A DNA stretch of 64,000 nt. Source: Christiangramia crocea. GTDB lineage: Bacteria; Bacteroidota; Bacteroidia; Flavobacteriales; Flavobacteriaceae. A model generated the notes under the pieces. That model saw nothing but the letters and a program-made list of their open reading frames with translations, had not been told where the DNA came from and ran no database searches. A program made the translations under genes and the position numbers. Positions within the stretch are counted from its first letter, which is position 1. Every line of letters starts with the position of its first letter. The DNA is taken from positions 1 through 64,000 of the forward strand of contig NZ_JAJSON010000007.1 in NCBI RefSeq assembly GCF_022410465.1, written 5' to 3'. Shown here in pieces: positions 1 through 64,000 of the stretch.

Positions 1-139
1 GTGAACATACGCTCCCCGTGAAAGCGGCTGCAAATATACACCCGATCTTTTCTTTTGGCAAAACTTTTCGTGAAGTATTTTTAGATAATTTTAAGAGCTC
101 TCGTTAAGCCTCTGAACACCAGACACAAATAAAGATGAT
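1..139. other. left-edge intergenic DNA
   Basis: No credible reading frame is seen. The stretch lies downstream of the minus-strand DUF4294 gene and may contain the upstream region of a gene leaving the window on the left. No promoter or terminator could be assigned with confidence. Confidence 0.4.
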
Positions 140-853
140 TTAACGACTTCTATTTTTTGAGAAACCAGAATTACTCCATTTATCGCTTAAATCGAGGTAT
201 TCAAAATCCAGAGCACTGGCCTGCCTTTCTAAAATGTTATCCCGAAATGACCTTTGTAGGATATCCTCAATAAGGAAATCTTCCTGGTTAGATTCCGGGT
301 CGTATTCTTCCTTCAGGGAAATATCGAACATGCTAGCCGTGGTATTGTACCAGAAAGCCCGCCATCCGCTTTTTAGATTCTTTACAAGATCAAAGGTAGT
401 AGTACCGGTTTGCCGGTGGATTAGTTTTACAAGTATCTGACCCTCCGTGCGGGTTAACTTTTTCAGCTCTGCCGAAAATTCTTCTTCAATATAATTCTGT
501 ACAATTTTAGTGTACCTTTTTCTATCCCTCCTGGATTTGATCTTATCAAGTCTAGAATTAAGCTCTACTAACCTTTCCGAAGCCAGCTTAGCATAAGGGT
601 AAACTTTCCGGGTTTTCTTCCTTAGTATAAGGTAACGCCTCCTGGCATTAATATCATCAAACTTAAGCCGGCGAAGTAATACCACTTCTTCCAGGTCAAT
701 AGTCTCACGAGGAACCGAATCACCTGCAATGATCATATACCGTTTTTGTAGAGTATCACTATCAAGAGTATCCATTTCCATTTGAGAAATGCTTTTCTGG
801 CTAAACCCGGCAAAACCCAGTAAAAATATTAATATGGAAATATATTTGCTCAT
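140..853 (-). CDS. DUF4294 domain protein, exported
   Basis: A 237-residue protein recognised as the DUF4294 family, a Bacteroidota family of unknown function. It starts with a hydrophobic signal peptide (about residues 4-20, ending near GFSQ), so it should be periplasmic or membrane-anchored. The middle (about residues 60-130) is very rich in Arg and Lys and is probably helical, with a conserved-looking YPYAKLASERL stretch. The ATG at 853 is preferred over the in-frame TTG one codon upstream. It is divergent from the M42 peptidase gene, with about 107 bp between them that must hold both promoters. The family call is recognition from sequence; no function can be given. Confidence 0.8.
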   Translation of the reverse strand: MSKYISILIFLLGFAGFSQKSISQMEMDTLDSDTLQKRYMIIAGDSVPRETIDLEEVVLLRRLKFDDINARRRYLILRKKTRKVYPYAKLASERLVELNSRLDKIKSRRDRKRYTKIVQNYIEEEFSAELKKLTRTEGQILVKLIHRQTGTTTFDLVKNLKSGWRAFWYNTTASMFDISLKEEYDPESNQEDFLIEDILQRSFRDNILERQASALDFEYLDLSDKWSNSGFSKNRSR

Positions 854-960
854 CAACTTTCAACTTTCAACAAGACTTTTAACCAAAATCATTCCAAAAT
901 TAATCATTCGCCGGTTGCCTTCCACCCAAATCTTTTTAATTTCGCTAAAATTTATGAATT

Positions 961-2049
961 ATGAAGAAAACCGAAATACTAGATGAAAAATCGCTAAAGT
1001 TCCTGGAGAACTATCTGAATAATGCTGCACCTACTGGTTACGAATCTGAAGGGCAGAAATTATGGATGGAATACCTGAAACCATATGTTGATGAATTCTT
1101 CACCGACACTTATGGTACTGCAGTTGGCGTGATAAATCCGGAAGCAAAATATAAAGTAGTAATTGAAGGGCATGCTGACGAAATTTCATGGTATGTAAAT
1201 TATATCACAGATGAAGGTCTTATATATGTGGTAAGAAATGGAGGTAGCGACCATCAGATAGCCGCTTCAAAAAGGGTGAATATCCATACCAAAAAGGGAA
1301 TAGTTAAAGGTGTATTTGGCTGGCCTGCCATTCATACAAGAGATAAAGAAAAGGAACAGGCACCAAAAATGGACAATATCTGTATAGATGTTGGCTGTAC
1401 CAGTAAAGAAGAAGTTGAAGAACTTGGTGTACATGTTGGTTGTGTTATCACTTATCCTGATGAGTTCTTTGTTCTGAATAAAAACAAGTTTGTTTGCCGT
1501 GCCCTTGATAACCGTATTGGCGGATTCATGATAGCTCAGGTAGCCAGGCTTTTAAAAGAGAACAAGAAAAAATTACCTTTCGGGCTGTATGTAACAAACT
1601 CGGTACAGGAAGAAATTGGATTACGCGGAGCTGAAATGATTACTCACAGGATACAGCCAAATGTAGCCATTGTGACCGATGTGACCCACGACACCACTAC
1701 TCCAATGATAGAAAAAAAGACCAATGGTCTGAATAAAATTGGTGATGGACCTGTTATCTCATATGCCCCGGCTGTTCAGAATAAGCTTAGAGAATTGATC
1801 ATAGACACGGCCGAAGAAAAGAAGATCCCATTCCAGAGACATGCTTCTTCAAGGTTTACAGGAACCGATACTGATGCATTCGCTTACAGTAATGGCGGGG
1901 TACCTTCAGCCCTGATCTCACTTCCTTTAAGGTATATGCATACCACTGTAGAAATGGTACACCGTGATGATGTGGAAAACGTGATTAACCTTATTTATGA
2001 ATCAATTCTAAAAATAAAGGACGGAGATACTTTTAGCTATTTCGACTAA
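961..2049 (+). CDS. M42 family zinc aminopeptidase
   Basis: A 362-residue cytosolic metallopeptidase of the M42 family (glutamyl aminopeptidase/deblocking aminopeptidase, formerly called endoglucanase M). Metal-binding signatures are visible: GHADE (His71, Asp73), the ALDNRIGG segment with its Asp, QEEIG with the catalytic Glu pair, VTDVTHD, and a C-terminal His in RYMHTTVE. Length is normal for the family. The enzymes form large tetrahedral assemblies that trim N-terminal residues from peptides; the exact specificity cannot be read here. The ATG follows an AT-rich leader without a Shine-Dalgarno sequence, which is usual for the phylum. A strong hairpin terminator follows the stop codon, so it is probably monocistronic. 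Confidence 0.88.
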   Translation: MKKTEILDEKSLKFLENYLNNAAPTGYESEGQKLWMEYLKPYVDEFFTDTYGTAVGVINPEAKYKVVIEGHADEISWYVNYITDEGLIYVVRNGGSDHQIAASKRVNIHTKKGIVKGVFGWPAIHTRDKEKEQAPKMDNICIDVGCTSKEEVEELGVHVGCVITYPDEFFVLNKNKFVCRALDNRIGGFMIAQVARLLKENKKKLPFGLYVTNSVQEEIGLRGAEMITHRIQPNVAIVTDVTHDTTTPMIEKKTNGLNKIGDGPVISYAPAVQNKLRELIIDTAEEKKIPFQRHASSRFTGTDTDAFAYSNGGVPSALISLPLRYMHTTVEMVHRDDVENVINLIYESILKIKDGDTFSYFD

Positions 2050-2080
2050 TCAGCTTCACTGTATAAATGGCAACTTTAAA

Positions 2081-2109
2081 ACTCCCGGCACACCGGGAGT
2101 TTTGTTTTT
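2081..2109 (+). terminator. intrinsic terminator after M42 peptidase gene
   Basis: An 8-bp perfect stem (ACTCCCGG / CCGGGAGT) with a CACA loop is followed by a T-rich run (TTTGTTTTT). It lies about 30 bp after the stop codon of the M42 gene. Confidence 0.88.
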
Positions 2110-2178
2110 ATTACAGAATATTTCACAATTCTTTAATTAAATACGAATAGCATTCCAGTTATCTTTAGGGAAAAAGCC

Positions 2179-3264
2179 ATGACCCTATCCCAGGACGATA
2201 TCAATGCAATTATTAATGATCCGCAGGAAGCTGTAAGAATGGCCAATTTGGTATATGTTTCAGAAAACCATCTTTCCATAAAAAGAAAAAAAGTAGGTCG
2301 GGGGTTCGCTTACTACAAAAAAGAAGAGAAAATATCAGATCAAAAGACGATCGACAGAATCAAGAATCTAGTGATTCCACCGGCATGGAAAGATGTTAAA
2401 ATAGCCCATCTTAAAAACGGACATATCCAGGTAGTGGGACGTGATGATAAAGACAGAAAACAATATATGTACCACCCCGTCTGGTCTAAAATAAGGAATC
2501 AGACCAAGTTCTTCAAAATGACAGCTTTTGGAAAAGTCCTTCCAAAAATAAGGAAGCAGGTAAGCCAAGATATGGAGCTTAAGGGAATGCCTCAAAGGAA
2601 GGTTCTGGCCCTTGTTATAAGATTGATGGAAGAAACCCATATTCGTATCGGTAACCAGTATTACGCAAAGAATAATAAAACCTACGGACTTTCCACTTTC
2701 AGAACCAAACATGTAAAGACATTCAAGAATGGTTTAAAATTCGAATTCATAGGGAAGAAGGGAAAGGAACATTCAATCACTGTCGAAAACAGAAAACTTG
2801 TAGACCTTATTAATCAGTGTGAAGAGATACCGGGCTGGGAACTTTTCAAATTTTATGATGAGAATGGCCAGAAACAAAGCGTAGACAGCGGGATGATCAA
2901 TGAATATATACATGAAATTAGCGGGGATATATTTTCTGCCAAGGATTTCAGGACCTGGTCTGCAACTAAAATCTTCTTCGAAACCCTGCGCGAACTAGGC
3001 TATAGTGAAGATGAGAAAGAAAACAAAAAGAAGACCCTGGAAGCATTCGACTCCGCTGCCGAGGGATTGGGAAACACCCGGGCCATATGCAGAACTTATT
3101 ATGTACACCCAAAAGTAGTGGAAACCTATGAAAATGGTGAAATTGTCCCTTATTTCAAAAGAGTAAAGGAAGATAAATCCCCGGATTATATTCAGCTTTC
3201 AGAGACTGAAAAAGCTATTTATAAGCTTATTCAGGATTATAAAATTGAGATCGATGAGGAATAA
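2179..3264 (+). CDS. DNA topoisomerase IB (poxvirus/Deinococcus-type)
   Basis: A 361-residue type IB topoisomerase of the bacterial/poxviral class, which relaxes supercoils by a 3'-phosphotyrosine intermediate. The N-terminal domain (about residues 20-100) contains VIPPAWKDVKIA and the ARG-like HIQVVGRDDKDRKQYMYHP segment. The catalytic domain has the conserved LALVIRLMEETHIRIGN (catalytic Arg) and FRTWSATK motifs. The nucleophile is probably Tyr308 in CRTYYVHP. All expected catalytic features are present, so the protein should be active. It is not obviously co-transcribed with neighbours; the next gene starts 49 bp downstream on the same strand. Confidence 0.93.
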   Translation: MTLSQDDINAIINDPQEAVRMANLVYVSENHLSIKRKKVGRGFAYYKKEEKISDQKTIDRIKNLVIPPAWKDVKIAHLKNGHIQVVGRDDKDRKQYMYHPVWSKIRNQTKFFKMTAFGKVLPKIRKQVSQDMELKGMPQRKVLALVIRLMEETHIRIGNQYYAKNNKTYGLSTFRTKHVKTFKNGLKFEFIGKKGKEHSITVENRKLVDLINQCEEIPGWELFKFYDENGQKQSVDSGMINEYIHEISGDIFSAKDFRTWSATKIFFETLRELGYSEDEKENKKKTLEAFDSAAEGLGNTRAICRTYYVHPKVVETYENGEIVPYFKRVKEDKSPDYIQLSETEKAIYKLIQDYKIEIDEE

Positions 3265-3313
3265 ATCTAGTGGAGCATTGTCTTCTTTCCCATATTTCGG
3301 ATAAATTTGGAAT

Positions 3314-5236
3314 ATGACTAATACTATTGCCGCCAGAATTGCAGATTTTTTAAGCGATTATCCACCTTTTTCTTTGCTTGAGAAAAAGCAACTATATAGC
3401 ATTGCCGCAGAGGTAAGGGTAAATTATTATGAACAGGGAAAAGCCATTTTTCTAAAGGGTGAAAAAGTACATGAGTATTTCTATATTGTTCATAAGGGAG
3501 CTGTAGACCTTCAAAAGGTCAATGAGAAAGAAGAACCGGAGACTATCGATAAATGTGACGAAGGAGATGTTTTTGGTCTAAGACCCCTGTTCGCAAAGGA
3601 GAATTACCAGATCAATGCCATTACCGATGAAGAAAGCATTATATATGCAATTCCGCTTAAGGAATTCAAGCCCTTGGCCATTAGCAATTCCCAGGTAGGC
3701 AATTTCCTGATGGAAAGTTTCGCTTCAAATACCAGAAACCCTTATTCCACTGAACATCGTGGTAAACTTTTTACAGAAGACGAAGAAATTAGTTTTAAAC
3801 AAGAAGCTTTATTCGACCTCCAGCCCATTCCCATGGTTAAGAAAATGGTGACCGTATCTCCGGAAACCAGTATTCAGGAAGCTGCCACGCTAATGAGCGA
3901 GAAACGAGTGGGATCTGTAATAGTTGTAGAAGATGATAAGCCAGTGGGCATTTTAACCGACCTGGACTTCAGGGAATTCATAGGCACAGGAAAACTTTCT
4001 ATAGACTGTGCTGTAAATAAAATTATGAACTCGCCGGTGATATGCTACTCAAAGGGCATCACCATTGCCCAGGCCCAGCTCACAATGATGAAACATGATA
4101 TTAACCATATCTGCATCACCAAAGACGGCACTCCCAATACAAAGGTAAAAGGAATTGTTTCTGAACATGACCTAATGGTTTCGCAGGGGAATAACCCTTC
4201 AGTGCTCATGAAAGCTATTAAAAGAGCCCGTAGCACCAAGAAACTTAAAAAAATAAGAAGCAAGATATTATTTCTTTTACAGGGATATTTAAAAAACAAC
4301 ATTCCGCTTACTCATATCTCTAAAATAATGTTCGAGCTCAATGACGCGACCATTAAGCGAACCATCAAGAGATGTGTGGATAAGATGGAGGGCCCTCCAC
4401 CAGTGAATTTTGCCTGGATGTCTCTGGGTAGCCAGGGAAGAAAAGAGCAATTATTACATACAGACCAGGACAACGCACTTGTATTTGCAGATGTACCTGA
4501 AGAAAAACTTGAAGAAACACGTGCATATTATTTAAAACTCGCAACAAAGGTCACCAAAAGACTGAATATTATAGGTTATGAATTTTGTCCAGCTGAAATG
4601 ATGGCCAGAAACCCAAAATACTGCCTCAGTCTTTCTGAATGGAAAGACCAGTTTTCAAGATGGGTCACAACCTCGGGAAGTGAAGAGATATTACTCTGCC
4701 AGATATTCTTTGATTTTGATATTTCCTATGGTGATGTGAAGCTTACCAATTCAATTTCAGACCATGTTTTTGAAATTCTAAAAGGAAACCGACACTTCCT
4801 GAACAGCCTTGCAGCTCAGGCCCTGAGAAACCCTTCCCCCTTAGGCTTCTTCAGGCAGTTCCTTGTTGAACAGGACGGAGAGAAAAAAGATCTTTTCGAT
4901 ATCAAAAAAAGAGGGATCATGCCTTTAACAGATGCAGGGCGTTTACTCATACTTGAATATCGAGTAAAAAACATCAGTAATACCGCTGAAAGATTCGAAA
5001 AATTGGCTCAGCTGGAGCCTAAAAACAAAGAATTATACCTTGCCTGTGCCTATTCTTCCAAGGCCCTTATAAAATTCAGGACCAAACAGGGATTGAAAAA
5101 TAAGGATAGTGGCCGGTTCATAAATCTTGAAGATCTCGGCAAAGAAGATAAGGTAAAACTAAAGCGTTGTTTTAAAACGATCAAAGAGATCCAGGAGCTT
5201 ATTAAATTAAGATTTGAAGTAACCTATTATATATGA
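3314..5236 (+). CDS. cNMP-binding/CBS/DUF294 nucleotidyltransferase-like protein
   Basis: A 640-residue soluble signalling protein with four modules. A cyclic-nucleotide-binding-like domain lies at about residues 10-130 and two CBS domains at about 180-300 (each with a GILTDLDFRE or GIVSEHDLM type motif). A DUF294 nucleotidyltransferase-like domain (about 330-470) carries GSQGRKEQLLHTDQDNA, and a DUF294_C helical domain follows. The GS-x-GR-x-E and TDQDNA signatures are those of the GlnD-like nucleotidyltransferase fold. This architecture is commonly paired with a DnaQ-like exonuclease, as here, where the two genes overlap as ATGA. The ligand and target are unknown; it probably senses a nucleotide and modifies or regulates a partner. 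Confidence 0.88.
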   Translation: MTNTIAARIADFLSDYPPFSLLEKKQLYSIAAEVRVNYYEQGKAIFLKGEKVHEYFYIVHKGAVDLQKVNEKEEPETIDKCDEGDVFGLRPLFAKENYQINAITDEESIIYAIPLKEFKPLAISNSQVGNFLMESFASNTRNPYSTEHRGKLFTEDEEISFKQEALFDLQPIPMVKKMVTVSPETSIQEAATLMSEKRVGSVIVVEDDKPVGILTDLDFREFIGTGKLSIDCAVNKIMNSPVICYSKGITIAQAQLTMMKHDINHICITKDGTPNTKVKGIVSEHDLMVSQGNNPSVLMKAIKRARSTKKLKKIRSKILFLLQGYLKNNIPLTHISKIMFELNDATIKRTIKRCVDKMEGPPPVNFAWMSLGSQGRKEQLLHTDQDNALVFADVPEEKLEETRAYYLKLATKVTKRLNIIGYEFCPAEMMARNPKYCLSLSEWKDQFSRWVTTSGSEEILLCQIFFDFDISYGDVKLTNSISDHVFEILKGNRHFLNSLAAQALRNPSPLGFFRQFLVEQDGEKKDLFDIKKRGIMPLTDAGRLLILEYRVKNISNTAERFEKLAQLEPKNKELYLACAYSSKALIKFRTKQGLKNKDSGRFINLEDLGKEDKVKLKRCFKTIKEIQELIKLRFEVTYYI

Positions 5237-5904
5237 TATTCAACTGGTTCAAGAAGAAGCATAATCTGGAGGATTTTCCGGGTTTCTGGCAGGAATATGA
5301 AAACAGCTTTGAGGAAAAACTTCCGGAAGACACCGGTGATATCCGGTTTGTAGTCTTTGATACTGAAACCACCGGATTCGATTTTGAAAAAGACCGGATA
5401 TTGAGTATTGGTGCTGTTGTTGTAAGGAACAAAAGCATTGAGGTCAAAGATAATTTTGAAGTTTATTTAGACCAGGAGAAGTTCAATCCAGAAACCGTGA
5501 AAATTCATGGTATAATCCAGAATGAAAAGTTTGATAAGCTTTCTGAAATGGAAGCTCTACAAAAGTTCCTGCAGTACATAGAAAATTCCGTTTTGGTAGC
5601 TCATCACGCCCGTTTTGATGTAAAAATGGTCAACAAGGCTCTCTCCAGGCATGGATTGCCAAAACTGAAAAATAAGGTATTAGACACCTCGGTACTTTAT
5701 AAAAAAACCCGTATAAGCACCAATCTTATAGACCGGGACAGGGTCTATTCTCTGGATGAAATTGCAGAAGCCTACAATATAGATATGACTGACAGGCACA
5801 CAGCTTCCGGTGATGCCTATATAACCGCCATAGTTTTCATAAAGGTCCTAAGCCGCCTGGGCAGCGAAAAAATTTCAAGTCTGAGGAAGCTCTACCGTTT
5901 TTAA
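5233..5904 (+). CDS. DnaQ-like 3'-5' exonuclease
   Basis: A 223-residue DEDDh exonuclease related to the DNA polymerase III epsilon subunit. Exo I is FDTETTGFDF, Exo II is HHARFDVKM and Exo III is HTASGDAYIT, so the four acidic residues and the general-base His are all present. The start codon overlaps the stop of the upstream DUF294 gene (ATGA), indicating translational coupling. The N-terminal 30 residues (NWFKKKH then acidic) are a short family-specific extension. Because it travels with a cNMP/CBS/DUF294 protein, it is more likely a regulated or nucleotide-processing exonuclease than the replicative proofreading subunit; that last point is inference. Confidence 0.88.
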   Translation: MIFNWFKKKHNLEDFPGFWQEYENSFEEKLPEDTGDIRFVVFDTETTGFDFEKDRILSIGAVVVRNKSIEVKDNFEVYLDQEKFNPETVKIHGIIQNEKFDKLSEMEALQKFLQYIENSVLVAHHARFDVKMVNKALSRHGLPKLKNKVLDTSVLYKKTRISTNLIDRDRVYSLDEIAEAYNIDMTDRHTASGDAYITAIVFIKVLSRLGSEKISSLRKLYRF

Positions 5905-7818
5905 CTATAGGTCTTCTGATCCGCTAATAATCGCTTCAACAACTTCCGGATTAAGTAGTGTTGAAGTATCCCCAAGATCGGAAGTATCCTTAGATGCGAT
6001 TTTACGCAAGATACGCCTCATGATCTTTCCGCTACGGGTTTTAGGCAGGCCTTCCACAAACTGTATCTTATCAGGTTTGGCTATAGGTCCAATCTTATCA
6101 GAGATTTGCTGATTGATTTCTTTACGAAGGTTATCCTGGTTTCGGTACTCTCCAGATTCCTTCAGAATAACAAATCCATAAAGGGCATTTCCTTTCACTT
6201 CATGCGGGAAGCCAACTACTGCAGATTCTGCAACTGCCGGATGTTCATCAATTGCATCCTCTATAGGGGCAGTTCCTAAATTATGTCCGGAAACAATGAT
6301 CACATCATCTACCCTACCTGTTATTCTATAATAACCTACCTCATCTCTTAACGCGCCATCGCCGGTAAAGTATTTACCTTTAAATGCCGAAAAGTAAGTA
6401 TCGCGATAACGATCATGATCCCCCCAGATAGTACGGGCTATTGAGGGCCACGGAAACTTGATACAAAGTCGTCCATCTACCTGATTACCTTTGATCTCCT
6501 CTCCATTTTCATCCATTAAAACGGGCTGGATCCCCGGAAATGGCAGGGTTGCAAAGGTTGGTTTTGTAGGAGTTGCAAACGGAATTGGCGAAATTAAAAT
6601 TCCACCGGTCTCAGTCTGCCACCAGGTATCAACAATAGGACTTTTTCCTTTCCCGATATTATCGTTATACCAGTGCCAGGCTTCCTCATTAATTGGCTCT
6701 CCCACCGTTCCAAGAACTTTAATGGAAGAAAGATCATATTTATCCACCAGGTCAACGCTTTTTTTGGCTAAAGCTCTTATAGCTGTTGGAGCCGTGTAGA
6801 ACTGATTTACTTTATGCTTTTCAACAATTTCCCAAAATCTACCAAAGTCAGGATAAGAAGGTACCCCTTCAAACATCACCGTGGTCGCTCCATTAAGTAA
6901 AGGCCCGTAAATTATGTAAGAATGCCCTGTAATCCATCCAATATCAGCAGTACACCAGTAAACATCTTCATTTTCATACTTAAAAATATTCTTGAAAGTA
7001 TAAGCTGAGTAAACCATATAACCTGCCGTGGTATGAAGCATACCTTTAGGCTTTCCTGTAGACCCAGAAGTATACAGGATAAAAAGAGGATCTTCCGCAT
7101 CCATGATTTCAGGCGCACATACATCTGATGCTTCCTCCATTAAAGGTTCAAGCCACTTGTCACGACCTTCTTTCATATTTACCTCTGCCCCCGTCCTTTT
7201 AGCTACCAGGACCGTTTTTACATCGGGACATTCCTCCAAAGCCCTGTCTACAATTCCTTTTAGATCGATAGTCTTTGCTCCTCTGAAAGAACCATCTGAT
7301 GTTATCATCATTTTACAATCGGCATCCAGGGTTCTAGTAGCGAGTGCCGAAGAAGAGAATCCTGCAAAAACCACTGAATGGATCGCTCCTATCCTGGCAC
7401 AGGCCAGAACCGCAAAGGCCAGTTCCGGGATCATAGGTAAATAGATACATACCCTGTCCCCTTTTTCAATCCCATTATCTTTCAGGATGTTCGCAAACTT
7501 ATTTACCTTCTTATTAAGCTCATTAAAAGACAGGTGAATCGCTTCCGCTTCAGGGTCGTTGGGTTCCCAGATAATAGCGGTCTTTTCACCATTGGTAAGC
7601 AAATGACGGTCTATACAGTTTTCAGTAATATTGAGTTTTGCATTTTCAAACCACTTCACCTCGGGTTTTGAAAAATCCCAACTAAGCACATTATCCCATT
7701 TTTTTCTCCAAACGAAGTGCTCCTCGGCTACTTCCTGCCAGAAGTTTTCTGGCTCCCTTACAGATTTCCTATATACCTGGAAATATTCTTCAAGATTCTT
7801 AATGTGATAATTACTCAT
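5905..7818 (-). CDS. acs: acetate--CoA ligase
   Basis: A 637-residue AMP-forming acetyl-CoA synthetase, which activates acetate to acetyl-CoA through acetyl-AMP. Present are the N-terminal ACAS domain (YFQVYRKSV), the P-loop-like YTSGSTGKPKGMLHT, the acetyl-pocket WWQTETGG, the hinge TGDGALRDEVGYYRITGR, and the C-terminal PKTRSGKIMRR in which Lys598 is the residue usually acetylated for regulation. Length is typical. The last base of the gene abuts the convergent exonuclease stop, with no spacer. Its product feeds acetate and beta-oxidation-derived carbon into the TCA cycle. It has its own upstream region of about 190 bp shared with the purC terminator. Confidence 0.96.
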   Translation of the reverse strand: MSNYHIKNLEEYFQVYRKSVREPENFWQEVAEEHFVWRKKWDNVLSWDFSKPEVKWFENAKLNITENCIDRHLLTNGEKTAIIWEPNDPEAEAIHLSFNELNKKVNKFANILKDNGIEKGDRVCIYLPMIPELAFAVLACARIGAIHSVVFAGFSSSALATRTLDADCKMMITSDGSFRGAKTIDLKGIVDRALEECPDVKTVLVAKRTGAEVNMKEGRDKWLEPLMEEASDVCAPEIMDAEDPLFILYTSGSTGKPKGMLHTTAGYMVYSAYTFKNIFKYENEDVYWCTADIGWITGHSYIIYGPLLNGATTVMFEGVPSYPDFGRFWEIVEKHKVNQFYTAPTAIRALAKKSVDLVDKYDLSSIKVLGTVGEPINEEAWHWYNDNIGKGKSPIVDTWWQTETGGILISPIPFATPTKPTFATLPFPGIQPVLMDENGEEIKGNQVDGRLCIKFPWPSIARTIWGDHDRYRDTYFSAFKGKYFTGDGALRDEVGYYRITGRVDDVIIVSGHNLGTAPIEDAIDEHPAVAESAVVGFPHEVKGNALYGFVILKESGEYRNQDNLRKEINQQISDKIGPIAKPDKIQFVEGLPKTRSGKIMRRILRKIASKDTSDLGDTSTLLNPEVVEAIISGSEDL

Positions 7819-7957
7819 AATTCAAGTTAATGTGGTTATGTTTGACTTCCTTCTCATTTCCTGCAATTTAAAAAATTGTAAGAAAATTTCATTTAGTTAA
7901 TTTTTAATAAAAGTAAAGTTTAAATATATAAATTTTCGATTAAGTATAGAGCATAAA

Positions 7958-7983
7958 AAAAGCCGGAATTAAAATCCAGCTTT
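7958..7983 (-). terminator. intrinsic terminator after purC
   Basis: Read on the minus strand, AAAGCTGGA and TCCGGCTTT form a 9-bp stem with one G-U pair and are followed by a T run. It lies about 20 bp past the purC stop. Confidence 0.75.
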
Positions 7984-8004
7984 AAATTTAGGGGTTTATT
8001 AATC

Positions 8005-8952
8005 TTATTTAAGAAAATTCACCACATTTTTCTCAATACGTTTTTCAATATTGGAAACATCGGCCTTCTCGAATTTCTCACCGGTGATATTCTCATAGAG
8101 CTCAATATATCTATCTGAAACTGATGTGATATACTCATCACTCATTTCCGGCACCTTTTGTCCTTCTTTTCCCTGAAATCCATTTGAGATAAGCCACTGC
8201 CTAACGAACTCCTTGGAAAGCTGTTTTTGAGCCTCACCTTTTTCCTGTCTTTCCTCATAGCATTTCTTATAGAAATACCTTGAAGAATCAGGTGTATGTA
8301 TTTCATCGATCAGTACAATGGTTCCATCTGGAGTCTTCCCGAATTCATATTTGGTGTCCACCAAAATCAGGTCCTGTTTTGCAGCGATTTCGGTACCTCT
8401 TTGAAAGAGTTTTCTTGTATAATCCTCAAGTTTCGTATAATCGGATTCAGAAACAATATTTCTTCTCAAGAGCTCTTCCCGGGAAATATCCTCGTCATGA
8501 TCGCCCTGTTCAGCTTTAGTGGCCGGTGTTATTATAGGTTCTGGAAATTTATCATTCTCTTTCATACCTTCAGGCATGGCAACACCGCATAGTTCTCTTT
8601 TTCCTGCTTTATACTCTCTTGCCGCATGGCCCGACAGGTATCCTCTGATCACCATTTCAACCTTAAAGGGCTCACATTTATAGCCAACTGCCACATTCGG
8701 GTCGGGCGTTGCTTCCAGCCAGTTGGGAACTATGTCGCTGGTCTTTTCCATCATCTTGGTTGCGATCTGATTCAAAATCTGGCCCTTATACGGGATTCCC
8801 TTAGGCATTACCACGTCAAAAGCTGAAAGCCTGTCTGTCGCAATCATTACCAGTTTATCATTTTCAAGTGAATAAACGTCACGTACCTTGCCTTTATAAA
8901 CCGACTTCTGGCCGGGAAAGTTAAAATCTGTTCTAATAATTGTATTACTCAT
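8005..8952 (-). CDS. purC: SAICAR synthase
   Basis: A 315-residue phosphoribosylaminoimidazole-succinocarboxamide synthase, step 8 of de novo purine synthesis (CAIR + Asp + ATP). Recognisable segments are [25 protein letters not shown], the [16 protein letters not shown] region, and [12 protein letters not shown] with the [12 protein letters not shown] motif. It is the longer (about 300+ residue) form found in yeast and many Bacteroidota, with a C-terminal extension. phoH starts upstream in the same direction with a 24-bp gap, so the two are probably one transcript; an intrinsic terminator follows purC. Confidence 0.96.
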
Positions 8953-8976
8953 AAAGAGTGAAAACTTTAATTTTTA

Positions 8977-9930
8977 TTATTCGTTATGTTCAATGGTTTT
9001 ATATGCCGCAATGATCTTTTTCACGAGTCGGTGACGAATCACATCCTTATCATCAAGGTAAACCATCCCTACTCCCTTAACATCTTTAAGGATCAGAAGT
9101 GCTTCCTTTAGTCCGGAGATTACCCTGCGTGGCAGATCTATCTGGCCGGGATCGCCTGTGATAATGAATTTTGCATTCTTTCCCATACGTGTAAGAAACA
9201 TCTTCATCTGGGCATGGGTAGTATTTTGAGCTTCGTCAAGGATCACAAAGGCATTATCCAGTGTTCTACCCCTCATAAAAGCCAGTGGCGCGATCTGGAT
9301 AACTCCTTTCTCAATAAATATTTCGAGTTTTTCGTGCGGAATCATATCCCTTAATGCATCATAAAGTGGTTGCATATAGGGATCCAGCTTTTCCTTGAGA
9401 TCACCCGGTAAAAACCCAAGGTTCTCCCCTGCTTCCACCGCCGGTCTTGTAAGGATAATTCTTTTAACCTGCTTCTCTTTCAGTGCTTTTACGGCAAGTG
9501 CCACACCTGTATAGGTTTTTCCGGTCCCTGCTGGCCCAATGGCAAATACCAGGTCGTTCTTCTTGGACAGTTCTACGAGCCTGCGCTGATTGGCCGTTTG
9601 AGCCTTCACAACCTTTCCGCTAATCCCGTGAACTATGGTTTCCCCACTTTCCTGGGAAGTTTTATAATCTTCTTCACTCTCACTGGTAAGGACTCTTTCT
9701 ATGGTATTCTCATCCAGCTTATTATATTTTCCAAAATGATCCATCAGCATGGTAAAACGCTTATCAAACTCTTCCAGCATTTCCTCATCACCAAAAACAC
9801 GTATTTTGCTACCTCTGGCAACAATTTTCAGTTTAGGAAAGTACTTTTTTAAAAGTTCAATATGTTCATTTTGTTGCCCGAAGAATTCGCGAGGGCTAAT
9901 TTCTGAGAGTTCAATAAGAAGTTCGTTCAA
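8977..9930 (-). CDS. PhoH family ATPase
   Basis: A 317-residue PhoH-like protein: an N-terminal KH-like region (about residues 1-100) followed by a PhoH NTPase domain. Walker A is GPAGTGKT (about 132-139) and Walker B is FVILDEAQNTT; the domain is helicase-like and these proteins are linked to RNA metabolism. The start is a TTG at 9930: the in-frame codon two positions upstream is TAG, and the N-terminus from this TTG matches family members (NELLIELSEISPREFFGQQN). It lies 24 bp upstream of purC on the same strand and probably leads that operon. Confidence 0.9.
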   Translation of the reverse strand: MNELLIELSEISPREFFGQQNEHIELLKKYFPKLKIVARGSKIRVFGDEEMLEEFDKRFTMLMDHFGKYNKLDENTIERVLTSESEEDYKTSQESGETIVHGISGKVVKAQTANQRRLVELSKKNDLVFAIGPAGTGKTYTGVALAVKALKEKQVKRIILTRPAVEAGENLGFLPGDLKEKLDPYMQPLYDALRDMIPHEKLEIFIEKGVIQIAPLAFMRGRTLDNAFVILDEAQNTTHAQMKMFLTRMGKNAKFIITGDPGQIDLPRRVISGLKEALLILKDVKGVGMVYLDDKDVIRHRLVKKIIAAYKTIEHNE

Positions 9931-10139
9931 AAGCTATATTTTTTTGGTGAAGCATTACAGGTTTTTTTCAGACTATTTTAATTTGTCCTTCGTTTTCAAT
10001 ATCCTAATTTTGGATCAGATTTATGGTATTTTTTACCTTTCTGGCTGAGCGAATCACTAAAATTAAAATTATATTCGCCTTCTATACAAACTTAAGGAAA
10101 ATAACCAGTCTCAGATTAAAAAAATATTAACAATCGCCT

Positions 10140-10973
10140 ATGGCAATCATTACTTTAACAACCGATTTCGGGGAAAAGGATTATTTCGCTGGCGCGGTTA
10201 AAGGGGCTATCTATAGCGAACTTAGTGATGTTAGGATTGTTGATATTTCACATTCGGTTTCTCCATTTCATATAAATGAGGCAGCATATATCATCAAAAA
10301 TGCCTATAAAAGTTTTCCAAAGGGAAGTATTCATATAATCGGAATCGATTCGGAACTGACTCCGGAAAACAAACACCTGGCAGTAAAACTGGATGAGCAT
10401 TATTTCATATGTGCCAACAATGGAATCCTGTCTTTGCTTGCTTCTGAAATAAAACCCGAAAAGGTTGTGGAAATAAATATCCACGATAAGGTTGAGACCA
10501 ATTTTCCGGTTCTGGATGTATTCGTAAAAGTAGCCTGCCATCTGGCCCGTGGGGGCACCCTGGAAGTAATAGGTAAAAGCGTTAGTACCATCAAATATCT
10601 TAAGCAGTTTGAGCCTATCATTAATTCGGAAAAAAATCAGATCCTGGGCCATGTGATCTATATAGACAACTACGGAAATGTGATCACGAATATCTCACGT
10701 AAGCTATTTGAAACTGTAGGCAAAGGAAGGGATTTCACAATCAGGGCCAGAAGGGTCAATTTTTCTGAAATCCATGAAACTTACAGTCATGCCATCAACT
10801 TCAATGTAGAAAAAGAAAAGAGGAAAGAAGAAGACGGGAAAAAACTGGCAGTATTCAATTCTGCCGGTTATATAGAACTGGCCATTTATAAAAGCAATCC
10901 AAGTACCGTAGGTAGTGCTTCCACCTTATTCGGACTAGAGTACCTGGATTCTGTCACCATAAATTTTGAATAG
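10140..10973 (+). CDS. SAM hydroxide adenosyltransferase (DUF62)
   Basis: A 277-residue member of the SAM hydroxide adenosyltransferase/chlorinase-fluorinase fold (DUF62). These enzymes use hydroxide to cleave S-adenosylmethionine to adenosine and methionine. The N-terminal TLTTDFGEKDYFAGAVKG motif and the C-terminal DNYGNVITNIS motif are the family's two signatures. About 25 residues near positions 220-245 are charged (EKEKRKEEDGKK), a loop that varies in the family. The next gene starts at the base after this stop codon, so the two are co-transcribed. Physiological role is not known. Confidence 0.88.
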   Translation: MAIITLTTDFGEKDYFAGAVKGAIYSELSDVRIVDISHSVSPFHINEAAYIIKNAYKSFPKGSIHIIGIDSELTPENKHLAVKLDEHYFICANNGILSLLASEIKPEKVVEINIHDKVETNFPVLDVFVKVACHLARGGTLEVIGKSVSTIKYLKQFEPIINSEKNQILGHVIYIDNYGNVITNISRKLFETVGKGRDFTIRARRVNFSEIHETYSHAINFNVEKEKRKEEDGKKLAVFNSAGYIELAIYKSNPSTVGSASTLFGLEYLDSVTINFE

Positions 10974-11270
10974 ATGTTCGTACGAATTGTAAAAATGGGT
11001 TTTAAGGAAGATAAGATAGATGAGTTTCTTGCCAATTTTGAGGAAAACAAATCAAAAATAAGAGGTTTTGAAGGTTGTGAATTCCTGGAACTCTACCGCG
11101 ACAAACACAATACAAACCGCTTTTTTACGTATAGTTACTGGAAAGATGAAGATGCTCTGGAGAATTACCGGCATTCTGAACTTTTTAAAAATGTCTGGGC
11201 ACAAACCAAAATCCTGTTCAAAGAAAAACCGGACGCCTGGAGTGTTGATAAAGTAGTGAGTATGGAATAA
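10974..11270 (+). CDS. ABM-domain monooxygenase-like protein
   Basis: A 98-residue single-domain protein of the antibiotic biosynthesis monooxygenase (ABM, dimeric ferredoxin-like) superfamily. It matches putative quinol monooxygenases in having FVRIVKMGF at the first strand, FEGCEFLELYRDKHN in the middle and YSYWKDEDALENYRHSELF near the end. Its ATG directly follows the stop of the DUF62 gene (TAGATG). Substrate unknown; such small proteins act on quinols or similar aromatics, or are simply structural relatives. Confidence 0.8.
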   Translation: MFVRIVKMGFKEDKIDEFLANFEENKSKIRGFEGCEFLELYRDKHNTNRFFTYSYWKDEDALENYRHSELFKNVWAQTKILFKEKPDAWSVDKVVSME

Positions 11271-11372
11271 GGAGTATTGAGATGTGGGAAATTAGAAATG
11301 AGATTTCTCCCGTTGGTGGAAATGAATTAATTCAAAAACCTGACAAACAGCTGATAATTGATAATTGAAGGT

Positions 11373-12110
11373 ATGTTCGCGATACTGAATAAAGAAATAC
11401 AATCCTTTTTTTCCTCTCTTACCGGATATCTGGTGATTGGACTTTTTCTTATTGCCTGCGGACTTTTTCTTTTTGTTTTCAATGGCAGCTATAATATCCT
11501 GGATAGTGGTTTCGCCGATCTTAAAGGCTTCTTTAATATTGCGCCGTGGATTTTTATTTTTTTGATTCCGGCTATAAGCATGAGGACTTTTGCTGACGAA
11601 AAACGTATGGGCACACTGGAAATCCTGCTAACAAAACCTGTAAGCCTTAAAAAACTCATAATTGGGAAATATCTAGGTGTGTTACTCCTCATTATCCTGG
11701 CCATTGCTCCTACTCTTTTATATGTGCTAACCATAAGCGAACTGGGCAGACCTGCTGGAAACTTTGATATGGGAGCTACCTTAGGATCCTACCTCGGACT
11801 GCTTTTTCTTGGAGGCTGTTATGCCTCAATTGGAGTGTTTGCTTCAAGTTTATCATCCAATCAAATCATCTCTTTCCTGTTAGGCGTATTTCTTTGTTTC
11901 CTTTGCTATTTTGCCTTTGAAGGGATTAGCGAAACCGGGATCTTTGGAATTTCAAGTTATTTCCTGGAGTCATTCGGGATCAGTTTCCATTATCAAAGCA
12001 TTAGCCGGGGGGTGATAGACACCAGGGATCTGATCTATTTTTTCAGTTTGATCTTACTGTTCCTTAAGCTAACAGAAATCAACCTTTCAGCCACAAAAAA
12101 CCGGAGATAG
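11373..12110 (+). CDS. gldF: gliding motility ABC permease GldF
   Basis: A 245-residue integral membrane protein of the GldF family, the permease of the GldA-GldF-GldG ABC system needed for gliding in Flavobacterium. Six hydrophobic segments are visible (about 15-40, 55-75, 100-125, 140-165, 170-190, 215-235) and it contains the ABC-2-type MRTFADEKRMGTLEILLTKP coupling region. I use the ATG at 11373 (MFAILNKEIQSFF), the usual N-terminus, instead of the upstream in-frame TTG. Its stop overlaps the gldG start by one base. The ATPase GldA is not in this window. Confidence 0.92.
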   Translation: MFAILNKEIQSFFSSLTGYLVIGLFLIACGLFLFVFNGSYNILDSGFADLKGFFNIAPWIFIFLIPAISMRTFADEKRMGTLEILLTKPVSLKKLIIGKYLGVLLLIILAIAPTLLYVLTISELGRPAGNFDMGATLGSYLGLLFLGGCYASIGVFASSLSSNQIISFLLGVFLCFLCYFAFEGISETGIFGISSYFLESFGISFHYQSISRGVIDTRDLIYFFSLILLFLKLTEINLSATKNRR

Positions 12111-13780
12111 TGCAGATACTTAACAAAATAAGATCTTTGCTTATTCTACTTGTTATTCTGGTAGTCGTGAATTTCCTGGCTTCTGAATTCTTCATGCGGT
12201 TTGACCTTACTCAGGACAAACGGTACAGCCTTTCTCCCGCTGCAAAGGAGATAGTTTCAGATGTTGAACAGCCCGTGGTTTTTGATGTTTTTCTGGAAGG
12301 TAATTTTCCTTCGGAATTCAGAAGATTACGAAATGAGACTAGGCAAATGCTGGAGGAGTTTTCGGCCTATAACAGGAATATAAAATTCAATTTTATAGAT
12401 CCGCTGGCCGAAGATGACGATGCCAATGCCATAGCCGAGGAGTTCTATAAAATGGGAATGACCCCTGCACGACTGAATGTTCAGGAGAATGGAAGAAATA
12501 GTGAAAGCATCATTTTTCCCTGGGCCATTGCTAACCATGGCAACAAAACAGTAAAGATCCCACTCCTTAAAAACCAGATAGGAGCTACAGATGAAGAACG
12601 GGTAACCTCATCTGTACAGCAACTGGAATATGCATTGGCCAATGGTTTAAGTAAACTCATTTATCCCAGGGAGAAGAAGATCGCGGTAATGCGCGGGAAC
12701 GGAGAATTGCCCGACGCCAGGATAGCCGATTTTATCAAAACCATCCAGGAATACTATTTTATGGCGCCTTTTACGCTTGATTCTGTTGTAGCTAACCCTC
12801 AGAAAACCCTGGAAGACCTTAATAAATACGATCTGGTAATCGATCCAAAACCTACCCAGGCTTTTAACGAGAAGGAAAAATATGTACTTGACCAGTACCT
12901 TATGAATGGAGGAAAAATGCTTTGGCTCGCTGAAGTGACAAATATGGAAACCGACAGTCTTTTTAACGAAAGAGGTTCAGCCATCGCGATTCCCAGAAAC
13001 CTCAACCTGGGAGATTATTTCTTTTCATACGGCCTAAGGATAAACCCGGCAATTGTAAACGATCTTTATTCGGCACCTATCATTCTTGCCAGCGGTTCGG
13101 GGAATAACACAAGATTCAATCCTTTCCCCTGGTTCTACAGTCCGCTTACCAGTTCGCCAAATGATCATCCTGTCATCAATAATATTGAGGCGGTAAAATT
13201 TGAATATGCCAACCCTATAGATACTCTGGCAAATAATGTTAATAAAACAATCCTGCTAACCAGTTCACCACGGAGTAAACTGGAAGGCGTTCCGGCAGAA
13301 ATAAGTCTGGATATGGTGAATCAAAAACCAGATCTGGAAACGTATAATGCCGGGGAACAACCACTGGCAGTTCTTCTTGAAGGTAATTTCAAATCAGTCT
13401 ATAAGAACCGTATTAAGCCTTTTGAACTGGAGAATTCCATTGAAGAAAGCGTCCCAACAAAAATGCTGGTGGTCTCGGATGGTGATGTTATAAAAAATGA
13501 CCTTCAGGGAGGCCAACCACTGGAACTGGGTTTTCAGAGGTATACCGGCAACACTTATGGAAATAAAGAATTTCTTCTTAACGCGGTGAATTATCTACTG
13601 GATGATACGGGCCTTATCAATATACGCTCCAAGGATATAAGCCTTTCCTTTCTGGATAAGGAAAAAGTCGCAGCCCAGAGGGAAAAATGGCAGATTATAA
13701 ATCTTCTAGGACCTTTACTGGTTCTGTTCATTTTCGGTCTTGGCTTCAGGTATTACCGAAAACATAAATATGTAAAGTAA
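12110..13780 (+). CDS. gldG: gliding motility auxiliary ABC component GldG
   Basis: A 556-residue membrane-anchored protein of the GldG family. One transmembrane segment lies at the N-terminus (about residues 8-27) and one at the C-terminus (about 527-547), with a large periplasmic domain between that resembles the ABC_transp_aux domain (LTQDKRYSLSPAAKEIV near the start). The start is a GTG that shares one base with the gldF stop (TAGTG), showing tight translational coupling. It works with GldF and GldA in the gliding/type IX secretion-linked machinery. Confidence 0.92.
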   Translation: MQILNKIRSLLILLVILVVVNFLASEFFMRFDLTQDKRYSLSPAAKEIVSDVEQPVVFDVFLEGNFPSEFRRLRNETRQMLEEFSAYNRNIKFNFIDPLAEDDDANAIAEEFYKMGMTPARLNVQENGRNSESIIFPWAIANHGNKTVKIPLLKNQIGATDEERVTSSVQQLEYALANGLSKLIYPREKKIAVMRGNGELPDARIADFIKTIQEYYFMAPFTLDSVVANPQKTLEDLNKYDLVIDPKPTQAFNEKEKYVLDQYLMNGGKMLWLAEVTNMETDSLFNERGSAIAIPRNLNLGDYFFSYGLRINPAIVNDLYSAPIILASGSGNNTRFNPFPWFYSPLTSSPNDHPVINNIEAVKFEYANPIDTLANNVNKTILLTSSPRSKLEGVPAEISLDMVNQKPDLETYNAGEQPLAVLLEGNFKSVYKNRIKPFELENSIEESVPTKMLVVSDGDVIKNDLQGGQPLELGFQRYTGNTYGNKEFLLNAVNYLLDDTGLINIRSKDISLSFLDKEKVAAQREKWQIINLLGPLLVLFIFGLGFRYYRKHKYVK

Positions 13781-13945
13781 AAGACCGGGAAAAAGCCAGC
13801 CTGTTGTTTTAACAGGTACATATTAACAATTTTGATTGATTAATGTTTTTCAGTAGTTTGATTTACAGCTAAATACCTCTTTTAAGCTCTATAAGCCTGT
13901 TAATAAAAACTCCCCAAACAGCCCCTGATTTTTGACTTATTAAAA

Positions 13946-13953
13946 TATATTTG
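13946..13953 (+). promoter_or_regulatory. possible -7 box of dnaN promoter
   Basis: TATATTTG fits the Bacteroidota TAnnTTTG -7 consensus and lies 31 bp before the dnaN ATG. The nearest TTTG upstream is only 11 bp away, shorter than the usual spacing, so the -33 element is not convincing. Confidence 0.35.
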
Positions 13954-13984
13954 TAATTGATTCAAAATAAATCAACAAAAGCCG

Positions 13985-15103
13985 ATGAAATTTATTGTAT
14001 CCAGCAATTATCTGCTGAAACAGCTACAAATACTTGGAGGGGTAATCAACAGTTCAAACACCTTACCTATTCTGGACAACTTTCTTTTTGATCTTAAAAA
14101 CGACGAGCTAACCGTATCAGCTTCAGACCTTGAAACTACTATGTCTGCAAAGCTTCAGGTGGAGTCAGATTCTGAAGGAAAGATCGCTGTGCCTGCTAAA
14201 CTATTATTAGATACGTTAAAGACTTTCCCTGAGCAGCCGCTTACCTTCGTGGTGGAAGATAACAACACTATAGAATTAAGTTCCAATCATGGTAAGTATG
14301 CACTTGCTTATGCCGATGGTGAAGAGTTTCCAAATCCGGTAGAGCTGGAAGACCCCAGTAGTACTGTAGTAGAGGCTGATGTGCTGGCAACTGCAATTTC
14401 AAAAACTATTTTCGCATCAGGCAACGATGATCTTAGGCCGGTCATGAGCGGTGTTTTCTTCCAGTTCAAAGAAGACGGGCTAACTTTTGTCGCTACAGAT
14501 GCTCATAAACTGGTAAAATATTCAAGAGAAGATATCCATGCCAAACAGGCGGCTGAATTCATCATGCCTAAAAAGCCTTTGAATCTTCTTAAAGGTATCC
14601 TTGCTGGCAGTGAATCTGAAGTAAAGATAGAATACAACGATTCAAATGCTAAATTCACTTTTGATGATACCGAACTTATTTGCAGACTCATCGACGGAAA
14701 GTATCCGAATTATGAAGCGGTGATCCCTAAAGAGAATCCAAATAAACTTACTATAGAAAGAAATCAGTTCTTAAGCTCGGTCAGAAGGGTTTCTATTTTC
14801 TCTAACAAAACCACTCACCAGGTAAGACTTAAAATTGCTGGCGCTGAACTTAATATTTCAGCGGAAGATGTGGACTACAGCAATAAAGCTGAGGAGCGTT
14901 TAACCTGTTCTTATCAGGGTGATGATATGCAGATAGGTTTCAATTCAAGATTCCTTACTGAAATGCTTGGGAACCTCACTTCAGATGATGTAATGCTGGA
15001 AATGAGTTTGCCCAATAGAGCCGGAATTCTTACACCGGTTGATGGATTGGATGAAGGTGAAAAGATCACCATGCTTGTAATGCCGGTAATGCTAAATAAT
15101 TAG
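13985..15103 (+). CDS. dnaN: DNA polymerase III beta sliding clamp
   Basis: A 372-residue beta clamp, normal length, which forms the ring that holds DNA polymerase III on DNA. Three clamp domains can be followed: the N-terminal MKFIVSSNYLLKQLQILGGVI, the central FFQFKEDGLTFVATDAHKL and the C-terminal LIDGKYPNYEAVIP. The C-terminal MLVMPVMLNN is typical of Bacteroidota clamps. It lies downstream of gldFG with a 204-bp gap that could hold its own promoter. A strong bidirectional terminator separates it from the convergent DUF4870 gene. Confidence 0.97.
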   Translation: MKFIVSSNYLLKQLQILGGVINSSNTLPILDNFLFDLKNDELTVSASDLETTMSAKLQVESDSEGKIAVPAKLLLDTLKTFPEQPLTFVVEDNNTIELSSNHGKYALAYADGEEFPNPVELEDPSSTVVEADVLATAISKTIFASGNDDLRPVMSGVFFQFKEDGLTFVATDAHKLVKYSREDIHAKQAAEFIMPKKPLNLLKGILAGSESEVKIEYNDSNAKFTFDDTELICRLIDGKYPNYEAVIPKENPNKLTIERNQFLSSVRRVSIFSNKTTHQVRLKIAGAELNISAEDVDYSNKAEERLTCSYQGDDMQIGFNSRFLTEMLGNLTSDDVMLEMSLPNRAGILTPVDGLDEGEKITMLVMPVMLNN

Positions 15104-15156
15104 TTTGCTGTTCGCAGTCTCAGTAAGCAATAGAAAAATACATTTTTTCAAAAATA

Positions 15157-15190
15157 AAAAAGCCCGTTCATTAATCTGAACGGGCTTTTT
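15157..15190. terminator. bidirectional intrinsic terminator
   Basis: A perfect 14-bp stem (AAAAAGCCCGTTCA and its complement) with a 6-base TTAATC loop sits between convergent dnaN and the DUF4870 gene. The A and T tracts make it work in both directions. Confidence 0.95.
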
Positions 15191-15225
15191 ACTTCTAACT
15201 ATTTAAAAAAACCACTGGTAAATTT

Positions 15226-15564
15226 CTATTTTAAGAATTCAATCGTTAAGGGATAATAAGGCATCTCTCCATTGCTCACTTTTATCGCATTCATTATCGG
15301 TACGATCAGCGCTATAAGTCCTATAATGATCAGCATCAATATTCCAAGTCCAAATAAAATGATCAGAGGAATACTGATGATGGAATAAATAAAAAGACTT
15401 ATCTGAAAATTGAGGATCATCTTTCCATGCATATCCATTCCTGCTACTTTATCTTTTTGAGTCAGCCATAAGATTAGCGGAACTATAAATCCCCCTATAC
15501 CAGTCACCAGGTCAAGTAACTGACTCAGGTGGGTCATAACTAACATTTGGTTGTCTTCTCTCAT
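15226..15564 (-). CDS. DUF4870 membrane protein
   Basis: A 112-residue membrane protein of the DUF4870 (Tic20-like small) family. An N-terminal HLSQLLDLVTGIGGFIVPLILWLTQK motif is followed by Asp/His-containing GKMILNFQISLFIYSIISIP and a third hydrophobic segment, so about three membrane spans. Function unknown. It stands alone between two intergenic regions and uses the shared bidirectional terminator with dnaN. Confidence 0.85.
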   Translation of the reverse strand: MREDNQMLVMTHLSQLLDLVTGIGGFIVPLILWLTQKDKVAGMDMHGKMILNFQISLFIYSIISIPLIILFGLGILMLIIIGLIALIVPIMNAIKVSNGEMPYYPLTIEFLK

Positions 15565-15723
15565 AATGATTGTTTGATGGTTAAGATGAGGCTTTAATGA
15601 AAAGCATCTATATAAAAGACGCTAAGGAAGGTGCTTTGTTACAGATTTTCAATGTAAATTGAATTCGTTTTTCCCAAATAAGAAAACTAATAACTTTTAA
15701 ATTGATTTTTAAATACCCTATTT

Positions 15724-17139
15724 ATGAAAAAATTATTTTTACTATTCCTTATGTTTCAGGCAAGTCTGTTTGCCCAGTCAGAAGCGGTTTCAAATTTAGA
15801 ATCACAAAAAGAAAAATATAGCGAAATAGCACATACCATCTGGGAATATGCCGAAATGGGTTATCAGGAGGAAAAAAGCTCTGCCCTTCTTCAAAAAACC
15901 TTAGAGGATGAAGGCTTTAAAATAGAAAAGGGAGTTGCAGGCATACCCACGGCATTTATTGCAGAATATGGTAACAAAGGGCCGGTAATTGCAATTCTTG
16001 GAGAATATGATGCCCTTCCCGGACTTTCTCAAAAAGCGGTTCCGGAAAAGGCTCCCGGAAACGGGGAAGCAGGACATGCCTGCGGTCATCATTTATTCGG
16101 GACTGCCTCTACCGCCGCAGCTATTGAAGTAAAAAAGTGGTTGGAAAAAAATAATCAGGAAGGAATAATTCGTTTCTATGGTTGTCCCGCCGAAGAAGGT
16201 GGGTCTGGCAAGGTATATATGGTAAGGGCCGGATTATTTGATGATGTGGATGTTGTTTTAAACTGGCACCCCTCTTCAAAAAATGCGGCAAATCCAGGAA
16301 TAGCCCTGGCCAATAAATCGGCTAAATTCAGATTTTATGGGAAATCTGCTCATGCCGCGAGTGCGCCCGAACAGGGAAGATCTGCTTTAGACGCTGTAGA
16401 AGCCATGAATTATATGGTTAATATGATGAGAGAGCATGTTCCTGCGACTTCACGTATACATTATGTGATTACCAGTGGAGGAAAAGCTCCTAACGTAATT
16501 CCAGACTATGCAGAAGTATATTACTATTCCCGCCATCCCAACAGGGAAGAAGTAAAAAAGATCTTTGACCGAATGGTTAAAGCTGCTGAAGGAGCTGCTA
16601 TTGGAACCGGGACCACTATGAAATATGAAATTATTGGAGGAACGCATGAATTATTGCCAAACCTTACTCTCCAAAAACTAATCCATGAGAACATGACTGA
16701 AATAGGAGGTTTTGAATACACAGCAAAAGAAAAAGAATTTGCAGAAGCCATAGCTCCCACCTTGGATTTAAAATCAGTAAAATATAGTGATGCTGAAGAA
16801 ATAGAACCTTTTTCAGAAGAGATCCCATCTTCCGGTTTTGGATCTACTGATGTTGGAGATGTGAGTTTTGCCGTACCCACAGGGGGCTTAAGAACTGCAA
16901 CATGGGTTCCCGGAACACCGGCACATAGCTGGCAGGCGGTAGCTTCAGGAGGAATGAGCATAGGAGAAAAAGGAATGCTTCTGGCTGCCAAAACACTTGC
17001 GGTAAGTGCAATAGACCTCTTTAAATCTCCGGAATTAATTGAAGAGGTAAAACTTGAGTTCAATAATCGCAGGGGTGATGATTTTATCTATGAGCCGCTA
17101 ATCGGTGATCGGGAACCAGCATTAGATTATAGAAAATAA
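15724..17139 (+). CDS. exported M20-family amidohydrolase
   Basis: A 471-residue metal-dependent amidohydrolase of the M20D/AbgB-like type with a clear signal peptide (KKLFLLFLMFQASLFAQ, cleaved near residue 18), so periplasmic. Metal-site motifs are GEYDALPG, GHACGHHLFG and CPAEEGGSGK, and a dimerisation lid follows (about residues 195-310). Family members cleave acyl-amino acid or aminobenzoyl-glutamate type amides; the substrate here is unknown. The C-terminus (GDDFIYEPLIGDREP) is family-typical. It appears monocistronic. Confidence 0.88.
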   Translation: MKKLFLLFLMFQASLFAQSEAVSNLESQKEKYSEIAHTIWEYAEMGYQEEKSSALLQKTLEDEGFKIEKGVAGIPTAFIAEYGNKGPVIAILGEYDALPGLSQKAVPEKAPGNGEAGHACGHHLFGTASTAAAIEVKKWLEKNNQEGIIRFYGCPAEEGGSGKVYMVRAGLFDDVDVVLNWHPSSKNAANPGIALANKSAKFRFYGKSAHAASAPEQGRSALDAVEAMNYMVNMMREHVPATSRIHYVITSGGKAPNVIPDYAEVYYYSRHPNREEVKKIFDRMVKAAEGAAIGTGTTMKYEIIGGTHELLPNLTLQKLIHENMTEIGGFEYTAKEKEFAEAIAPTLDLKSVKYSDAEEIEPFSEEIPSSGFGSTDVGDVSFAVPTGGLRTATWVPGTPAHSWQAVASGGMSIGEKGMLLAAKTLAVSAIDLFKSPELIEEVKLEFNNRRGDDFIYEPLIGDREPALDYRK

Positions 17140-17169
17140 ACAGTATTAGTAAAGGCCTTTCTTAATTAT

Positions 17170-17177
17170 TATCTTTG
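17170..17177 (+). promoter_or_regulatory. possible -7 box of mnmE promoter
   Basis: TATCTTTG matches TAnnTTTG and ends only 5 bp before the mnmE ATG, so transcription would start at or very near the start codon and the mRNA would be leaderless or nearly so. No clear -33 TTTG is seen. Confidence 0.4.
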
Positions 17178-17182
17178 CAGGC

Positions 17183-18595
17183 ATGAAAATGAATGATACC
17201 ATTGTCGCGCTTGCAACACCATCGGGTGCCGGAGCCATTGCTATTATAAGGGTATCCGGACCCGATGCATTGAATATTGTGTCGCCACTTTTTAAAGCAA
17301 AAAACCGAAAGGATCTTGCCAAACAACCTAGCCATACCCTTCATCTTGGAAACATTGTAGATGGAGAAAGAACGCTGGATGAAGTGCTGGTATCAGTATT
17401 TAGGGCTCCAAAATCATATACCGGGGAAGAAACCGTGGAGATATCCTGCCATGGAAGCCCATACATCCAGCAGGAGATCATTCAGTTATTGATACGGAAA
17501 GGTTGCCGGGCTGCGGAAGCCGGTGAATTTACGCTTCGTGCTTTCCTGAATGCTAAAATGGATCTTAGCCAGGCCGAAGCCGTTGCCGATCTTATTAATT
17601 CTGAAAATGCCGCTTCCCACCAGATGGCGATGCAGCAGATGCGCGGGGGATTCTCACAAGAAATTCAAAGGCTCAGAGAAGAACTGCTGAACTTTGCTTC
17701 ACTTATAGAGCTTGAACTGGACTTTGCCGAAGAAGATGTGGAGTTTGCAAACAGGGATCAGTTCAGAGATCTGGTATCGAGAATTCAAAAAGTACTAAAA
17801 CGACTTATAGACTCCTTTGCCACAGGAAATGTTTTGAAAAACGGAATTCCCGTCGCCATTGTCGGGGAACCAAATGTTGGAAAATCCACTTTGCTCAATG
17901 CACTCCTAAATGAGGAACGCGCCATTGTTTCGGAAATTGCAGGAACTACCCGGGATACCATTGAAGACGAAATGAGTATCGGCGGAATAGGTTTCAGATT
18001 TATTGATACTGCCGGAATCAGGGAAACCAAGGATGTTGTGGAAAGCATCGGGATCAAAAAGACCTTTGAAAAGATAAGTCAGGCGCAGGTGGTTGCATAT
18101 CTGGTAGACAGTTCCAGAATAGAAAATGATGCGCAACGACTGAAGGAAGTTCTTATTGAGGTTGAAAAGATCAAGAATAAATTTCCACAAAAACCACTGA
18201 TAATCATTGCAAATAAAATCGACCAGCTTTCAGAGAAAGAAATAGAAGACCTTAAGTCTGATCTTGGTAACATATCACATACCTCTTTACAGTTACTTTC
18301 TGCCAGGACGGGCGCCGGAGTAGAAGAATTAAAACAAAAGCTTCTGGAATATGTGAATACCGGAGCTTTGCGTAACAGTGATACTATCGTTACCAACTCA
18401 AGGCATTATGCGGCGCTTCTAAAAGCCCTGGAAGAGATCAACAAGGTAGAAGATGGTTTGAATGCCGATCTTTCGGGAGATCTGCTGGCAATTGATATAC
18501 GCCAGGCGCTGCATCATTTTGGTGAGATCACCGGAGAAATCACAAACGATGATCTATTAGGGAATATCTTTGCGAATTTCTGTATTGGAAAGTAA
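17183..18595 (+). CDS. mnmE: tRNA modification GTPase MnmE
   Basis: A 470-residue protein acting with MnmG to place the cmnm5 group on wobble U34 of several tRNAs. The N-terminal folate-binding domain begins DTIVALATPSGAGAIAIIRVSG. The helical domain is interrupted by a G domain with G1 GEPNVGKST (about 228-236), GTTRDTI, DTAGIRET and ANKID. It ends with the catalytic CIGK tail. Two in-frame ATGs (17183 and 17189) are possible; the first is listed. The last 18 bases closely match the trmE attachment site used by SGI1-type islands (separate entry). No partner mnmG is in the window. Confidence 0.97.
   Translation: MKMNDTIVALATPSGAGAIAIIRVSGPDALNIVSPLFKAKNRKDLAKQPSHTLHLGNIVDGERTLDEVLVSVFRAPKSYTGEETVEISCHGSPYIQQEIIQLLIRKGCRAAEAGEFTLRAFLNAKMDLSQAEAVADLINSENAASHQMAMQQMRGGFSQEIQRLREELLNFASLIELELDFAEEDVEFANRDQFRDLVSRIQKVLKRLIDSFATGNVLKNGIPVAIVGEPNVGKSTLLNALLNEERAIVSEIAGTTRDTIEDEMSIGGIGFRFIDTAGIRETKDVVESIGIKKTFEKISQAQVVAYLVDSSRIENDAQRLKEVLIEVEKIKNKFPQKPLIIIANKIDQLSEKEIEDLKSDLGNISHTSLQLLSARTGAGVEELKQKLLEYVNTGALRNSDTIVTNSRHYAALLKALEEINKVEDGLNADLSGDLLAIDIRQALHHFGEITGEITNDDLLGNIFANFCIGK
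18578..18595 (+). other. possible island attachment site at mnmE 3' end
   Basis: The final 18 bases of mnmE, TTCTGTATTGGAAAGTAA, differ by one base from the trmE 3'-end site I recall for Salmonella genomic island 1. The match is expected in part because the FCIGK tail is conserved. Accessory and decayed genes follow directly, and an imperfect copy of the core (TGTATTGGCAA) occurs at 24351-24361. No integrase is present, so this is a candidate only. Confidence 0.3.
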
Positions 18596-18716
18596 TTGTT
18601 TTTTTGCTTTTCTCTTTATTCGTGTTATTACCGGATGTAAGATAAAAACCACTTCTCATATGTATGCCTAACTCCTATTTTTTGGCTATCTTTAAAGCAC
18701 AGTAGTTGTCCATTAT

Positions 18717-18740
18717 TGTTGCCTTCTCTTCAGGGCAACA
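18717..18740. other. hairpin in mnmE-zinc ribbon gap
   Basis: TGTTGCC and GGCAACA form a 7-bp perfect stem around a 10-base loop. There is no T run after it, so it is not a classical terminator. A third AGGCAAC lies about 35 bp further on. Confidence 0.4.
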
Positions 18741-18803
18741 GATTTTATCGGATAGCATGCATCAGGCAGCTATACCAGGCAACAGCTAACGACTTCAGGA
18801 AAA

Positions 18804-19115
18804 ATGAGTAGTAATAATGGAATAGAGAAAACTTGCCCGCACTGTGATGGATCCTTTTTTCCCAAAACAATTTTTATAAAATTCTGCTCTGATCATTGCA
18901 CTAAGATGAATTACAGGCAATGTATACCTGAAAAAGAGCATAACAAAGCACAGGTTTCTTATATGGTGCCCAGCAAAGATTTCTTCAACCTGGAAGCATA
19001 TCCGTATGCTTCCAGGTTTGAACCGGCCCTCCATCTACCTGATGATAAACAACAACCAGATAAGCCCAAAATCTACAGGCGCATCATCAGTTCAGGAAAA
19101 GAATCAATTATTTAA
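18804..19115 (+). CDS. small zinc-ribbon protein, truncated excisionase-like
   Basis: A 103-residue protein with a four-Cys zinc ribbon at residues 11-33 (CPHC-x19-type spacing ending FCSDHC) followed by a Lys/Pro-rich region. The ribbon closely resembles the N-terminal ribbon of Bacteroidota helix-turn-helix excisionase-like proteins. The expected HTH is largely missing and only IYRRIISSGKE near the C-terminus recalls its IYRxIKSGK recognition helix. It may therefore be a decayed mobile-element accessory gene, or a diverged functional one. It lies directly downstream of mnmE, a common island insertion point. Low confidence that it is expressed. Confidence 0.5.
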   Translation: MSSNNGIEKTCPHCDGSFFPKTIFIKFCSDHCTKMNYRQCIPEKEHNKAQVSYMVPSKDFFNLEAYPYASRFEPALHLPDDKQQPDKPKIYRRIISSGKESII

Positions 19116-19183
19116 ATAAGCAATAATAAAAGTAAGAATAAGACAAAGTAAAAAAAGAGACATGACCAGCCTTTAAGGCCGAA

Positions 19184-19225
19184 AAACCAGGCACACCTGT
19201 CTTGTTAGGCAGATGCCTGAGGTTT
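19184..19225. other. intergenic hairpin upstream of Met-rich gene
   Basis: Within the 287-bp gap 19116-19402, AAACCAGGCA (19184-19193) pairs with TGCCT-GA-GGTTT (19214-19225). A short palindrome GCCTTTAAGGC precedes it. It could be a structured leader or a remnant; no T run follows. Nothing else was recognised in the gap. Confidence 0.35.
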
Positions 19226-19402
19226 GGATAATACATAGAGTAAAAGCTGATTGATTGATCTGCAAAAGCAGGGTAAAACCGGTTACAGCATCACAGATCC
19301 TGATAGCGATAGTTCAAATTAAAACGACTGGATATTACTTGTTGTCTAAAAAACATTGCCGAAAGTTGAACCCAGTAAATATTAACTCTAAAATCAATAA
19401 TA

Positions 19403-19927
19403 ATGAAAAAGACAATCGTAATGCTCTCAGTAACAGCCGCCTTACTCTTTTCAGGTTGTAACGAGCAAATCAGCACTGAAGAGGTGCTCGAAAATGAGGA
19501 GCAGCGTCAGGAGATCATGGAAGCCATTGCTGAAGATCATGACCTGATGATGGAAATGAACCAGGCCATGATGAATAGTGAGCATGGCAAAATGATGATG
19601 TCGGAAAACACGGAAATGATGCGTATGATGATGGGCAACCGCAAAATGATGAGGAATATGATGCAGGAAAACCCTGAAATGCGAGATGAAATGATGCAGA
19701 ATATGATGCAATCAGACACTTCTGCTCAGATCAACATAATGAATATGATGGCTGGTCACAGAGGTATGATGAGAAACATGATGAAAATGATGCATCAGAA
19801 AGGCATGATGAGTTCAGATTGCATGCAGTCTTCTATGAAAAAAATGGAGGGCATGGATATGCAAAATGGTATGATGAAAAATAATGATGATATGAACAAC
19901 ATGGATAATGAGAATAAAAATGAATAG
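19403..19927 (+). CDS. Met-rich lipoprotein
   Basis: A 174-residue predicted lipoprotein: signal MKKTIVMLSVTAALLFSGC with the lipobox Cys at 19. The mature part is extraordinarily Met-rich: 45 of the 174 residues are Met, mostly as MM or MMM clusters separated by Asn, Lys, Arg and His (for example MMRNMM twice, KMMHQKGMM). An acidic helical stretch (about 24-50) precedes this. Met clusters with scattered His are typical of Cu(I)- or Ag(I)-binding periplasmic proteins, so metal binding or oxidant scavenging is a reasonable inference, but no known domain is recognised. It stands alone in a decayed region between mnmE and otsA. Confidence 0.75.
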   Translation: MKKTIVMLSVTAALLFSGCNEQISTEEVLENEEQRQEIMEAIAEDHDLMMEMNQAMMNSEHGKMMMSENTEMMRMMMGNRKMMRNMMQENPEMRDEMMQNMMQSDTSAQINIMNMMAGHRGMMRNMMKMMHQKGMMSSDCMQSSMKKMEGMDMQNGMMKNNDDMNNMDNENKNE

Positions 19928-19975
19928 TTTCAACTATAAAGGTCAGCGTTAAAAGTAAGATCAAAGAATAAAGGT

Positions 19976-20191
19976 TTGTTTCTATATGCCTGCTTCTTCA
20001 GTTCCCCCTATAGTAATCCTATAGAAGCTTACTTTGATGATTACTTATTATTGCCCTTTAATGCGGAAAGGAAGCTGTCTGAAAGATTTGGATACCGGTT
20101 CCCAGATTATAAAAAGAGGATTCCGGCATTCATTCCTCTTGAAGAACCGGGAATAGTAAATAAAAAATTTCTACATCAACAAAAAAGATAA
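19976..20191 (+). pseudogene. C-terminal remnant, isoprenylcysteine methyltransferase-like
   Basis: An open frame of 71 codons with only a TTG to begin it. Its second half, NAERKLSERFGYRFPDYKK followed by RIPAFIPL, fits the conserved C-terminus of isoprenylcysteine carboxyl methyltransferase-family membrane proteins (E-x-x-L-x-x-x-FG-x-x-Y-x-x-Y-x-x-x-x-P-x-x-IP). The membrane spans and SAM-binding half are missing. It ends 6 bp before otsA. I judge it the tail of a deleted gene; chance similarity cannot be excluded. Confidence 0.45.
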
Positions 20192-20197
20192 ATAATA

Positions 20198-21646
20198 ATG
20201 AATAAGTTAATCATCGTCTCAAACAGGCTTCCGGTAAAAGCAATTCCCAGGGGAAACAGTTTCCATCTCGTACCCACTGAAGGAGGCTTAAGCACAGGAT
20301 TAAAAAGTTCTTCAGGTTCAGATTCAGAGGAATGCTGGATAGGTTGGCCCGGGATCTCCAATCGCGAGCAGCCAGTAAAAGATGAGCTTAACAAACAATT
20401 GGAACAACTCCACCTTCATCCTGTTTTCCTTTCAGAAAAAGACAAAAAGAACTATTATGAAGGCTTTAGTAATTGCACAATATGGCCCCTCTTTCATTAC
20501 TTCCCCTGTTACACTCATTTTGATGATGTTGAATGGGAAAGCTACCAGAAAGTGAATGACCAGTTTTGTATGGAGGTCCTGAAAATTGCAGAAGATAACG
20601 ATACCGTATGGGTACATGATTATCATTTAATGTTGCTGCCGGCATTGCTAAAAAAGAAAAAGCCTTCCCTGAAGGTTGGTTTCTTCCTGCATATCCCCTT
20701 CCCCTCCTACGAAATATTCCGGATGCTGCCCTGGGCCAGCCAGATATTGGATGGCATTTCATCTGCAGACCTTATAGGTTTCCATACTGAAGCTTATAGA
20801 AAATACTTTCATGAATGCCAGGAGAAAATAAGGAAATCGGGTGATAATATTTCCACTCCCCGGAATACGGGTGTATTTCCTATGAGTATCAATTTTGACA
20901 AATTCAACAAAACAAGTAAAAGTCCTGAGATCAAGGCAATAGAAAGGAAATACAGGATGAGATTTAAAGACCAGAAGATTATTCTTTCTGTTGACAGACT
21001 GGATTATACCAAAGGAATTCTCCATCGTCTCTATGCTTTTGAGCGTTTCCTGGAACAAAACCCGAAATATGTTGGAAACGTTAAATTGGTGATGCTTGTG
21101 GTCCCTTCCCGCACAAATGTTGGTAATTACCGGGAACTGAAAAACCATTTGGAGGGTGAACTTGGGCGGATCAATGGCCGGTTCAGTCATTTTGGAAATA
21201 TACCTATTCATTATTTTTATCGCTCCCTACCTTTTAACGAATTGGTCGGTTTATACAAAGCTGCAGACATTGCCCTGGTTACACCGCTTAGAGACGGCAT
21301 GAACCTCGTTGCTAAAGAATATGTGGCCACTAAAGGAAAAGGTAAAGGTGTGTTGATCCTGAGTAAATTTGCAGGAGCAGCATATGAGTTAAATGCTGCA
21401 ATAAAAGTCAACCCCTTTGACGAAAACGCAATGGCACAGGCTATTAAAGAAGCCGTGGAACAGGATGAAGCTGAACAGGAAAAACGAATGCGTGCAATGA
21501 GGAGAACAATAAAAATAAATAATGTTGATCACTGGAAATTTAGTTTCTTAAACAGGTTGAACGGAATTAATTCAAGAAAAGCTCCTCCAAAGCAAACAGG
21601 TAGAGTAATCATCCGCCATACTTATAGAAAAAGAGCGGTAACCTGA
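20198..21646 (+). CDS. otsA: alpha,alpha-trehalose-phosphate synthase (GT20)
   Basis: A 482-residue glycosyltransferase family 20 enzyme making trehalose 6-phosphate from a nucleotide-glucose and glucose 6-phosphate. Signatures include SNRLPV, GLSTGLK (glycine loop), VHDYHLMLLP, GFFLHIPFPSYEIFR, VDRLDYTKGI and TPLRDGMNLVAKEY. It lacks the C-terminal OtsB phosphatase domain that Bacteroidota often fuse to it, and no separate otsB is nearby. It is followed on the same strand by a HAD remnant and GH65, so it belongs to a trehalose or alpha-glucoside gene set. Nucleotide-sugar preference cannot be read here. Confidence 0.93.
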   Translation: MNKLIIVSNRLPVKAIPRGNSFHLVPTEGGLSTGLKSSSGSDSEECWIGWPGISNREQPVKDELNKQLEQLHLHPVFLSEKDKKNYYEGFSNCTIWPLFHYFPCYTHFDDVEWESYQKVNDQFCMEVLKIAEDNDTVWVHDYHLMLLPALLKKKKPSLKVGFFLHIPFPSYEIFRMLPWASQILDGISSADLIGFHTEAYRKYFHECQEKIRKSGDNISTPRNTGVFPMSINFDKFNKTSKSPEIKAIERKYRMRFKDQKIILSVDRLDYTKGILHRLYAFERFLEQNPKYVGNVKLVMLVVPSRTNVGNYRELKNHLEGELGRINGRFSHFGNIPIHYFYRSLPFNELVGLYKAADIALVTPLRDGMNLVAKEYVATKGKGKGVLILSKFAGAAYELNAAIKVNPFDENAMAQAIKEAVEQDEAEQEKRMRAMRRTIKINNVDHWKFSFLNRLNGINSRKAPPKQTGRVIIRHTYRKRAVT

Positions 21647-21685
21647 ACTTAGCATTCGCTTATTCAGGAGCATAAATCACTGAAT

Positions 21686-21934
21686 ATGAAAAAAAGAATA
21701 AAGAAGCATCTCCTGGGCCTGCATGGAGTACTGATCAAAACAGTCCAAGTCCATGCCGGGTTTTGGAAGGTCCCGAAAGAAACCTGCCAGGAATTTGTCA
21801 CTACCACATTTAAGCCGGAATACCTTGATGCCAAATCTTGTTTTAGAGCCATCAGAAGTTATCAGAAGGCTCGAAGCCTTGATATTCCAGTAGGTCAAAC
21901 AAAAGCATTAAAGCAATGTCTGGCTGGAAATTAA
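21686..21934 (+). pseudogene. decayed beta-phosphoglucomutase-like HAD hydrolase
   Basis: An 82-codon frame between otsA and GH65 that aligns with the N-terminal third of beta-phosphoglucomutase-family HAD proteins. GLHGVLIKTVQVHAGFWK corresponds to the DLDGVLTxTAxVHAxAWK block, and YLDAKSCFRAIRSYQKARSL to the YVDGKPRYDGVRSFLxSRGI substrate loop. Both catalytic aspartates of DxD are replaced (Gly and His), the substrate-loop GKPRYDG is degraded, about ten residues are missing between the blocks, and the rest of the cap and core domains is absent. Its last 19 bases overlap the GH65 start. The genomic position is exactly where such a gene is expected. Almost surely non-catalytic. Confidence 0.65.
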
Positions 21935-24306
21935 AATATTCCGGTTTGAATAAAGAGCAGGAAGGGCTCCGTGAGGCTCTCTGTACCCTTGGCAATGGCT
22001 ACTTTGCCACGAGGGGTGCGGCAGAAGAAGCAGAAGCAGATGATGTACATTACCCCGGCACTTACCTGGCGGGGAGTTATAACCGACTTAAATCTGAAGT
22101 GGCCGGAAAGACCCTGGAAAATGAAGACCTCGTTAACTGGCCCAACTGGTTGCAGCTGAGCTTCAGATTAGATGGTGATAAAAACTGGTTTCGTTTGGAA
22201 GAAAAGCAGGTGCTGGACTATCGCCAGGAACTGGACTTTTCAGAAGGTATCCTTAGGAGAGAGATGCACTTCAAGGATAAAAAACACAGGGAAACAAAGA
22301 TAACCAGCACAAGACTGGTAAGTATGGCCAACCCTCACCTGGCTTGCATTAAGTGGGAATTTACGCCGGTGAACTGGTCTGGGCCGGTCATGATGCGTTC
22401 TGCACTGGACGGCTCTGTAAAAAATGAAGGTGTAAAACGATACAAAGCTCTGAGCAGCAAACACCTGAAAATAATTGAACAGGGCAAAACAAATGATATC
22501 ATTTATCTTCTTGTTCAAACCAATCAGTCCAGAATATATATGGCCCAGGCAGCCCGGTGTCATGTATATTCCGGAAATAAGAAGCTTCGAACAAATCGGG
22601 AAATCTTAGAGGAAGAGGGGAAAATCTCTGAACGGTTTTCTTTTCAGGCTTCACAGGGAAAAACAGTGACGATCGAAAAAATTATTTCCGTTTCCTCATC
22701 CAAAGACCGGGCGATAAACGAGCCTCTCAATAGCTCCCTGGAGACGCTTAGGAATGAGCTTGATTTCTCTGCATTAAAAGCCAGGCATTCCGAAGCCTGG
22801 AGCAGATTATGGAAGCAATTCGATATCACCCTTAAATCTCCTGGGAACTCACAACTTTTACTTCGGCTTCACATTTTCCACCTTTTACAAACCAGCTCCA
22901 TGCATACAATTGGCCGGGATGTGGGTATACCTGCCCGTGGCTGGCACGGGGAGGCCTACCGAGGTCATATTTTCTGGGATGAATTATTCATATTCCCATT
23001 GTTGAATTACCGGCTTCCCGATCTCACCCATTCATTACTACTTTACCGGTATTATCGACTGGGTGCAGCAAAGAAACTGGCTGAAAAAGAAGGACTGAAG
23101 GGTGCTATGTTTCCATGGCAAAGCGGAAGTAGTGGCCGCGAGGAAAGCCAGGTAATACATTTGAACCCGAAGTCAGGAAAATGGTTGCCAGACCACACTT
23201 ATTTGCAACGCCATGTGAATCTTGCTATAGCCTATAACATCTGGCAATACTATGAGGTAACAGCAGACAGGAATTTCATGAAGTTCTACGGAGCTGAAAT
23301 GCTTCTGGAAATAGCACATTTCTTTGCCAGTATCACTACCTGGAGCGAATTCAGGCAGCGGTATGAGATCAGAAATGTGGTTGGTCCCGATGAATTCCAT
23401 ACAGCCTATCCTGGAAGTGATGAGCCGGGCATTAACAACAATGCCTACACCAATGTAATGACTTCCTGGCTCTTCTCCCACGCCAAGAAGGCATTTGAAC
23501 TTATTGGCACTACCCGTCAGGAAGCATTAAAACAAAAGTTGAAGTTAGATGACCGGGAATTTAGTAAATGGGAAGAAATAAGCAGGAAGTTATATGTCCC
23601 TTTTATCAAAGAAGGGATCATCGCTCAGTTTGAAGGATATGAACAGCTACCTGAATTTGACTGGGAAGCTTACCGGGAAAAGTATCAGAGCATCCAGCGA
23701 CTTGACAGGATACTAAACGCGGAAGGAGATTCCGTCAACTGTTACAAAGCCTCCAAGCAGGCAGATGTACTTATGCTTTTCTACCTGTTTTCGGCAGAAG
23801 AATTAGTTCAATTATTTAAAGACATGGGATACCAGTTCAATCCCGAAAGGATCCCGGACAATATTGAATATTATGTATCCAGAACCTCAGACGGCTCTAC
23901 ACTCAGCCGCATTGTTCGTTCCTGGGTTGAAGCCCGGTCTGATCGTGAATGTGCGTGGCACTGTTTTAGGGAAGCCATTGTAAGCGATTTTGAAGATGTG
24001 CAGGGCGGCACCACACCTGAAGGCATTCATATGGGTTCCATGGCCGGAACTGTAGATATTCTGCAAAGGTGTTTTACCGGCCTCGAAGTACGGGATAATG
24101 TGCTGCGGCTGAATCCATATTTCCCGGAAGAGATCACTTCTCTTGGCATGGAAATCAACTATCGTGGAGTATGGCTGTCACTGGAGTTTTCAGGAAATCA
24201 ATGCCGGATCAAATCCCGGGATGGGGCCGCTTCACCGGTGAAAATAAAATTCCGGGATCAGCTGTTTGAGATAAAAGGAAAAATGATAAAGACCATTTCA
24301 TACTAG
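21916..24306 (+). CDS. GH65 alpha-glucoside phosphorylase/hydrolase
   Basis: A 796-residue glycoside hydrolase family 65 protein, the family of trehalose, maltose, kojibiose and nigerose phosphorylases and acid trehalases. The N-terminal beta-sandwich begins SGWKLKYSGLNKEQEGLREA and has CTLGNGYFATRG. The catalytic (alpha/alpha)6 barrel carries RGWHGEAYRGHIFWDELF, the general-acid motif VVGPDEFH (Glu493) and KQADVLMLFYL, part of the phosphate/substrate site; a C-terminal jelly roll follows. It lies next to otsA and a ruined HAD gene whose intact relatives usually convert the glucose 1-phosphate made by GH65. The actual disaccharide is not predictable from this alone. The start is set by conservation of the first residues. 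Confidence 0.9.
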   Translation: MSGWKLKYSGLNKEQEGLREALCTLGNGYFATRGAAEEAEADDVHYPGTYLAGSYNRLKSEVAGKTLENEDLVNWPNWLQLSFRLDGDKNWFRLEEKQVLDYRQELDFSEGILRREMHFKDKKHRETKITSTRLVSMANPHLACIKWEFTPVNWSGPVMMRSALDGSVKNEGVKRYKALSSKHLKIIEQGKTNDIIYLLVQTNQSRIYMAQAARCHVYSGNKKLRTNREILEEEGKISERFSFQASQGKTVTIEKIISVSSSKDRAINEPLNSSLETLRNELDFSALKARHSEAWSRLWKQFDITLKSPGNSQLLLRLHIFHLLQTSSMHTIGRDVGIPARGWHGEAYRGHIFWDELFIFPLLNYRLPDLTHSLLLYRYYRLGAAKKLAEKEGLKGAMFPWQSGSSGREESQVIHLNPKSGKWLPDHTYLQRHVNLAIAYNIWQYYEVTADRNFMKFYGAEMLLEIAHFFASITTWSEFRQRYEIRNVVGPDEFHTAYPGSDEPGINNNAYTNVMTSWLFSHAKKAFELIGTTRQEALKQKLKLDDREFSKWEEISRKLYVPFIKEGIIAQFEGYEQLPEFDWEAYREKYQSIQRLDRILNAEGDSVNCYKASKQADVLMLFYLFSAEELVQLFKDMGYQFNPERIPDNIEYYVSRTSDGSTLSRIVRSWVEARSDRECAWHCFREAIVSDFEDVQGGTTPEGIHMGSMAGTVDILQRCFTGLEVRDNVLRLNPYFPEEITSLGMEINYRGVWLSLEFSGNQCRIKSRDGAASPVKIKFRDQLFEIKGKMIKTISY

Positions 24307-24963
24307 AAAATAAGCATCGCCAGGGAAAGCTGATATTAACTAATTACTAATGTATTGGCAATAGGAAATGTATATTTTACTTTGACAGGTAATGACGCAT
24401 TGATAAAAAATTCACCTGCAAAAAATCTTCTGGCCTCAATAACTTCTTCTTATTTCACTGATAGATTTGCAACGAGTTACAGATCAACAAACCTCAAAGT
24501 GACATATTGGTTGAATCCCTAAAATATTATCTATGCAAGTTCGGACTGAAACTTTATAAATAACTAATCGTGCAGGTTATTTGAGCCATCGACATGAATA
24601 AAAAATAAAAAATTTGTAACCTATTTGGGTCCGGTCGTTTACAAATCTATATAAACAAAGGAAAAATCCTAGGCACCTACTTTTTAAAAGTATCATAAAC
24701 ACTATAAAACTTATTTTGTATTGTGGACACTCCAACAATATGAACATTTGAAATGCACTTGCATTTATGATTGTTCCTTTGGGGAGGTAATCCAGCAAAC
24801 ATAAAACAAAAAATTTCTCTCCGGTATTTCTGTTAAGCGATAGAAAGAATAGTAGGCTGTATAAATCTCTTAGACTTCGATCTCATTTGGTTTGTTGGAA
24901 TAGGTAAGTTGCAATAGCTACGTAATCAATCCTAAAGACTACCTTTAATAAATTTCAACTTCC
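24307..24963. other. 657-bp gene-free stretch after GH65
   Basis: No gene was recognised. The bases TGTATTGGCAA at 24351-24361 repeat the core of the mnmE 3' end, and this may mark the right end of an inserted segment. A frame open from about 24361 to 24516 has no start codon and no recognisable product. The rest is AT-rich with no clear hairpin-plus-T-run terminator. Confidence 0.4.
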
Positions 24964-26271
24964 ATGTCCAGGACCTTTCAGCAATTCCTTGTAATCCTTC
25001 TCGCGGGAGCTTTAATGCTACTCGCTGGATGGAGCAGCTATTCTATTTTTAAGTACTCTTCAGAAGCAGCAGAAATTAAAAAAGATTACAGCGAGCTAAA
25101 CAGTATCACTCACGGAATAATGTCAGTTAACATCTGGCGTGACCATCTTACCACAATGGTTCTAAACCGGATCGATGAATTCGAGTTTACAGAGGCCCAG
25201 GAGGATACCCTGGTTCACCAGGTTGAAAATATACTAACGGCGGGCATTGACAAGGGAGCAGATATTCTGGATCAAAAACAGAAAGGACTTAAAGCTAAAC
25301 TTCAAAAATTTGCGGTAAAGACACTGGTTCCTGAAGATAAAATAAGGGCTCTTGTCCCCATGTTCGCCCAGACCATCGTCAATGAAATTCAAAAACCGGA
25401 AAATAAAGAGGCATTGAAATATGTCATTAAAAGCAAGTTACAGGAATACAGCGACCTCACCTATGATGATTCCCAGGTAGAAACACTGAAAATAAAAGCT
25501 CTTTTTGATAAATATAAGGTCGAAGATCTTGCCGGATTCAATGAGAAAATTCCGGAGAAAATATATTCCCTGGAGGATGAGACCTATTTTCACACCTATA
25601 TTTTATTGGGAATCATTGTTGTGTTTCTTCTCTTGTGGTGGTTGTTGAGAAATCAAAAAGCTGTACACACACCACTTTTCATTATTTCGGTCCTGGTTTC
25701 TATGGTGGTGCTGTTTTCAGGTCTTACTGCACCAATGATTGAAATAGATGCCCGTTTTCAACAGATTAATTTTCTACTGATAGGGGAAAGTATCACATTT
25801 AATGACCAGGTAATCTTCTTTCGAAGCAAGAGCATCCTGGACGTAATAGGAATTCTCTTCAATAACGGAAAGATAGACTCATACCTGGTAGGGATTCTTA
25901 TTCTTGTCTTCAGTATCATTTTTCCTGTTGCAAAATTACTGGCTACACAAATCTACCTGGCCGGAAATGATAAGACAAGAAAGAACGGGATCCTGAACTT
26001 CTTCGCTTTTAAATCAGGAAAATGGAGTATGGCAGATGTTTATGTCATTGCGATCTTTATGGCTTATATAGGTTTCCAGGGAATACTTGATAACCAGCTG
26101 GCACTTGTTAATCGAGATACTGATTCCCTCGTGAGTATTTCCACCAACAAAACCTCTTTACAACCCGGTTTTATTATTTTCATTGTTTTCGTACTCTTTA
26201 GTTTGATCCTTTCTACCATACTTAAAAGAATCACCTCTATAGAAAATAAGACCATAAAGCAGGAAAAATAA
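24964..26271 (+). CDS. PqiA-domain inner membrane protein
   Basis: A 435-residue inner membrane protein. One transmembrane segment (about 8-30) leads into an alpha-helical, probably periplasmic domain of about 170 residues (30-205). A C-terminal block of four hydrophobic segments (about 210-430) then matches the paraquat-inducible protein A family, with FSGLTAPMIEIDARF, SILDVIGILF, FSIIFPVAKLL and KWSMADVYVIAIFMAYI. Classical PqiA proteins have two such blocks and work with PqiB/MCE proteins in lipid transport; here there is one block and no PqiB or MCE gene nearby. Role in envelope maintenance is inference. Confidence 0.78.
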   Translation: MSRTFQQFLVILLAGALMLLAGWSSYSIFKYSSEAAEIKKDYSELNSITHGIMSVNIWRDHLTTMVLNRIDEFEFTEAQEDTLVHQVENILTAGIDKGADILDQKQKGLKAKLQKFAVKTLVPEDKIRALVPMFAQTIVNEIQKPENKEALKYVIKSKLQEYSDLTYDDSQVETLKIKALFDKYKVEDLAGFNEKIPEKIYSLEDETYFHTYILLGIIVVFLLLWWLLRNQKAVHTPLFIISVLVSMVVLFSGLTAPMIEIDARFQQINFLLIGESITFNDQVIFFRSKSILDVIGILFNNGKIDSYLVGILILVFSIIFPVAKLLATQIYLAGNDKTRKNGILNFFAFKSGKWSMADVYVIAIFMAYIGFQGILDNQLALVNRDTDSLVSISTNKTSLQPGFIIFIVFVLFSLILSTILKRITSIENKTIKQEK

Positions 26272-26397
26272 ATACCTGTCTAAGATTTTGATCGGCAGAA
26301 GAAAAGACTCTTGTGCAGGAACTTACTAAGATTTAATAAGGCTTCAATAGTAAGATGTTCCCTTAATTAATGCTTACCTTTAAAAAATTCATAAAAA

Positions 26398-27519
26398 ATG
26401 ATATTTTCCAGCATGCCTCAAGTAATTGATGAAAATAAATCAGAAAATGAATATAAGAAAAATCAGGATCTTGAGAATTACTTCGCCAATACAATAATTC
26501 CGCAGCTTTTCATCGATGGAAATCTTATCCTGAAGAAATTCACCCCTCCTGCGATGAGGCATTTCTCTCTTACAGATGAGGATATAAACAGAGATATTCA
26601 TGACGTGAAAGAAAATTTTCGTTTTCCCACTCTTATTGAAAATATTGAAGAAGTGATCCAAACCGGGGAGATTCTTGAGAAGGAAGTACAAACAACAGAT
26701 GGGAAATGGTACCAAATGAATATTCTTCCCTACAGAGTTTTTGAGGAGAACAGGAACGATGGGGTAATTATTACTTTTGTAGATATCACTAAAAGAATTA
26801 GAGCCATAGGAGAACTTGAGAAGTTAAATTCTGAATATCACACACTAATAGACGCTCTTTCCCACGATATACGACAACCGCTTTCGGCTATAGTACTGCT
26901 TTCTGATACTTTATTGAATGCTTATAACAAACAAAATACACCTCAGTTCGAAAAATATATAGCTACTCTAAAGGCCAGCTCCAATGCCATGAGAGATCTG
27001 CTAAAAGATTTTATAGCCGTAAGTGAAGATCAACCTGAACTTGATGGAGAACCGGTTAGGGTAAATATTGAGAACATCGCGCAGGACGTGATTGTTTCTT
27101 TAAAGTCGGAAATCTTTAATAAAAGTATTTCAATAGCTGCTGATTTTCAAACTTCAGAAATTATCTTCTCAAAAAATAATTTAAGAAGTATCTTATATAA
27201 CCTGCTGCGAAACTCAATTAAATATAAGAAGGCCGGGGAACCATTAAAGATCAACATTTCTACAGTTAAACAGGATGATTACGTAGTCTTACAGGTAAAG
27301 GACAACGGCATTGGAATTGCCGAGGAGCATCAGGAGGCTATCTTCCATAAATCCACCAGGGTTTCCCACAATATTGAAGGCACAGGTATGGGGCTTTATA
27401 TCATCAAACGAATGCTGGAAAATAACGGCGGAAGTATTAAGGTGGAAAGCAAACCGGGGAAAGGTTCAACCTTTTCCGTTTATTTCTCTGTAAATAAAGA
27501 TAAGTACTGCGTTCTATAG
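26398..27519 (+). CDS. PAS sensor histidine kinase
   Basis: A 373-residue cytosolic kinase with no transmembrane segment. The N-terminal half is a PAS domain of the kind found in CheB/CheR fusions ([30 protein letters not shown]). HisKA follows with [12 protein letters not shown] (phospho-acceptor His156), and HATPase_c with the N box [11 protein letters not shown]1 [11 protein letters not shown] and G2 [13 protein letters not shown]. No response regulator is adjacent. The last ten or so residues (after FSVYFS) are encoded by bases that, on the opposite strand, belong to a decayed methyltransferase gene, so the C-terminus was probably rewritten by a rearrangement. Confidence 0.88.
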
Positions 27520-27765
27520 ATTTCGGGATTATCTTCGTCCACCATCTTTTAAATCCCGGCCTGGCCATAATACTATTCTGCAGGGCAAAAAATGCTAAGC
27601 AACACTACATTAATTCCCAGGGCATCCCAAAACCCGACCTCAGCTCCAGTATCGATTGCGTTTTGGCACCAAAAGGTTTCCAAAAAATGCTATGGCGTAC
27701 AAAAAGGTAATCAAAAAGAGCATATAAGCGATTATACCGTACAGAAATGTGATTATTTTTTTCAT
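27490..27765 (-). pseudogene. MddA-like methanethiol S-methyltransferase remnant
   Basis: Read on the minus strand from an ATG at 27765, the sequence gives MKKIITFLYGIIAYMLFLIT then FLYAIAFFGNLLVPK. After a frameshift near 27640 it gives [20 protein letters not shown] and LSIF. After a second frameshift near 27585 it gives [20 protein letters not shown] and [10 protein letters not shown]. This order matches the N-terminal half of methanethiol S-methyltransferase (MddA/NnrU-like) membrane proteins. The ATG overlaps the flavodoxin stop (ATGA), as in a coupled operon. It breaks off inside the 3' end of the convergent histidine kinase gene, so the C-terminal half is lost. Confidence 0.72.
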
Positions 27766-28343
27766 TTTAATCTGATTTCTTCTAACCATGCGATAACCTG
27801 ATCTTCAACCACCGCTTCACGTTCCCCTTTGATCGCAAGAAATACACCTTTCTTTTCATATCCACCTTCTACTGAAAAGCCTTTGAGAATCTTACTATCG
27901 GAACATAACTCCCTCAGTTGGTCAAACCCCTGCCCTACGCCATAGCCGGCATTAGTGTTAAATGGGATTACCGTTTTCCCCCGAAGGTCGTTTTCCTTAA
28001 GAAAGGTCTTCACCGGCGGGGGCATCTGCATATCCCAGGTGGGAAATCCGATAAATACAATATCATACTTTTCAAGATCCTTAATATTGGTTTTTAAAGG
28101 AGGCAGATATCCTTTCTCATTTTCCCGGTCTACCTGGGCTACTATTTTCTGATAATTTTCGGGGTAAGGGTTTTTCTTTTCCAGAGCTACCAGTTTCCCA
28201 CCGACATTTCTCTGAATGATCTCTGCTACCACTTTTGTGTTATTGGTTCGGGATAGATAAACGATCAGTATACTTTCAGGTTTTGTATTACTGCAAACCG
28301 AAAGCAATAGGCAAAAGATTATCAGTGTCGGTTTCAAAATCAT
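27762..28343 (-). CDS. exported flavodoxin-like protein
   Basis: A 193-residue flavodoxin-fold protein preceded by a hydrophobic leader (ILKPTLIIFCLLLSVCS) with a possible lipobox Cys at 17, so it may be membrane-anchored in the periplasm. The FMN phosphate loop is LSRTNNTKVVAEII, the second FMN loop GFPTWDMQMPPPVKTFL and the third NTNAGYGVGQGFDQL, which matches the flavodoxin_4 type. It lies 7 bp downstream of the cupin-NTF2 gene and its stop overlaps the start of a decayed MddA-like gene. The set is divergent from an AraC regulator, implying induced redox metabolism. Confidence 0.87.
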   Translation of the reverse strand: MILKPTLIIFCLLLSVCSNTKPESILIVYLSRTNNTKVVAEIIQRNVGGKLVALEKKNPYPENYQKIVAQVDRENEKGYLPPLKTNIKDLEKYDIVFIGFPTWDMQMPPPVKTFLKENDLRGKTVIPFNTNAGYGVGQGFDQLRELCSDSKILKGFSVEGGYEKKGVFLAIKGEREAVVEDQVIAWLEEIRLK

Positions 28344-28350
28344 CCCTTTC

Positions 28351-29202
28351 TTATTCTTTCGGAGAGCCGGAAAGTTGTTTTACAAACGACAAATTGGCTA
28401 ATTTCCAGCTTCCGTTTTCCTTTACGTAAACTTCGGTGACAATGAATGGATTTGTAACCTCATTTCCTCCAACTACCGCGAGCAGGGTGATCTCGTTTAA
28501 AACGATGGCCGTGTTGCCCATTACATCGGCCGAGACCTTATGTATATCAGCTTTTTTATAATAGATACCTCCACTTCTGATTATTGCAACTTCACGCTCT
28601 TTTCCCCAGCTTCCGCCCATGTGCACAAATTCAGATTCATCATGGAATAAATCCGCAAGTTTATCAGCCTCCTTATCGGCCATCCATTGCCATTTCTCTT
28701 TAGATAGTTCAATGATCTCCTGTTCTGTATCTTTCCTGGCTAACTCAGGAACTTTAAAACTATTATAAGTCTCAGCGGTAAGGGTATCTGTCCATTTTGT
28801 AGCCGCGTTTCCACTAATTGCTATATATGTAACAGGGCTATTTGGTGCCGCTCCGTGCCAGTGTTCCACATCGGGAAGACATTTGATAACATCTCCTGCA
28901 CGGGCTACCTGAACTTCCTTTCCTTTTTCCTGATAAAAACCAACACCATGAGTTATTAATAATAATTGGCCTTTGGGATGCAAATGCCAATTCAGTTTGG
29001 AACCTTCTGCAGATACAGCCTGGGCTATATTAAAATCAAATGTTTCATCTGCATCAAACACATGGCTCAACCAAACATCCCCGGTATGATGAACATTTGG
29101 GGCTAATTTGCCTTTTGGGAAAATACTGTCCTGAGCCATCATACAGCCAGGTATAAGTAACCCGATTACAAGAATTAAATAGAAAGTCTTTATGTTCTTC
29201 AT
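28351..29202 (-). CDS. cupin + NTF2-like two-domain lipoprotein
   Basis: A 283-residue exported protein; ATG at 29202 gives a good lipoprotein signal (MKNIKTFYLILVIGLLIPGC, Cys20). Residues about 40-135 are a cupin with metal ligands in LNWHLHPKGQ and VEHWHGAAPNSPV, like carboxymuconolactone decarboxylase-associated cupins. Residues about 150-283 are a SnoaL/NTF2-like (DUF4440-type) domain containing KWQWMADKEADKLADLFHDESEFVHMGG. It leads into flavodoxin with a 7-bp gap and follows a ruined alpha/beta-hydrolase gene. Likely part of an AraC-controlled operon for small-molecule oxidation or detoxification; no substrate can be named. Confidence 0.85.
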   Translation of the reverse strand: MKNIKTFYLILVIGLLIPGCMMAQDSIFPKGKLAPNVHHTGDVWLSHVFDADETFDFNIAQAVSAEGSKLNWHLHPKGQLLLITHGVGFYQEKGKEVQVARAGDVIKCLPDVEHWHGAAPNSPVTYIAISGNAATKWTDTLTAETYNSFKVPELARKDTEQEIIELSKEKWQWMADKEADKLADLFHDESEFVHMGGSWGKEREVAIIRSGGIYYKKADIHKVSADVMGNTAIVLNEITLLAVVGGNEVTNPFIVTEVYVKENGSWKLANLSFVKQLSGSPKE

Positions 29203-29231
29203 GATATAAATTTTAGAATTTAGTTGCTTTT

Positions 29232-29545
29232 TTAATCCAGCTCTTTCTGTTTTAGCCATTCAAATAAATGTTCCGCGACCTGCTTATTGTTCAGGTCTGA
29301 CATTGGAAAAAGAGTATCCCCCATTAAGTCCGATTGCGGGGAGAGGAACAAGGGTAACGTCCCCTCCATATTTATTAACCGTACCCCCCATACCAGAACA
29401 CCAAAGGAAGCTTTCGTGCATTTGCAGGCTTCTGATAAAATACAAAAGCGTGGTCGCCATGCAGTGTTTGCCCGGCAGTGCTTTGATTAGCAGGATTAAA
29501 ACCCCCGTCTTCTAAGGGGTCAAAACTGCACATACTCATTTTCAT
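29232..29545 (-). pseudogene. alpha/beta-hydrolase remnant
   Basis: The minus strand first reads FDPLEDGGFNPANQSTAGQT, then LHGDHAFVFYQKPANARKLP and LVFWYGGYG before a stop, matching the N-terminal part of an exported alpha/beta-hydrolase family. It then resumes with GGDVTLVPLPAIGLNG, shifts frame at a GGGGG run, and ends as LFPMSDLNNKQVAEHLFEWL plus KQKELD, the family's C-terminus. The whole catalytic middle (more than 200 residues) is deleted. The normal gene would lead the operon that includes the cupin-NTF2 and flavodoxin genes. Family recognition is from memory of conserved blocks. Confidence 0.68.
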
Positions 29546-29769
29546 CCGAAAGGAAAATTTCTAATTTGCGGTATTTTTTATAAGTCATCTATAGTCTTGA
29601 TTTTCGCTATTTGCCCCTGGATTTCTCATAAATCAAATATCCTTCATTATAAGGGCATATTTAGTATATAGAATACTGATATCCTAACCATTTTCACTGA
29701 TATACCGCGAGTATCTAATTTACTAATAATCTGATTGGTATATTTGTTAATGAATTTTGACTTTTTCTT

Positions 29770-30663
29770 ATGGAAGAGATACTAAAGGTAGAAAGCATTT
29801 CCCAGTACAATGCATTAAAGGAAATCGCAACGAGGCACCCGCTAATTACTTCGTTTGACAGCTCTACGGCTAAACCCTTATCGAGTGGAAAGTATAGATT
29901 TGAATTTTACGCCATCTTTTTAAAAGGTGTGAACTGTGGCGAATTGAAATATGGAAGGAGTTCCTATGATTATGAGGAAGGCACTTTAGTTTTTATGGGG
30001 CCGGGACAGGTGGTTGGCATTAAAAGCGCGAAGGATTATAATCCCAAAGGAAATGCATTACTTTTTCACCCCGATTTCATCAAAGGAACCTCCCTGGCTG
30101 AAAAAATGCATACCTATTCCTTCTTCTCTTATGAACTGAATGAAGCCCTGCATATATCTGAAAAGGAACAACAGATCATTAAAGAGCTGTTTTCAAAAAT
30201 AGATTATGAGCTGGATCAGAATATAGATAAACATAGCAAAACCATCATTGCAAATAATATCGAATTGCTGCTGAACTATTGCGATCGTTTTTATGACCGG
30301 CAATTCATTACCCGTGAAAATTTAAACCAGGGGATAGTATCTAAATTTGAAAGATTACTGAACGATTATTTCCAGTCTGAAAATCCACAGAAAATAGGAC
30401 TTCCTTCCGTCAGCTATTTTGCTGAAGCCCTGAACCTTTCTCCTAACTACTTTGGAGATCTTATCAAAAAAGAAACCGGTAAATCGGCAATAGATCATAT
30501 CCACCTGAAATTAATAGATGTGGCAAAAGACCGGATCTTTGACACCGAAAAGTCCATCAGTCAGATAGCTTACGAATTAGGATTCAAATATCCGCAGCAC
30601 TTCAACAGGATGTTCAAGAAGAATACGGGCTGCACGCCGAATGAATATAGATTGCAGAATTAA
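29770..30663 (+). CDS. AraC family transcriptional regulator
   Basis: A 297-residue regulator. The N-terminal sensing domain is cupin-like (FYAIFLKGVNCGELKYGRSSYDYEEGTLV spans about 50-80), and the C-terminal about 100 residues carry two helix-turn-helix units: LPSVSYFAEALNLSPNYFGDLIKKETGKS and KSISQIAYELGFKYPQHFNRMFKKNTGCTPNEYR. It is divergent from the cupin/flavodoxin operon with about 220 bp between it and the hydrolase remnant. A TATATTTG box lies 24 bp before its ATG. It most likely activates the facing operon, which has since decayed. Confidence 0.92.
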   Translation: MEEILKVESISQYNALKEIATRHPLITSFDSSTAKPLSSGKYRFEFYAIFLKGVNCGELKYGRSSYDYEEGTLVFMGPGQVVGIKSAKDYNPKGNALLFHPDFIKGTSLAEKMHTYSFFSYELNEALHISEKEQQIIKELFSKIDYELDQNIDKHSKTIIANNIELLLNYCDRFYDRQFITRENLNQGIVSKFERLLNDYFQSENPQKIGLPSVSYFAEALNLSPNYFGDLIKKETGKSAIDHIHLKLIDVAKDRIFDTEKSISQIAYELGFKYPQHFNRMFKKNTGCTPNEYRLQN

Positions 30664-30714
30664 TCTCACGGAGTTAGAATTCCAGAACCGGGATCAATAA
30701 TCCATCAATAAAAA

Positions 30715-30743
30715 AACCACCTAACAAATCTATGCAGGTGGTT
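30715..30743 (-). terminator. terminator after DUF4494 gene
   Basis: AACCACCT and AGGTGGTT form an 8-bp stem; read on the minus strand it is followed by a run of seven T. It lies 35 bp past the DUF4494 stop and may also slow transcription from the AraC gene on the plus strand. Confidence 0.8.
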
Positions 30744-30777
30744 CTTAATGATTGTAAAATTCTTCAACCAGTTAGAT

Positions 30778-31281
30778 TCAAACCAGTTCACTTTCGTCCA
30801 CTTTCTCATTTTCCGTTTCTTCCACATTGTTTACGGCATCATTTTCTTCTCCATCAAAATAAGGGAAGACATCCACAATGGTAGATTCGGTAATAGCCGG
30901 GATGGTATATTCGCCCATGGTATTCTGCATGGCCTGGGTGGTATTTTCAAAAGCTTCTTTTACATCGTTCGCCTGAATAAGCAGATACATATTGGACTTC
31001 TTTTCCTTACCGCTTTCATCATCATAGGCGATCAGTGAGATCTTAGCCTTGAACCAGCGATCTGAATTTTCAAAAGGATGGACTTCGGCCAGATTGGCCA
31101 GTTTAATATTCTTGATCAAAAACTCCTCACTTGTGTAAGCCTTCATCTCTTCGGTAATTCTGGTCTCGGCTTCCGTATAGGAAACTGCATCCAGCAGGTA
31201 AGTTTCCGTAGTAACTTTAGACTCACCGGTTTCATGGGTTTTTCTGTATTTTACTTTGCATTCATACCAGGTAACACTCAT
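30778..31281 (-). CDS. DUF4494 protein
   Basis: A 167-residue soluble protein of the DUF4494 family, common in Bacteroidota and of unknown function. The conserved segment begins WYECKVKYRKT and continues through YLLDAVSYTEAETRI, EEFLIKNIKLANLAEVHPF and AKISLIAYDDESGKEKK. The C-terminal tail (about 145-167) is strongly acidic. It is monocistronic, ending in a clear intrinsic terminator. Confidence 0.85.
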   Translation of the reverse strand: MSVTWYECKVKYRKTHETGESKVTTETYLLDAVSYTEAETRITEEMKAYTSEEFLIKNIKLANLAEVHPFENSDRWFKAKISLIAYDDESGKEKKSNMYLLIQANDVKEAFENTTQAMQNTMGEYTIPAITESTIVDVFPYFDGEENDAVNNVEETENEKVDESELV

Positions 31282-31522
31282 ATTTCAGTTTTTTAGGGCC
31301 GCAAATATATATTTTTGAAAAAAAGACAAGGGGTGATCCGCCCATTAGATATTCACAAATTTTGGGATTTAATTCCCGGGAATGAACAAATTCAGGCACC
31401 CGTACATTCATAAGTTTTCACTGCAAATACCCTGTCACCCTTATTTAACTGAATATTAACACATTACAAAAAACCATGATGTAATAAGCTGCGTAAGTAT
31501 TTGTGAACTAAAAAATTTAATT

Positions 31523-32170
31523 ATGAAAACTATTAAGATTTTAAACGCAGTAGTATTATCCTCATTTTTGATTTTTGCAGCTGGTTGCTCAAAAGAGGAA
31601 CCGGTGATGGAAGACCCTACAGTGGCAAATGCTCACATTGAACCAAATGAATTAGCTAATAACGGTGCTAAAGCAAAAATGTATACTGTTGAATTTGGCT
31701 CATTGAATAATTCAGGAGTCTCGGGTACGGCGGAATTAAGCCTGGAAGGCAGTACGCTAACCGTTAGTATTTCGGCTACCGGCCTGGAACCAGAGATGCT
31801 TCATCCACAGCACATTCATGGTTTTGTTGAAAATAAAGGAAATTCTACCTGTCCGCCTGCCTCTGCCGATAAGAATGGAGATGGACTGGTTAGTGTAGGT
31901 GAAGGTGCTCCATTTTATGGAGGAATTCAACTTCCGTTAGTTATGGATACCTCAGATGAGCTTTCATTCCCTGTGGCTGATGCTAATGGTAATATTAATT
32001 TTACAAAGACTTACGAATATTCAGATGGGATTGATAGCGATATTACCCCGCTACAGAACAGAGCTATTGTCCTGCATGGTATGAGTGTAATTACAGAAGA
32101 TGAGGAACAATATATTATAACCTTACCTGTAGCCTGTGGACAAATTAAGCCGAATCAGGGATCGAATTAG
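31523..32170 (+). CDS. CHRD-like lipoprotein
   Basis: A 215-residue lipoprotein (signal ending FAAGC, Cys22). The mature part is beta-rich and contains a TAELSLEGSTLTVSISATGL segment followed by LHPQHIHGF, resembling the CHRD/SOD-like fold with its His-rich HxxHIHG motif. Two Cys (in STCPPAS and PVACGQ) may form a disulfide. Function unknown; metal binding through the His motif is an inference. It has a terminator directly after it and looks monocistronic. Confidence 0.75.
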   Translation: MKTIKILNAVVLSSFLIFAAGCSKEEPVMEDPTVANAHIEPNELANNGAKAKMYTVEFGSLNNSGVSGTAELSLEGSTLTVSISATGLEPEMLHPQHIHGFVENKGNSTCPPASADKNGDGLVSVGEGAPFYGGIQLPLVMDTSDELSFPVADANGNINFTKTYEYSDGIDSDITPLQNRAIVLHGMSVITEDEEQYIITLPVACGQIKPNQGSN

Positions 32171-32210
32171 GATTAGACAGATTTCCTTTTAGATAAGAGC
32201 TAAGACAAAA

Positions 32211-32233
32211 ACACCCTCTTCAGGGTGTTTTTT
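32211..32233 (+). terminator. intrinsic terminator after CHRD-like gene
   Basis: ACACCCT and AGGGTGT form a 7-bp stem with a CTTC loop, preceded by A and followed by TTTTTT. It lies about 40 bp after the stop codon. Confidence 0.92.
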
Positions 32234-32337
32234 AATTTTATCCTTATTGAATATTTCCCCACACCGGATATAGCCTAAATAAGAGCCTGAAAATCTTAAA
32301 GGCATTATAAATATTTAGCGGTAGTAAGGACTTTGTT

Positions 32338-32345
32338 TACTTTTG
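32338..32345 (+). promoter_or_regulatory. possible promoter of the small 72-residue gene
   Basis: TACTTTTG fits the TAnnTTTG -7 consensus, 33 bp before the ATG at 32378. A TTTA about 20 bp further upstream could serve as a weak -33 element. Confidence 0.4.
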
Positions 32346-32377
32346 TAATCCATCATTTTTTAAAGGGAAGAAGGACC

Positions 32378-32596
32378 ATGAAGCTCATCAATCTATCGAA
32401 AAAAGGAGAGGCATATACAGCTAAGGCAAAGACCTCTTTTAAATTATTTGGAATTACTTTCAGCAGTACGGTCCAGGAATTTATAAAACCTGTTTCTGAA
32501 GAAAACTGGTATGACTTTGAAGGCCGTAAAGTTTCAGAGAATAAAAAAATTATTTTAAACAAATGGCTTAAAGACCATCAAAGATTCATAGAGTAA
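32378..32596 (+). CDS. small conserved-looking hypothetical protein
   Basis: A 72-residue basic protein starting KLINLSKKGEAYTAKAKTSF, with no signal peptide or membrane span and no domain I recognise. The ATG at 32378 is chosen over an earlier in-frame ATG because it follows a purine-rich AAGGGAAGAAGGA stretch and a promoter-like box lies upstream. Seven of the last twenty residues are Lys or Arg. Codon use looks like its neighbours, so I think it is real. Confidence 0.6.
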   Translation: MKLINLSKKGEAYTAKAKTSFKLFGITFSSTVQEFIKPVSEENWYDFEGRKVSENKKIILNKWLKDHQRFIE

Positions 32597-32604
32597 TCCC
32601 CCTA

Positions 32605-32626
32605 TTTAATTTAATTTAATTTAATT
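32605..32626. repeat. TTTAA microsatellite
   Basis: Four exact tandem TTTAA units plus two bases lie between the small gene and the convergent universal stress protein gene, and overlap the latter's stop codon. Confidence 0.85.
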
Positions 32627-33472
32627 CATTTCCTTTAGGATAAGAATAGGAACACTGGCATGGAAATCAACCTCTTCTATAAGCGTCTGATTGAAAAGTT
32701 TTGAAAAGAACCCCTGCTTACGTTTGTACAGGGCCAGCAGATCACTATCCCTGCTTTCGATAAAGAGATGAACCGCGGTAGTTACATTGGCTTTGGTAAG
32801 TGTATGAAAACTGCATTCAATATCGGAAAAAAGCGAAGCCAGGTTTTCTTTTTGAGCCTTTTGTTCATCCGTCATTCCCTTATTGTCGGTATCGATATAT
32901 AAGACCCTCACCGCCGCATTCAGAAAATCTGAAATATCTATTAATGCTTTAAGTTCCCTCAGTTTAAAACCATTTCTGAAGTTAGTTGGAAATACTATTT
33001 CCCTTTTGAAATCCTTACTCAACTGGATAAGCTCCGGAATAACCAGAACCGGACAGTTCTCGATCTTTTCTATGACCTTTGTGATACTGTTATCATAAGC
33101 TGAATTAATAGCAGCATTATCACCAGGCGCCCCCATTAATATCAGGTCTATGCCGTGAGTGTCCACCGCTTCCTGCAATCCTTCGGTAAGACTTCCGTTG
33201 TAAGAAATCGTCTCAAATTGATGTCTAGGATTCTCCTTTCTAAAACTCAGGCCTTTCAATAATTTATCAAGACCATGTTCCGATTTTTCCTTTGCCGTAT
33301 GCCCTTCGCTTTCCTTCAAGATAGAAATATTCTCTCCAAGAAAATGCTGTGACGCATAAGAATTGAACAGAAAAAAACTACAGGCCTGATTCTTATAAAT
33401 AGCCAGACCATAAATCAGGGCGTTCCAGGCGTATTTCGAAAAATTCGTAGGTATCAGGATCTTCTTTTCCAT
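32621..33472 (-). CDS. tandem-domain universal stress protein
   Basis: A 283-residue protein with two UspA-like domains. Domain 1 is about 1-140, starting MEKKILIPTNFSKYAWNALI and including DLILMGAPGDNAAINSAYDNSITKVIEKIENCPVLVIP; the full G-2x-G-9x-G-S/T ATP-binding motif is only partly kept. Domain 2 (about 150-283) starts REIVFPTNF and ends HASVPILILKEMN. ATG at 33472 is used because it gives the normal N-terminus. The second domain lacks an obvious ATP motif. The gene is monocistronic and probably stress-induced. Confidence 0.88.
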   Translation of the reverse strand: MEKKILIPTNFSKYAWNALIYGLAIYKNQACSFFLFNSYASQHFLGENISILKESEGHTAKEKSEHGLDKLLKGLSFRKENPRHQFETISYNGSLTEGLQEAVDTHGIDLILMGAPGDNAAINSAYDNSITKVIEKIENCPVLVIPELIQLSKDFKREIVFPTNFRNGFKLRELKALIDISDFLNAAVRVLYIDTDNKGMTDEQKAQKENLASLFSDIECSFHTLTKANVTTAVHLFIESRDSDLLALYKRKQGFFSKLFNQTLIEEVDFHASVPILILKEMN

Positions 33473-33834
33473 CAATAACAATTCTTTAATTCAGGGATTT
33501 TAGATTTAATAAATATACTAAACCAACAGACGCTGAATAGAAAAATTAAAGAAATAATGGATCTTTCCATCCTTTTAACAAGCCCGGAAGTTATCTGATC
33601 CATTTCCATCGAGGAAATAAACAAAGAACTAATGCCAGTTCCTGAATTGTGAAGAAGGACTAATTTCAAAATCTGCTTATGAAGGTTTAATAGTACCAGA
33701 ATATGCTAAACTTTTTAAATGAAATTATTCTTAACACAATACCCCTTTATATTAACGTTTTATCGGGTGAAACACTCTTATTTAACTTTTTTTTGTAAAT
33801 TGTTGAGTTAAATTTAACTAGTACATTCTGGTGT
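33473..33834. other. 362-bp gene-free stretch
   Basis: This separates the divergent universal stress protein and histidine kinase genes, so it should hold both promoters. A 65-codon minus-strand frame here shows no recognisable product. No repeat or strong hairpin was seen. Confidence 0.4.
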
Positions 33835-36168
33835 ATGACCAACGATAAGTTCGATGCACTGCAAACTTCAGATATGTCTTATCAATTTGGTTCGCAGATT
33901 AATCCTCCACCCCACCATCCTGTTTTTTTAGTTGTGCATTCAACTGATAAAAAAATCAGGTATCTGAATCCTGCACTGGAAAACTATTGCGGGATAAGTG
34001 GTATTTGGTTAAGTGATAATGTAGACATTTATAAGAAGATTATACATCCGGAGGATTATTCCATTTATTTAGAACATCTCAAATCATTGGGCCAAGGTTC
34101 CGGTAAAGAAGAAAAACATATTTCCATAAGGCTGAAGGCCAGGGGTGGTTCATGGGCTTCCTTCTGTTTTAGAGACAGGTTGTATAACTGGAATCCGGAT
34201 GGAGAGCAGCTTATTTTAAGTCAGGCATCCCTATCAGATGATTTTGAAACTACTGAAACTTCCACTCAAAATTCGATCAGCAATGAATACAGGCATTTAC
34301 TGCAATCTTTAGATGAGGCCTTTTGTATTATTGAAATGATTTACGATGAAAGCGGAAAGCCTGTTGATTATCTCTTCCAGGAGATAAATCCGGCTTTCGA
34401 GAAGCAGATAGATCTAAAGGATGTTACGGGTAAAACCATGCGCGAGCTTATTCCAGATCATGAAGAACACTGGTTTCAGACCTATGGTAAGGTAGCGCTA
34501 ACAGACGAACCCATTCGTTTTCAATATAAAGCAGGTAAAATTGATAATTCCTGGCTTGATCTTTATGCTTTCCGATTTGGGGACCATAACAGTCGCCGGG
34601 TTGCGGTACTGTTTCATAATATAACCGACCAGAAGCTTGCCAAAGAAAAAATGGAACTGGCGCAAATCGAGCTGGAAAAGAATGCAAAGAAACGCCAGAG
34701 ACAACTTGAAGAGAACACCGCTCTGCTCCAGACAGTCTTTGATACTACGAACCTGGCAATAGCTGTATTCAGGACGTTATATGATAGAGAAGGTGAAATA
34801 AAGGATTTTAAATATATAAAAGTAAATAAGGTACTGCTGGAAATGTATTCTGATGAGAATCCTCTTGGAAAGACCTATCTGGAAACTTCCACGCATGGAT
34901 TTAAAGTAGGGCTCTTTGATGAGCTAAAAGAAGTGATGAAAACCGGCAAAGCTTTTGACGAAGAAATCTATTTTAATAAAAAAGGTTATAACAACTGGTT
35001 TCGCATAACAGTAAGATCACAAGGTGATTTGCTTATTGCAAGCCTCGAAGATATTACCGAACGTAAATTAAAAGACCAGGAATTAAAAGAAACCATCCGG
35101 TTCAAACAGGAACTGGTGCGCACATCCCCGGAGACCATAGTTATACTTAACCTTAAGGATCAAAATGTTCGCTATATCAATAAGGATATCTATCCTGAAG
35201 AAGGCCTTACAAAAGAGAGAATTCTGGGGACGCCTATTGCTGATATAATTCCCTATATCCATCCCAGAGACCGGGAAAGGGTCCTGGAATTTCAAAGAAA
35301 AATATTAAAATCTGATGATGATGATATCCATGATATTGAAATAAGACTCAGCTTAAAAGGGAATCGTTGGGAATGGTTCAGCGTAAGAGGTAAGATTTTC
35401 CACCGTCGTGATGCCAACTGGGTTGATGAGTATGTACTTCTGATCAGGAACATTAATCAGCAAAAAGAGACTCAGAAAGCCTTAATAAATGCTGAAAAAT
35501 TCTCCATTATGGGAGAAGTTGCCAGAACCCTCGCTCATGAGCTTAGAAACCCCATAACAAGTATAGGTATGGCCTCTGAGGTGTTGGAAAAAAAGCTTCC
35601 GGATAGCGAGAAGGAGGCAAGTCAGAAATATTTTAGGATACTGGAAAACAGCACTAAAACATTAAATGACATGGTTAGTAATCTCCTGAATTCTTCTAAT
35701 TACAACAAGACCGTTCTGGTAAGACAGGACCTTGCAGAAATAATAGAAAATATTCTGGAAAAGGCTTCTGATCGTATTTACCTCGCAGGGATTGAAGTGA
35801 ATAAAAATTATAAAGGCCCGTATTATGTACTTGCCGACAGAGAAAAGCTTGAAATCGCACTTCTTAATATCATAGTGAACGCTAGTGAAGCCGTGGTGCC
35901 GGACGAGGGTATTATAAGCATCGATATTAATGACCAGGATAAAGATATTTTATTGTGTATATCAGATAATGGTCATGGTCTGGAAAAAGAACAAAAAGAG
36001 AGACTTTTCGATGCATTTTACACTACAAAAAAAACAGGGGTGGGAGTTGGCCTGAATTCCGTAAAAAGTATCCTGGAGGAACACGATTCGAGGATAGAAG
36101 TTTGCAGTGAGCTTAATAAGGGTACGACTTTCAGAATATATTTTCCGAAAGTGAATCAAGGAGGTTAA
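33835..36168 (+). CDS. multi-PAS sensor histidine kinase
   Basis: A 777-residue soluble kinase without transmembrane segments. At least four PAS/PAC-like units can be followed (about 20-140, 155-275, 295-410 and 425-545), the first with the PAS-fold pattern KIRYLNPALENYCG. A short coiled coil (about 270-300) separates units. HisKA has LAHELRNPITSI (His568). HATPase_c has the N box NIIVNASEAV, G1 ISDNGHGLEKE and G2 GVGVGLNSVKSIL. No response regulator or other partner gene is adjacent, so it is an orphan kinase. Signal unknown; soluble PAS arrays often sense redox, oxygen or small ligands. Confidence 0.9.
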   Translation: MTNDKFDALQTSDMSYQFGSQINPPPHHPVFLVVHSTDKKIRYLNPALENYCGISGIWLSDNVDIYKKIIHPEDYSIYLEHLKSLGQGSGKEEKHISIRLKARGGSWASFCFRDRLYNWNPDGEQLILSQASLSDDFETTETSTQNSISNEYRHLLQSLDEAFCIIEMIYDESGKPVDYLFQEINPAFEKQIDLKDVTGKTMRELIPDHEEHWFQTYGKVALTDEPIRFQYKAGKIDNSWLDLYAFRFGDHNSRRVAVLFHNITDQKLAKEKMELAQIELEKNAKKRQRQLEENTALLQTVFDTTNLAIAVFRTLYDREGEIKDFKYIKVNKVLLEMYSDENPLGKTYLETSTHGFKVGLFDELKEVMKTGKAFDEEIYFNKKGYNNWFRITVRSQGDLLIASLEDITERKLKDQELKETIRFKQELVRTSPETIVILNLKDQNVRYINKDIYPEEGLTKERILGTPIADIIPYIHPRDRERVLEFQRKILKSDDDDIHDIEIRLSLKGNRWEWFSVRGKIFHRRDANWVDEYVLLIRNINQQKETQKALINAEKFSIMGEVARTLAHELRNPITSIGMASEVLEKKLPDSEKEASQKYFRILENSTKTLNDMVSNLLNSSNYNKTVLVRQDLAEIIENILEKASDRIYLAGIEVNKNYKGPYYVLADREKLEIALLNIIVNASEAVVPDEGIISIDINDQDKDILLCISDNGHGLEKEQKERLFDAFYTTKKTGVGVGLNSVKSILEEHDSRIEVCSELNKGTTFRIYFPKVNQGG

Positions 36169-36368
36169 AAGGTGCTGTGCTATTGCGGTAGAGATTGGAA
36201 TATTTCAGGTTTCTAACTAATTGAAAAATCAGAATTGAATAAAAACCGGACCTGCTTCAGCCTGACAGAATACAGAATATATAAACGGTCTCTTTCTTAA
36301 GCAGAAATAAATTTTCAGTTCGAAACTTTTTTCTGATTTTTGCAACGAATTCTCTGAAAGCCGGTTCA

Positions 36369-36923
36369 TTGCAAAAAACTCTTCAAAAGATAACCTTCCT
36401 GTTAATTATCGTTTTCCATTTCAGCTTTCTCGTGGCTGTATTTATGGATAACAGGGAAAACCTTAATTTATATTTAATCCTGCTTCCCGTTAGTGTACTA
36501 TTGGTATTCTTCTATTTAAACATCCGGAACTCATATGAGAAGATCTTTAAAAAAAGAGACCTAATATCAATTTCAGTATCCACTTACGGAGCCCTTTTAA
36601 CCTACTTTTTTAATCTAAAGTTAAATATAGGTGTGGTTCTCGCCGCCGGGATCATCGGCTTACTGGGATCTATTATTCCTCTTCTAAATAAAAATTCTGA
36701 AATTCTGAAGCTTATACCTCCAGCACTATATTGCGGCGCCTTTGCGGGGATGACGGCGCCTTTCGTGGCCAACGGTTACCTGTTTATTTTCTTCGCCGGC
36801 CTGGCTACGGGAATATTATATGTAATGGCTAAGAACATACTGAATGGTTATGGAGGGAAACTGGGCTCTATCGCCTTTGGAGGAGTTTCAATAGTCTATT
36901 CCATTCTTTATCTGTTTACTTGA
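36369..36923 (+). CDS. membrane protein, partner of the next gene
   Basis: A 184-residue hydrophobic protein with about six membrane segments. The start is a TTG (no ATG is available in frame before residue 26). The C-terminal about 100 residues (NIGVVLAAGIIGLLGS, CGAFAGMTAP, FIFFAGLATGILYV, NGYGGKLGS) align block by block with the whole of the 124-residue protein encoded immediately downstream. The two are thus homologous and probably form a complex. I recognise no named family. The next gene starts one base after this stop. Confidence 0.7.
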   Translation: MQKTLQKITFLLIIVFHFSFLVAVFMDNRENLNLYLILLPVSVLLVFFYLNIRNSYEKIFKKRDLISISVSTYGALLTYFFNLKLNIGVVLAAGIIGLLGSIIPLLNKNSEILKLIPPALYCGAFAGMTAPFVANGYLFIFFAGLATGILYVMAKNILNGYGGKLGSIAFGGVSIVYSILYLFT

Positions 36924-36924
36924 T

Positions 36925-37299
36925 ATGGATATAGCTATTTTTATACTTGCAGGATTTTTAAGTGCCCTGATCACCTTTATCCTGAATAACCACTTGAAAC
37001 TCGGAGCCGTAACCGCTTCGGCAGGCATATCGGTTCTTGCAGGGCTTTGGTTCCATTTTTTTCCGGAATTACTGAATCCGCAGCTTACCCGAAATCTGCC
37101 TTTTGTAATTATGGGAGCCTCTTTTATTGGAATGGCTTCCGTTAAGGTGATTCCCCGAATCAGGATTATCTTTATTGCCGGAATTTTATTTTCTGGGATT
37201 TATTTAGCTACAGGCTCTTTTTTTGAAGGTTTCGGAGGAAGTCTGGGTACAACTGCTGCTATTTCTTTATATGCGGTCCATGCTCTCAAAAAAAATTAA
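36925..37299 (+). CDS. membrane protein, paralogous partner of previous gene
   Basis: A 124-residue protein with about four to five membrane segments, homologous to the C-terminal part of the preceding protein (LGAVTASAGISVLAG, MGASFIGMAS, IIFIAGILFSGIYL, EGFGGSLGT). The GYGG/GFGG-x-LG signature is shared. The ATG is one base from the upstream stop, so the pair is co-translated. A two-subunit transporter or channel is a reasonable inference, but nothing in the sequence names a substrate. Confidence 0.75.
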   Translation: MDIAIFILAGFLSALITFILNNHLKLGAVTASAGISVLAGLWFHFFPELLNPQLTRNLPFVIMGASFIGMASVKVIPRIRIIFIAGILFSGIYLATGSFFEGFGGSLGTTAAISLYAVHALKKN

Positions 37300-37531
37300 C
37301 ATCGATCGATCAGCACTTCATTACTCTTCGTATATTTTATTTAAGCTCAGGATCCAAAAATTTATTCCTAACCGTCTTTAACTTAAAAAATTCCTTTTTA
37401 TAATTTTTTTTTACCTATTTTTAACTCTAACAGTTAGTTACACCGCCCCCAGCTACCCTGTATTTAGCATATTATAAAAGCATGATTAACGAATAATCTT
37501 TGAATATTAGTGCTAACCAACCCAAATCTTA

Positions 37532-38854
37532 ATGAAAAAATTCATTCCTTTCCTGTATTTAATTTTCTTATTGGTTACTACTACAAATTCACAGTCTTAT
37601 ATTGGTCATGGTCTGGGTAACTACAGCGGAATTCATGGAGTTATATTAAATCCTTCTGCGGTGGCCGACTCTCCAATGAAGATGGATATTAATATAATCT
37701 CGGTGAGCGGTTTCGCTGGCAGCGATTACTTATCACTGGATAAGGATGAAGTACTGGACTACATAGATGATCTGGAATTGAATGTTAATGGTAAAGAGTA
37801 TTCCAGAAATGATAATCAAATCTTTGCTAATGTTGATATTTTGGGGCCGTCATTAATGTATAAAATATCTCCTATCCAAAGCCTTGCTATTACGAGTAGA
37901 CTGAGATCTTTTATCAATTTCAACAATATCAGCGGTAATTTGGTCGAAGATTTTATCGAGGATTTTTCCTCTGAGGAAACCTATAGTTTTGGAATATATG
38001 AATTTTCGGAAACTGCACATTTATGGGGTGAAATAGGCATTACCTATGGGCGAGTGTTAATGCAGGCAGATCAACATTTTTTTAAGGGTGGTTTAAGTTT
38101 AAAATATTTAATGGGTGCAGGGAGTATTTTTAGTAATTCCCCGGAGTTAACTGGAAGGTATAATATGTTTGACAGGATGCTTAGCACATCGGGTACCCTT
38201 GATTATGGAAGTACGCCGGGATTTGATAGCGATTATATTGAAATAGAAAATACTTCTTCCGGTCTGGGTGGGGATTTAGGTTTTACTTACGAATACAGAA
38301 ATTCAGAAACTGCTGACCCACAGATTAACAAATGGAGCTCTTATAAAATTAAAGTCGGGCTTTCAGTAACAGATATTGGAAGAATATCCTATAAGAATTC
38401 TGAAATAACGAATTATAACATGAACAATAGTGTAGACACAGATAATTTTGAAAATAAAAGCATAGAAGAAATCCTTGATGAAAATTACTCTGGTGAAGGA
38501 AATGTTTTCACAAGCAAAATTAATCTGCCTACTGCTTTTCACATTTTAGTAGATTATAATATCAAACAGAATTTTTATTTGAGTCTTAACGGCTCCCTTT
38601 CTATGATCTCAGGCACCAGAAGATTTGCTAATAGGGTAATTAATACCGTGACGGCAATGCCCAGATTTGAGACTAAATTATTCAGTTTTTATTTACCCCT
38701 GAGTGTAAGGCAATATGAAGTGCTTACCGCGGGTACAGGATTCAGATTTGGACCCCTAACGGTGGGATCCGGATCTATTCTCTCCAATTTATTTTCAGAC
38801 AGGACAAAAAGCACGGATGTGTATGCATCCCTAAAAGTTCCGATATATCGGTAA
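37532..38854 (+). CDS. DUF5723 outer-membrane-type protein
   Basis: A 440-residue exported protein of the DUF5723 family, with a signal peptide (KKFIPFLYLIFLLVTTTNSQS). The mature part starts YIGHGLGNYSGIHGVILNPS, typical of this beta-barrel-like family, and shows alternating hydrophobic strands with a final VYASLKVPIYR ending in a basic residue. Likely an outer-membrane protein. A fragment homologous to its last about 40 residues lies on the opposite strand just downstream. Confidence 0.85.
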   Translation: MKKFIPFLYLIFLLVTTTNSQSYIGHGLGNYSGIHGVILNPSAVADSPMKMDINIISVSGFAGSDYLSLDKDEVLDYIDDLELNVNGKEYSRNDNQIFANVDILGPSLMYKISPIQSLAITSRLRSFINFNNISGNLVEDFIEDFSSEETYSFGIYEFSETAHLWGEIGITYGRVLMQADQHFFKGGLSLKYLMGAGSIFSNSPELTGRYNMFDRMLSTSGTLDYGSTPGFDSDYIEIENTSSGLGGDLGFTYEYRNSETADPQINKWSSYKIKVGLSVTDIGRISYKNSEITNYNMNNSVDTDNFENKSIEEILDENYSGEGNVFTSKINLPTAFHILVDYNIKQNFYLSLNGSLSMISGTRRFANRVINTVTAMPRFETKLFSFYLPLSVRQYEVLTAGTGFRFGPLTVGSGSILSNLFSDRTKSTDVYASLKVPIYR

Positions 38855-39009
38855 AATATCCATTTTTAACCGGATATTCCAACTCCTAAAAAATAACTGT
38901 GCAGGATCTCTATTTTTTAATAATTCTTGAGAAATATACTCCCATATAAAAGATTAAATGTCCCACGTGATTGACGAAGAACGGCTAACATTCTAAATAA
39001 TTCAAAAAA

Positions 39010-39190
39010 TTATCCCTCCGTTTCCTTATTTTTTTTCTTATAAAAAGGAATGGAAAGGCCAGCATAAACATCAGTTGTTTTACTATCATTTAAAAGATGT
39101 GTAAAAACCGAACCTGAACCAATGGTCAAAGGTCCAGGTCTTAAGCCCGCCCCCACTTTGATGGAATTTTAAGAGAAAGCTTTTGTTTAC
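39010..39190 (-). pseudogene. 3' remnant of a second DUF5723 gene
   Basis: The minus strand encodes AGLRPGPLTIGSGSVFTHLL then NDSKTTDVYAGLSIPFYK before a stop, about half identical to the C-terminal TGFRFGPLTVGSGSILSNLF and following DVYASLKVPIY of the neighbouring DUF5723 protein. Just upstream the frame is broken (KLSLKIPSKW lies in another frame), and no earlier part of the gene is found. It is a tail-to-tail paralogue remnant in the 422-bp gap 38855-39276. Confidence 0.75.
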
Positions 39191-39276
39191 AATAAAGGCT
39201 TTAGACCTCCCAGACATTCCTATTGAATGCGTTTTGCTTCCAGCAAACAATAATTTTTCAAATTAGGCTACATCTG

Positions 39277-41019
39277 TTATAGCTTTGGAATGAGCCAAAG
39301 GAAGAAAACGGAAATAAGAAATATGATAAAAAACCAAAGCTGATTAATAGGCTTTAACCTTTCAACAGGGAAATTCTCTTTCGATCTATTTGAAAAACGT
39401 TTTAGGTTGGCTTCACGGATCCTGGAATTATTTAAGGCCTCCCAGCTGCTATCCTCAAAAACGTAATAATCGGTAGCACTCAATGAATCATTGGTAAAAG
39501 CTAAATGATTCCACCCCGTTTTAGATGGATAAACCAGGCCACTCCACAAATTAGGGATTTCTGTGTCCATTGATAAGGGTACTGGAACATTATATCCTGT
39601 TTGGACCCTGGGTTTTGAAAAATTTGTCCTTAGGGTAAATGATACTGGTTCATTTTTATAGACAGGGAAATTTTCAATCTTCCATTCTACGGCAATGCTT
39701 TTTTTACCTGACAGTGTATTTATTACCCGGCTCCACAAATATTCATAGGTCTGAATATCTCCATTAAGAACCAATTGATACATACGATCAAGAACCCAGC
39801 TTCCAATTTTGCCCGATCCTCTTAATTTATAAGCGGCATATATTCTTCCCTTATTTTCAATAATGGGAATAAGCGTTTCCTGCGAAGAGAAGAGGTAGTC
39901 GTGTTTCACAAGTTTTTCGGAAGCTTCAAAATTTAAGCGTACAGCATTTTGATCATTAACAAAGTTAAATTGAATTATTTCCTGCCTTCCGTTAAAAAAG
40001 TCCTCACCGGGCTGAATAAAGACCCCCAGCCCCCCAGTATTCATTGCCTCAGTTATGGCATTTGTCTCGCCGGTTCTTAACAAATCGAGATAATCAGAAT
40101 CTATTATCAGCAGGTTGTAATCTTTCAGGAATTCGGCAGTAAGTTTACCCAGAGTGCGACTTTCAGTATTCACAAACTCATATTTATATCTGCCTTTGGA
40201 AATTCTTGTTTTAAGACTAACTTCATTAGCCTCACGCCCCAGAAACTCTTTGAGATATTTTGTTTCAAAAAGCGGGTAGCTATTAAGAATTAAAATTTTT
40301 AGAGCACTGCGATCGGTTATTGTTATCGGTAAAACATCGGATCTCAGAATGGACTCAGCGGAATCCTTTAAGGTTAAATTATATAGATAATTTCCTCCCA
40401 CAGTGGTCTTTGCATTTAACTGAAACTTTTCTGAATTTGTTTCTGAAAATTTAACCGAATCGAGCGAATTACCGGTAAAATCTTCCAGAACCAGTCGGGT
40501 TCCAGGAACCGGTTTTTTATATAATCCCTTGATTTTAATACTATCTCCAATGCTTACATCCTGACTGAACTTCAGTTGAACAATTCCCTCTGGCATTTCA
40601 CCAGGTATAAAATTGGGATTGTTCTCGGCTTCGATTTTATGAAAATCGTAGGGTTTTAATCCATTCCCAAGGATAAAAACTTCTCCTGCGGCCTCGCTAT
40701 CAGTTAAATCCCCGGTTTCATAATAATTTATCTTTTCAGCTTTTGGATAAATAGCCATAAGACTATCTAATTTTGCCTGCTGATAGTTTTTCGTAAGAAT
40801 TATTACTGTATCTCCTGAGATCAAATGGGGTACGGCCGGCTTTAAAGCGAGCATAATGAGAGAACCGATGCTTATTACGGTCAGCCCAATTAACAAAAAC
40901 AGTCTTGTTCCTGAATTAGTTTTCCACTCCTTCCAGATAAAAATCACTAATAGAATGATGCTGCCCGGAATTATATAGGCCATCCAGTCGCTGTTCAAAA
41001 ATTCAATATCACTCCACAT
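39277..41019 (-). CDS. large membrane-anchored protein of Bat-type cluster
   Basis: A 580-residue protein with two N-terminal membrane spans (about 13-30 and 40-60), a large periplasmic region and one C-terminal span (about 558-577). No named domain is recognised with confidence. The middle (about 235-350) contains a LKILILNSYPLFETKYLKEFL and LLIIDSDYLDLL pattern resembling the amidotransferase-like fold seen in large VWA-associated proteins. The ATG overlaps the end of the upstream gene by 11 bases. It is the last gene of the MoxR-DUF58-BatA-like operon, so an envelope-complex role is likely. Confidence 0.75.
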   Translation of the reverse strand: MWSDIEFLNSDWMAYIIPGSIILLVIFIWKEWKTNSGTRLFLLIGLTVISIGSLIMLALKPAVPHLISGDTVIILTKNYQQAKLDSLMAIYPKAEKINYYETGDLTDSEAAGEVFILGNGLKPYDFHKIEAENNPNFIPGEMPEGIVQLKFSQDVSIGDSIKIKGLYKKPVPGTRLVLEDFTGNSLDSVKFSETNSEKFQLNAKTTVGGNYLYNLTLKDSAESILRSDVLPITITDRSALKILILNSYPLFETKYLKEFLGREANEVSLKTRISKGRYKYEFVNTESRTLGKLTAEFLKDYNLLIIDSDYLDLLRTGETNAITEAMNTGGLGVFIQPGEDFFNGRQEIIQFNFVNDQNAVRLNFEASEKLVKHDYLFSSQETLIPIIENKGRIYAAYKLRGSGKIGSWVLDRMYQLVLNGDIQTYEYLWSRVINTLSGKKSIAVEWKIENFPVYKNEPVSFTLRTNFSKPRVQTGYNVPVPLSMDTEIPNLWSGLVYPSKTGWNHLAFTNDSLSATDYYVFEDSSWEALNNSRIREANLKRFSNRSKENFPVERLKPINQLWFFIIFLISVFFLWLIPKL

Positions 41020-43207
41020 TCTGCAGTTCTTTTAAAAACATTTCCTGTAGTTCGTCCTTATATGCTTTTTCAATCCCGGGACGTGAATCATTGTTTGGAA
41101 TTGCTAACAACAAGCCTTTCTGAAGTTGCTTTAATCTATCGGTAGTCAGTTTTTTTCCTTCCGCAATAAGTTTTAGATCACTAAGAATTTCAATGAACTT
41201 TAAGGGATCTTCAATTGCCAGGGAGGAAAGTTCTTCCGCCGCCCTTTGGAATAAATTTTCATCTGACTCTGTAAGCTGCAGGTCATTTTGTATTATAATT
41301 TCCAATCTGGAAACTGACTTTCTAATAGCTTGAAACTGATTTTCGTTGGCCTTGTTCGTATTCTCTGAAAAACTCCGGACTTCATCCAGATCACCACTCA
41401 ATCTGGTACTTTCCTTAATTGGAGGCGGATCAAACCCGATCCTGTGAACGTAAATACGTGCGCTATTTTTAATTTCCTGAAGCAAATTGAGGGAACGATA
41501 TTGATAAGGTAAAGAGTTTTGTGGTTCATACAGCCTGAGGTGTAGTTCAGAATCCCACATTTGATTCATAGCCTCTCTAAGCATGGATTTTAATGATTGC
41601 GTAAAAAGCGTTGATTCTTCCGGATCATCATGATTATGAAGATACTCATGAAGTGGGTCTTCCTCTTTGTCATTTTCTGCAGGAACCAGATTATGTTCGT
41701 TTTCAGAATCATGATCGTGAGTATAATCCTCCAAAGGATCTTCATCATCTTCATCGGTTTCCGCTGCCGGCTCTTCAGAATGGTTTTGAGCTGCGATTCC
41801 AGATTCAGACTCGTCCCCCATAAACTCACCGTATTTTAACCGCAGTGCTTTTTGATCGAATCCAAGTTCATTACTCCGGCTATTAAATTCCTTTTCTGAG
41901 ATCTGATCCTTTTCAGCTATCAGTTTTTCAGTATCAATAATAAGCTGCCGCTGACTTCTAAAATAATCAGGCATCAAATCCACCCCCATGGAACCCGATA
42001 CCGCAGTCGCGGCCTCTGTAGTGTCCCGAATTTCGGCAAAATAGGTTTCGCTCCTCGCCACATTGGGAACAGGTTTAAGATGATCTATGGCTTCTACATA
42101 AAAATAAAGCTGTTCACCAGGTTCCATTTTAAGATCATCAAGATTGATCGATTTTTTTAGAACAACCGATTTCGGGTTACCCGAAATTACCTTTTCAAAA
42201 TTTATCTTTTCTTCCCTGAACTTTACCGCCTCCCCACTACCCTTACTTACTGTGGCGATGATATACGCATTATTGATCCCATAATCATCGCTTATCTGGG
42301 TCTCAAAACTCAGTATTTTTTCGTCTTCGGCTTCAAAACCGGAAAATAACGGAAGGTTTTTTATTATCACTTCCGGTTTTTGATCCTCTTCTACTTCCAG
42401 GTAATAAACTTTTGAGACATAACTATTACCCGTGCTGTCCTTAAAACGGAAATTATAAAATCCCGATTCAGTTGCAGTGGTTCCATATCTATATTCACTT
42501 CCCTGTAATTTAAAAGCAAATCGGTCATTTTTAGTATCAAAAAACACTTCTTTCACAGGCTGAGTAAATCTTAAAACCCAGGTGATCCTGGAATTTCTGA
42601 GCGTTTTAATATTCATTTCTTCGGATGAAACTGTTCCAAGATTGGTATAGGCCGGATATTTTACAAACACCTGCTGCTCTAGAATTTCAGGTGCCTCAAA
42701 AGACTGATCCAAAGAATCTAAAGGAGTGAAAGTTATTCTGGTTTTTTCATCAATCCGGTTAGAATCGTTTCCAGCAGAGGGACCAGAAAAAAATATAAGC
42801 GCCGTAAGGATTGAAAATACGAGCAGGAAACTAAAAGCTCTTTCAAAATTAACCTGTGGTTTGATGTTCTTTATATTTCCCTCAAGAAGCTTTTCAGTTT
42901 TTCGTTTTTGAAGTCGTGCAAGGGAAGTTAGGTTCCTGTCCGGAATTGTGAGTAAGCCTGAACTATATTCGGCGGCAGAAAATCTGGAATCAATAAAACC
43001 GGTAATTTTTGACAAATTTAAGTTCCAGGGTTTTTGGAGTATAAAATAAGTTGCTGTGCTTAATAAGAATACTGCGATAATCCAGAAAATGTTTAAACCA
43101 ATAACCAACCCAAGAATCGCGGGACCAATCCCCACAATAACTGCTTCCAGCAACAGTAATAATTGCCATTTTCTACGGAAATATTTTAAGGCTGCCATTC
43201 CGCTCAT
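41009..43207 (-). CDS. DUF4175-like membrane protein with His/Asp repeats
   Basis: A 732-residue protein with two to three N-terminal membrane spans (about residues 15-60, and one near 145-165) and a long periplasmic part with Ig-like and helical regions. It resembles DUF4175-type proteins of Bat clusters. ATG at 43207 is chosen because it forms an ATGA overlap with the upstream stop; a longer frame would overlap by 85 bases. About residues 485-527 are extremely acidic and His-rich with two similar repeats (DPLEDYTHDHDSE and DPLHEYLHNHDDPEE), which could bind divalent metal. It overlaps the next gene. Confidence 0.75.
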   Translation of the reverse strand: MSGMAALKYFRRKWQLLLLLEAVIVGIGPAILGLVIGLNIFWIIAVFLLSTATYFILQKPWNLNLSKITGFIDSRFSAAEYSSGLLTIPDRNLTSLARLQKRKTEKLLEGNIKNIKPQVNFERAFSFLLVFSILTALIFFSGPSAGNDSNRIDEKTRITFTPLDSLDQSFEAPEILEQQVFVKYPAYTNLGTVSSEEMNIKTLRNSRITWVLRFTQPVKEVFFDTKNDRFAFKLQGSEYRYGTTATESGFYNFRFKDSTGNSYVSKVYYLEVEEDQKPEVIIKNLPLFSGFEAEDEKILSFETQISDDYGINNAYIIATVSKGSGEAVKFREEKINFEKVISGNPKSVVLKKSINLDDLKMEPGEQLYFYVEAIDHLKPVPNVARSETYFAEIRDTTEAATAVSGSMGVDLMPDYFRSQRQLIIDTEKLIAEKDQISEKEFNSRSNELGFDQKALRLKYGEFMGDESESGIAAQNHSEEPAAETDEDDEDPLEDYTHDHDSENEHNLVPAENDKEEDPLHEYLHNHDDPEESTLFTQSLKSMLREAMNQMWDSELHLRLYEPQNSLPYQYRSLNLLQEIKNSARIYVHRIGFDPPPIKESTRLSGDLDEVRSFSENTNKANENQFQAIRKSVSRLEIIIQNDLQLTESDENLFQRAAEELSSLAIEDPLKFIEILSDLKLIAEGKKLTTDRLKQLQKGLLLAIPNNDSRPGIEKAYKDELQEMFLKELQNVE

Positions 43208-44454
43208 TGTCTTCTTATTTTTGCCAGTATTCGTTCGCCTATTAGCAACACAAACAGAAGTATCCATAAATACCTGGAAAGGTCCCAATAATAAATTCGC
43301 AATTCTTTGTCTTCGATTTCCGAATATCCAGTTTCCAAAAAACCTTCAGAGATCTTTCTTTTATCGATCCCGCTGCTACGATCATAAATTTCTTCAGAAG
43401 GAATGATCAATTTCAGTAGCTCTTCACTAAGCCTGTGATCGAGAATATTTTCCGCGGAAATATTCTGTGTAAGGAAGAATTTATTTTCAACATTTCCTTC
43501 CACTATGAGCTTGTCAGCAAATTCATTTTCTCGCAACTGTAAAACCTTATTTTCAAGATCTGGAACTTCGGAATTTGAAAGCCAGATGAGTAAATCTTTT
43601 TCCTGCTTTATTTCTTCCTGGGAAATGGAATCAAATTCAATCTGTCGCCCTGTATAATTTTGAATGGCATTGATTGCCGATCGAAAATACTTTGCCTGGG
43701 CCCTTAAACTGTCATCGTAAAAAATTTGAATTTCGAAAGGTTTTATCCAAATCTCAGGTATTGAATCCAGGTCTTCCGTCCCCTTATAATTGGAAGCAAT
43801 CAATTCCTTTTCATAGAATAGACGTTGCGAATTCCCAATCCCGTAAACAATCTGGAGGGAATCCTTAACATTCCTTAGAACCAGTGGCTTCCTGGTAGAA
43901 TCATTCAGATCAACGGTTATCCAGTTAATATTTTTAGATATAATCGGCCTTTTACCTTTTAATCCATTTAAATAGCCCGATGAGAAAACTACCGCACTGT
44001 CAAAATCTTCTTTTTCGAGACTTTTGGCCAGCTTCCAGTAATCGGGAATAATATTTTGTCTGGTTTTATTCCCTTCTTTTTCGAAAACCGGCAAGCCTTC
44101 CTTAAATAAAAAAACGGGCTTGTGAGCAGACAAACTATCGGCCAGTTCCAAAACACTAGCCTTATTCAGAATACTTTCCTCAAAGTAATAGGCAATTTCC
44201 TGTGTGCGGTTATCTTTTTGAACCCTTAATTCTGCCATTATTAAAACAAGAACAGCTATTATGAGCCCTCTAAGTAACAGCAGCCATATTTCATTTAGCC
44301 TGAAACTTCTGCTATTCCTGGATTCCCCTTCCGTGAACATTTTTATACTTCCAACTTTTATCACCCGGGAGTCTCTATTACTCCATAAATGGATGAATAT
44401 GGGAACCAGCAGCCCCAGGAGACCCCATAAATATGTTGGATTGGCAAAATACAT
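43204..44454 (-). CDS. BatA-like N-terminal domain membrane protein
   Basis: A 416-residue protein whose N-terminus (FANPTYLWGLLGLLVPIFIHL, then a second span LLLLRGLIIAVLVLIMAELR) is the BatA/double-transmembrane domain. The periplasmic part (about 80-385) has no VWA MIDAS motif, unlike full BatA/BatB. It ends with a membrane span and a basic tail (LWILLFVLLIGERILAKIRRQ). The start shares one base with the DUF58 stop, and its own stop overlaps the next start (ATGA). It would act with the MoxR ATPase and DUF58 protein at the inner membrane. Confidence 0.82.
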   Translation of the reverse strand: MYFANPTYLWGLLGLLVPIFIHLWSNRDSRVIKVGSIKMFTEGESRNSRSFRLNEIWLLLLRGLIIAVLVLIMAELRVQKDNRTQEIAYYFEESILNKASVLELADSLSAHKPVFLFKEGLPVFEKEGNKTRQNIIPDYWKLAKSLEKEDFDSAVVFSSGYLNGLKGKRPIISKNINWITVDLNDSTRKPLVLRNVKDSLQIVYGIGNSQRLFYEKELIASNYKGTEDLDSIPEIWIKPFEIQIFYDDSLRAQAKYFRSAINAIQNYTGRQIEFDSISQEEIKQEKDLLIWLSNSEVPDLENKVLQLRENEFADKLIVEGNVENKFFLTQNISAENILDHRLSEELLKLIIPSEEIYDRSSGIDKRKISEGFLETGYSEIEDKELRIYYWDLSRYLWILLFVLLIGERILAKIRRQ

Positions 44455-45350
44455 TATAAAATTTGAGTTCTGTTTTTGAGGAAAAACTGCAGCGTCTCAT
44501 TGAGATCATCTTCCATATTAAAGAGATGGTAATGAATATTCGAAGCCAAAAAGTCTTCTTTCAAATTTTTAAGATGCTGGTTAAACTGAGAAACATAATT
44601 TTTCCGGGCTTCAGAGGCGTTTACTTTTATCCTCTGTTTTGTTTCGAGGTCTTCAAGAATAACAGTACCGGAATAGTCAAATTCCAGTTCTTTTTTACCC
44701 ATTAAATGAATAACTATAATTTCATTTCTCGGGCTTTTCAGACTATTTATCAAACTGGAAATCTCCGTATCATATTCATAAAAATCCGTGATAAATAAGA
44801 TCATTTCCCTTTGACTGTGATCATGGAATTTTTCCAGTGCTGCTGGATTTTTTGGCCATTTTCCTTCGTTCTGGATCTGGGATAATTTCTGAAGAAAACG
44901 ATGGTAATGCTGTTTTCTTACCTCCGGCTGAAGATGAAACAGACTCTTATCGTTCAAAGCAAATAATCCTAAAGCGTCTCCCTGCCTATGTGACAAAAAA
45001 CCAAGAGAGGCGGCAATCACTTTTGAAAATGCCAGTTTGGACAGGCCATTTTCCTCATAAGCCATAGAATCACTGGAATCAAGAATAAATTTAATCGAAA
45101 CATTGGTTTCGATTTCGGCCTGCTTCACATAATACCTCCCGGACCTGGCTAGCATTTTCCAGTCCAGCAATCTAAGATCATCACCAGGCTCATAGGCGCG
45201 ATACTGGCTAAATTCCATTCCAGATCCCACCCGCCTGCTGTGATTTAAACCTGAAAGAAAATTGTCGACCACCAGTCTGGCTATAAGTTCCAGACCAGAA
45301 ATGGTATTAATAACCTCAGGTTTTAAAAGATCTTTATAGTCGCTGTGCAT
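44454..45350 (-). CDS. DUF58 domain protein
   Basis: A 298-residue DUF58 protein, the usual partner of MoxR ATPases. The signature segment FSQYRAYEPGDDLRLLDWKMLARSGRYYVKQ is followed by a VWA-like fold with a MIDAS-type motif (ILDSSDSMAYEE). No membrane span is present. It starts 6 bp after moxR and its stop overlaps the BatA-like start. It probably binds the MoxR ATPase as its adaptor. Confidence 0.93.
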   Translation of the reverse strand: MHSDYKDLLKPEVINTISGLELIARLVVDNFLSGLNHSRRVGSGMEFSQYRAYEPGDDLRLLDWKMLARSGRYYVKQAEIETNVSIKFILDSSDSMAYEENGLSKLAFSKVIAASLGFLSHRQGDALGLFALNDKSLFHLQPEVRKQHYHRFLQKLSQIQNEGKWPKNPAALEKFHDHSQREMILFITDFYEYDTEISSLINSLKSPRNEIIVIHLMGKKELEFDYSGTVILEDLETKQRIKVNASEARKNYVSQFNQHLKNLKEDFLASNIHYHLFNMEDDLNETLQFFLKNRTQIL

Positions 45351-45356
45351 TTAAAT

Positions 45357-46352
45357 TCAGATTCCAATTATTTTTATGATCTGTTCTGTCACCTCATCGG
45401 AAGTAATTCCTTCTGCCTGGGCCCTGAAATTAGGTATAATTCTGTGTCGGAGTACCGGTTTTGCTATCGTCACAAGATCCTCGGGTATTACAGAAAGTCT
45501 TCCCTTTAAAAGTGCTCTGGCCTTCGCAGTTAGAATCATAGCCTGTCCCGCTCTTGGCCCGGCACCCCAGCTCACCCATTTTTTCACATAATCAACCTCA
45601 CTATCCAATGGTCTTGTTGCACGGATTATATTATTTACCTTCTCAATTAATTCATCGCTGATAGGGATCTCCCTAACGAGCTCCTGAAGCCTTATAATTT
45701 CAGAACCATCGATTACGGGCTTCACCTTTCCGGACCTTTTTCCTGTAGTGCTCTTTAATATATTGAATTCGTCAACAGCTTCAGGGTATCCAATCTTGAT
45801 ATACAGTAAAAACCGGTCCAGTTGCGCTTCCGGGAGCGGAAAGGTCCCTGATTGTTCAATTGGATTCTGGGTCGCAAGAATAAAAAACGGCCTATCCAGA
45901 TCATAGGTCTTCCCGGAGTAAGTAACTTCAAATTCCTGCATCGCCTCCAGTAAAGCTGCCTGGGTTTTTGGAGGCGTTCGGTTAATCTCATCAGCCAGGA
46001 TAATATTAGCGAAAATGGGACCTTTGTTGAACTGAAAAAATTTCTTTCCTGTGGAATGATCCTCTTCCAGGACTTCAGTACCGATGATATCCGAAGGCAT
46101 CAGATCTGGTGTAAACTGAATTCTTCTGAACAGAAGATCAATCCCGTCTGATAAGGTTCGAATCATCAAGGTTTTTGCCAGCCCGGGAACACCTTCCAGC
46201 AAAGCATGACCTCCAGCCAGGAAAGTTATAAGAAGCTGGTCTATGGTTTTCTCCTGACCAATGATAACTTTAGCAATCTCTGCTTTTAAATCTGATAATT
46301 TTGAAGTGAGTACATTAACCTCATCTTCCAGTTCTTTTAATTTGTTCTCCAT
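45357..46352 (-). CDS. MoxR family AAA+ ATPase
   Basis: A 331-residue AAA+ ATPase of the MoxR family (AAA_3 domain). Walker A is LEGVPGLAKT (about 54-63), Walker B is ILADEINRTPPKTQAALLEAMQE, and sensor 1 lies in ATQNP. A C-terminal AAA lid domain follows. MoxR proteins act as chaperone-like remodelers for VWA-type partners; here the partner is the adjacent DUF58 protein. It starts 8 bp after DUF4159 stops. Confidence 0.95.
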   Translation of the reverse strand: MENKLKELEDEVNVLTSKLSDLKAEIAKVIIGQEKTIDQLLITFLAGGHALLEGVPGLAKTLMIRTLSDGIDLLFRRIQFTPDLMPSDIIGTEVLEEDHSTGKKFFQFNKGPIFANIILADEINRTPPKTQAALLEAMQEFEVTYSGKTYDLDRPFFILATQNPIEQSGTFPLPEAQLDRFLLYIKIGYPEAVDEFNILKSTTGKRSGKVKPVIDGSEIIRLQELVREIPISDELIEKVNNIIRATRPLDSEVDYVKKWVSWGAGPRAGQAMILTAKARALLKGRLSVIPEDLVTIAKPVLRHRIIPNFRAQAEGITSDEVTEQIIKIIGI

Positions 46353-46360
46353 AGTTATTA

Positions 46361-46981
46361 TTAAACCGTCATGGCGTACATCACAATATTCACAGCAAAT
46401 TTAGTATTGTCAATTTTATTCCATCTTTTATTTCTGAAGTCATAATCCCATTCACAGCCGTAATCCTTATTACTGTACAGAACTCCTATCTTATTGTTGA
46501 TCTCAATAGCTTTAAGGTAATCGTGTACCAGATCGTCTCCCCAGCCATTTAGTTCCTGTGAAGTGGTTGGCGGACCATCATCAAATTGGAAAAATGAAGA
46601 ATAGATCTCATGGTTATCAGGAATTTTTTTGAGGCTTTGAGCTCCAAATATTTCTTCCATCTGCCTTTCAAATGATTTCGCAAAAAGTCCGTCGATATCA
46701 TGATTGCAGTCATCAGCAAAAACGAATCCTCCGTTTTTTACATATTTCTCAAAATTTTCTCTTTCCTTCCTGGTAAACTGAACGAGCTTATGCCCGGAGA
46801 TATAACAGAATGGACATTCAAAAATTTCGTCGCTGGAAAGCGGGACAATATTCTCTCTGGTATCGATCTTCAAAGTCGTGTATTCTACCAGGGAGTTCAG
46901 TACATTGGAAGGCATACGCTGATCCACATCCCAATCCCCGGACTCATACTGCAATCTTGTAAAGAAAAATTCGTTTCTCAC
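46361..46981 (-). CDS. DUF4159 protein
   Basis: A 206-residue protein of the DUF4159 family, which has a glutamine-amidotransferase-like fold. It starts with RLQYESGDWDVDQRMPSNVLNSLVEYTTL and includes GGFVFADDCNHDIDGLFAKSF. No signal peptide is visible. The start is GTG, supported by AGGAG nine bases upstream, a rare good Shine-Dalgarno for this phylum. It is the first gene of the MoxR-DUF58 operon after a terminator-like hairpin. Function unknown; the family is often found in Bat/MoxR clusters. Confidence 0.88.
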   Translation of the reverse strand: MRNEFFFTRLQYESGDWDVDQRMPSNVLNSLVEYTTLKIDTRENIVPLSSDEIFECPFCYISGHKLVQFTRKERENFEKYVKNGGFVFADDCNHDIDGLFAKSFERQMEEIFGAQSLKKIPDNHEIYSSFFQFDDGPPTTSQELNGWGDDLVHDYLKAIEINNKIGVLYSNKDYGCEWDYDFRNKRWNKIDNTKFAVNIVMYAMTV

Positions 46982-46990
46982 TAATCTCTG

Positions 46991-46995
46991 CTCCT
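46991..46995 (-). promoter_or_regulatory. Shine-Dalgarno of the DUF4159 gene
   Basis: AGGAG on the minus strand lies nine bases before a GTG start. Such a match is uncommon in this window and helps fix that non-ATG start. Confidence 0.6.
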
Positions 46996-47014
46996 AAAAA
47001 TTCTCCAAACAAAA

Positions 47015-47052
47015 AAACTGGTTGCCAAGATAATTCTCAAAACAACCAGTTT
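47015..47052 (-). terminator. terminator or attenuator between TldE and DUF4159 genes
   Basis: On the minus strand AAACTGGTTG pairs with CAACCAGTTT (10 bp, 18-base loop) and is followed by a seven-T run. Only about 30 bp separate it from the GTG of the DUF4159 gene, so either the promoter overlaps the hairpin or transcription reads through in part. Confidence 0.8.
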
Positions 47053-47069
47053 CCATTAATTAAATTCAA

Positions 47070-48383
47070 TTAAACCGCGTCTGATAAACTGGTAAAGGTG
47101 AAATCCCGAATTTTCATATACGGAATCAGGCTTCCGTCTATCCTCACCTGTTCCCCAAGTTCTTCAAGATTATTCAGCATAATAATCGGGCTCTCATTAA
47201 ATCTGAAATTCTTTACCGGGTACTTGATTTCTCCATCTTCAATATAGAAAGTTCCATCCCTGGTAAGCCCTGTATATAATAAGGTCTGGGGATCAACGCT
47301 TCTAATATACCATAGCCTGGTAACCAGAATACCTCGTTTGGTACTTTTTATCAGTTCATCTCTGGTGGCATTACCGCCCTCCATAATAAAATTAGAAGGA
47401 AACGGAACTAGTTCAGCTCCCTTTTTATCTGCCCAGAAACGACTGTAAGCAAGATTTTTCACCACTCCGTCTTCAATCCACATGGTTTTCTTTAGTGGTG
47501 TGCCTTCACTATTCCAGGTAGCAGTAGGAACTCTTGGATCTAATGGATCACTATAAATTGTTACGCGTTCATCCACTACTTTTTCACCTAATTTGGTGCC
47601 ATCACCTTTAGACATAAAACTTCTGCCTTCATCTGCCGTACGGGCGCTTACCGCTCTGCCCAGACCGCTTAAAAGTCCGTCAGCAGCTGCAGGCTCAAGG
47701 ATCACGGTATATTTTCCAGGTTCAATCGCACGGGCATTCCTGGACATTACTGCTTTATCTATCGCAACTTTAGATGCTTCTGCAGCATCAAACTTATTCA
47801 CGTCGTTAAAATCCCGGGACACCCAACCAGAGCCAGTTCCATCATTAGATCGCATGGTAACCGTAAAATCTATGTTGGTGTTCTGAGAATATGCAAAAAG
47901 TCCTTTGGAGTTCATTAGCGCACTAAAACCTTCAGAATCATTTAAAAATCCCGCTGCCGTAACATCTTTGGCTGCTGCAGCCTCAATACTTGTCCCGGCC
48001 ACTTTTGCCCGGTCTTCCGGGCTTATGTTAGCAGTAGCTTCCACATAACTTTTTGACTCATCATATTGTTGTGGCCCTAATGGTTCCATAAATTCAGGAT
48101 TCTCAGGAGAGAGTTGGGCCAGTTCTTCAGATCTTCTAACTACTTTTTCCAGGGAAGCATCGTCAAATTCATCGATGGTTGCTGTTCCTGATTTTTTACC
48201 AAAACTAGATTCCACTACCATAGATTGATTGGATCTATGGCCAGACGTAGAAACCGTATTCCGGGCATATCTAATATTCCCGCTTTCACTTCCGCTAAGG
48301 TTGATAACACAATTATCTGCTTTAGAAAATGCCAGGGCCTTTTCCATTAATTGCCGTGCTTCTTCTCTTGTATATATTGCCAT
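47070..48383 (-). CDS. TldE/PmbA family metalloprotease subunit
   Basis: A 437-residue PmbA/TldE-type protein (metallopeptidase family U62/M103), without the HExxxH motif, as expected for the non-catalytic subunit. Recognisable segments are NIRYARNTVSTSG near the start, DPLDPRVPTATWNSEG and SPIIMLNNLEELGEQVRIDGSLIPYMKIRDFTF at the end. It pairs with the TldD gene 23 bp upstream. TldD/E heterodimers cleave unstructured peptides, for example in RiPP or CcdA processing. Confidence 0.92.
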   Translation of the reverse strand: MAIYTREEARQLMEKALAFSKADNCVINLSGSESGNIRYARNTVSTSGHRSNQSMVVESSFGKKSGTATIDEFDDASLEKVVRRSEELAQLSPENPEFMEPLGPQQYDESKSYVEATANISPEDRAKVAGTSIEAAAAKDVTAAGFLNDSEGFSALMNSKGLFAYSQNTNIDFTVTMRSNDGTGSGWVSRDFNDVNKFDAAEASKVAIDKAVMSRNARAIEPGKYTVILEPAAADGLLSGLGRAVSARTADEGRSFMSKGDGTKLGEKVVDERVTIYSDPLDPRVPTATWNSEGTPLKKTMWIEDGVVKNLAYSRFWADKKGAELVPFPSNFIMEGGNATRDELIKSTKRGILVTRLWYIRSVDPQTLLYTGLTRDGTFYIEDGEIKYPVKNFRFNESPIIMLNNLEELGEQVRIDGSLIPYMKIRDFTFTSLSDAV

Positions 48384-48406
48384 GATTATATTCTTAAATT
48401 AAATTT

Positions 48407-50047
48407 TTAAACCGTTCTACCTGTGTTAATAACATTTACATCATCAAACCTAGCTGTAGAACAACCATGTGAAACGGCACTAACCTGTGGAGGCTGCCCC
48501 TTTCCATCAAAGAAGGATCCAAACATCCTGTAATCATCCTTATCGCAAATCTTTGTACAGGAATTCCAGAATTCCTGAGTATTGGACTGATATGCTACAT
48601 CATCAAGCATACCTGCAATCTCTCCATCCTTAATTTCGTAGAATAGAGTTCCTCCAAACTGGAAATTATATCGTTGCTGATCGATTGAATAGGAGCCTCT
48701 ACCGGCTATGTAGATTCCTTTTTCAATATCCTTTACCATATCATGAATTGAATATTTCTCTTTTCCCGGTTCCAGGGAAACATTAGGCATTCTCTGGAAC
48801 TGTACATCGTTCCAGCTTTCAGAATAACAGCACCCATGAGATTCATTCTGATCGATTATATGGACCTGATCGCGAATTGCCTGATAGTTAGTAAGCACTC
48901 CGTTTCGTACCAGATCCCATTTTTTTGTCTTAACCCCTTCATCGTCATAACCAACGGCACCTAAACTATGAGGCTGGGTTTTATCTGCAACGAGATTTAC
49001 AATATCACTACCATATTTAAAGTCGCCGGATTTCCATTTATCCAAAGTTGCAAAACTGGTTCCGGCGTAGTTTGCTTCATAACCCAGTACCCTGTCCAGT
49101 TCCAGTGGATGTCCAACAGACTCATGAATAGTAAGTCCTAAATGATTTGGCTCTAAAGCAAGATCATATTTCCCCGGGTCAACAGATTTCGCCGTTAATT
49201 TCTCTTTGGCCTGAAGCGCCGCATTTTTAGCATCTTCAATCATGTCATAACTGTTACGGTAAAGAATTAGACCATTAGGCCCTTCAACTTTTTCCGAAGC
49301 AAGTCCGTCCATATATTCATAACCCATTCCCATTGGAGCGCTTAAGGCATCCCTGGATTTGAATTTTCCAGCTTCTCTGTCAATTGCAGTTACTCCAAAT
49401 GTTGGCCAAATTCGGTGTACATCCTGATCTATATAAGAACCTTCAGTTGAAGCGAAATACTTTTGTTCATTTACCATGAACAGAGCGGAATTTACAAAGT
49501 TGGCACCATTGTCCATTGCTGCCGCATTCGCGCTCAACAAAAGATCTACTTTTTCAGAAACAGGAACCTCCTTAAAATCCTTCTTAATGGGTGTTTTCCA
49601 TGAGACTTCACCATGAGATTTAACCGGAGCAAGAACAACCGGCTCTTTTTGAATACTAGAATTAGCCCTGGCAATCGCCACAGCCTGTTGGGTGGCTTTC
49701 TTGATACCCTCTTCATTTACCTCATTGGTAGAAGCAAATCCCCAGGTTCCATCGGCAATTACTCTGATTCCTATCCCAAAGGATTCGGTATTTACAGTAT
49801 TCTGGACTTTATCTTCCCTTGTAAAAACATATTGATTTAGATATCTACCAATTCTTGCATCGGCATAACTGGCCCCAAGGGACTTCGCTGTATTTAAAGC
49901 AACATCGGCGAGTTTTTTCTTCATGGCTACGTCCATACCTGGATCCAGAAGTGCTTCCACCGGAATTTCATTCCCCATCATACTCATGGGTAAAATCAAT
50001 GCTCCGGCACCTAATCCTGCGAGCTGAACAAATTCTCTTCTTTGCAT
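48407..50047 (-). CDS. TldD-type metalloprotease with Tat-like signal
   Basis: A 546-residue TldD homologue, the catalytic subunit of the TldD/E protease. The zinc motif is HESVGH (His308, Glu309, His313). Unlike E. coli TldD it begins with a twin-Arg leader (MQRREFVQLAGLGAGALILP), so it looks exported folded by the Tat route. The TldE partner has no such signal, which raises the question of where the pair meets; hitch-hiking export is possible. It is the first gene of the minus-strand block and has a 349-bp upstream region. Confidence 0.92.
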   Translation of the reverse strand: MQRREFVQLAGLGAGALILPMSMMGNEIPVEALLDPGMDVAMKKKLADVALNTAKSLGASYADARIGRYLNQYVFTREDKVQNTVNTESFGIGIRVIADGTWGFASTNEVNEEGIKKATQQAVAIARANSSIQKEPVVLAPVKSHGEVSWKTPIKKDFKEVPVSEKVDLLLSANAAAMDNGANFVNSALFMVNEQKYFASTEGSYIDQDVHRIWPTFGVTAIDREAGKFKSRDALSAPMGMGYEYMDGLASEKVEGPNGLILYRNSYDMIEDAKNAALQAKEKLTAKSVDPGKYDLALEPNHLGLTIHESVGHPLELDRVLGYEANYAGTSFATLDKWKSGDFKYGSDIVNLVADKTQPHSLGAVGYDDEGVKTKKWDLVRNGVLTNYQAIRDQVHIIDQNESHGCCYSESWNDVQFQRMPNVSLEPGKEKYSIHDMVKDIEKGIYIAGRGSYSIDQQRYNFQFGGTLFYEIKDGEIAGMLDDVAYQSNTQEFWNSCTKICDKDDYRMFGSFFDGKGQPPQVSAVSHGCSTARFDDVNVINTGRTV

Positions 50048-50396
50048 AAAAGTTTAAGTTTGCGAATCGTTTTTCAAAAGATGAATTACGAAGTGAAATT
50101 CATTTGCAATTAAAAATTGATTTCGATGATTAATAAGGTGTAAATAGTAGTTTCCTAAAATAAGAAAAATTCATCGGATTTTCCGAATTATATTATAAGT
50201 AGGGGTTTATATGAAATGTTACATATAAATGAGCCGTCTTAAGAAGAAAAACGCCACAATAAGATAATTTCATTCAAAATAACTGCAAAAAACAGCCAAA
50301 GAACTCTCTAAATTTCAGCAATAGAGCATTTATTCTCTGGCGTGTGAAAATCAGATAAAAAAATATGATAAATAATAAGGTTATAGCAAAAACAGC
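50048..50396. other. 349-bp gene-free stretch upstream of tldD
   Basis: AT-rich DNA that should contain the tldD promoter and the end of the arylesterase transcript. A short inverted repeat (CGG-ATTTT-CCG, near 50174) is present. No gene or terminator with a T run was recognised. Confidence 0.4.
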
Positions 50397-51092
50397 CTAA
50401 GATTTGGGATCTTCTAAAATAGCTTTTAAAACCTCCCAAACATTGTTTGCCACTATCTCCTGTCCTTCTACCGTTGGATGAATGCCGTCTCCCTGATTGA
50501 GTTCAGGAATGCCCGCCACATCTTCGAGCAAAAAAGGAATAAGCGAAATTTCATTCTTTTCTGCCAGTTCTGGAAAGATATTACGAAATTCTGAAGTGTA
50601 TTCCGGACCCATATTCGGAGGGATCTGCATTCCTGCAAGTACGATCTCGGCCCCTGGATTCTTTTCCCTTACAATATCGATTATCTCCTGAAGGTTTTTT
50701 CTTGTTTCGTCAAGAGGAATTCCCCTGAGACCATCATTGGCTCCCAGTTCAAGAACAAAAACATCAACATCCTGATTCAACACCCATTCTACCCTGTTCT
50801 TTCCACTTGCCGTAGTTTCACCACTAAGCCCCGCATTAACCACTTCGTATGACAATCCAAGAGAATCTATCCTCTTCTGAATAAGAGCCGGAAAGGCTTC
50901 ATTTGGTTCGAGTCCATATCCTGCGGTAAGACTATTCCCAAAAAAAAGAATAACTCCTTTATCCTGTTGTTTTTCTTCCTGCTTAACGACCTCCTTATCA
51001 CTACTCTCTTCCTCTCCTTTCTTTTTCTCATTATTTCCACATGAGGAAAGAAAAATAAACAGTAAAGACCAAACAACTAATAAGCTTCTCAT
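50397..51092 (-). CDS. SGNH arylesterase, TesA-like lipoprotein
   Basis: A 231-residue SGNH/GDSL hydrolase with a lipoprotein signal (MRSLLVVWSLLFIFLSSC, Cys18) and a charged Lys/Glu linker (20-45). Block I is FFGNSLTAG (Ser54), block II GLSGETTASG (Gly), block III LGANDGLRG (Asn), block V DGIHPT (Asp202, His205), so the triad is complete. TesA-like enzymes hydrolyse thioesters, aryl esters and lysophospholipids. It is divergent from an ABC exporter, exactly as tesA is from ybbA-ybbP in E. coli. Confidence 0.92.
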   Translation of the reverse strand: MRSLLVVWSLLFIFLSSCGNNEKKKGEEESSDKEVVKQEEKQQDKGVILFFGNSLTAGYGLEPNEAFPALIQKRIDSLGLSYEVVNAGLSGETTASGKNRVEWVLNQDVDVFVLELGANDGLRGIPLDETRKNLQEIIDIVREKNPGAEIVLAGMQIPPNMGPEYTSEFRNIFPELAEKNEISLIPFLLEDVAGIPELNQGDGIHPTVEGQEIVANNVWEVLKAILEDPKS

Positions 51093-51166
51093 AACACAGG
51101 TAATTAAATCAAAATCATTTCATTATTTTGTTCCAGTAAAAAAAGAAAAAAAAACAAAAACGAAAG

Positions 51167-51847
51167 ATGGCAAAGATATTAAACGTACAAAACTTAAAGA
51201 AAAGCTATTCCAGCGGTTCAAAAAAGTTAACTGTACTACAGGATATCAATTTTGATATTGATGAAAAGGAAACCTTTGCCATAGTTGGCCCTTCAGGAAG
51301 TGGAAAAACCACTTTACTGGGGTTATGCGCAGGCCTGGATGAGGCCGACTCCGGGGACATTGAACTTTGTGGCACCCGGCTCAATGATCTTAATGAAGAT
51401 CAGCGAGCACTATTAAGAAACAGAAAAGTTGGTTTTGTATTCCAGGATTTTCAACTGATCCCCACTTTAACAGCCCTGGAAAACGTTGCAGTTCCGCTGG
51501 AGTTACGTGGAGATAAAGACGCTGTGAAAATAGGAAAGGAACTTTTGGTAAAAGTTGGGCTTGGAGATCGTTTTGACCACTACCCTTCGCAACTGTCTGG
51601 AGGAGAACAGCAAAGAGTCGCCCTGGCAAGAGCATTTTGCAATAAGCCGGAAATCCTTTTTGCTGATGAGCCCACGGGAAATCTGGATGAAGAGACAGGA
51701 AAAAAAGTAGTTGACCTGCTCATCGAACTTAATAAAGAATCGGGTACCACTCTGGTGATCGTAACCCATGACCTGGAACTGGCTCAAAAAACCCAGCGAA
51801 TACTCAGGCTCAAAGGAGGAAGAATACTTGAAACCCGGAAAGTATAA
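51167..51847 (+). CDS. ABC transporter ATPase, LolD/YbbA type
   Basis: A 226-residue ATPase of the LolD/MacB-type subfamily. Walker A GPSGSGKTT, Q-loop in FVFQDFQLIP, signature LSGGEQQRVALARA, Walker B ILFADEPTGNLD and the switch His in VTHD are all present. It lies 5 bp upstream of an FtsX-domain permease, its obvious partner. By synteny with the divergent arylesterase, it matches YbbA rather than LolD. Confidence 0.95.
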   Translation: MAKILNVQNLKKSYSSGSKKLTVLQDINFDIDEKETFAIVGPSGSGKTTLLGLCAGLDEADSGDIELCGTRLNDLNEDQRALLRNRKVGFVFQDFQLIPTLTALENVAVPLELRGDKDAVKIGKELLVKVGLGDRFDHYPSQLSGGEQQRVALARAFCNKPEILFADEPTGNLDEETGKKVVDLLIELNKESGTTLVIVTHDLELAQKTQRILRLKGGRILETRKV

Positions 51848-51852
51848 ATAAA

Positions 51853-54405
51853 ATGGAGGATCACAATAGTTCAAATAAAGCAGGGTTTTCCTGGCTCATG
51901 AAAATGGCATTGCGGGATGGAAAGGCCAGCAGCAGGAAACTGATCCTTTTTATGGCTTCCATAGTTCTTGGAATCGCAGCAGTGGTTTCCATTCAGTCAT
52001 TTAGCAATAATCTTAAAAAGAACATCTCCCTTCAGTCTAAAGCCCTGATGGGGGCTGATTATATTATTGACAGTGACAAAACACCGAATGAGAGGGTGTC
52101 CTTTATAATAGATTCTCTGGGAGGTCCAGAAGGAAAAGAGATCAGCTTTGCATCTATGGCTGCATTCCCGGGAAAAGATGGGACAAAACTGGTACAGGTT
52201 CGTGGAATTGAGGGTGATTTCCCTTTCTATGGAGAACTTGAGACGCAACCGGTAAGCGCTGCTTCAGAATATCAGGAAAAAGAAGGCGCTCTTCTGGACG
52301 CCACCGTAATGCTTCAGCTGGGAATTGCCCCAGGTGATAAAATTAAAATCGGAGATATCAGCTTGCCGGTAATCGGCGCTTTGAAATCGGTTCCCGGAAG
52401 TTCGGCTGTCTTCAGTTCTGTAGCTCCCCCGGTCCTTATTCCATATAAATTCATTGAAAAAACCGGTCTGGTGCAAACGGGTAGCCGCATCACCTATAAA
52501 TATTATTTCCTGGCCGATCCTAAACTGGATATGGAAAAATTTGATGAGCAACTGGATCCCATGCTGGATGCGAATGATGCAGACCTGGATACCCATACTT
52601 CCACCAGTGAAAGAATGGGACGGCGGTATGAGAATTTCGGTAAATTCCTTAATCTTGTAGCCTTTATAGCCCTTTTGCTTGGCTGCGTTGGAATTGCCAG
52701 TGCCATCCATATCTATATTAAGGAGAAACTGAAATCCATAGCTGTATTAAAGTGTATTGGAGCCACAAAGCGACAAACCTTTCTGATCTATCTTCTACAG
52801 ATCTCGATGATCGGTCTTTTGGGAGGTATCATTGGAACAGGCCTGGGATTGATTCTCCAGCAGCTATTTCCGCTGATCTTACAAGACTTTATACCCGTAG
52901 ATGTGGAGATCTCATTCGCTCCCAGGGTAATTTTCATGGGGATATTGCTGGGGATTTTTATGTCTGTTCTGTTCGCCATGTACCCTTTGATAGGAACACT
53001 GTATGTTTCTCCACTTCATACTTTAAGGGTGCAGGATGCCAGTCCGGCAAGATCTAAAAAGGCTGGTTTGCTTGTGCTCTCGGGTATTTTCCTATTTATA
53101 TTTCTGTTCTCCTACTGGTTACTGGAAGACTGGGAGTATTCCATTTCATTCGTTATTGGTATCATAGTATCATTTTCCCTATTGGCCGGCGTAGCCAATC
53201 TTTTCATGAAAATGATAAAGAAATATTTCCCATCCAGCTGGGGATTTGTTCCCCGGCAAAGCCTTTTAAATCTTTTCAGGCCACAGAATCAAACCCTGAT
53301 ACTTGTTCTTGCAATTGGAATTGGAACATTCTTAATAAGCACGCTTTATTTCACAAAAGACCTGCTACTGGCCCAGGCTTCTCTGGAAGATCAGTCCAAT
53401 AGTCCGAATATGATCCTGCTGGATGTACAGTCTGAGCAAAGTGAAAATGTTGAGGAGACTATAAATAGTCAGGAACTATCGGTGCTTGAAAACATTCCCA
53501 TTGTAACCATGAGGGTTCAAAGTATACAGGGAAAATCGGTAAACGAGATAAGAAATGATACAACTTCCAGAGTAAATGGCTGGGTACTTAACCACGAGTT
53601 CCGAACCACTTACAGAGATACACTTATTTCTTCGGAAGTTCTGGAACAGGGAGAATGGATAGGAAAAAGGCCCGAAAACGGGCTGGTTCCGATTTCGGTA
53701 AGCGACAATTTCGCTGAAGACGCAAAGGTGAGTGTAGGCGACGAAGTAAGCTTCAATGTACAGGGAGTGATCCTAAAAACCATTGTAGGAAGCATTCGAA
53801 CAGTAGACTGGAGCCGGATGCAACTGAATTTTTCTATAGTATTTCCAACAGAAGTGCTGGAGGATGCACCACAATTCAGGGTACTCACCACTAAAGTTCC
53901 TGATGAAGCAAGTTCAGCCTCCCTGCAGCAGGCACTGGTGGCCAATTTTCCAAATGTTACCATCATAGACCTTAGACAGGTCTTAAGCCTTATAGAAAAG
54001 ATACTTACCAGGATCTCATGGCTTATTAATTTCATGGCTTTCTTTAGTATACTTACAGGGATCATTGTACTTATTGGTGCCGTAAGAACGAGCAAATATC
54101 AGCGTATTAAGGAGAGTGTTTTGTTAAGGACCATCGGAGCCAGAAGTGACCAGATACTTAAGATCCTGGCTCTGGAATATTTATACCTGGGAATTTTAGG
54201 CGGACTTTCAGGAATACTTTTATCCCTTATAAGTAGTCAGTTACTGGGATGGCTAGTATTTGAGACTTCATTTGTTCCATCGTGGATACCCTTCCTTGTC
54301 TTATTTCCGGGAATTACACTGCTCGTAATGGCAATAGGTCTCGGTAACAGTATAAGCGTAATTAAAAGTCCGCCGCTTGTAGTTCTAAGAAAAGAGCTTA
54401 CCTGA
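51853..54405 (+). CDS. FtsX-domain ABC permease, YbbP type
   Basis: An 850-residue permease with an N-terminal span (about 27-50), a periplasmic domain (about 55-250) and two FtsX-type membrane blocks (about 262-395 and 705-840), with additional spans near 410-450 and 480-500. This is the YbbP arrangement of about ten spans. It acts with the adjacent ATPase as a mechanotransmission-type or lipid-extracting exporter. It converges with the acyl-CoA-dehydrogenase-like gene, with only 2 bp between the stops. Confidence 0.93.
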   Translation: MEDHNSSNKAGFSWLMKMALRDGKASSRKLILFMASIVLGIAAVVSIQSFSNNLKKNISLQSKALMGADYIIDSDKTPNERVSFIIDSLGGPEGKEISFASMAAFPGKDGTKLVQVRGIEGDFPFYGELETQPVSAASEYQEKEGALLDATVMLQLGIAPGDKIKIGDISLPVIGALKSVPGSSAVFSSVAPPVLIPYKFIEKTGLVQTGSRITYKYYFLADPKLDMEKFDEQLDPMLDANDADLDTHTSTSERMGRRYENFGKFLNLVAFIALLLGCVGIASAIHIYIKEKLKSIAVLKCIGATKRQTFLIYLLQISMIGLLGGIIGTGLGLILQQLFPLILQDFIPVDVEISFAPRVIFMGILLGIFMSVLFAMYPLIGTLYVSPLHTLRVQDASPARSKKAGLLVLSGIFLFIFLFSYWLLEDWEYSISFVIGIIVSFSLLAGVANLFMKMIKKYFPSSWGFVPRQSLLNLFRPQNQTLILVLAIGIGTFLISTLYFTKDLLLAQASLEDQSNSPNMILLDVQSEQSENVEETINSQELSVLENIPIVTMRVQSIQGKSVNEIRNDTTSRVNGWVLNHEFRTTYRDTLISSEVLEQGEWIGKRPENGLVPISVSDNFAEDAKVSVGDEVSFNVQGVILKTIVGSIRTVDWSRMQLNFSIVFPTEVLEDAPQFRVLTTKVPDEASSASLQQALVANFPNVTIIDLRQVLSLIEKILTRISWLINFMAFFSILTGIIVLIGAVRTSKYQRIKESVLLRTIGARSDQILKILALEYLYLGILGGLSGILLSLISSQLLGWLVFETSFVPSWIPFLVLFPGITLLVMAIGLGNSISVIKSPPLVVLRKELT

Positions 54406-54407
54406 GA

Positions 54408-55490
54408 TTAATAATCCCTGAAAACCATATGCTGGTAGGCAGTTTGAAGATCCTGCCAGCAGACCTGAACGGGGTGATCCAGCTCCATCACTTCCATTCC
54501 CAGTAGCGGAACGATCCTGGAAGTCTTATTATAACAGAAATGGCTCAATTCCAGACTGTATTTTTGTACCGCACTTATATGAGCATCCCGTTTATTTAAA
54601 TGGCCCTTCCAGCTTCTTTCAACAGCTGCATAGAAAGCATTGGACAATTTATCCAGCTCCTTTTCAAACTCAGATATCAAATGCTGGATTTTATGATACT
54701 TTTCCGGCTGATATTGTTTCCAGATATTCATCTTACGGTCAACTATTTTCTGAACCTCCAGCCAAAGGCTTTTACTAATTCCAAGGACCACAGGAACAAA
54801 ACATACACGTGCGAAAAGATCAAAAGGGTAACTGCTTAAAGGATATTCCGAACTGGCCGGCGACTGAGAAAGATCAAAAAAATGATCTTCCGTGATCTGA
54901 ACGTTTTCAGCAATTATCCTATGACTACAGGTAAGTTTGAGTCCTATGGCATTCCAGTTCCTTTCAATTTTCACCTGGTCCTTAGGTAATACCATGGCTG
55001 TAATACGGCCATCTTTCTGGGTGACAGCAGTAAAAAGAGAAGCCTGTTCACTCCCGCTGCAATAATCCCAGCTACCATTCACCTTCCACAGGTCTTTTTC
55101 TTTTTCAGCCTTGCCTACAGGTTTTCCGCTACCCGCGATCAATGCGTTTTCAGGTTTAAAAAAGGACTCCCTTAAATCTTCTTCAAGATAATGGGTAAAA
55201 TATCCTCCCCCTACTCCTATTGCCAGCAGCCAGCCCCAGTTACCATCAAGATGGGAAGCGTTTTCTATCCACTTTGCACCTGTTTTAAGATCAAGTTCAA
55301 GTCCGCCCAGTGAATTTTCAATGAACATCTTGAAAAGCCTTTCCTTGTAATGCAGATCCAAAGCTTTTTTCCCGAGCTTTCCTTTTTCCAGTGTATTTTC
55401 TTCCCTGAAAAAACTTCGGAAAGCCAGGTGGTTATTATTTATCCAGTCTTTATCGTTATTCTGTATAGCTTCAATTGCAGCTTTCCACAT
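54408..55490 (-). CDS. acyl-CoA dehydrogenase-like flavoprotein
   Basis: A 360-residue protein of the acyl-CoA dehydrogenase superfamily, with overall similarity to the HpaB/DszC-like branch. A central domain (about 115-215) includes KVNGSWDYCSGSEQASLFTAV and RNWNAIGLKLTCSHRIIAENV, the FAD-contact strands. The N-terminal helical domain (about 1-110) and C-terminal helical bundle (about 220-355) are present. Length is slightly short. A catalytic Glu cannot be placed with confidence. Substrate unknown; it may be a flavin monooxygenase rather than a beta-oxidation enzyme. Confidence 0.78.
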   Translation of the reverse strand: MWKAAIEAIQNNDKDWINNNHLAFRSFFREENTLEKGKLGKKALDLHYKERLFKMFIENSLGGLELDLKTGAKWIENASHLDGNWGWLLAIGVGGGYFTHYLEEDLRESFFKPENALIAGSGKPVGKAEKEKDLWKVNGSWDYCSGSEQASLFTAVTQKDGRITAMVLPKDQVKIERNWNAIGLKLTCSHRIIAENVQITEDHFFDLSQSPASSEYPLSSYPFDLFARVCFVPVVLGISKSLWLEVQKIVDRKMNIWKQYQPEKYHKIQHLISEFEKELDKLSNAFYAAVERSWKGHLNKRDAHISAVQKYSLELSHFCYNKTSRIVPLLGMEVMELDHPVQVCWQDLQTAYQHMVFRDY

Positions 55491-55533
55491 AGATCAAAAT
55501 TGAAGTCGCAAATTTGGTGAAAAAACCCATCAT

Positions 55534-57708
55534 TTATAAAACCTGTAGCTTAATTCCACCATTAATAACAAATCCGTCAACCGGAGCGTATATATCTTTA
55601 AACTGAGGGTTGGAAATCGAACCAGTATAGATTGAGTCAAACCTGGTTTGGCGTGTATCTGTAAAATTCTCGAAATTCAGGAATAATGAGAATCTTTCCC
55701 ATTTCATCTCGCTCATCAACCCGAAGATCCAGTAATTATCACCAGTTGTACCATCCCCAAGCTTCTGAGGACCAAAATAGTACCCCTCCAGACCGATCAC
55801 GAGTTTATCTTCTATCTCATAGACCAGAACATTGTTCAGCCTGTTTTGGGCTACCAGGGGCATTTCTGAAGTTTCATCTCCATAATGTTGATTTACATCA
55901 GCCAGTGTATGTCCAACAAATAATTTAAAATTCTTGTAAGATAATCTCACATTTGTTTCAACTCCCTTAGTGTCCAGATATCCTTCAGGCTGTAAATATT
56001 CAAAATTCTCTCCCATGGTATTTGTAAGAATAAGGGGGTCGTCTACACGGGTGTAGAAGAAAAGTGTGTTAAGGCTGAAATCAATGGTTTCAAACAGTTC
56101 AGTTCGATAATTCATATCGAAATTAGCTCCGTAGGAACGCTCCGCTTCAGTTTCTGAAACATCTACAGGGAGTACATTCTGAAACTGGATTCTTTCGGCA
56201 TCTTCCGTAAAGATGGAAGGCGTTTTATAGCCAAGCCCCCCTCCAAGTCTTGCAGTAAAGCTTTCAGAAATACTAAACATTGCCGATAATCTGGGTAGTA
56301 AAAAAGTACCATAATCGTTCTGGTGATCCAGTCTTAATCCGGTTTCCAGGCTCAAAAGTTCTGAAACCTTCCAGTTATTCTGTAAAAAGGCTCCATAGGT
56401 AAGATGGTTATAATCTACTCCCCGGGATTCAGGATTCTCATCTTCGTTAAAGCTATCTACCCAAAGATTGGCTCCTGCAATCCATTCTGACTCCCTGTCT
56501 CCAAAAGCATAGGTGATTTCGTTAAAAGAGGCGAACTGATCTCCGGAAAATACAAAATCCGGAATGCGGATCTTTCTCTCAAAAAAGCTAAAACTGTTTT
56601 TTATATTCAGACTGGCGCCATTCTCAAAATGCTGCTCATAGCCAGCACGGGTTGTAATTCTCTGGGTATTGTTCTTTTCAAAATAAGGATCCTCTACTCC
56701 CCCATCATTTTCAATGAATTCGATATTTCCTCCTGTTCGTTCTTCTATCACGGCATTTACCCCCAGATCCAGAGTAGCATTCTCACTGGGATAATAGAAA
56801 AACCTGGGATTCAAAGTATACCTGTCAAACTCCGGAATGGCTGTTAGACCAATATCGGCGGGGTCATAAGGGGTTCCAATATTATAAGAAGCAAAAACCG
56901 TGGTGCCCAGTTTTCCAAATTTGTTGGAGTAAAAGGCACTTGCATCAAGACCAAGAGCAGAGGTCCCGTTCAATAACAGGTTAAGTTCTTCCTCGTCTGT
57001 AGGCGTCTTCGAAACAAGGTTAACAAGTCCGGCGATGGCTCCGCCTCCATATAATGTTGAAGAAGCACCTTTTATCACTTCCACCTGCCTTAGGTCCAAA
57101 GGTACGATCTGAAGAAGACTGAGGCCGCCTGAAAACCCGGAATATAAGGGATACCCGTCTTTTAATAACTGAGTATATTTCCCGTCAAGTCCCTGTATTC
57201 TAATGCTCGAATTATACGAAGTGGCTGATGTTTGCTGGGTCTGGATCCCTGTGGTCTCATTCAGGAGCATCCGGATATCACCGGGCTTCATATTTCCTTT
57301 TTCCCCCAGTTCTTCACCCGAAATCACTTCCACTCTTGTTGGAAGATCTGCAATGGTGCGTCGGGAACGTGTGGAAGAGATAAAGACCGCATCCATTTGT
57401 TCACCAGCCGGATACAAATAGATAGTTTTAATATCTTCATCTGAAAGTGGGAAATTATAACTGGTTTCAAGAGTTTCAAAACCTATATAGCTGAAAATTA
57501 TAGTCTTTTCTCCATCTGCAATACCGTTGATTTCAATCAAACCTTCATCATTGGCGGTATCACCAAGATTGCTGCCTTTAACCACAGCATTAGCCCCCTG
57601 GAGAGGAGTATTCGTTTCTCCATCTATAATACGTGCATTAAAATTATTTTGTGAATAGCAGTTGCCGGAAATAAAAATTATTAAAAGCCAGAAAATCTTA
57701 TGGTTCAT
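55534..57708 (-). CDS. TonB-dependent receptor
   Basis: A 724-residue outer-membrane TonB-dependent receptor. A signal peptide (HKIFWLLIIFISGNCYSQ) precedes a carboxypeptidase-D regulatory-like domain (about 22-100; IIDGETNTPLQGANAVVKGS), the plug (about 112-225; with RTIADLPTRVEVI and VEVIKGASSTLYGGGAIAGLVN) and a 22-strand barrel ending GFVINGGIKLQVL. It has no SusD partner, so more likely imports a metal complex or small cofactor than a glycan; this is inference. It stands between an acyl-CoA-dehydrogenase-like gene and a gene-free stretch. Confidence 0.93.
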   Translation of the reverse strand: MNHKIFWLLIIFISGNCYSQNNFNARIIDGETNTPLQGANAVVKGSNLGDTANDEGLIEINGIADGEKTIIFSYIGFETLETSYNFPLSDEDIKTIYLYPAGEQMDAVFISSTRSRRTIADLPTRVEVISGEELGEKGNMKPGDIRMLLNETTGIQTQQTSATSYNSSIRIQGLDGKYTQLLKDGYPLYSGFSGGLSLLQIVPLDLRQVEVIKGASSTLYGGGAIAGLVNLVSKTPTDEEELNLLLNGTSALGLDASAFYSNKFGKLGTTVFASYNIGTPYDPADIGLTAIPEFDRYTLNPRFFYYPSENATLDLGVNAVIEERTGGNIEFIENDGGVEDPYFEKNNTQRITTRAGYEQHFENGASLNIKNSFSFFERKIRIPDFVFSGDQFASFNEITYAFGDRESEWIAGANLWVDSFNEDENPESRGVDYNHLTYGAFLQNNWKVSELLSLETGLRLDHQNDYGTFLLPRLSAMFSISESFTARLGGGLGYKTPSIFTEDAERIQFQNVLPVDVSETEAERSYGANFDMNYRTELFETIDFSLNTLFFYTRVDDPLILTNTMGENFEYLQPEGYLDTKGVETNVRLSYKNFKLFVGHTLADVNQHYGDETSEMPLVAQNRLNNVLVYEIEDKLVIGLEGYYFGPQKLGDGTTGDNYWIFGLMSEMKWERFSLFLNFENFTDTRQTRFDSIYTGSISNPQFKDIYAPVDGFVINGGIKLQVL

Positions 57709-58229
57709 AAGTTGATTTTATAAAGAAAACAATAGTGTAGTTCTTTTAATTATGAACCGGCAAATTTAAGGAAGTAGAGTTAAACATGGCATTCAAATCA
57801 CACTAAATTGGTCACGGAGATCCAATATGCAAATAACCCCGTTCTTCAAGTTGAAGCTATTCTTTAATTTGAAAAAAGAATGACCTGTTCAATAAAGACT
57901 GATGTTCATAAATTCATTTACCAAAAAAGAAAAATAATCGACTTGCCAATAGCTTCTGAAAATAAATGGCTTAATTAAACCCCTGACAAGCAGTGCGGAT
58001 ATTAAACCCAGCATTAGTCCCTTAAAAAGGGATATTTCAAGTATAAAAACAGGGGAGAAATGCCGTAAATGGATAATCCCGGTTAGATTAGTAACCGGGA
58101 TAATTAAGAATTATATGTTCAACTTCTTATCAATTATGATGTGGAATATGCGGTTTCTACTTTTGGCTTTCAGGAATTATATCAATTGTTCCAAACCAGG
58201 TAAGATCCGAATTTACTATAAAAAATGAC
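57709..58229. other. 521-bp gene-free stretch with a hairpin
   Basis: A 10-bp perfect inverted repeat (ATCCCGGTTA / TAACCGGGAT, 58076-58101, loop GATTAG) lies downstream of the subtilase gene but lacks a T run on either strand. No gene was recognised. A short frame just after the protease stop has internal stops and no identifiable product. Confidence 0.5.
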
Positions 58230-58937
58230 TTAAAACTCCACAATTACTTCATTAGAACAATATGAGGTTTCAGTAATACAAACCTTAAATGATGCTATCC
58301 CGCCTCCTTTTCCCAGATTTATTTCCTGGGATCCATCATTTAAGGATAGTGACATTTCATTATTATTATATATCTCGATACTCTCAGAAGTCCCGGATGG
58401 GGTCCATGAAAGAATCGCTCTTGTATTACCTCTCCGTTTAACGGTTCGGACAGTGAGCTCAAGATTAACTGGTTCCGGATCAGGCAATTGTTCAATTAAA
58501 AGGTGTCTCCCCTTTGTGGCAGTCCCCCCTCTATTGTCTGTTACTTTCAAGGAAACATAATACCAGCCTTCATTTGGGAAAATATGACCGGGATTTTGAA
58601 GGTAAGATGTATTTCCATCATTAAAACTCCATTCCCAAGCTACAATTTCGCCATCTTCATCCCTACTTGTATCGGTGAATATGACTTCCAGTCCATTTTG
58701 GTCCTTAGAAAAATTAGCAAATGGTTCTTCGTTAGGAAGCTGCATAGGGTCATCTACCATTATAGGAGTAACCTGGTTCGAACAATCATTAATTCCAGTC
58801 AAACATATCTGAAAAGAATCAGGTATTTTTCCTCCTGGATTATAAAACCATTTACCATTATTTGCAGTCTCAAAGCTTAACTTTCCATCAATATAAATAT
58901 GTACTTTTCCCAGATATGCTTCTAAAGATGAATTCAA
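58230..58937 (-). CDS. frameshifted C-terminal part of the subtilase (Fn3-like/PKD)
   Basis: A 235-codon frame that opens only with TTG and overlaps the end of the subtilase gene by four bases in the -1 frame. It continues the same protein: a Fn3-like unit with a Cys pair (FQICLTGINDCSN), a PKD domain (about 70-150; PFANFSKDQNGLEVIFTDTS, WEWSFNDGN, GWYYVSLKVTDNRGG), then a second Fn3-like unit (LELTVRTVKRRGNTRAILSW, FKVCITETSYCSN). The first unit's opening strand (LDLEVFGYKDKGNLRF) lies in the upstream frame. Not an independent gene. Confidence 0.8.
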   Translation of the reverse strand: MNSSLEAYLGKVHIYIDGKLSFETANNGKWFYNPGGKIPDSFQICLTGINDCSNQVTPIMVDDPMQLPNEEPFANFSKDQNGLEVIFTDTSRDEDGEIVAWEWSFNDGNTSYLQNPGHIFPNEGWYYVSLKVTDNRGGTATKGRHLLIEQLPDPEPVNLELTVRTVKRRGNTRAILSWTPSGTSESIEIYNNNEMSLSLNDGSQEINLGKGGGIASFKVCITETSYCSNEVIVEF

Positions 58938-60289
58938 GGAAGACCAAACCTCAAATTCCCCTTATCCTTGTAACCAAATACTTCCAAGTCAAGAGAAGCT
59001 GGTAAAATCACAGGCTCCTCATTAAGACTGTAAGCCAGACGATTAGGACCTTCTGGCACATTCTTAATAGCATTCTCCGTGGAATTCATAACTATAGCTT
59101 CATGAGTCTCGCTAGGTTTTAAATTAGGGTTAGCTTCCAAAAGCAAAGAAGCAATTCCTGCTACATGCGGTGCGGCCATTGAAGTACCACGCCCCAGATG
59201 AAATGAACTGTCATTCAAATGATAGGCAGACCAAATATCTACTCCGGGTGCAAAAAGGTCTACACAACTGCCAAAGCTTGAAAAAGAGGCCATTTCGTTG
59301 TTAATATCACTAGCAGCTACTGTTATTGCCTGTTCTATCCGGGCAGGACTTATTTCACAGGCGTCCGAGGCACTATTCCCAGCTGCGATCACATAATGGA
59401 TTCCTGTAGCGATTGAATTTTTGATGGCAACTTCGGTTGGATCCATGTCTGGTTCATAGTAATCCCCGAGGCTCAAATTTACAACTGCAGGCTTCTTGGC
59501 ATTAAGGGTTATCCATTCTACTGCAGCTAATAATACGGAGTTTTGAGTACCATTCTCACAACCAAATACCTTTACAGATACCAGGTTTACATCTTTAGCT
59601 ACTCCAACTGTCTTACCTCCTACTGTAGCTGCGACATGTGTTCCATGCCAATGACAATCACCCCCAGGTTCAAGACTGGGATCATTATTAAACCATTCGT
59701 TATCCTTGACAAAATCATAACCCAGGCTAGCCCTTCCCTCAAATTCTTCATGGGAATAGTTAATGCCTGTATCTACTATATAAACTGTTACCCCCTTTCC
59801 TGTTGAATTATAGCTATAAACATAGTCCAGCTGTGGCTCGCGCTGGTCTATCCGGTCCAAACCCCAGACAGGATAATCCTGCTGAGAACTCTCGATGGAA
59901 AAATTCTTAAGCTCCTTATCTTTTACCACATGAGATACATTAGGATTATTTCTTAGTGCCTCAGCTTTTTGTTTACTTAAATTAGCTGAAAATCCTGTCA
60001 AGACTTTTTGATATTTATAGACTACAGATTTCTCTGGTATACCTAATTCATTTTCAAGGTTTTCCAGAACTTCCTTGGCTCTGGAATTTTCAGCTGCTGG
60101 TTTATCTGAAAGTATTATAATAAAACTTTCACTGTCAGTTTTTTTAAGATTAAGGTCGGCAGTTGTATCGGCTGTTATCTGCATTTCCGAATCAGTACTA
60201 CATGATAAAATCGCAAGTAAAGAAATGTATACAATTAAGGAATTAAGAAAAACCTGGCTCGATCTAAGAAAAAATATTAAAGAACACAT
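58934..60289 (-). CDS. S8 subtilisin-like lipoprotein protease
   Basis: A 451-residue protease from ATG 60289 (an in-frame TTG lies 42 bp upstream). The lipoprotein signal ends LLAILSC (Cys30). Residues about 52-128 form an inhibitor I9 propeptide, and the catalytic domain follows: Asp173 in VDTGINYSHEEF, His215 in HGTHVA, oxyanion Asn305 in AAGN and Ser370 in GTSMAAPHVAG, so the triad is complete. The frame is cut after LRFGLP by a probable one-T loss; the C-terminal Fn3/PKD part continues in the -1 frame. Before the mutation it would have been about 690 residues, an exported fibronectin/PKD subtilase. Confidence 0.85.
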   Translation of the reverse strand: MCSLIFFLRSSQVFLNSLIVYISLLAILSCSTDSEMQITADTTADLNLKKTDSESFIIILSDKPAAENSRAKEVLENLENELGIPEKSVVYKYQKVLTGFSANLSKQKAEALRNNPNVSHVVKDKELKNFSIESSQQDYPVWGLDRIDQREPQLDYVYSYNSTGKGVTVYIVDTGINYSHEEFEGRASLGYDFVKDNEWFNNDPSLEPGGDCHWHGTHVAATVGGKTVGVAKDVNLVSVKVFGCENGTQNSVLLAAVEWITLNAKKPAVVNLSLGDYYEPDMDPTEVAIKNSIATGIHYVIAAGNSASDACEISPARIEQAITVAASDINNEMASFSSFGSCVDLFAPGVDIWSAYHLNDSSFHLGRGTSMAAPHVAGIASLLLEANPNLKPSETHEAIVMNSTENAIKNVPEGPNRLAYSLNEEPVILPASLDLEVFGYKDKGNLRFGLP

Positions 60290-60536
60290 ACCTTGAAATT
60301 TTGATTGGTTAAAATTCTCAGGAAAATTCAAACGTTTGGGGATAAAAATTATAGCTTCAATGTAGATTTTAAGATTAAACAGGAAAAGGGGAAAAACACC
60401 CTAATTGACTGATTTACAGTTTTTATACTTTTATCCGACATGATTTAGTATAAGTTTAACTGATACTTATATGCCAAACCATTAATCAAGTCTTAAATTT
60501 AAACAGCTTTAACTTCTACATATAAGCAACTAAGAA

Positions 60537-61553
60537 ATGAAAACCTATCATTTAGATTTAAATGATGTTGATGATTTCATCCCTGAATTAGCTAATGAAT
60601 TGGGGATCAAGCACAGTGAACACCTGGGAGAATACACATTAAAGGTTCCTAATAAAAATGGAGAAGGTGAAATAAGAGGCATTAATTTCCCCAACGGATT
60701 GGGACTCTATACGTATCACTGCAAATTCTATGAAAATCTAAGATTTAAAGTTTCCCTGCCTGCAATTAAACCTATCAGGTTTCTTTACTGCATAGAAGGT
60801 GCTGTAGATAGCTACTTTAATAATAATGAAGACTTTACAACCATTGAAAATCACCAGTTTCTGATTGCAGCTCCAAAAGATGGTGAAACCCATAACCTTG
60901 TTTTTAAAAAGAATACTGAAATCGCTTTGTGCTACCTGGAAATTGACCGGCTCAAATTCCAGAGGTATTTCTCATTCGATCTTAATCAATTAGAACCCGT
61001 GTTTTATAAGATCTTTAGTGATACTAAAGGGAAGAACAGGATCTCTAAAACCGGTAGTTTTAGCCTAAAAACTGCTGAAACCATCAAGGAGATTAAAAAC
61101 TGTGAAATAGACGGGTTTCCAAGGGTCAACTTTATAGGTGCTAAATCTCTGGAGATACTAAGCTATATGCTCTCCAGGTTTAAAAGAGAAAAGCAAATAT
61201 TTAAGAATAAAACACTAAGGGAAAGTGACATACAGGCGGTTGAAAGAGTTGTAGAATATATAAATTGCAATATAGCTAAGGTGGGAACGGTAAATGATCT
61301 GGCTAAAATCGCAGGAATAAATTCTAATAAATTACAGGAATCCTTTCAGGTTATCTATGGCAAAACCGTAAATGAATACCTAAGGGACATTCGTTTAACA
61401 AAAGCTCTGAACATTCTAACTACCGGCGACAAGAATGTAAGTGAAGTGGTTTATGAATTAGGCCTTTCCAGCCGTAGTTACTTTTCCAAAATATTTAAGG
61501 CTAAATATGGCATTTCTCCCAGACAAATTCTTGCTACTCAATCTGGTAAGTAA
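60537..61553 (+). CDS. AraC family transcriptional regulator
   Basis: A 338-residue regulator. The N-terminal about 220 residues form a sensing domain with no close named family (YHLDLNDVDDFIPELANELG at the start). The C-terminal about 100 residues contain two HTH units: VNDLAKIAGINSNKLQESFQ and VSEVVYELGLSSRSYFSKIFK, ending with the conserved YGISPRQI. It is divergent from the subtilase gene with 247 bp between, and it lies just upstream of the repeat and small-ORF region, either of which could be its target. Confidence 0.93.
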   Translation: MKTYHLDLNDVDDFIPELANELGIKHSEHLGEYTLKVPNKNGEGEIRGINFPNGLGLYTYHCKFYENLRFKVSLPAIKPIRFLYCIEGAVDSYFNNNEDFTTIENHQFLIAAPKDGETHNLVFKKNTEIALCYLEIDRLKFQRYFSFDLNQLEPVFYKIFSDTKGKNRISKTGSFSLKTAETIKEIKNCEIDGFPRVNFIGAKSLEILSYMLSRFKREKQIFKNKTLRESDIQAVERVVEYINCNIAKVGTVNDLAKIAGINSNKLQESFQVIYGKTVNEYLRDIRLTKALNILTTGDKNVSEVVYELGLSSRSYFSKIFKAKYGISPRQILATQSGK

Positions 61554-61591
61554 AATTTAAAGAGGAAAAACTATTATTATTAATATGACAA

Positions 61592-61611
61592 AAAGGGGAT
61601 TATTCCCCTTT
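61592..61611. terminator. hairpin after the AraC gene
   Basis: AAAGGGGA and TCCCCTTT form an 8-bp stem with a TTAT loop, about 40 bp past the AraC stop. T runs are short on the plus strand and five bases on the minus strand, so the terminator may be weak or bidirectional. Downstream to 61731 no gene was seen. Confidence 0.6.
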
Positions 61612-61763
61612 CCAAGCAAGCATCTTTCCAGTACTTTAGTATCAGAAATTCACCTCCCTTTTTATCCCCCCATAAAATATTAAAAATTTAGTTCCGGATA
61701 TAAAACCTGGAAATATAAAACCCCCATATATAAATCATCATTCATCAATCAAAATTTTTCATC

Positions 61764-61901
61764 ATGACAGCTTTTTCAAAAATCATCGAAAACTTTAGTT
61801 CTTTAAACGACGGCAATCTCACTCATCACAGAGCCTTTTTAAATCAACGGTCTGGAAACGGAAGAAGTTGCTGGTACAACCGGAGAAAATTCGGAATCTA
61901 A
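61764..61901 (+). CDS. tandem 45-residue small protein, copy 1
   Basis: A 45-residue basic, His- and Arg-containing peptide: it begins MTAFSKIIENFSSLNDGNLT, carries HHRAF, and ends SCWYNRRKFGI, with one Cys and one Trp close together. No signal peptide or membrane span is seen. Compared with copy 2, four of five differences are silent third-position changes and one changes Ala24 to Thr, which argues for selection on the protein. There is no Shine-Dalgarno, only an A/T-rich leader, which is normal here. I recognise no family. It could be a functional small protein, a peptide precursor or a leader peptide. Confidence 0.55.
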   Translation: MTAFSKIIENFSSLNDGNLTHHRAFLNQRSGNGRSCWYNRRKFGI

Positions 61902-61943
61902 TTTCATTAAAAATCATCATTCATCAATCAAATTTTTTTCATC

Positions 61944-62081
61944 ATGACAGCTTTTTCAAAAATCATCGAAAACTTTAGTTCTTTAAACGACGGAAACCTC
62001 ACTCATCACAGAACCTTTTTAAATCAACGGTCTGGAAACGGAAGAAGTTGCTGGTATAACCGGAGAAAATTCGGAATTTAA
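61944..62081 (+). CDS. tandem 45-residue small protein, copy 2
   Basis: Same length as copy 1 and identical except Thr24 for Ala. Its leader differs from that of copy 1 by small changes, including a one-base length difference, whereas the coding frame has no indels. Both copies lie on the same strand as the upstream AraC gene and the downstream terminator at 62431, so one transcript could carry both. Confidence 0.55.
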   Translation: MTAFSKIIENFSSLNDGNLTHHRTFLNQRSGNGRSCWYNRRKFGI

Positions 62082-62126
62082 TTTCATTAAAAATCATCAT
62101 TCATCAATCATCAAAATTCATCAGTC

Positions 62127-62225
62127 ATGAAATCGCATATCAAAGTTAACATCAAACAACGGCCAAGGGGTATGTATTACGGTTTAATCCTTAGAAGGCT
62201 GGCAGAAACAGTGATTATCAGGTGA
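62127..62225 (+). CDS. third small frame of the repeat locus
   Basis: A 32-codon frame (MKSHIKVNIKQRPRGMYYG and on to AETVIIR) preceded by the same CATCAATCA leader as the two 45-residue peptides but with a different product, strongly basic and with hydrophobic ends. Its last three codons and stop fall inside the long RNA stem that follows, so it may be a leader peptide or not translated at all. Confidence 0.3.
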   Translation: MKSHIKVNIKQRPRGMYYGLILRRLAETVIIR

Positions 62226-62371
62226 AAATCCGGCATTTAAAACTGAGGAGCAAGACGGGGAAATCATTCATCAATCAGATTTTTAACTTGAAAGACGTTC
62301 TTTCCAGACCCGGACAGTAAAAACCTCAGATTGAATTAGTCAAAGCCGAGTGCCGGATTTTCATTAGATAA
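62215..62371 (+). ncRNA. candidate structured RNA element
   Basis: TGAAAATCCGGCA (62223-62235) is perfectly complementary to TGCCGGATTTTCA (62351-62363). The outer TTATC/GATAA (62215-62219, 62367-62371) extend the stem across a 3x3 internal loop. Inside it CTGAGG (62243-62248) pairs with CCTCAG (62324-62329), and GAAAGA-CGT-TCTTTC (62290-62304) forms a small hairpin. Nested helices over 157 bp suggest a folded RNA domain. A CATCAATCA copy sits in the interior. No known family recognised. Confidence 0.5.
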
Positions 62372-62376
62372 CAAAC

Positions 62377-62413
62377 ATCAATCATCACATCTCAACAATC
62401 AATCATCACATCT
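62377..62413 (+). repeat. 16-bp direct repeat pair
   Basis: ATCAATCATCACATCT occurs at 62377-62392 and again at 62398-62413 (period 21), between the long stem and the terminator. It extends the CATCAATCA family of the leaders. Confidence 0.8.
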
Positions 62414-62430
62414 GTATCTTTTTTAACGAA

Positions 62431-62466
62431 AGTACCCGGGTTCATCACCTCAGGGTACTTTTTTAT
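62431..62466 (+). terminator. intrinsic terminator of the repeat locus
   Basis: AGTACCC (62431-62437) pairs with GGGTACT (62453-62459), with a 15-base loop and a following TTTTTT run. It marks the end of a plus-strand transcript covering the tandem units and the structured region. Confidence 0.82.
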
Positions 62467-62552
62467 TGATTTAATATCTGGTTTCAAATAAAAAGCAGAT
62501 TCCAAAATTCTAAATGTTCGTATATTCAGGCCACCTTTAACACTATCACAAA

Positions 62553-64000
62553 ATGAACATACAAATAAGAAAAGACCTGGGTATTATATTACTGGTCTCT
62601 ATTTTTGGCTGTAACAACAGCCCCGAAACTGTAAATGAAAATGAATCAATGAGTAATCCCTTATTATCAGAATGGAGCGGCCCTTATGAAGGTGTACCCG
62701 CATTCGACGAAATGAAAGTAGAGCTTGTGAAGCCTGCAATCAGGAAAGGCATGGAATTACATCTTGCCGAAATAGATAAAATAGCCGGCAACCCTGAGGA
62801 ACCAAGTTTTGAGAATACCATTGTCCCGATGGAAGAAGCAGGAAAAGAACTGGAACGAGCCTTTGTTTACTATGGTATTTACAGCAGTAATATTTCAAGT
62901 CCTGAATTTAGGGAAGTTCAAAAGGAACTAGCCCCCGAGATCTCAGAGTTCTATTCAAAGATCAGCCAGAATACAGAACTTTTTAAACGTATCAAAACGG
63001 TTTATGAGAACGCTCAGGAAGATTCGCTACCGGCACCAGAGCAACGAACCATAGAGCTTATTTATGAAGAATTTGCCATGCAGGGCGCTAACCTGAATGA
63101 AGAGGATAAGGAGCGCTATGCTGCAATAAATAAGGAACTGTCAGAACTATATACCAGGTTTTCCAATAATGTACTTGCCGATGAAGAAAACTATGTGATC
63201 TATCTCGAAGAGGATCAGCTTGGTGGTCTTCCCGAATCCTATATAAAATCTGCTGCCAAAGCAGCTGCCGACCGGGGGAAGGATGGAAAGTATGCGGTTA
63301 CCAATACCAGGTCTTCCATGGATCCTTTCCTAACCTATTCTACAGAAAGGGATCTCCGTGAAAAAGTTTGGAAAAATTATTACTCCCGTGGCGATAATAA
63401 TGATGAATTTGACAATAACGAGATCATTTCAAAGATCCTTAAATTACGGGATGAACGCGTAGAGCTTTTAGGTTATGATAATTATGCCCAATGGAGACTC
63501 CAGAACAGGATGGCTAAAAATCCTGAAAATGCAATGGATCTTATGATGAAGGTCTGGCCTGCTGCCCTTGCCAGAGTGGAAGAAGAAGTGGCCGATATGC
63601 AAAAGATTGCCGATGCTGAGGGTGCCAATATCACGATCAAACCCTGGGATTATCGCTTCTATGCTGAAAAAGTAAGGAAAGAAAAATATGATCTGGACAG
63701 TGAAGAGGTAAAACAATACCTGGAATTGGGAAATCTCACACAGGCCTTATTCTTTACAGCGGGAGAATTATTCAATTTCAATTTCACCCCTGTTGAAGAA
63801 GGGACTGTACCGGTATTCCATGAGGATGTAAAAGTCTGGGAGGTGACCGATAAGGATTCCGGAGAGATCATCGGCTTATGGTATCTTGACCCATATGCCA
63901 GACAGGGTAAAAGATCCGGAGCATGGGCTACCACCTATCGTGCATACACAAAACTGGAAGGAGAGAAACCTGTACTGGCTTCAAACAACTCCAATTTTAT
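62553..64000 (+). CDS. M3 family peptidase (Dcp-like) lipoprotein, partial
   Basis: The gene runs off the right edge; 482 codons are visible. The N-terminus is a lipoprotein signal (MNIQIRKDLGIILLVSIFGC, Cys20). Family M3 features follow: LLSEWSGPYEGVPAFDEM, then FENTIVPMEEAGKELERAF, YARQGKRSGAWATTYR, all typical of peptidyl-dipeptidase Dcp/oligopeptidase A homologues. The HExxH zinc motif lies beyond the window, so activity cannot be judged. Dcp removes C-terminal dipeptides; as a lipoprotein it would act in the periplasm. Confidence 0.93.
   Translation, partial: MNIQIRKDLGIILLVSIFGCNNSPETVNENESMSNPLLSEWSGPYEGVPAFDEMKVELVKPAIRKGMELHLAEIDKIAGNPEEPSFENTIVPMEEAGKELERAFVYYGIYSSNISSPEFREVQKELAPEISEFYSKISQNTELFKRIKTVYENAQEDSLPAPEQRTIELIYEEFAMQGANLNEEDKERYAAINKELSELYTRFSNNVLADEENYVIYLEEDQLGGLPESYIKSAAKAAADRGKDGKYAVTNTRSSMDPFLTYSTERDLREKVWKNYYSRGDNNDEFDNNEIISKILKLRDERVELLGYDNYAQWRLQNRMAKNPENAMDLMMKVWPAALARVEEEVADMQKIADAEGANITIKPWDYRFYAEKVRKEKYDLDSEEVKQYLELGNLTQALFFTAGELFNFNFTPVEEGTVPVFHEDVKVWEVTDKDSGEIIGLWYLDPYARQGKRSGAWATTYRAYTKLEGEKPVLASNNSNF

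Follow-up and report, generated by a model that had tools for sequence, protein, structure and literature searches.

Tandem small-protein genes in Christiangramia crocea with leader sites complementary to a conserved RNA element downstream of rpoD

Results

Organization of the locus

The window is the whole stretch of 64,000 nucleotides analyzed here, positions 1 to 64,000 of contig NZ_JAJSON010000007.1 of Christiangramia crocea. Close to its end, a run of small ORFs lies between a gene for an AraC-family regulator and a gene for an M3-family peptidase. The features are listed below; the box at 61632 is compared with the Bacteroidetes -7 box consensus TAnnTTTG as quoted in PMC7366714.

60537..61553, + strand: AraC-family regulator of 338 aa (Pfam HTH_18, 5.7e-18; named relatives in Gramella/Christiangramia)
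61594..61609, no strand: operator-like palindrome AGGGGATTATTCCCCT (genus-wide pattern counts; putative role)
61632..61639, + strand: TACTTTAG, candidate promoter box like TAnnTTTG (similar box in orthologous loci)
61738..61751, + strand: sRNA-complement site 1, TCATTCATCAATCA, ending 12 nt 5ʹ of the start codon (exact complement 17 nt)
61764..61901, + strand: 45-aa small protein, copy 1 (ORF and coding selection)
61917..61930, + strand: sRNA-complement site 2, ending 13 nt 5ʹ of the start codon (exact complement 16 nt)
61944..62081, + strand: 45-aa small protein, copy 2 (ORF and coding selection)
62097..62110, + strand: sRNA-complement site 3, ending 16 nt 5ʹ of the start codon (exact complement 14 nt)
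62127..62225, + strand: third small ORF of 32 aa with the C-terminus RRLAETVIIR (relatives in L035, L037, L038 and KN1008; pN < pS)
62220..62366, + strand: structured RNA with a long closing stem (fold z-score, covariation, further loci found by model R2)
62264..62277, + strand: sRNA-complement site 4, within the structured RNA (unpaired probability 0.83-1.0 at 12 of 14 positions and 0.13 at two)
about 62431..62465, + strand: terminator-like hairpin and T-run (read from the sequence)
62553..63998, + strand: M3-family peptidase, downstream neighbour, cut by the window end (Pfam Peptidase_M3, 2.2e-53)

The AraC gene upstream and the terminator downstream, both claimed in an earlier note on this DNA, were confirmed, the former by its Pfam match and the latter by a hairpin followed by a T-run. 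The hairpin was absent from an automated scan limited to loops of 3-8.

The same type of locus was present in five genomes of the genus (G000, G003, G009, G012 and G015), with the GGGG-CCCC palindrome, a box like TACTTTAG, one or two 45-aa genes, the 32-aa ORF, the structured RNA, the terminator-like hairpin and the M3 peptidase; the 32-aa ORF was not seen in G015. In G003, a gene on the opposite strand lies between the AraC gene and the locus, and AraC is not directly adjacent. Among five close relatives of the AraC gene, the peptide was present in Gramella sp. KN1008, G. jeungdoensis HMD3159 and Christiangramia oceanisediminis GC03-9, and was not seen in C. sediminis ASW11-100 or a Christiangramia MAG.

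Coding selection in the small ORFs

The earlier note had read two tandem 45-codon ORFs as genes under protein-coding selection, and this reading was borne out. Both ORFs lie within a 176-nt direct repeat that is 97% identical and spaced at 180 nt. Five differences were found over the 135 coding bases, four synonymous and one non-synonymous (pS 0.141, pN 0.009), the last visible in the translations as an Ala/Thr replacement. The leaders vary in the length of an A/T run, while the frames carry no indel. In a dN/dS-type comparison of six copies and orthologues of the 45-aa peptide, pN was below pS in all 15 pairs, the orthologues giving pN of 0.075-0.346 against pS of 0.514-0.84. A third small ORF (62127-62225), unmentioned earlier, follows with a similar leader; its four available sequences gave pN < pS in 6/6 pairs.

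No match was found in Pfam or NCBIfam. We concluded that the ORFs of the window are real tandem genes and that their tiny basic products belong to a marine flavobacterial family which has as yet no name.

The family and its arrays upstream of PBP1A

Searched with the 45-aa peptide, the C. crocea genome itself gave four matches, two in the window and two on another contig. At this second site, five small genes follow one another (33, 33, 31, 44 and 44 aa). Behind them come a terminator-like hairpin and, next, the gene for a protein whose Transgly and Transpeptidase domains mark it as a class A penicillin-binding protein. When weak matches were counted, 23 of the 24 genus genomes matched the 45-aa peptide at E<=1. 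Iterated profiles joined the matches into one family of two sizes, about 33 aa (..RKSFMNTEAN..RRRFA) and about 44/45 aa (..THRRPFLN..W..RR.YA). PBP1A was found downstream of the array in 22 of the 23 genus loci given, the exception being G012, which was represented by its window-type locus. The main home of the family in the genus (Christiangramia/Gramella) is a tandem array upstream of PBP1A, and the window is a second, sporadic locus. The proposal of a dedicated small-protein locus fits the window but was incomplete, since the usual site of the family is not beside AraC.

Coding selection was also evident in the arrays. Nine chosen 44-aa members gave pN < pS in 36/36 pairs (median pN 0.23, pS 0.72), and the first 29 codons were tightly held (median pN 0.10), the last 15 far less (0.46). 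One array member in G016 had no ATG at the expected place. An array of 29-aa peptides was seen in G003 (contig C2; L086, 3658-4221), with three identical copies and one nearly identical copy, which is consistent with concerted evolution.

In the family Flavobacteriaceae, profile A1 matched in 44/299 genomes at E<=0.1 and profile A2 in 17/299 at E<=0.05, the matches being mostly weak or partial. Clear matches outside the genus came from genera g32 and g112, likewise upstream of PBP1A; most others were weak. The 44/45-aa profile matched no PDB chain, and PHROGs gave one weak match of unknown function (E 0.026). As in the window, no curated small-protein family of Pfam or NCBIfam was matched.

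A conserved RNA element downstream of rpoD

The leader word TCATTCATCAATCA has an exact complement elsewhere in the same genome: the linker UGAUUGAUGAAUGA, which lies between a hairpin and a terminator just 3ʹ of rpoD. In most of the 23 genus genomes carrying TCATTCATCAATCA, one copy is this linker, read on the opposite strand. A model of the element (R1) found it in 23 of the 24 genus genomes, the missed genome being 67% complete, with one strong copy per genome, located after rpoD. Across the family, 216/299 genomes matched at E<=0.1 (195/249 of the good ones), and 83/299 had no match under strict filters. Across the order, 42/296 genomes matched at E<=0.01, of which 41 belonged to the same family and the remaining one was weak (E 0.0096).

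Loci were fetched for the 30 best-scoring matches. All 30 follow rpoD on the same strand and share CGTTTTTTGATTGATGAA. The 3ʹ arm of the first hairpin starts 22-125 nt after the rpoD stop codon. The full 14-nt linker was exact in 22/23 genus loci and 25/30 family loci. In 10/10 genus sequences, a CCCCGG/CCGGGG hairpin with a T-run, that is, an intrinsic terminator, was present; L199, of another genus, lacks the T-run.

A perfect TAnnTTTG box just before the hairpin was found at only 2 of 51 loci (L211 and L217), which leans towards processing from the rpoD mRNA. Looser boxes were seen at 23/50 loci, mostly in the genus form TATCTTGG, which overlaps the last rpoD codons. The alignment shows no variation in two of the three helices, and covariation in the element was not significant (2 pairs, reached by 32/500 shuffles). 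In the predicted fold, the linker is partly paired with the U-run. No convincing match, of the FopS/GibS kind or otherwise, was obtained in Rfam release 15. A second copy of the linker and terminator (TGATTGATGAATGA, then a GC-rich hairpin with a T-run) was noticed in L248 (G003:C80) and L250 (G012:C2:349838), where it stands after the apparent end of another ORF.

Pairing between the leaders and the rpoD element

The operon of the window contains four copies of TCATTCATCAATCA, one 5ʹ of each of the three ORFs and one in the structured RNA. The earlier note had recognized the shared leader; to this can be added that the leader carries an exact complement of the conserved element in the rpoD 3ʹUTR. 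The three leader sites were predicted to be mostly unpaired (means 0.92, 0.86 and 0.90). The 14-mer was present in 23/24 genus genomes, and a reversed control in 0/24.

When the linker served as seed, pairing at <= -14 kcal/mol was reached by 66 of 85 peptide leaders, compared with 4 of 294 control leaders, which precede long ORFs in the fetched loci and the window, and 1.06% of shuffled peptide leaders; array leaders share ancestry and are hence non-independent in these counts. The median pairing energy of 75 leaders was -15.1, against -5.3 for the reversed seed, and 0/200 shuffled seeds paired as well (lowest -10.9). The exact 14-mer stood in the peptide leaders of only four of the 24 genomes, G000 (3), G004 (2), G007 (2) and G019 (1). 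Pairing is less perfect in the leaders that lack it, and an exact 9-mer core was present in 40/75 leaders. At five orthologous window-type loci, the leaders paired at -14.2 to -18.0 without the exact 14-mer. That the repeated leaders of the window can pair exactly with a highly conserved tail of the rpoD RNA is suggestive of an RNA control circuit.

Seven leaders of homologues in other genera paired much like controls (-6.7 to -13.3). Pairing as an ancestral trait of the peptide family was therefore not supported; the peptides seem to have come under the rpoD RNA within the genus, the RNA itself being older.

A rival explanation is that the CATCAATC leader is merely a favourable translation-initiation context, homogenized by tandem duplication, with incidental complementarity to the rpoD 3ʹUTR. 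Start contexts in Flavobacterium are A-rich and Kozak-like (PMC6847099). This explanation would also agree with the few genomes that have the exact 14-mer in peptide leaders, and with the array leaders of another genus, which are also repeated but differ in sequence. We regard it as unlikely, because the 14-mer also occurs far from a start codon, at the site inside the structured RNA, where the next ATG is 236 nt away, because neither the reversed control nor the shuffled seeds reproduced the observation, and because the complement of the 14-mer is conserved after rpoD.

A structured RNA at the end of the operon

A structured RNA closes the operon, and some relatives have it at loci with no recognized peptide gene. 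The segment 62213-62375 folds at -47.6 kcal/mol (z -5.08). A model built from six loci (R2) gave three further strong loci, in G008, G018 and G023 (E 5.9e-10, 1.7e-8 and 1.3e-6), all between an AraC gene and an M3 peptidase, both named by resemblance. No peptide gene of the family was seen at these three loci, and the peptide was also absent at the RNA locus in G019, one of the six used for R2, and in G007. Hence, either the RNA was at this place before the peptide genes, or peptide loss occurred more than once. At E<=1, R2 matched in 24/24 genus genomes; most of these matches were weak and were taken as chance. Rfam matches to the window locus were below gathering scores and taxonomically implausible, and were likewise treated as chance.

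Covariation was found for the closing stem: in nine sequences it was paired in 91.1% of cells, 6 of its 14 pairs had changed on both sides, and its covariation score was reached by 0/500 shuffles. Site 4 had a mean unpaired probability of 0.60 in the local stretch; when the structured RNA is folded, all but two of its 14 positions are open.

These properties raise the reverse possibility, that the rpoD 3ʹUTR RNA is sponged by the peptide mRNAs and by the structured RNA, with the peptides themselves secondary. Such a sponge role, whether of the operon or of its structured RNA, is a rival to be taken seriously, as four sites lie in one transcript and the structured RNA stands between AraC and M3 peptidase genes in G008, G018 and G023 without a recognized peptide gene. 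On the other hand, purifying selection acts on the peptide frames, three of the four sites lie directly before start codons, and the 14-mer is not intact in the three peptide-less loci. We consider the reversed arrow quite unlikely.

The GGGG-CCCC palindrome

The pattern AGGGGAN{2,4}TCCCCT was found at 1-6 places in 23 of the 24 genus genomes, compared with 0-1 per strand for the reversed control. In seven genomes fetched at the site (G000, G003, G006, G009, G012, G015 and G018), the palindrome precedes short ORFs and membrane proteins, and a kinase gene farther on was in view in five of the seven. In the own genome, the kinase is of the HisKA_3 type and its neighbour is a NarL-type regulator. 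This regulator, whose own operon carries the same palindrome, possibly binds it. Since 10 of the 18 stretches fetched for the palindrome have their sites beside unrelated genes, the regulon reading rests on the recurrent kinase-operon sites. A role solely as a terminator was ruled out for G003, where two sites lie between divergent genes; a terminator meaning is kept open for palindromes that stand at the end of a gene, as at C7 of the C. crocea genome.

The short ORFs and membrane proteins by the palindrome, leading to the kinase gene where visible, were seen at L144, L146, L150, L153, L154, L156 and L159; three of them were searched against Pfam and gave no match. Genes adjoining these loci are presumably 5-oxoprolinase subunits.

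Discussion

Proposed control of the operon

On balance, we favour the reading that this is an operon of small basic proteins with two layers of control, a palindrome promoter and an sRNA from the rpoD 3ʹUTR that would block each cistron. Transcription would start from the promoter with the GGGG-CCCC palindrome, which may be bound by a NarL-type response regulator. Each cistron carries, 12-16 nt 5ʹ of its start codon, an exact complement of the linker UGAUUGAUGAAUGA, which belongs to the RNA element at the rpoD 3ʹ end. An sRNA released from the rpoD mRNA would pair at these sites and block initiation, and abundant rpoD transcript would then mean less peptide synthesis. The structured RNA would expose the same site largely unpaired and may serve as a further target or a decoy. 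The sequence analysis establishes coding selection, the distribution of the family, conservation of the element downstream of rpoD, complementarity at several sites, and covariation in the closing stem of the structured RNA. Expression of the operon, processing of the rpoD mRNA, repression and the direction of control are all predictions from sequence.

A broader proposal is that a family-wide master sRNA in the rpoD 3ʹUTR of Flavobacteriaceae couples transcription of the housekeeping sigma factor to post-transcriptional repression, and that the small-protein arrays of Christiangramia, with one site per cistron, and a separate covarying RNA evolved as its targets and sponges. We hold this to be possible, yet doubtful.

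As for the peptides themselves, our best guess is a role linked to the cell envelope, because the PBP1A neighbourhood is steady; this neighbourhood is the sole hint. That they are exported signals, bacteriocins or RiPP precursors, as short, basic, tandem and in places near-identical copies might suggest, is very improbable, given that no signal or Gly-Gly leader is visible in their sequences, that general domain searches recognized no modification or export gene among the neighbours examined, and that Pfam and NCBIfam gave no match.

Relation to known systems

sRNAs derived from 3ʹUTRs are a known kind in bacteria (PMC7398697). The candidate resembles them in being an RNA at an mRNA 3ʹ end, with a pairing stretch by an intrinsic terminator and predicted targets near start codons. 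It differs in that its host gene is the primary sigma factor of Flavobacteriaceae, its pairing stretch is conserved family-wide, and its predicted targets are tandem small-protein cistrons. Repression by FopS of Bacteroides works through pairing near the start codon of its targets, and one FopS member is 3ʹUTR-derived (PMC11697453). The FopS/GibS RNAs of Bacteroides thetaiotaomicron share with our candidate a single-stranded seed followed by a terminator hairpin and pairing near start codons; the rpoD element may differ from them, as it gave no match of that kind in Rfam release 15 and is present as a single strong copy per genome of the genus, after rpoD. Flavobacterium psychrophilum has Rfp18 and further conserved RNAs (PMC9723704), likewise flavobacterial structured RNAs with several stem-loops. 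The rpoD element may be identical with one of these Rfp RNAs or distinct from them. Among the open-licence papers found by the searches made, judged by titles and the starts of abstracts, none described an rpoD 3ʹUTR sRNA in Flavobacteriaceae.

What appears new here is the candidate rpoD-derived 3ʹUTR sRNA, with its family-wide pairing stretch and its predicted tandem small-protein targets; the kind of sRNA itself is known. If the proposed control is true, the primary sigma factor would be tied by base-pairing to the translation of a small-protein family. To our knowledge, few sRNA circuits are known in the phylum. The analysis yields a candidate sRNA open to experimental test, whose pairing stretch is conserved in most of the genomes examined from a large bacterial family. 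Further additions are a family of small proteins that lacks a curated name, and a structured RNA with covariation for which the window search gave no convincing Rfam match.

Occurrence of the pairing word at other genes

A short word of the pairing stretch permits target prediction. TTCATCAATCAAAA occurred 273 times in 149 family genomes, whereas the reversed control gave 20 occurrences. Among the 30 loci fetched, 13 were the rpoD element, and 7 of the 17 others had a start codon within 60 nt. Because some loci fall inside genes, this gives weak support for family-wide targets.

In L196 (G000:C26:115523), around position 2024, the 14-mer stands 5ʹ of a gene whose product reads as exported (MKTIIIYFALALF..). 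This gene adjoins a sigma-factor-like gene, and similar leaders were seen in several related genomes; the names come from reading the sequences, and two ORFs of this type searched against Pfam gave no match. In L281 and L304, from two other genera, TTCATCAATCAAAA stands 15 and 25 nt 5ʹ of genes whose N-termini read as outer membrane proteins of the TolC type.
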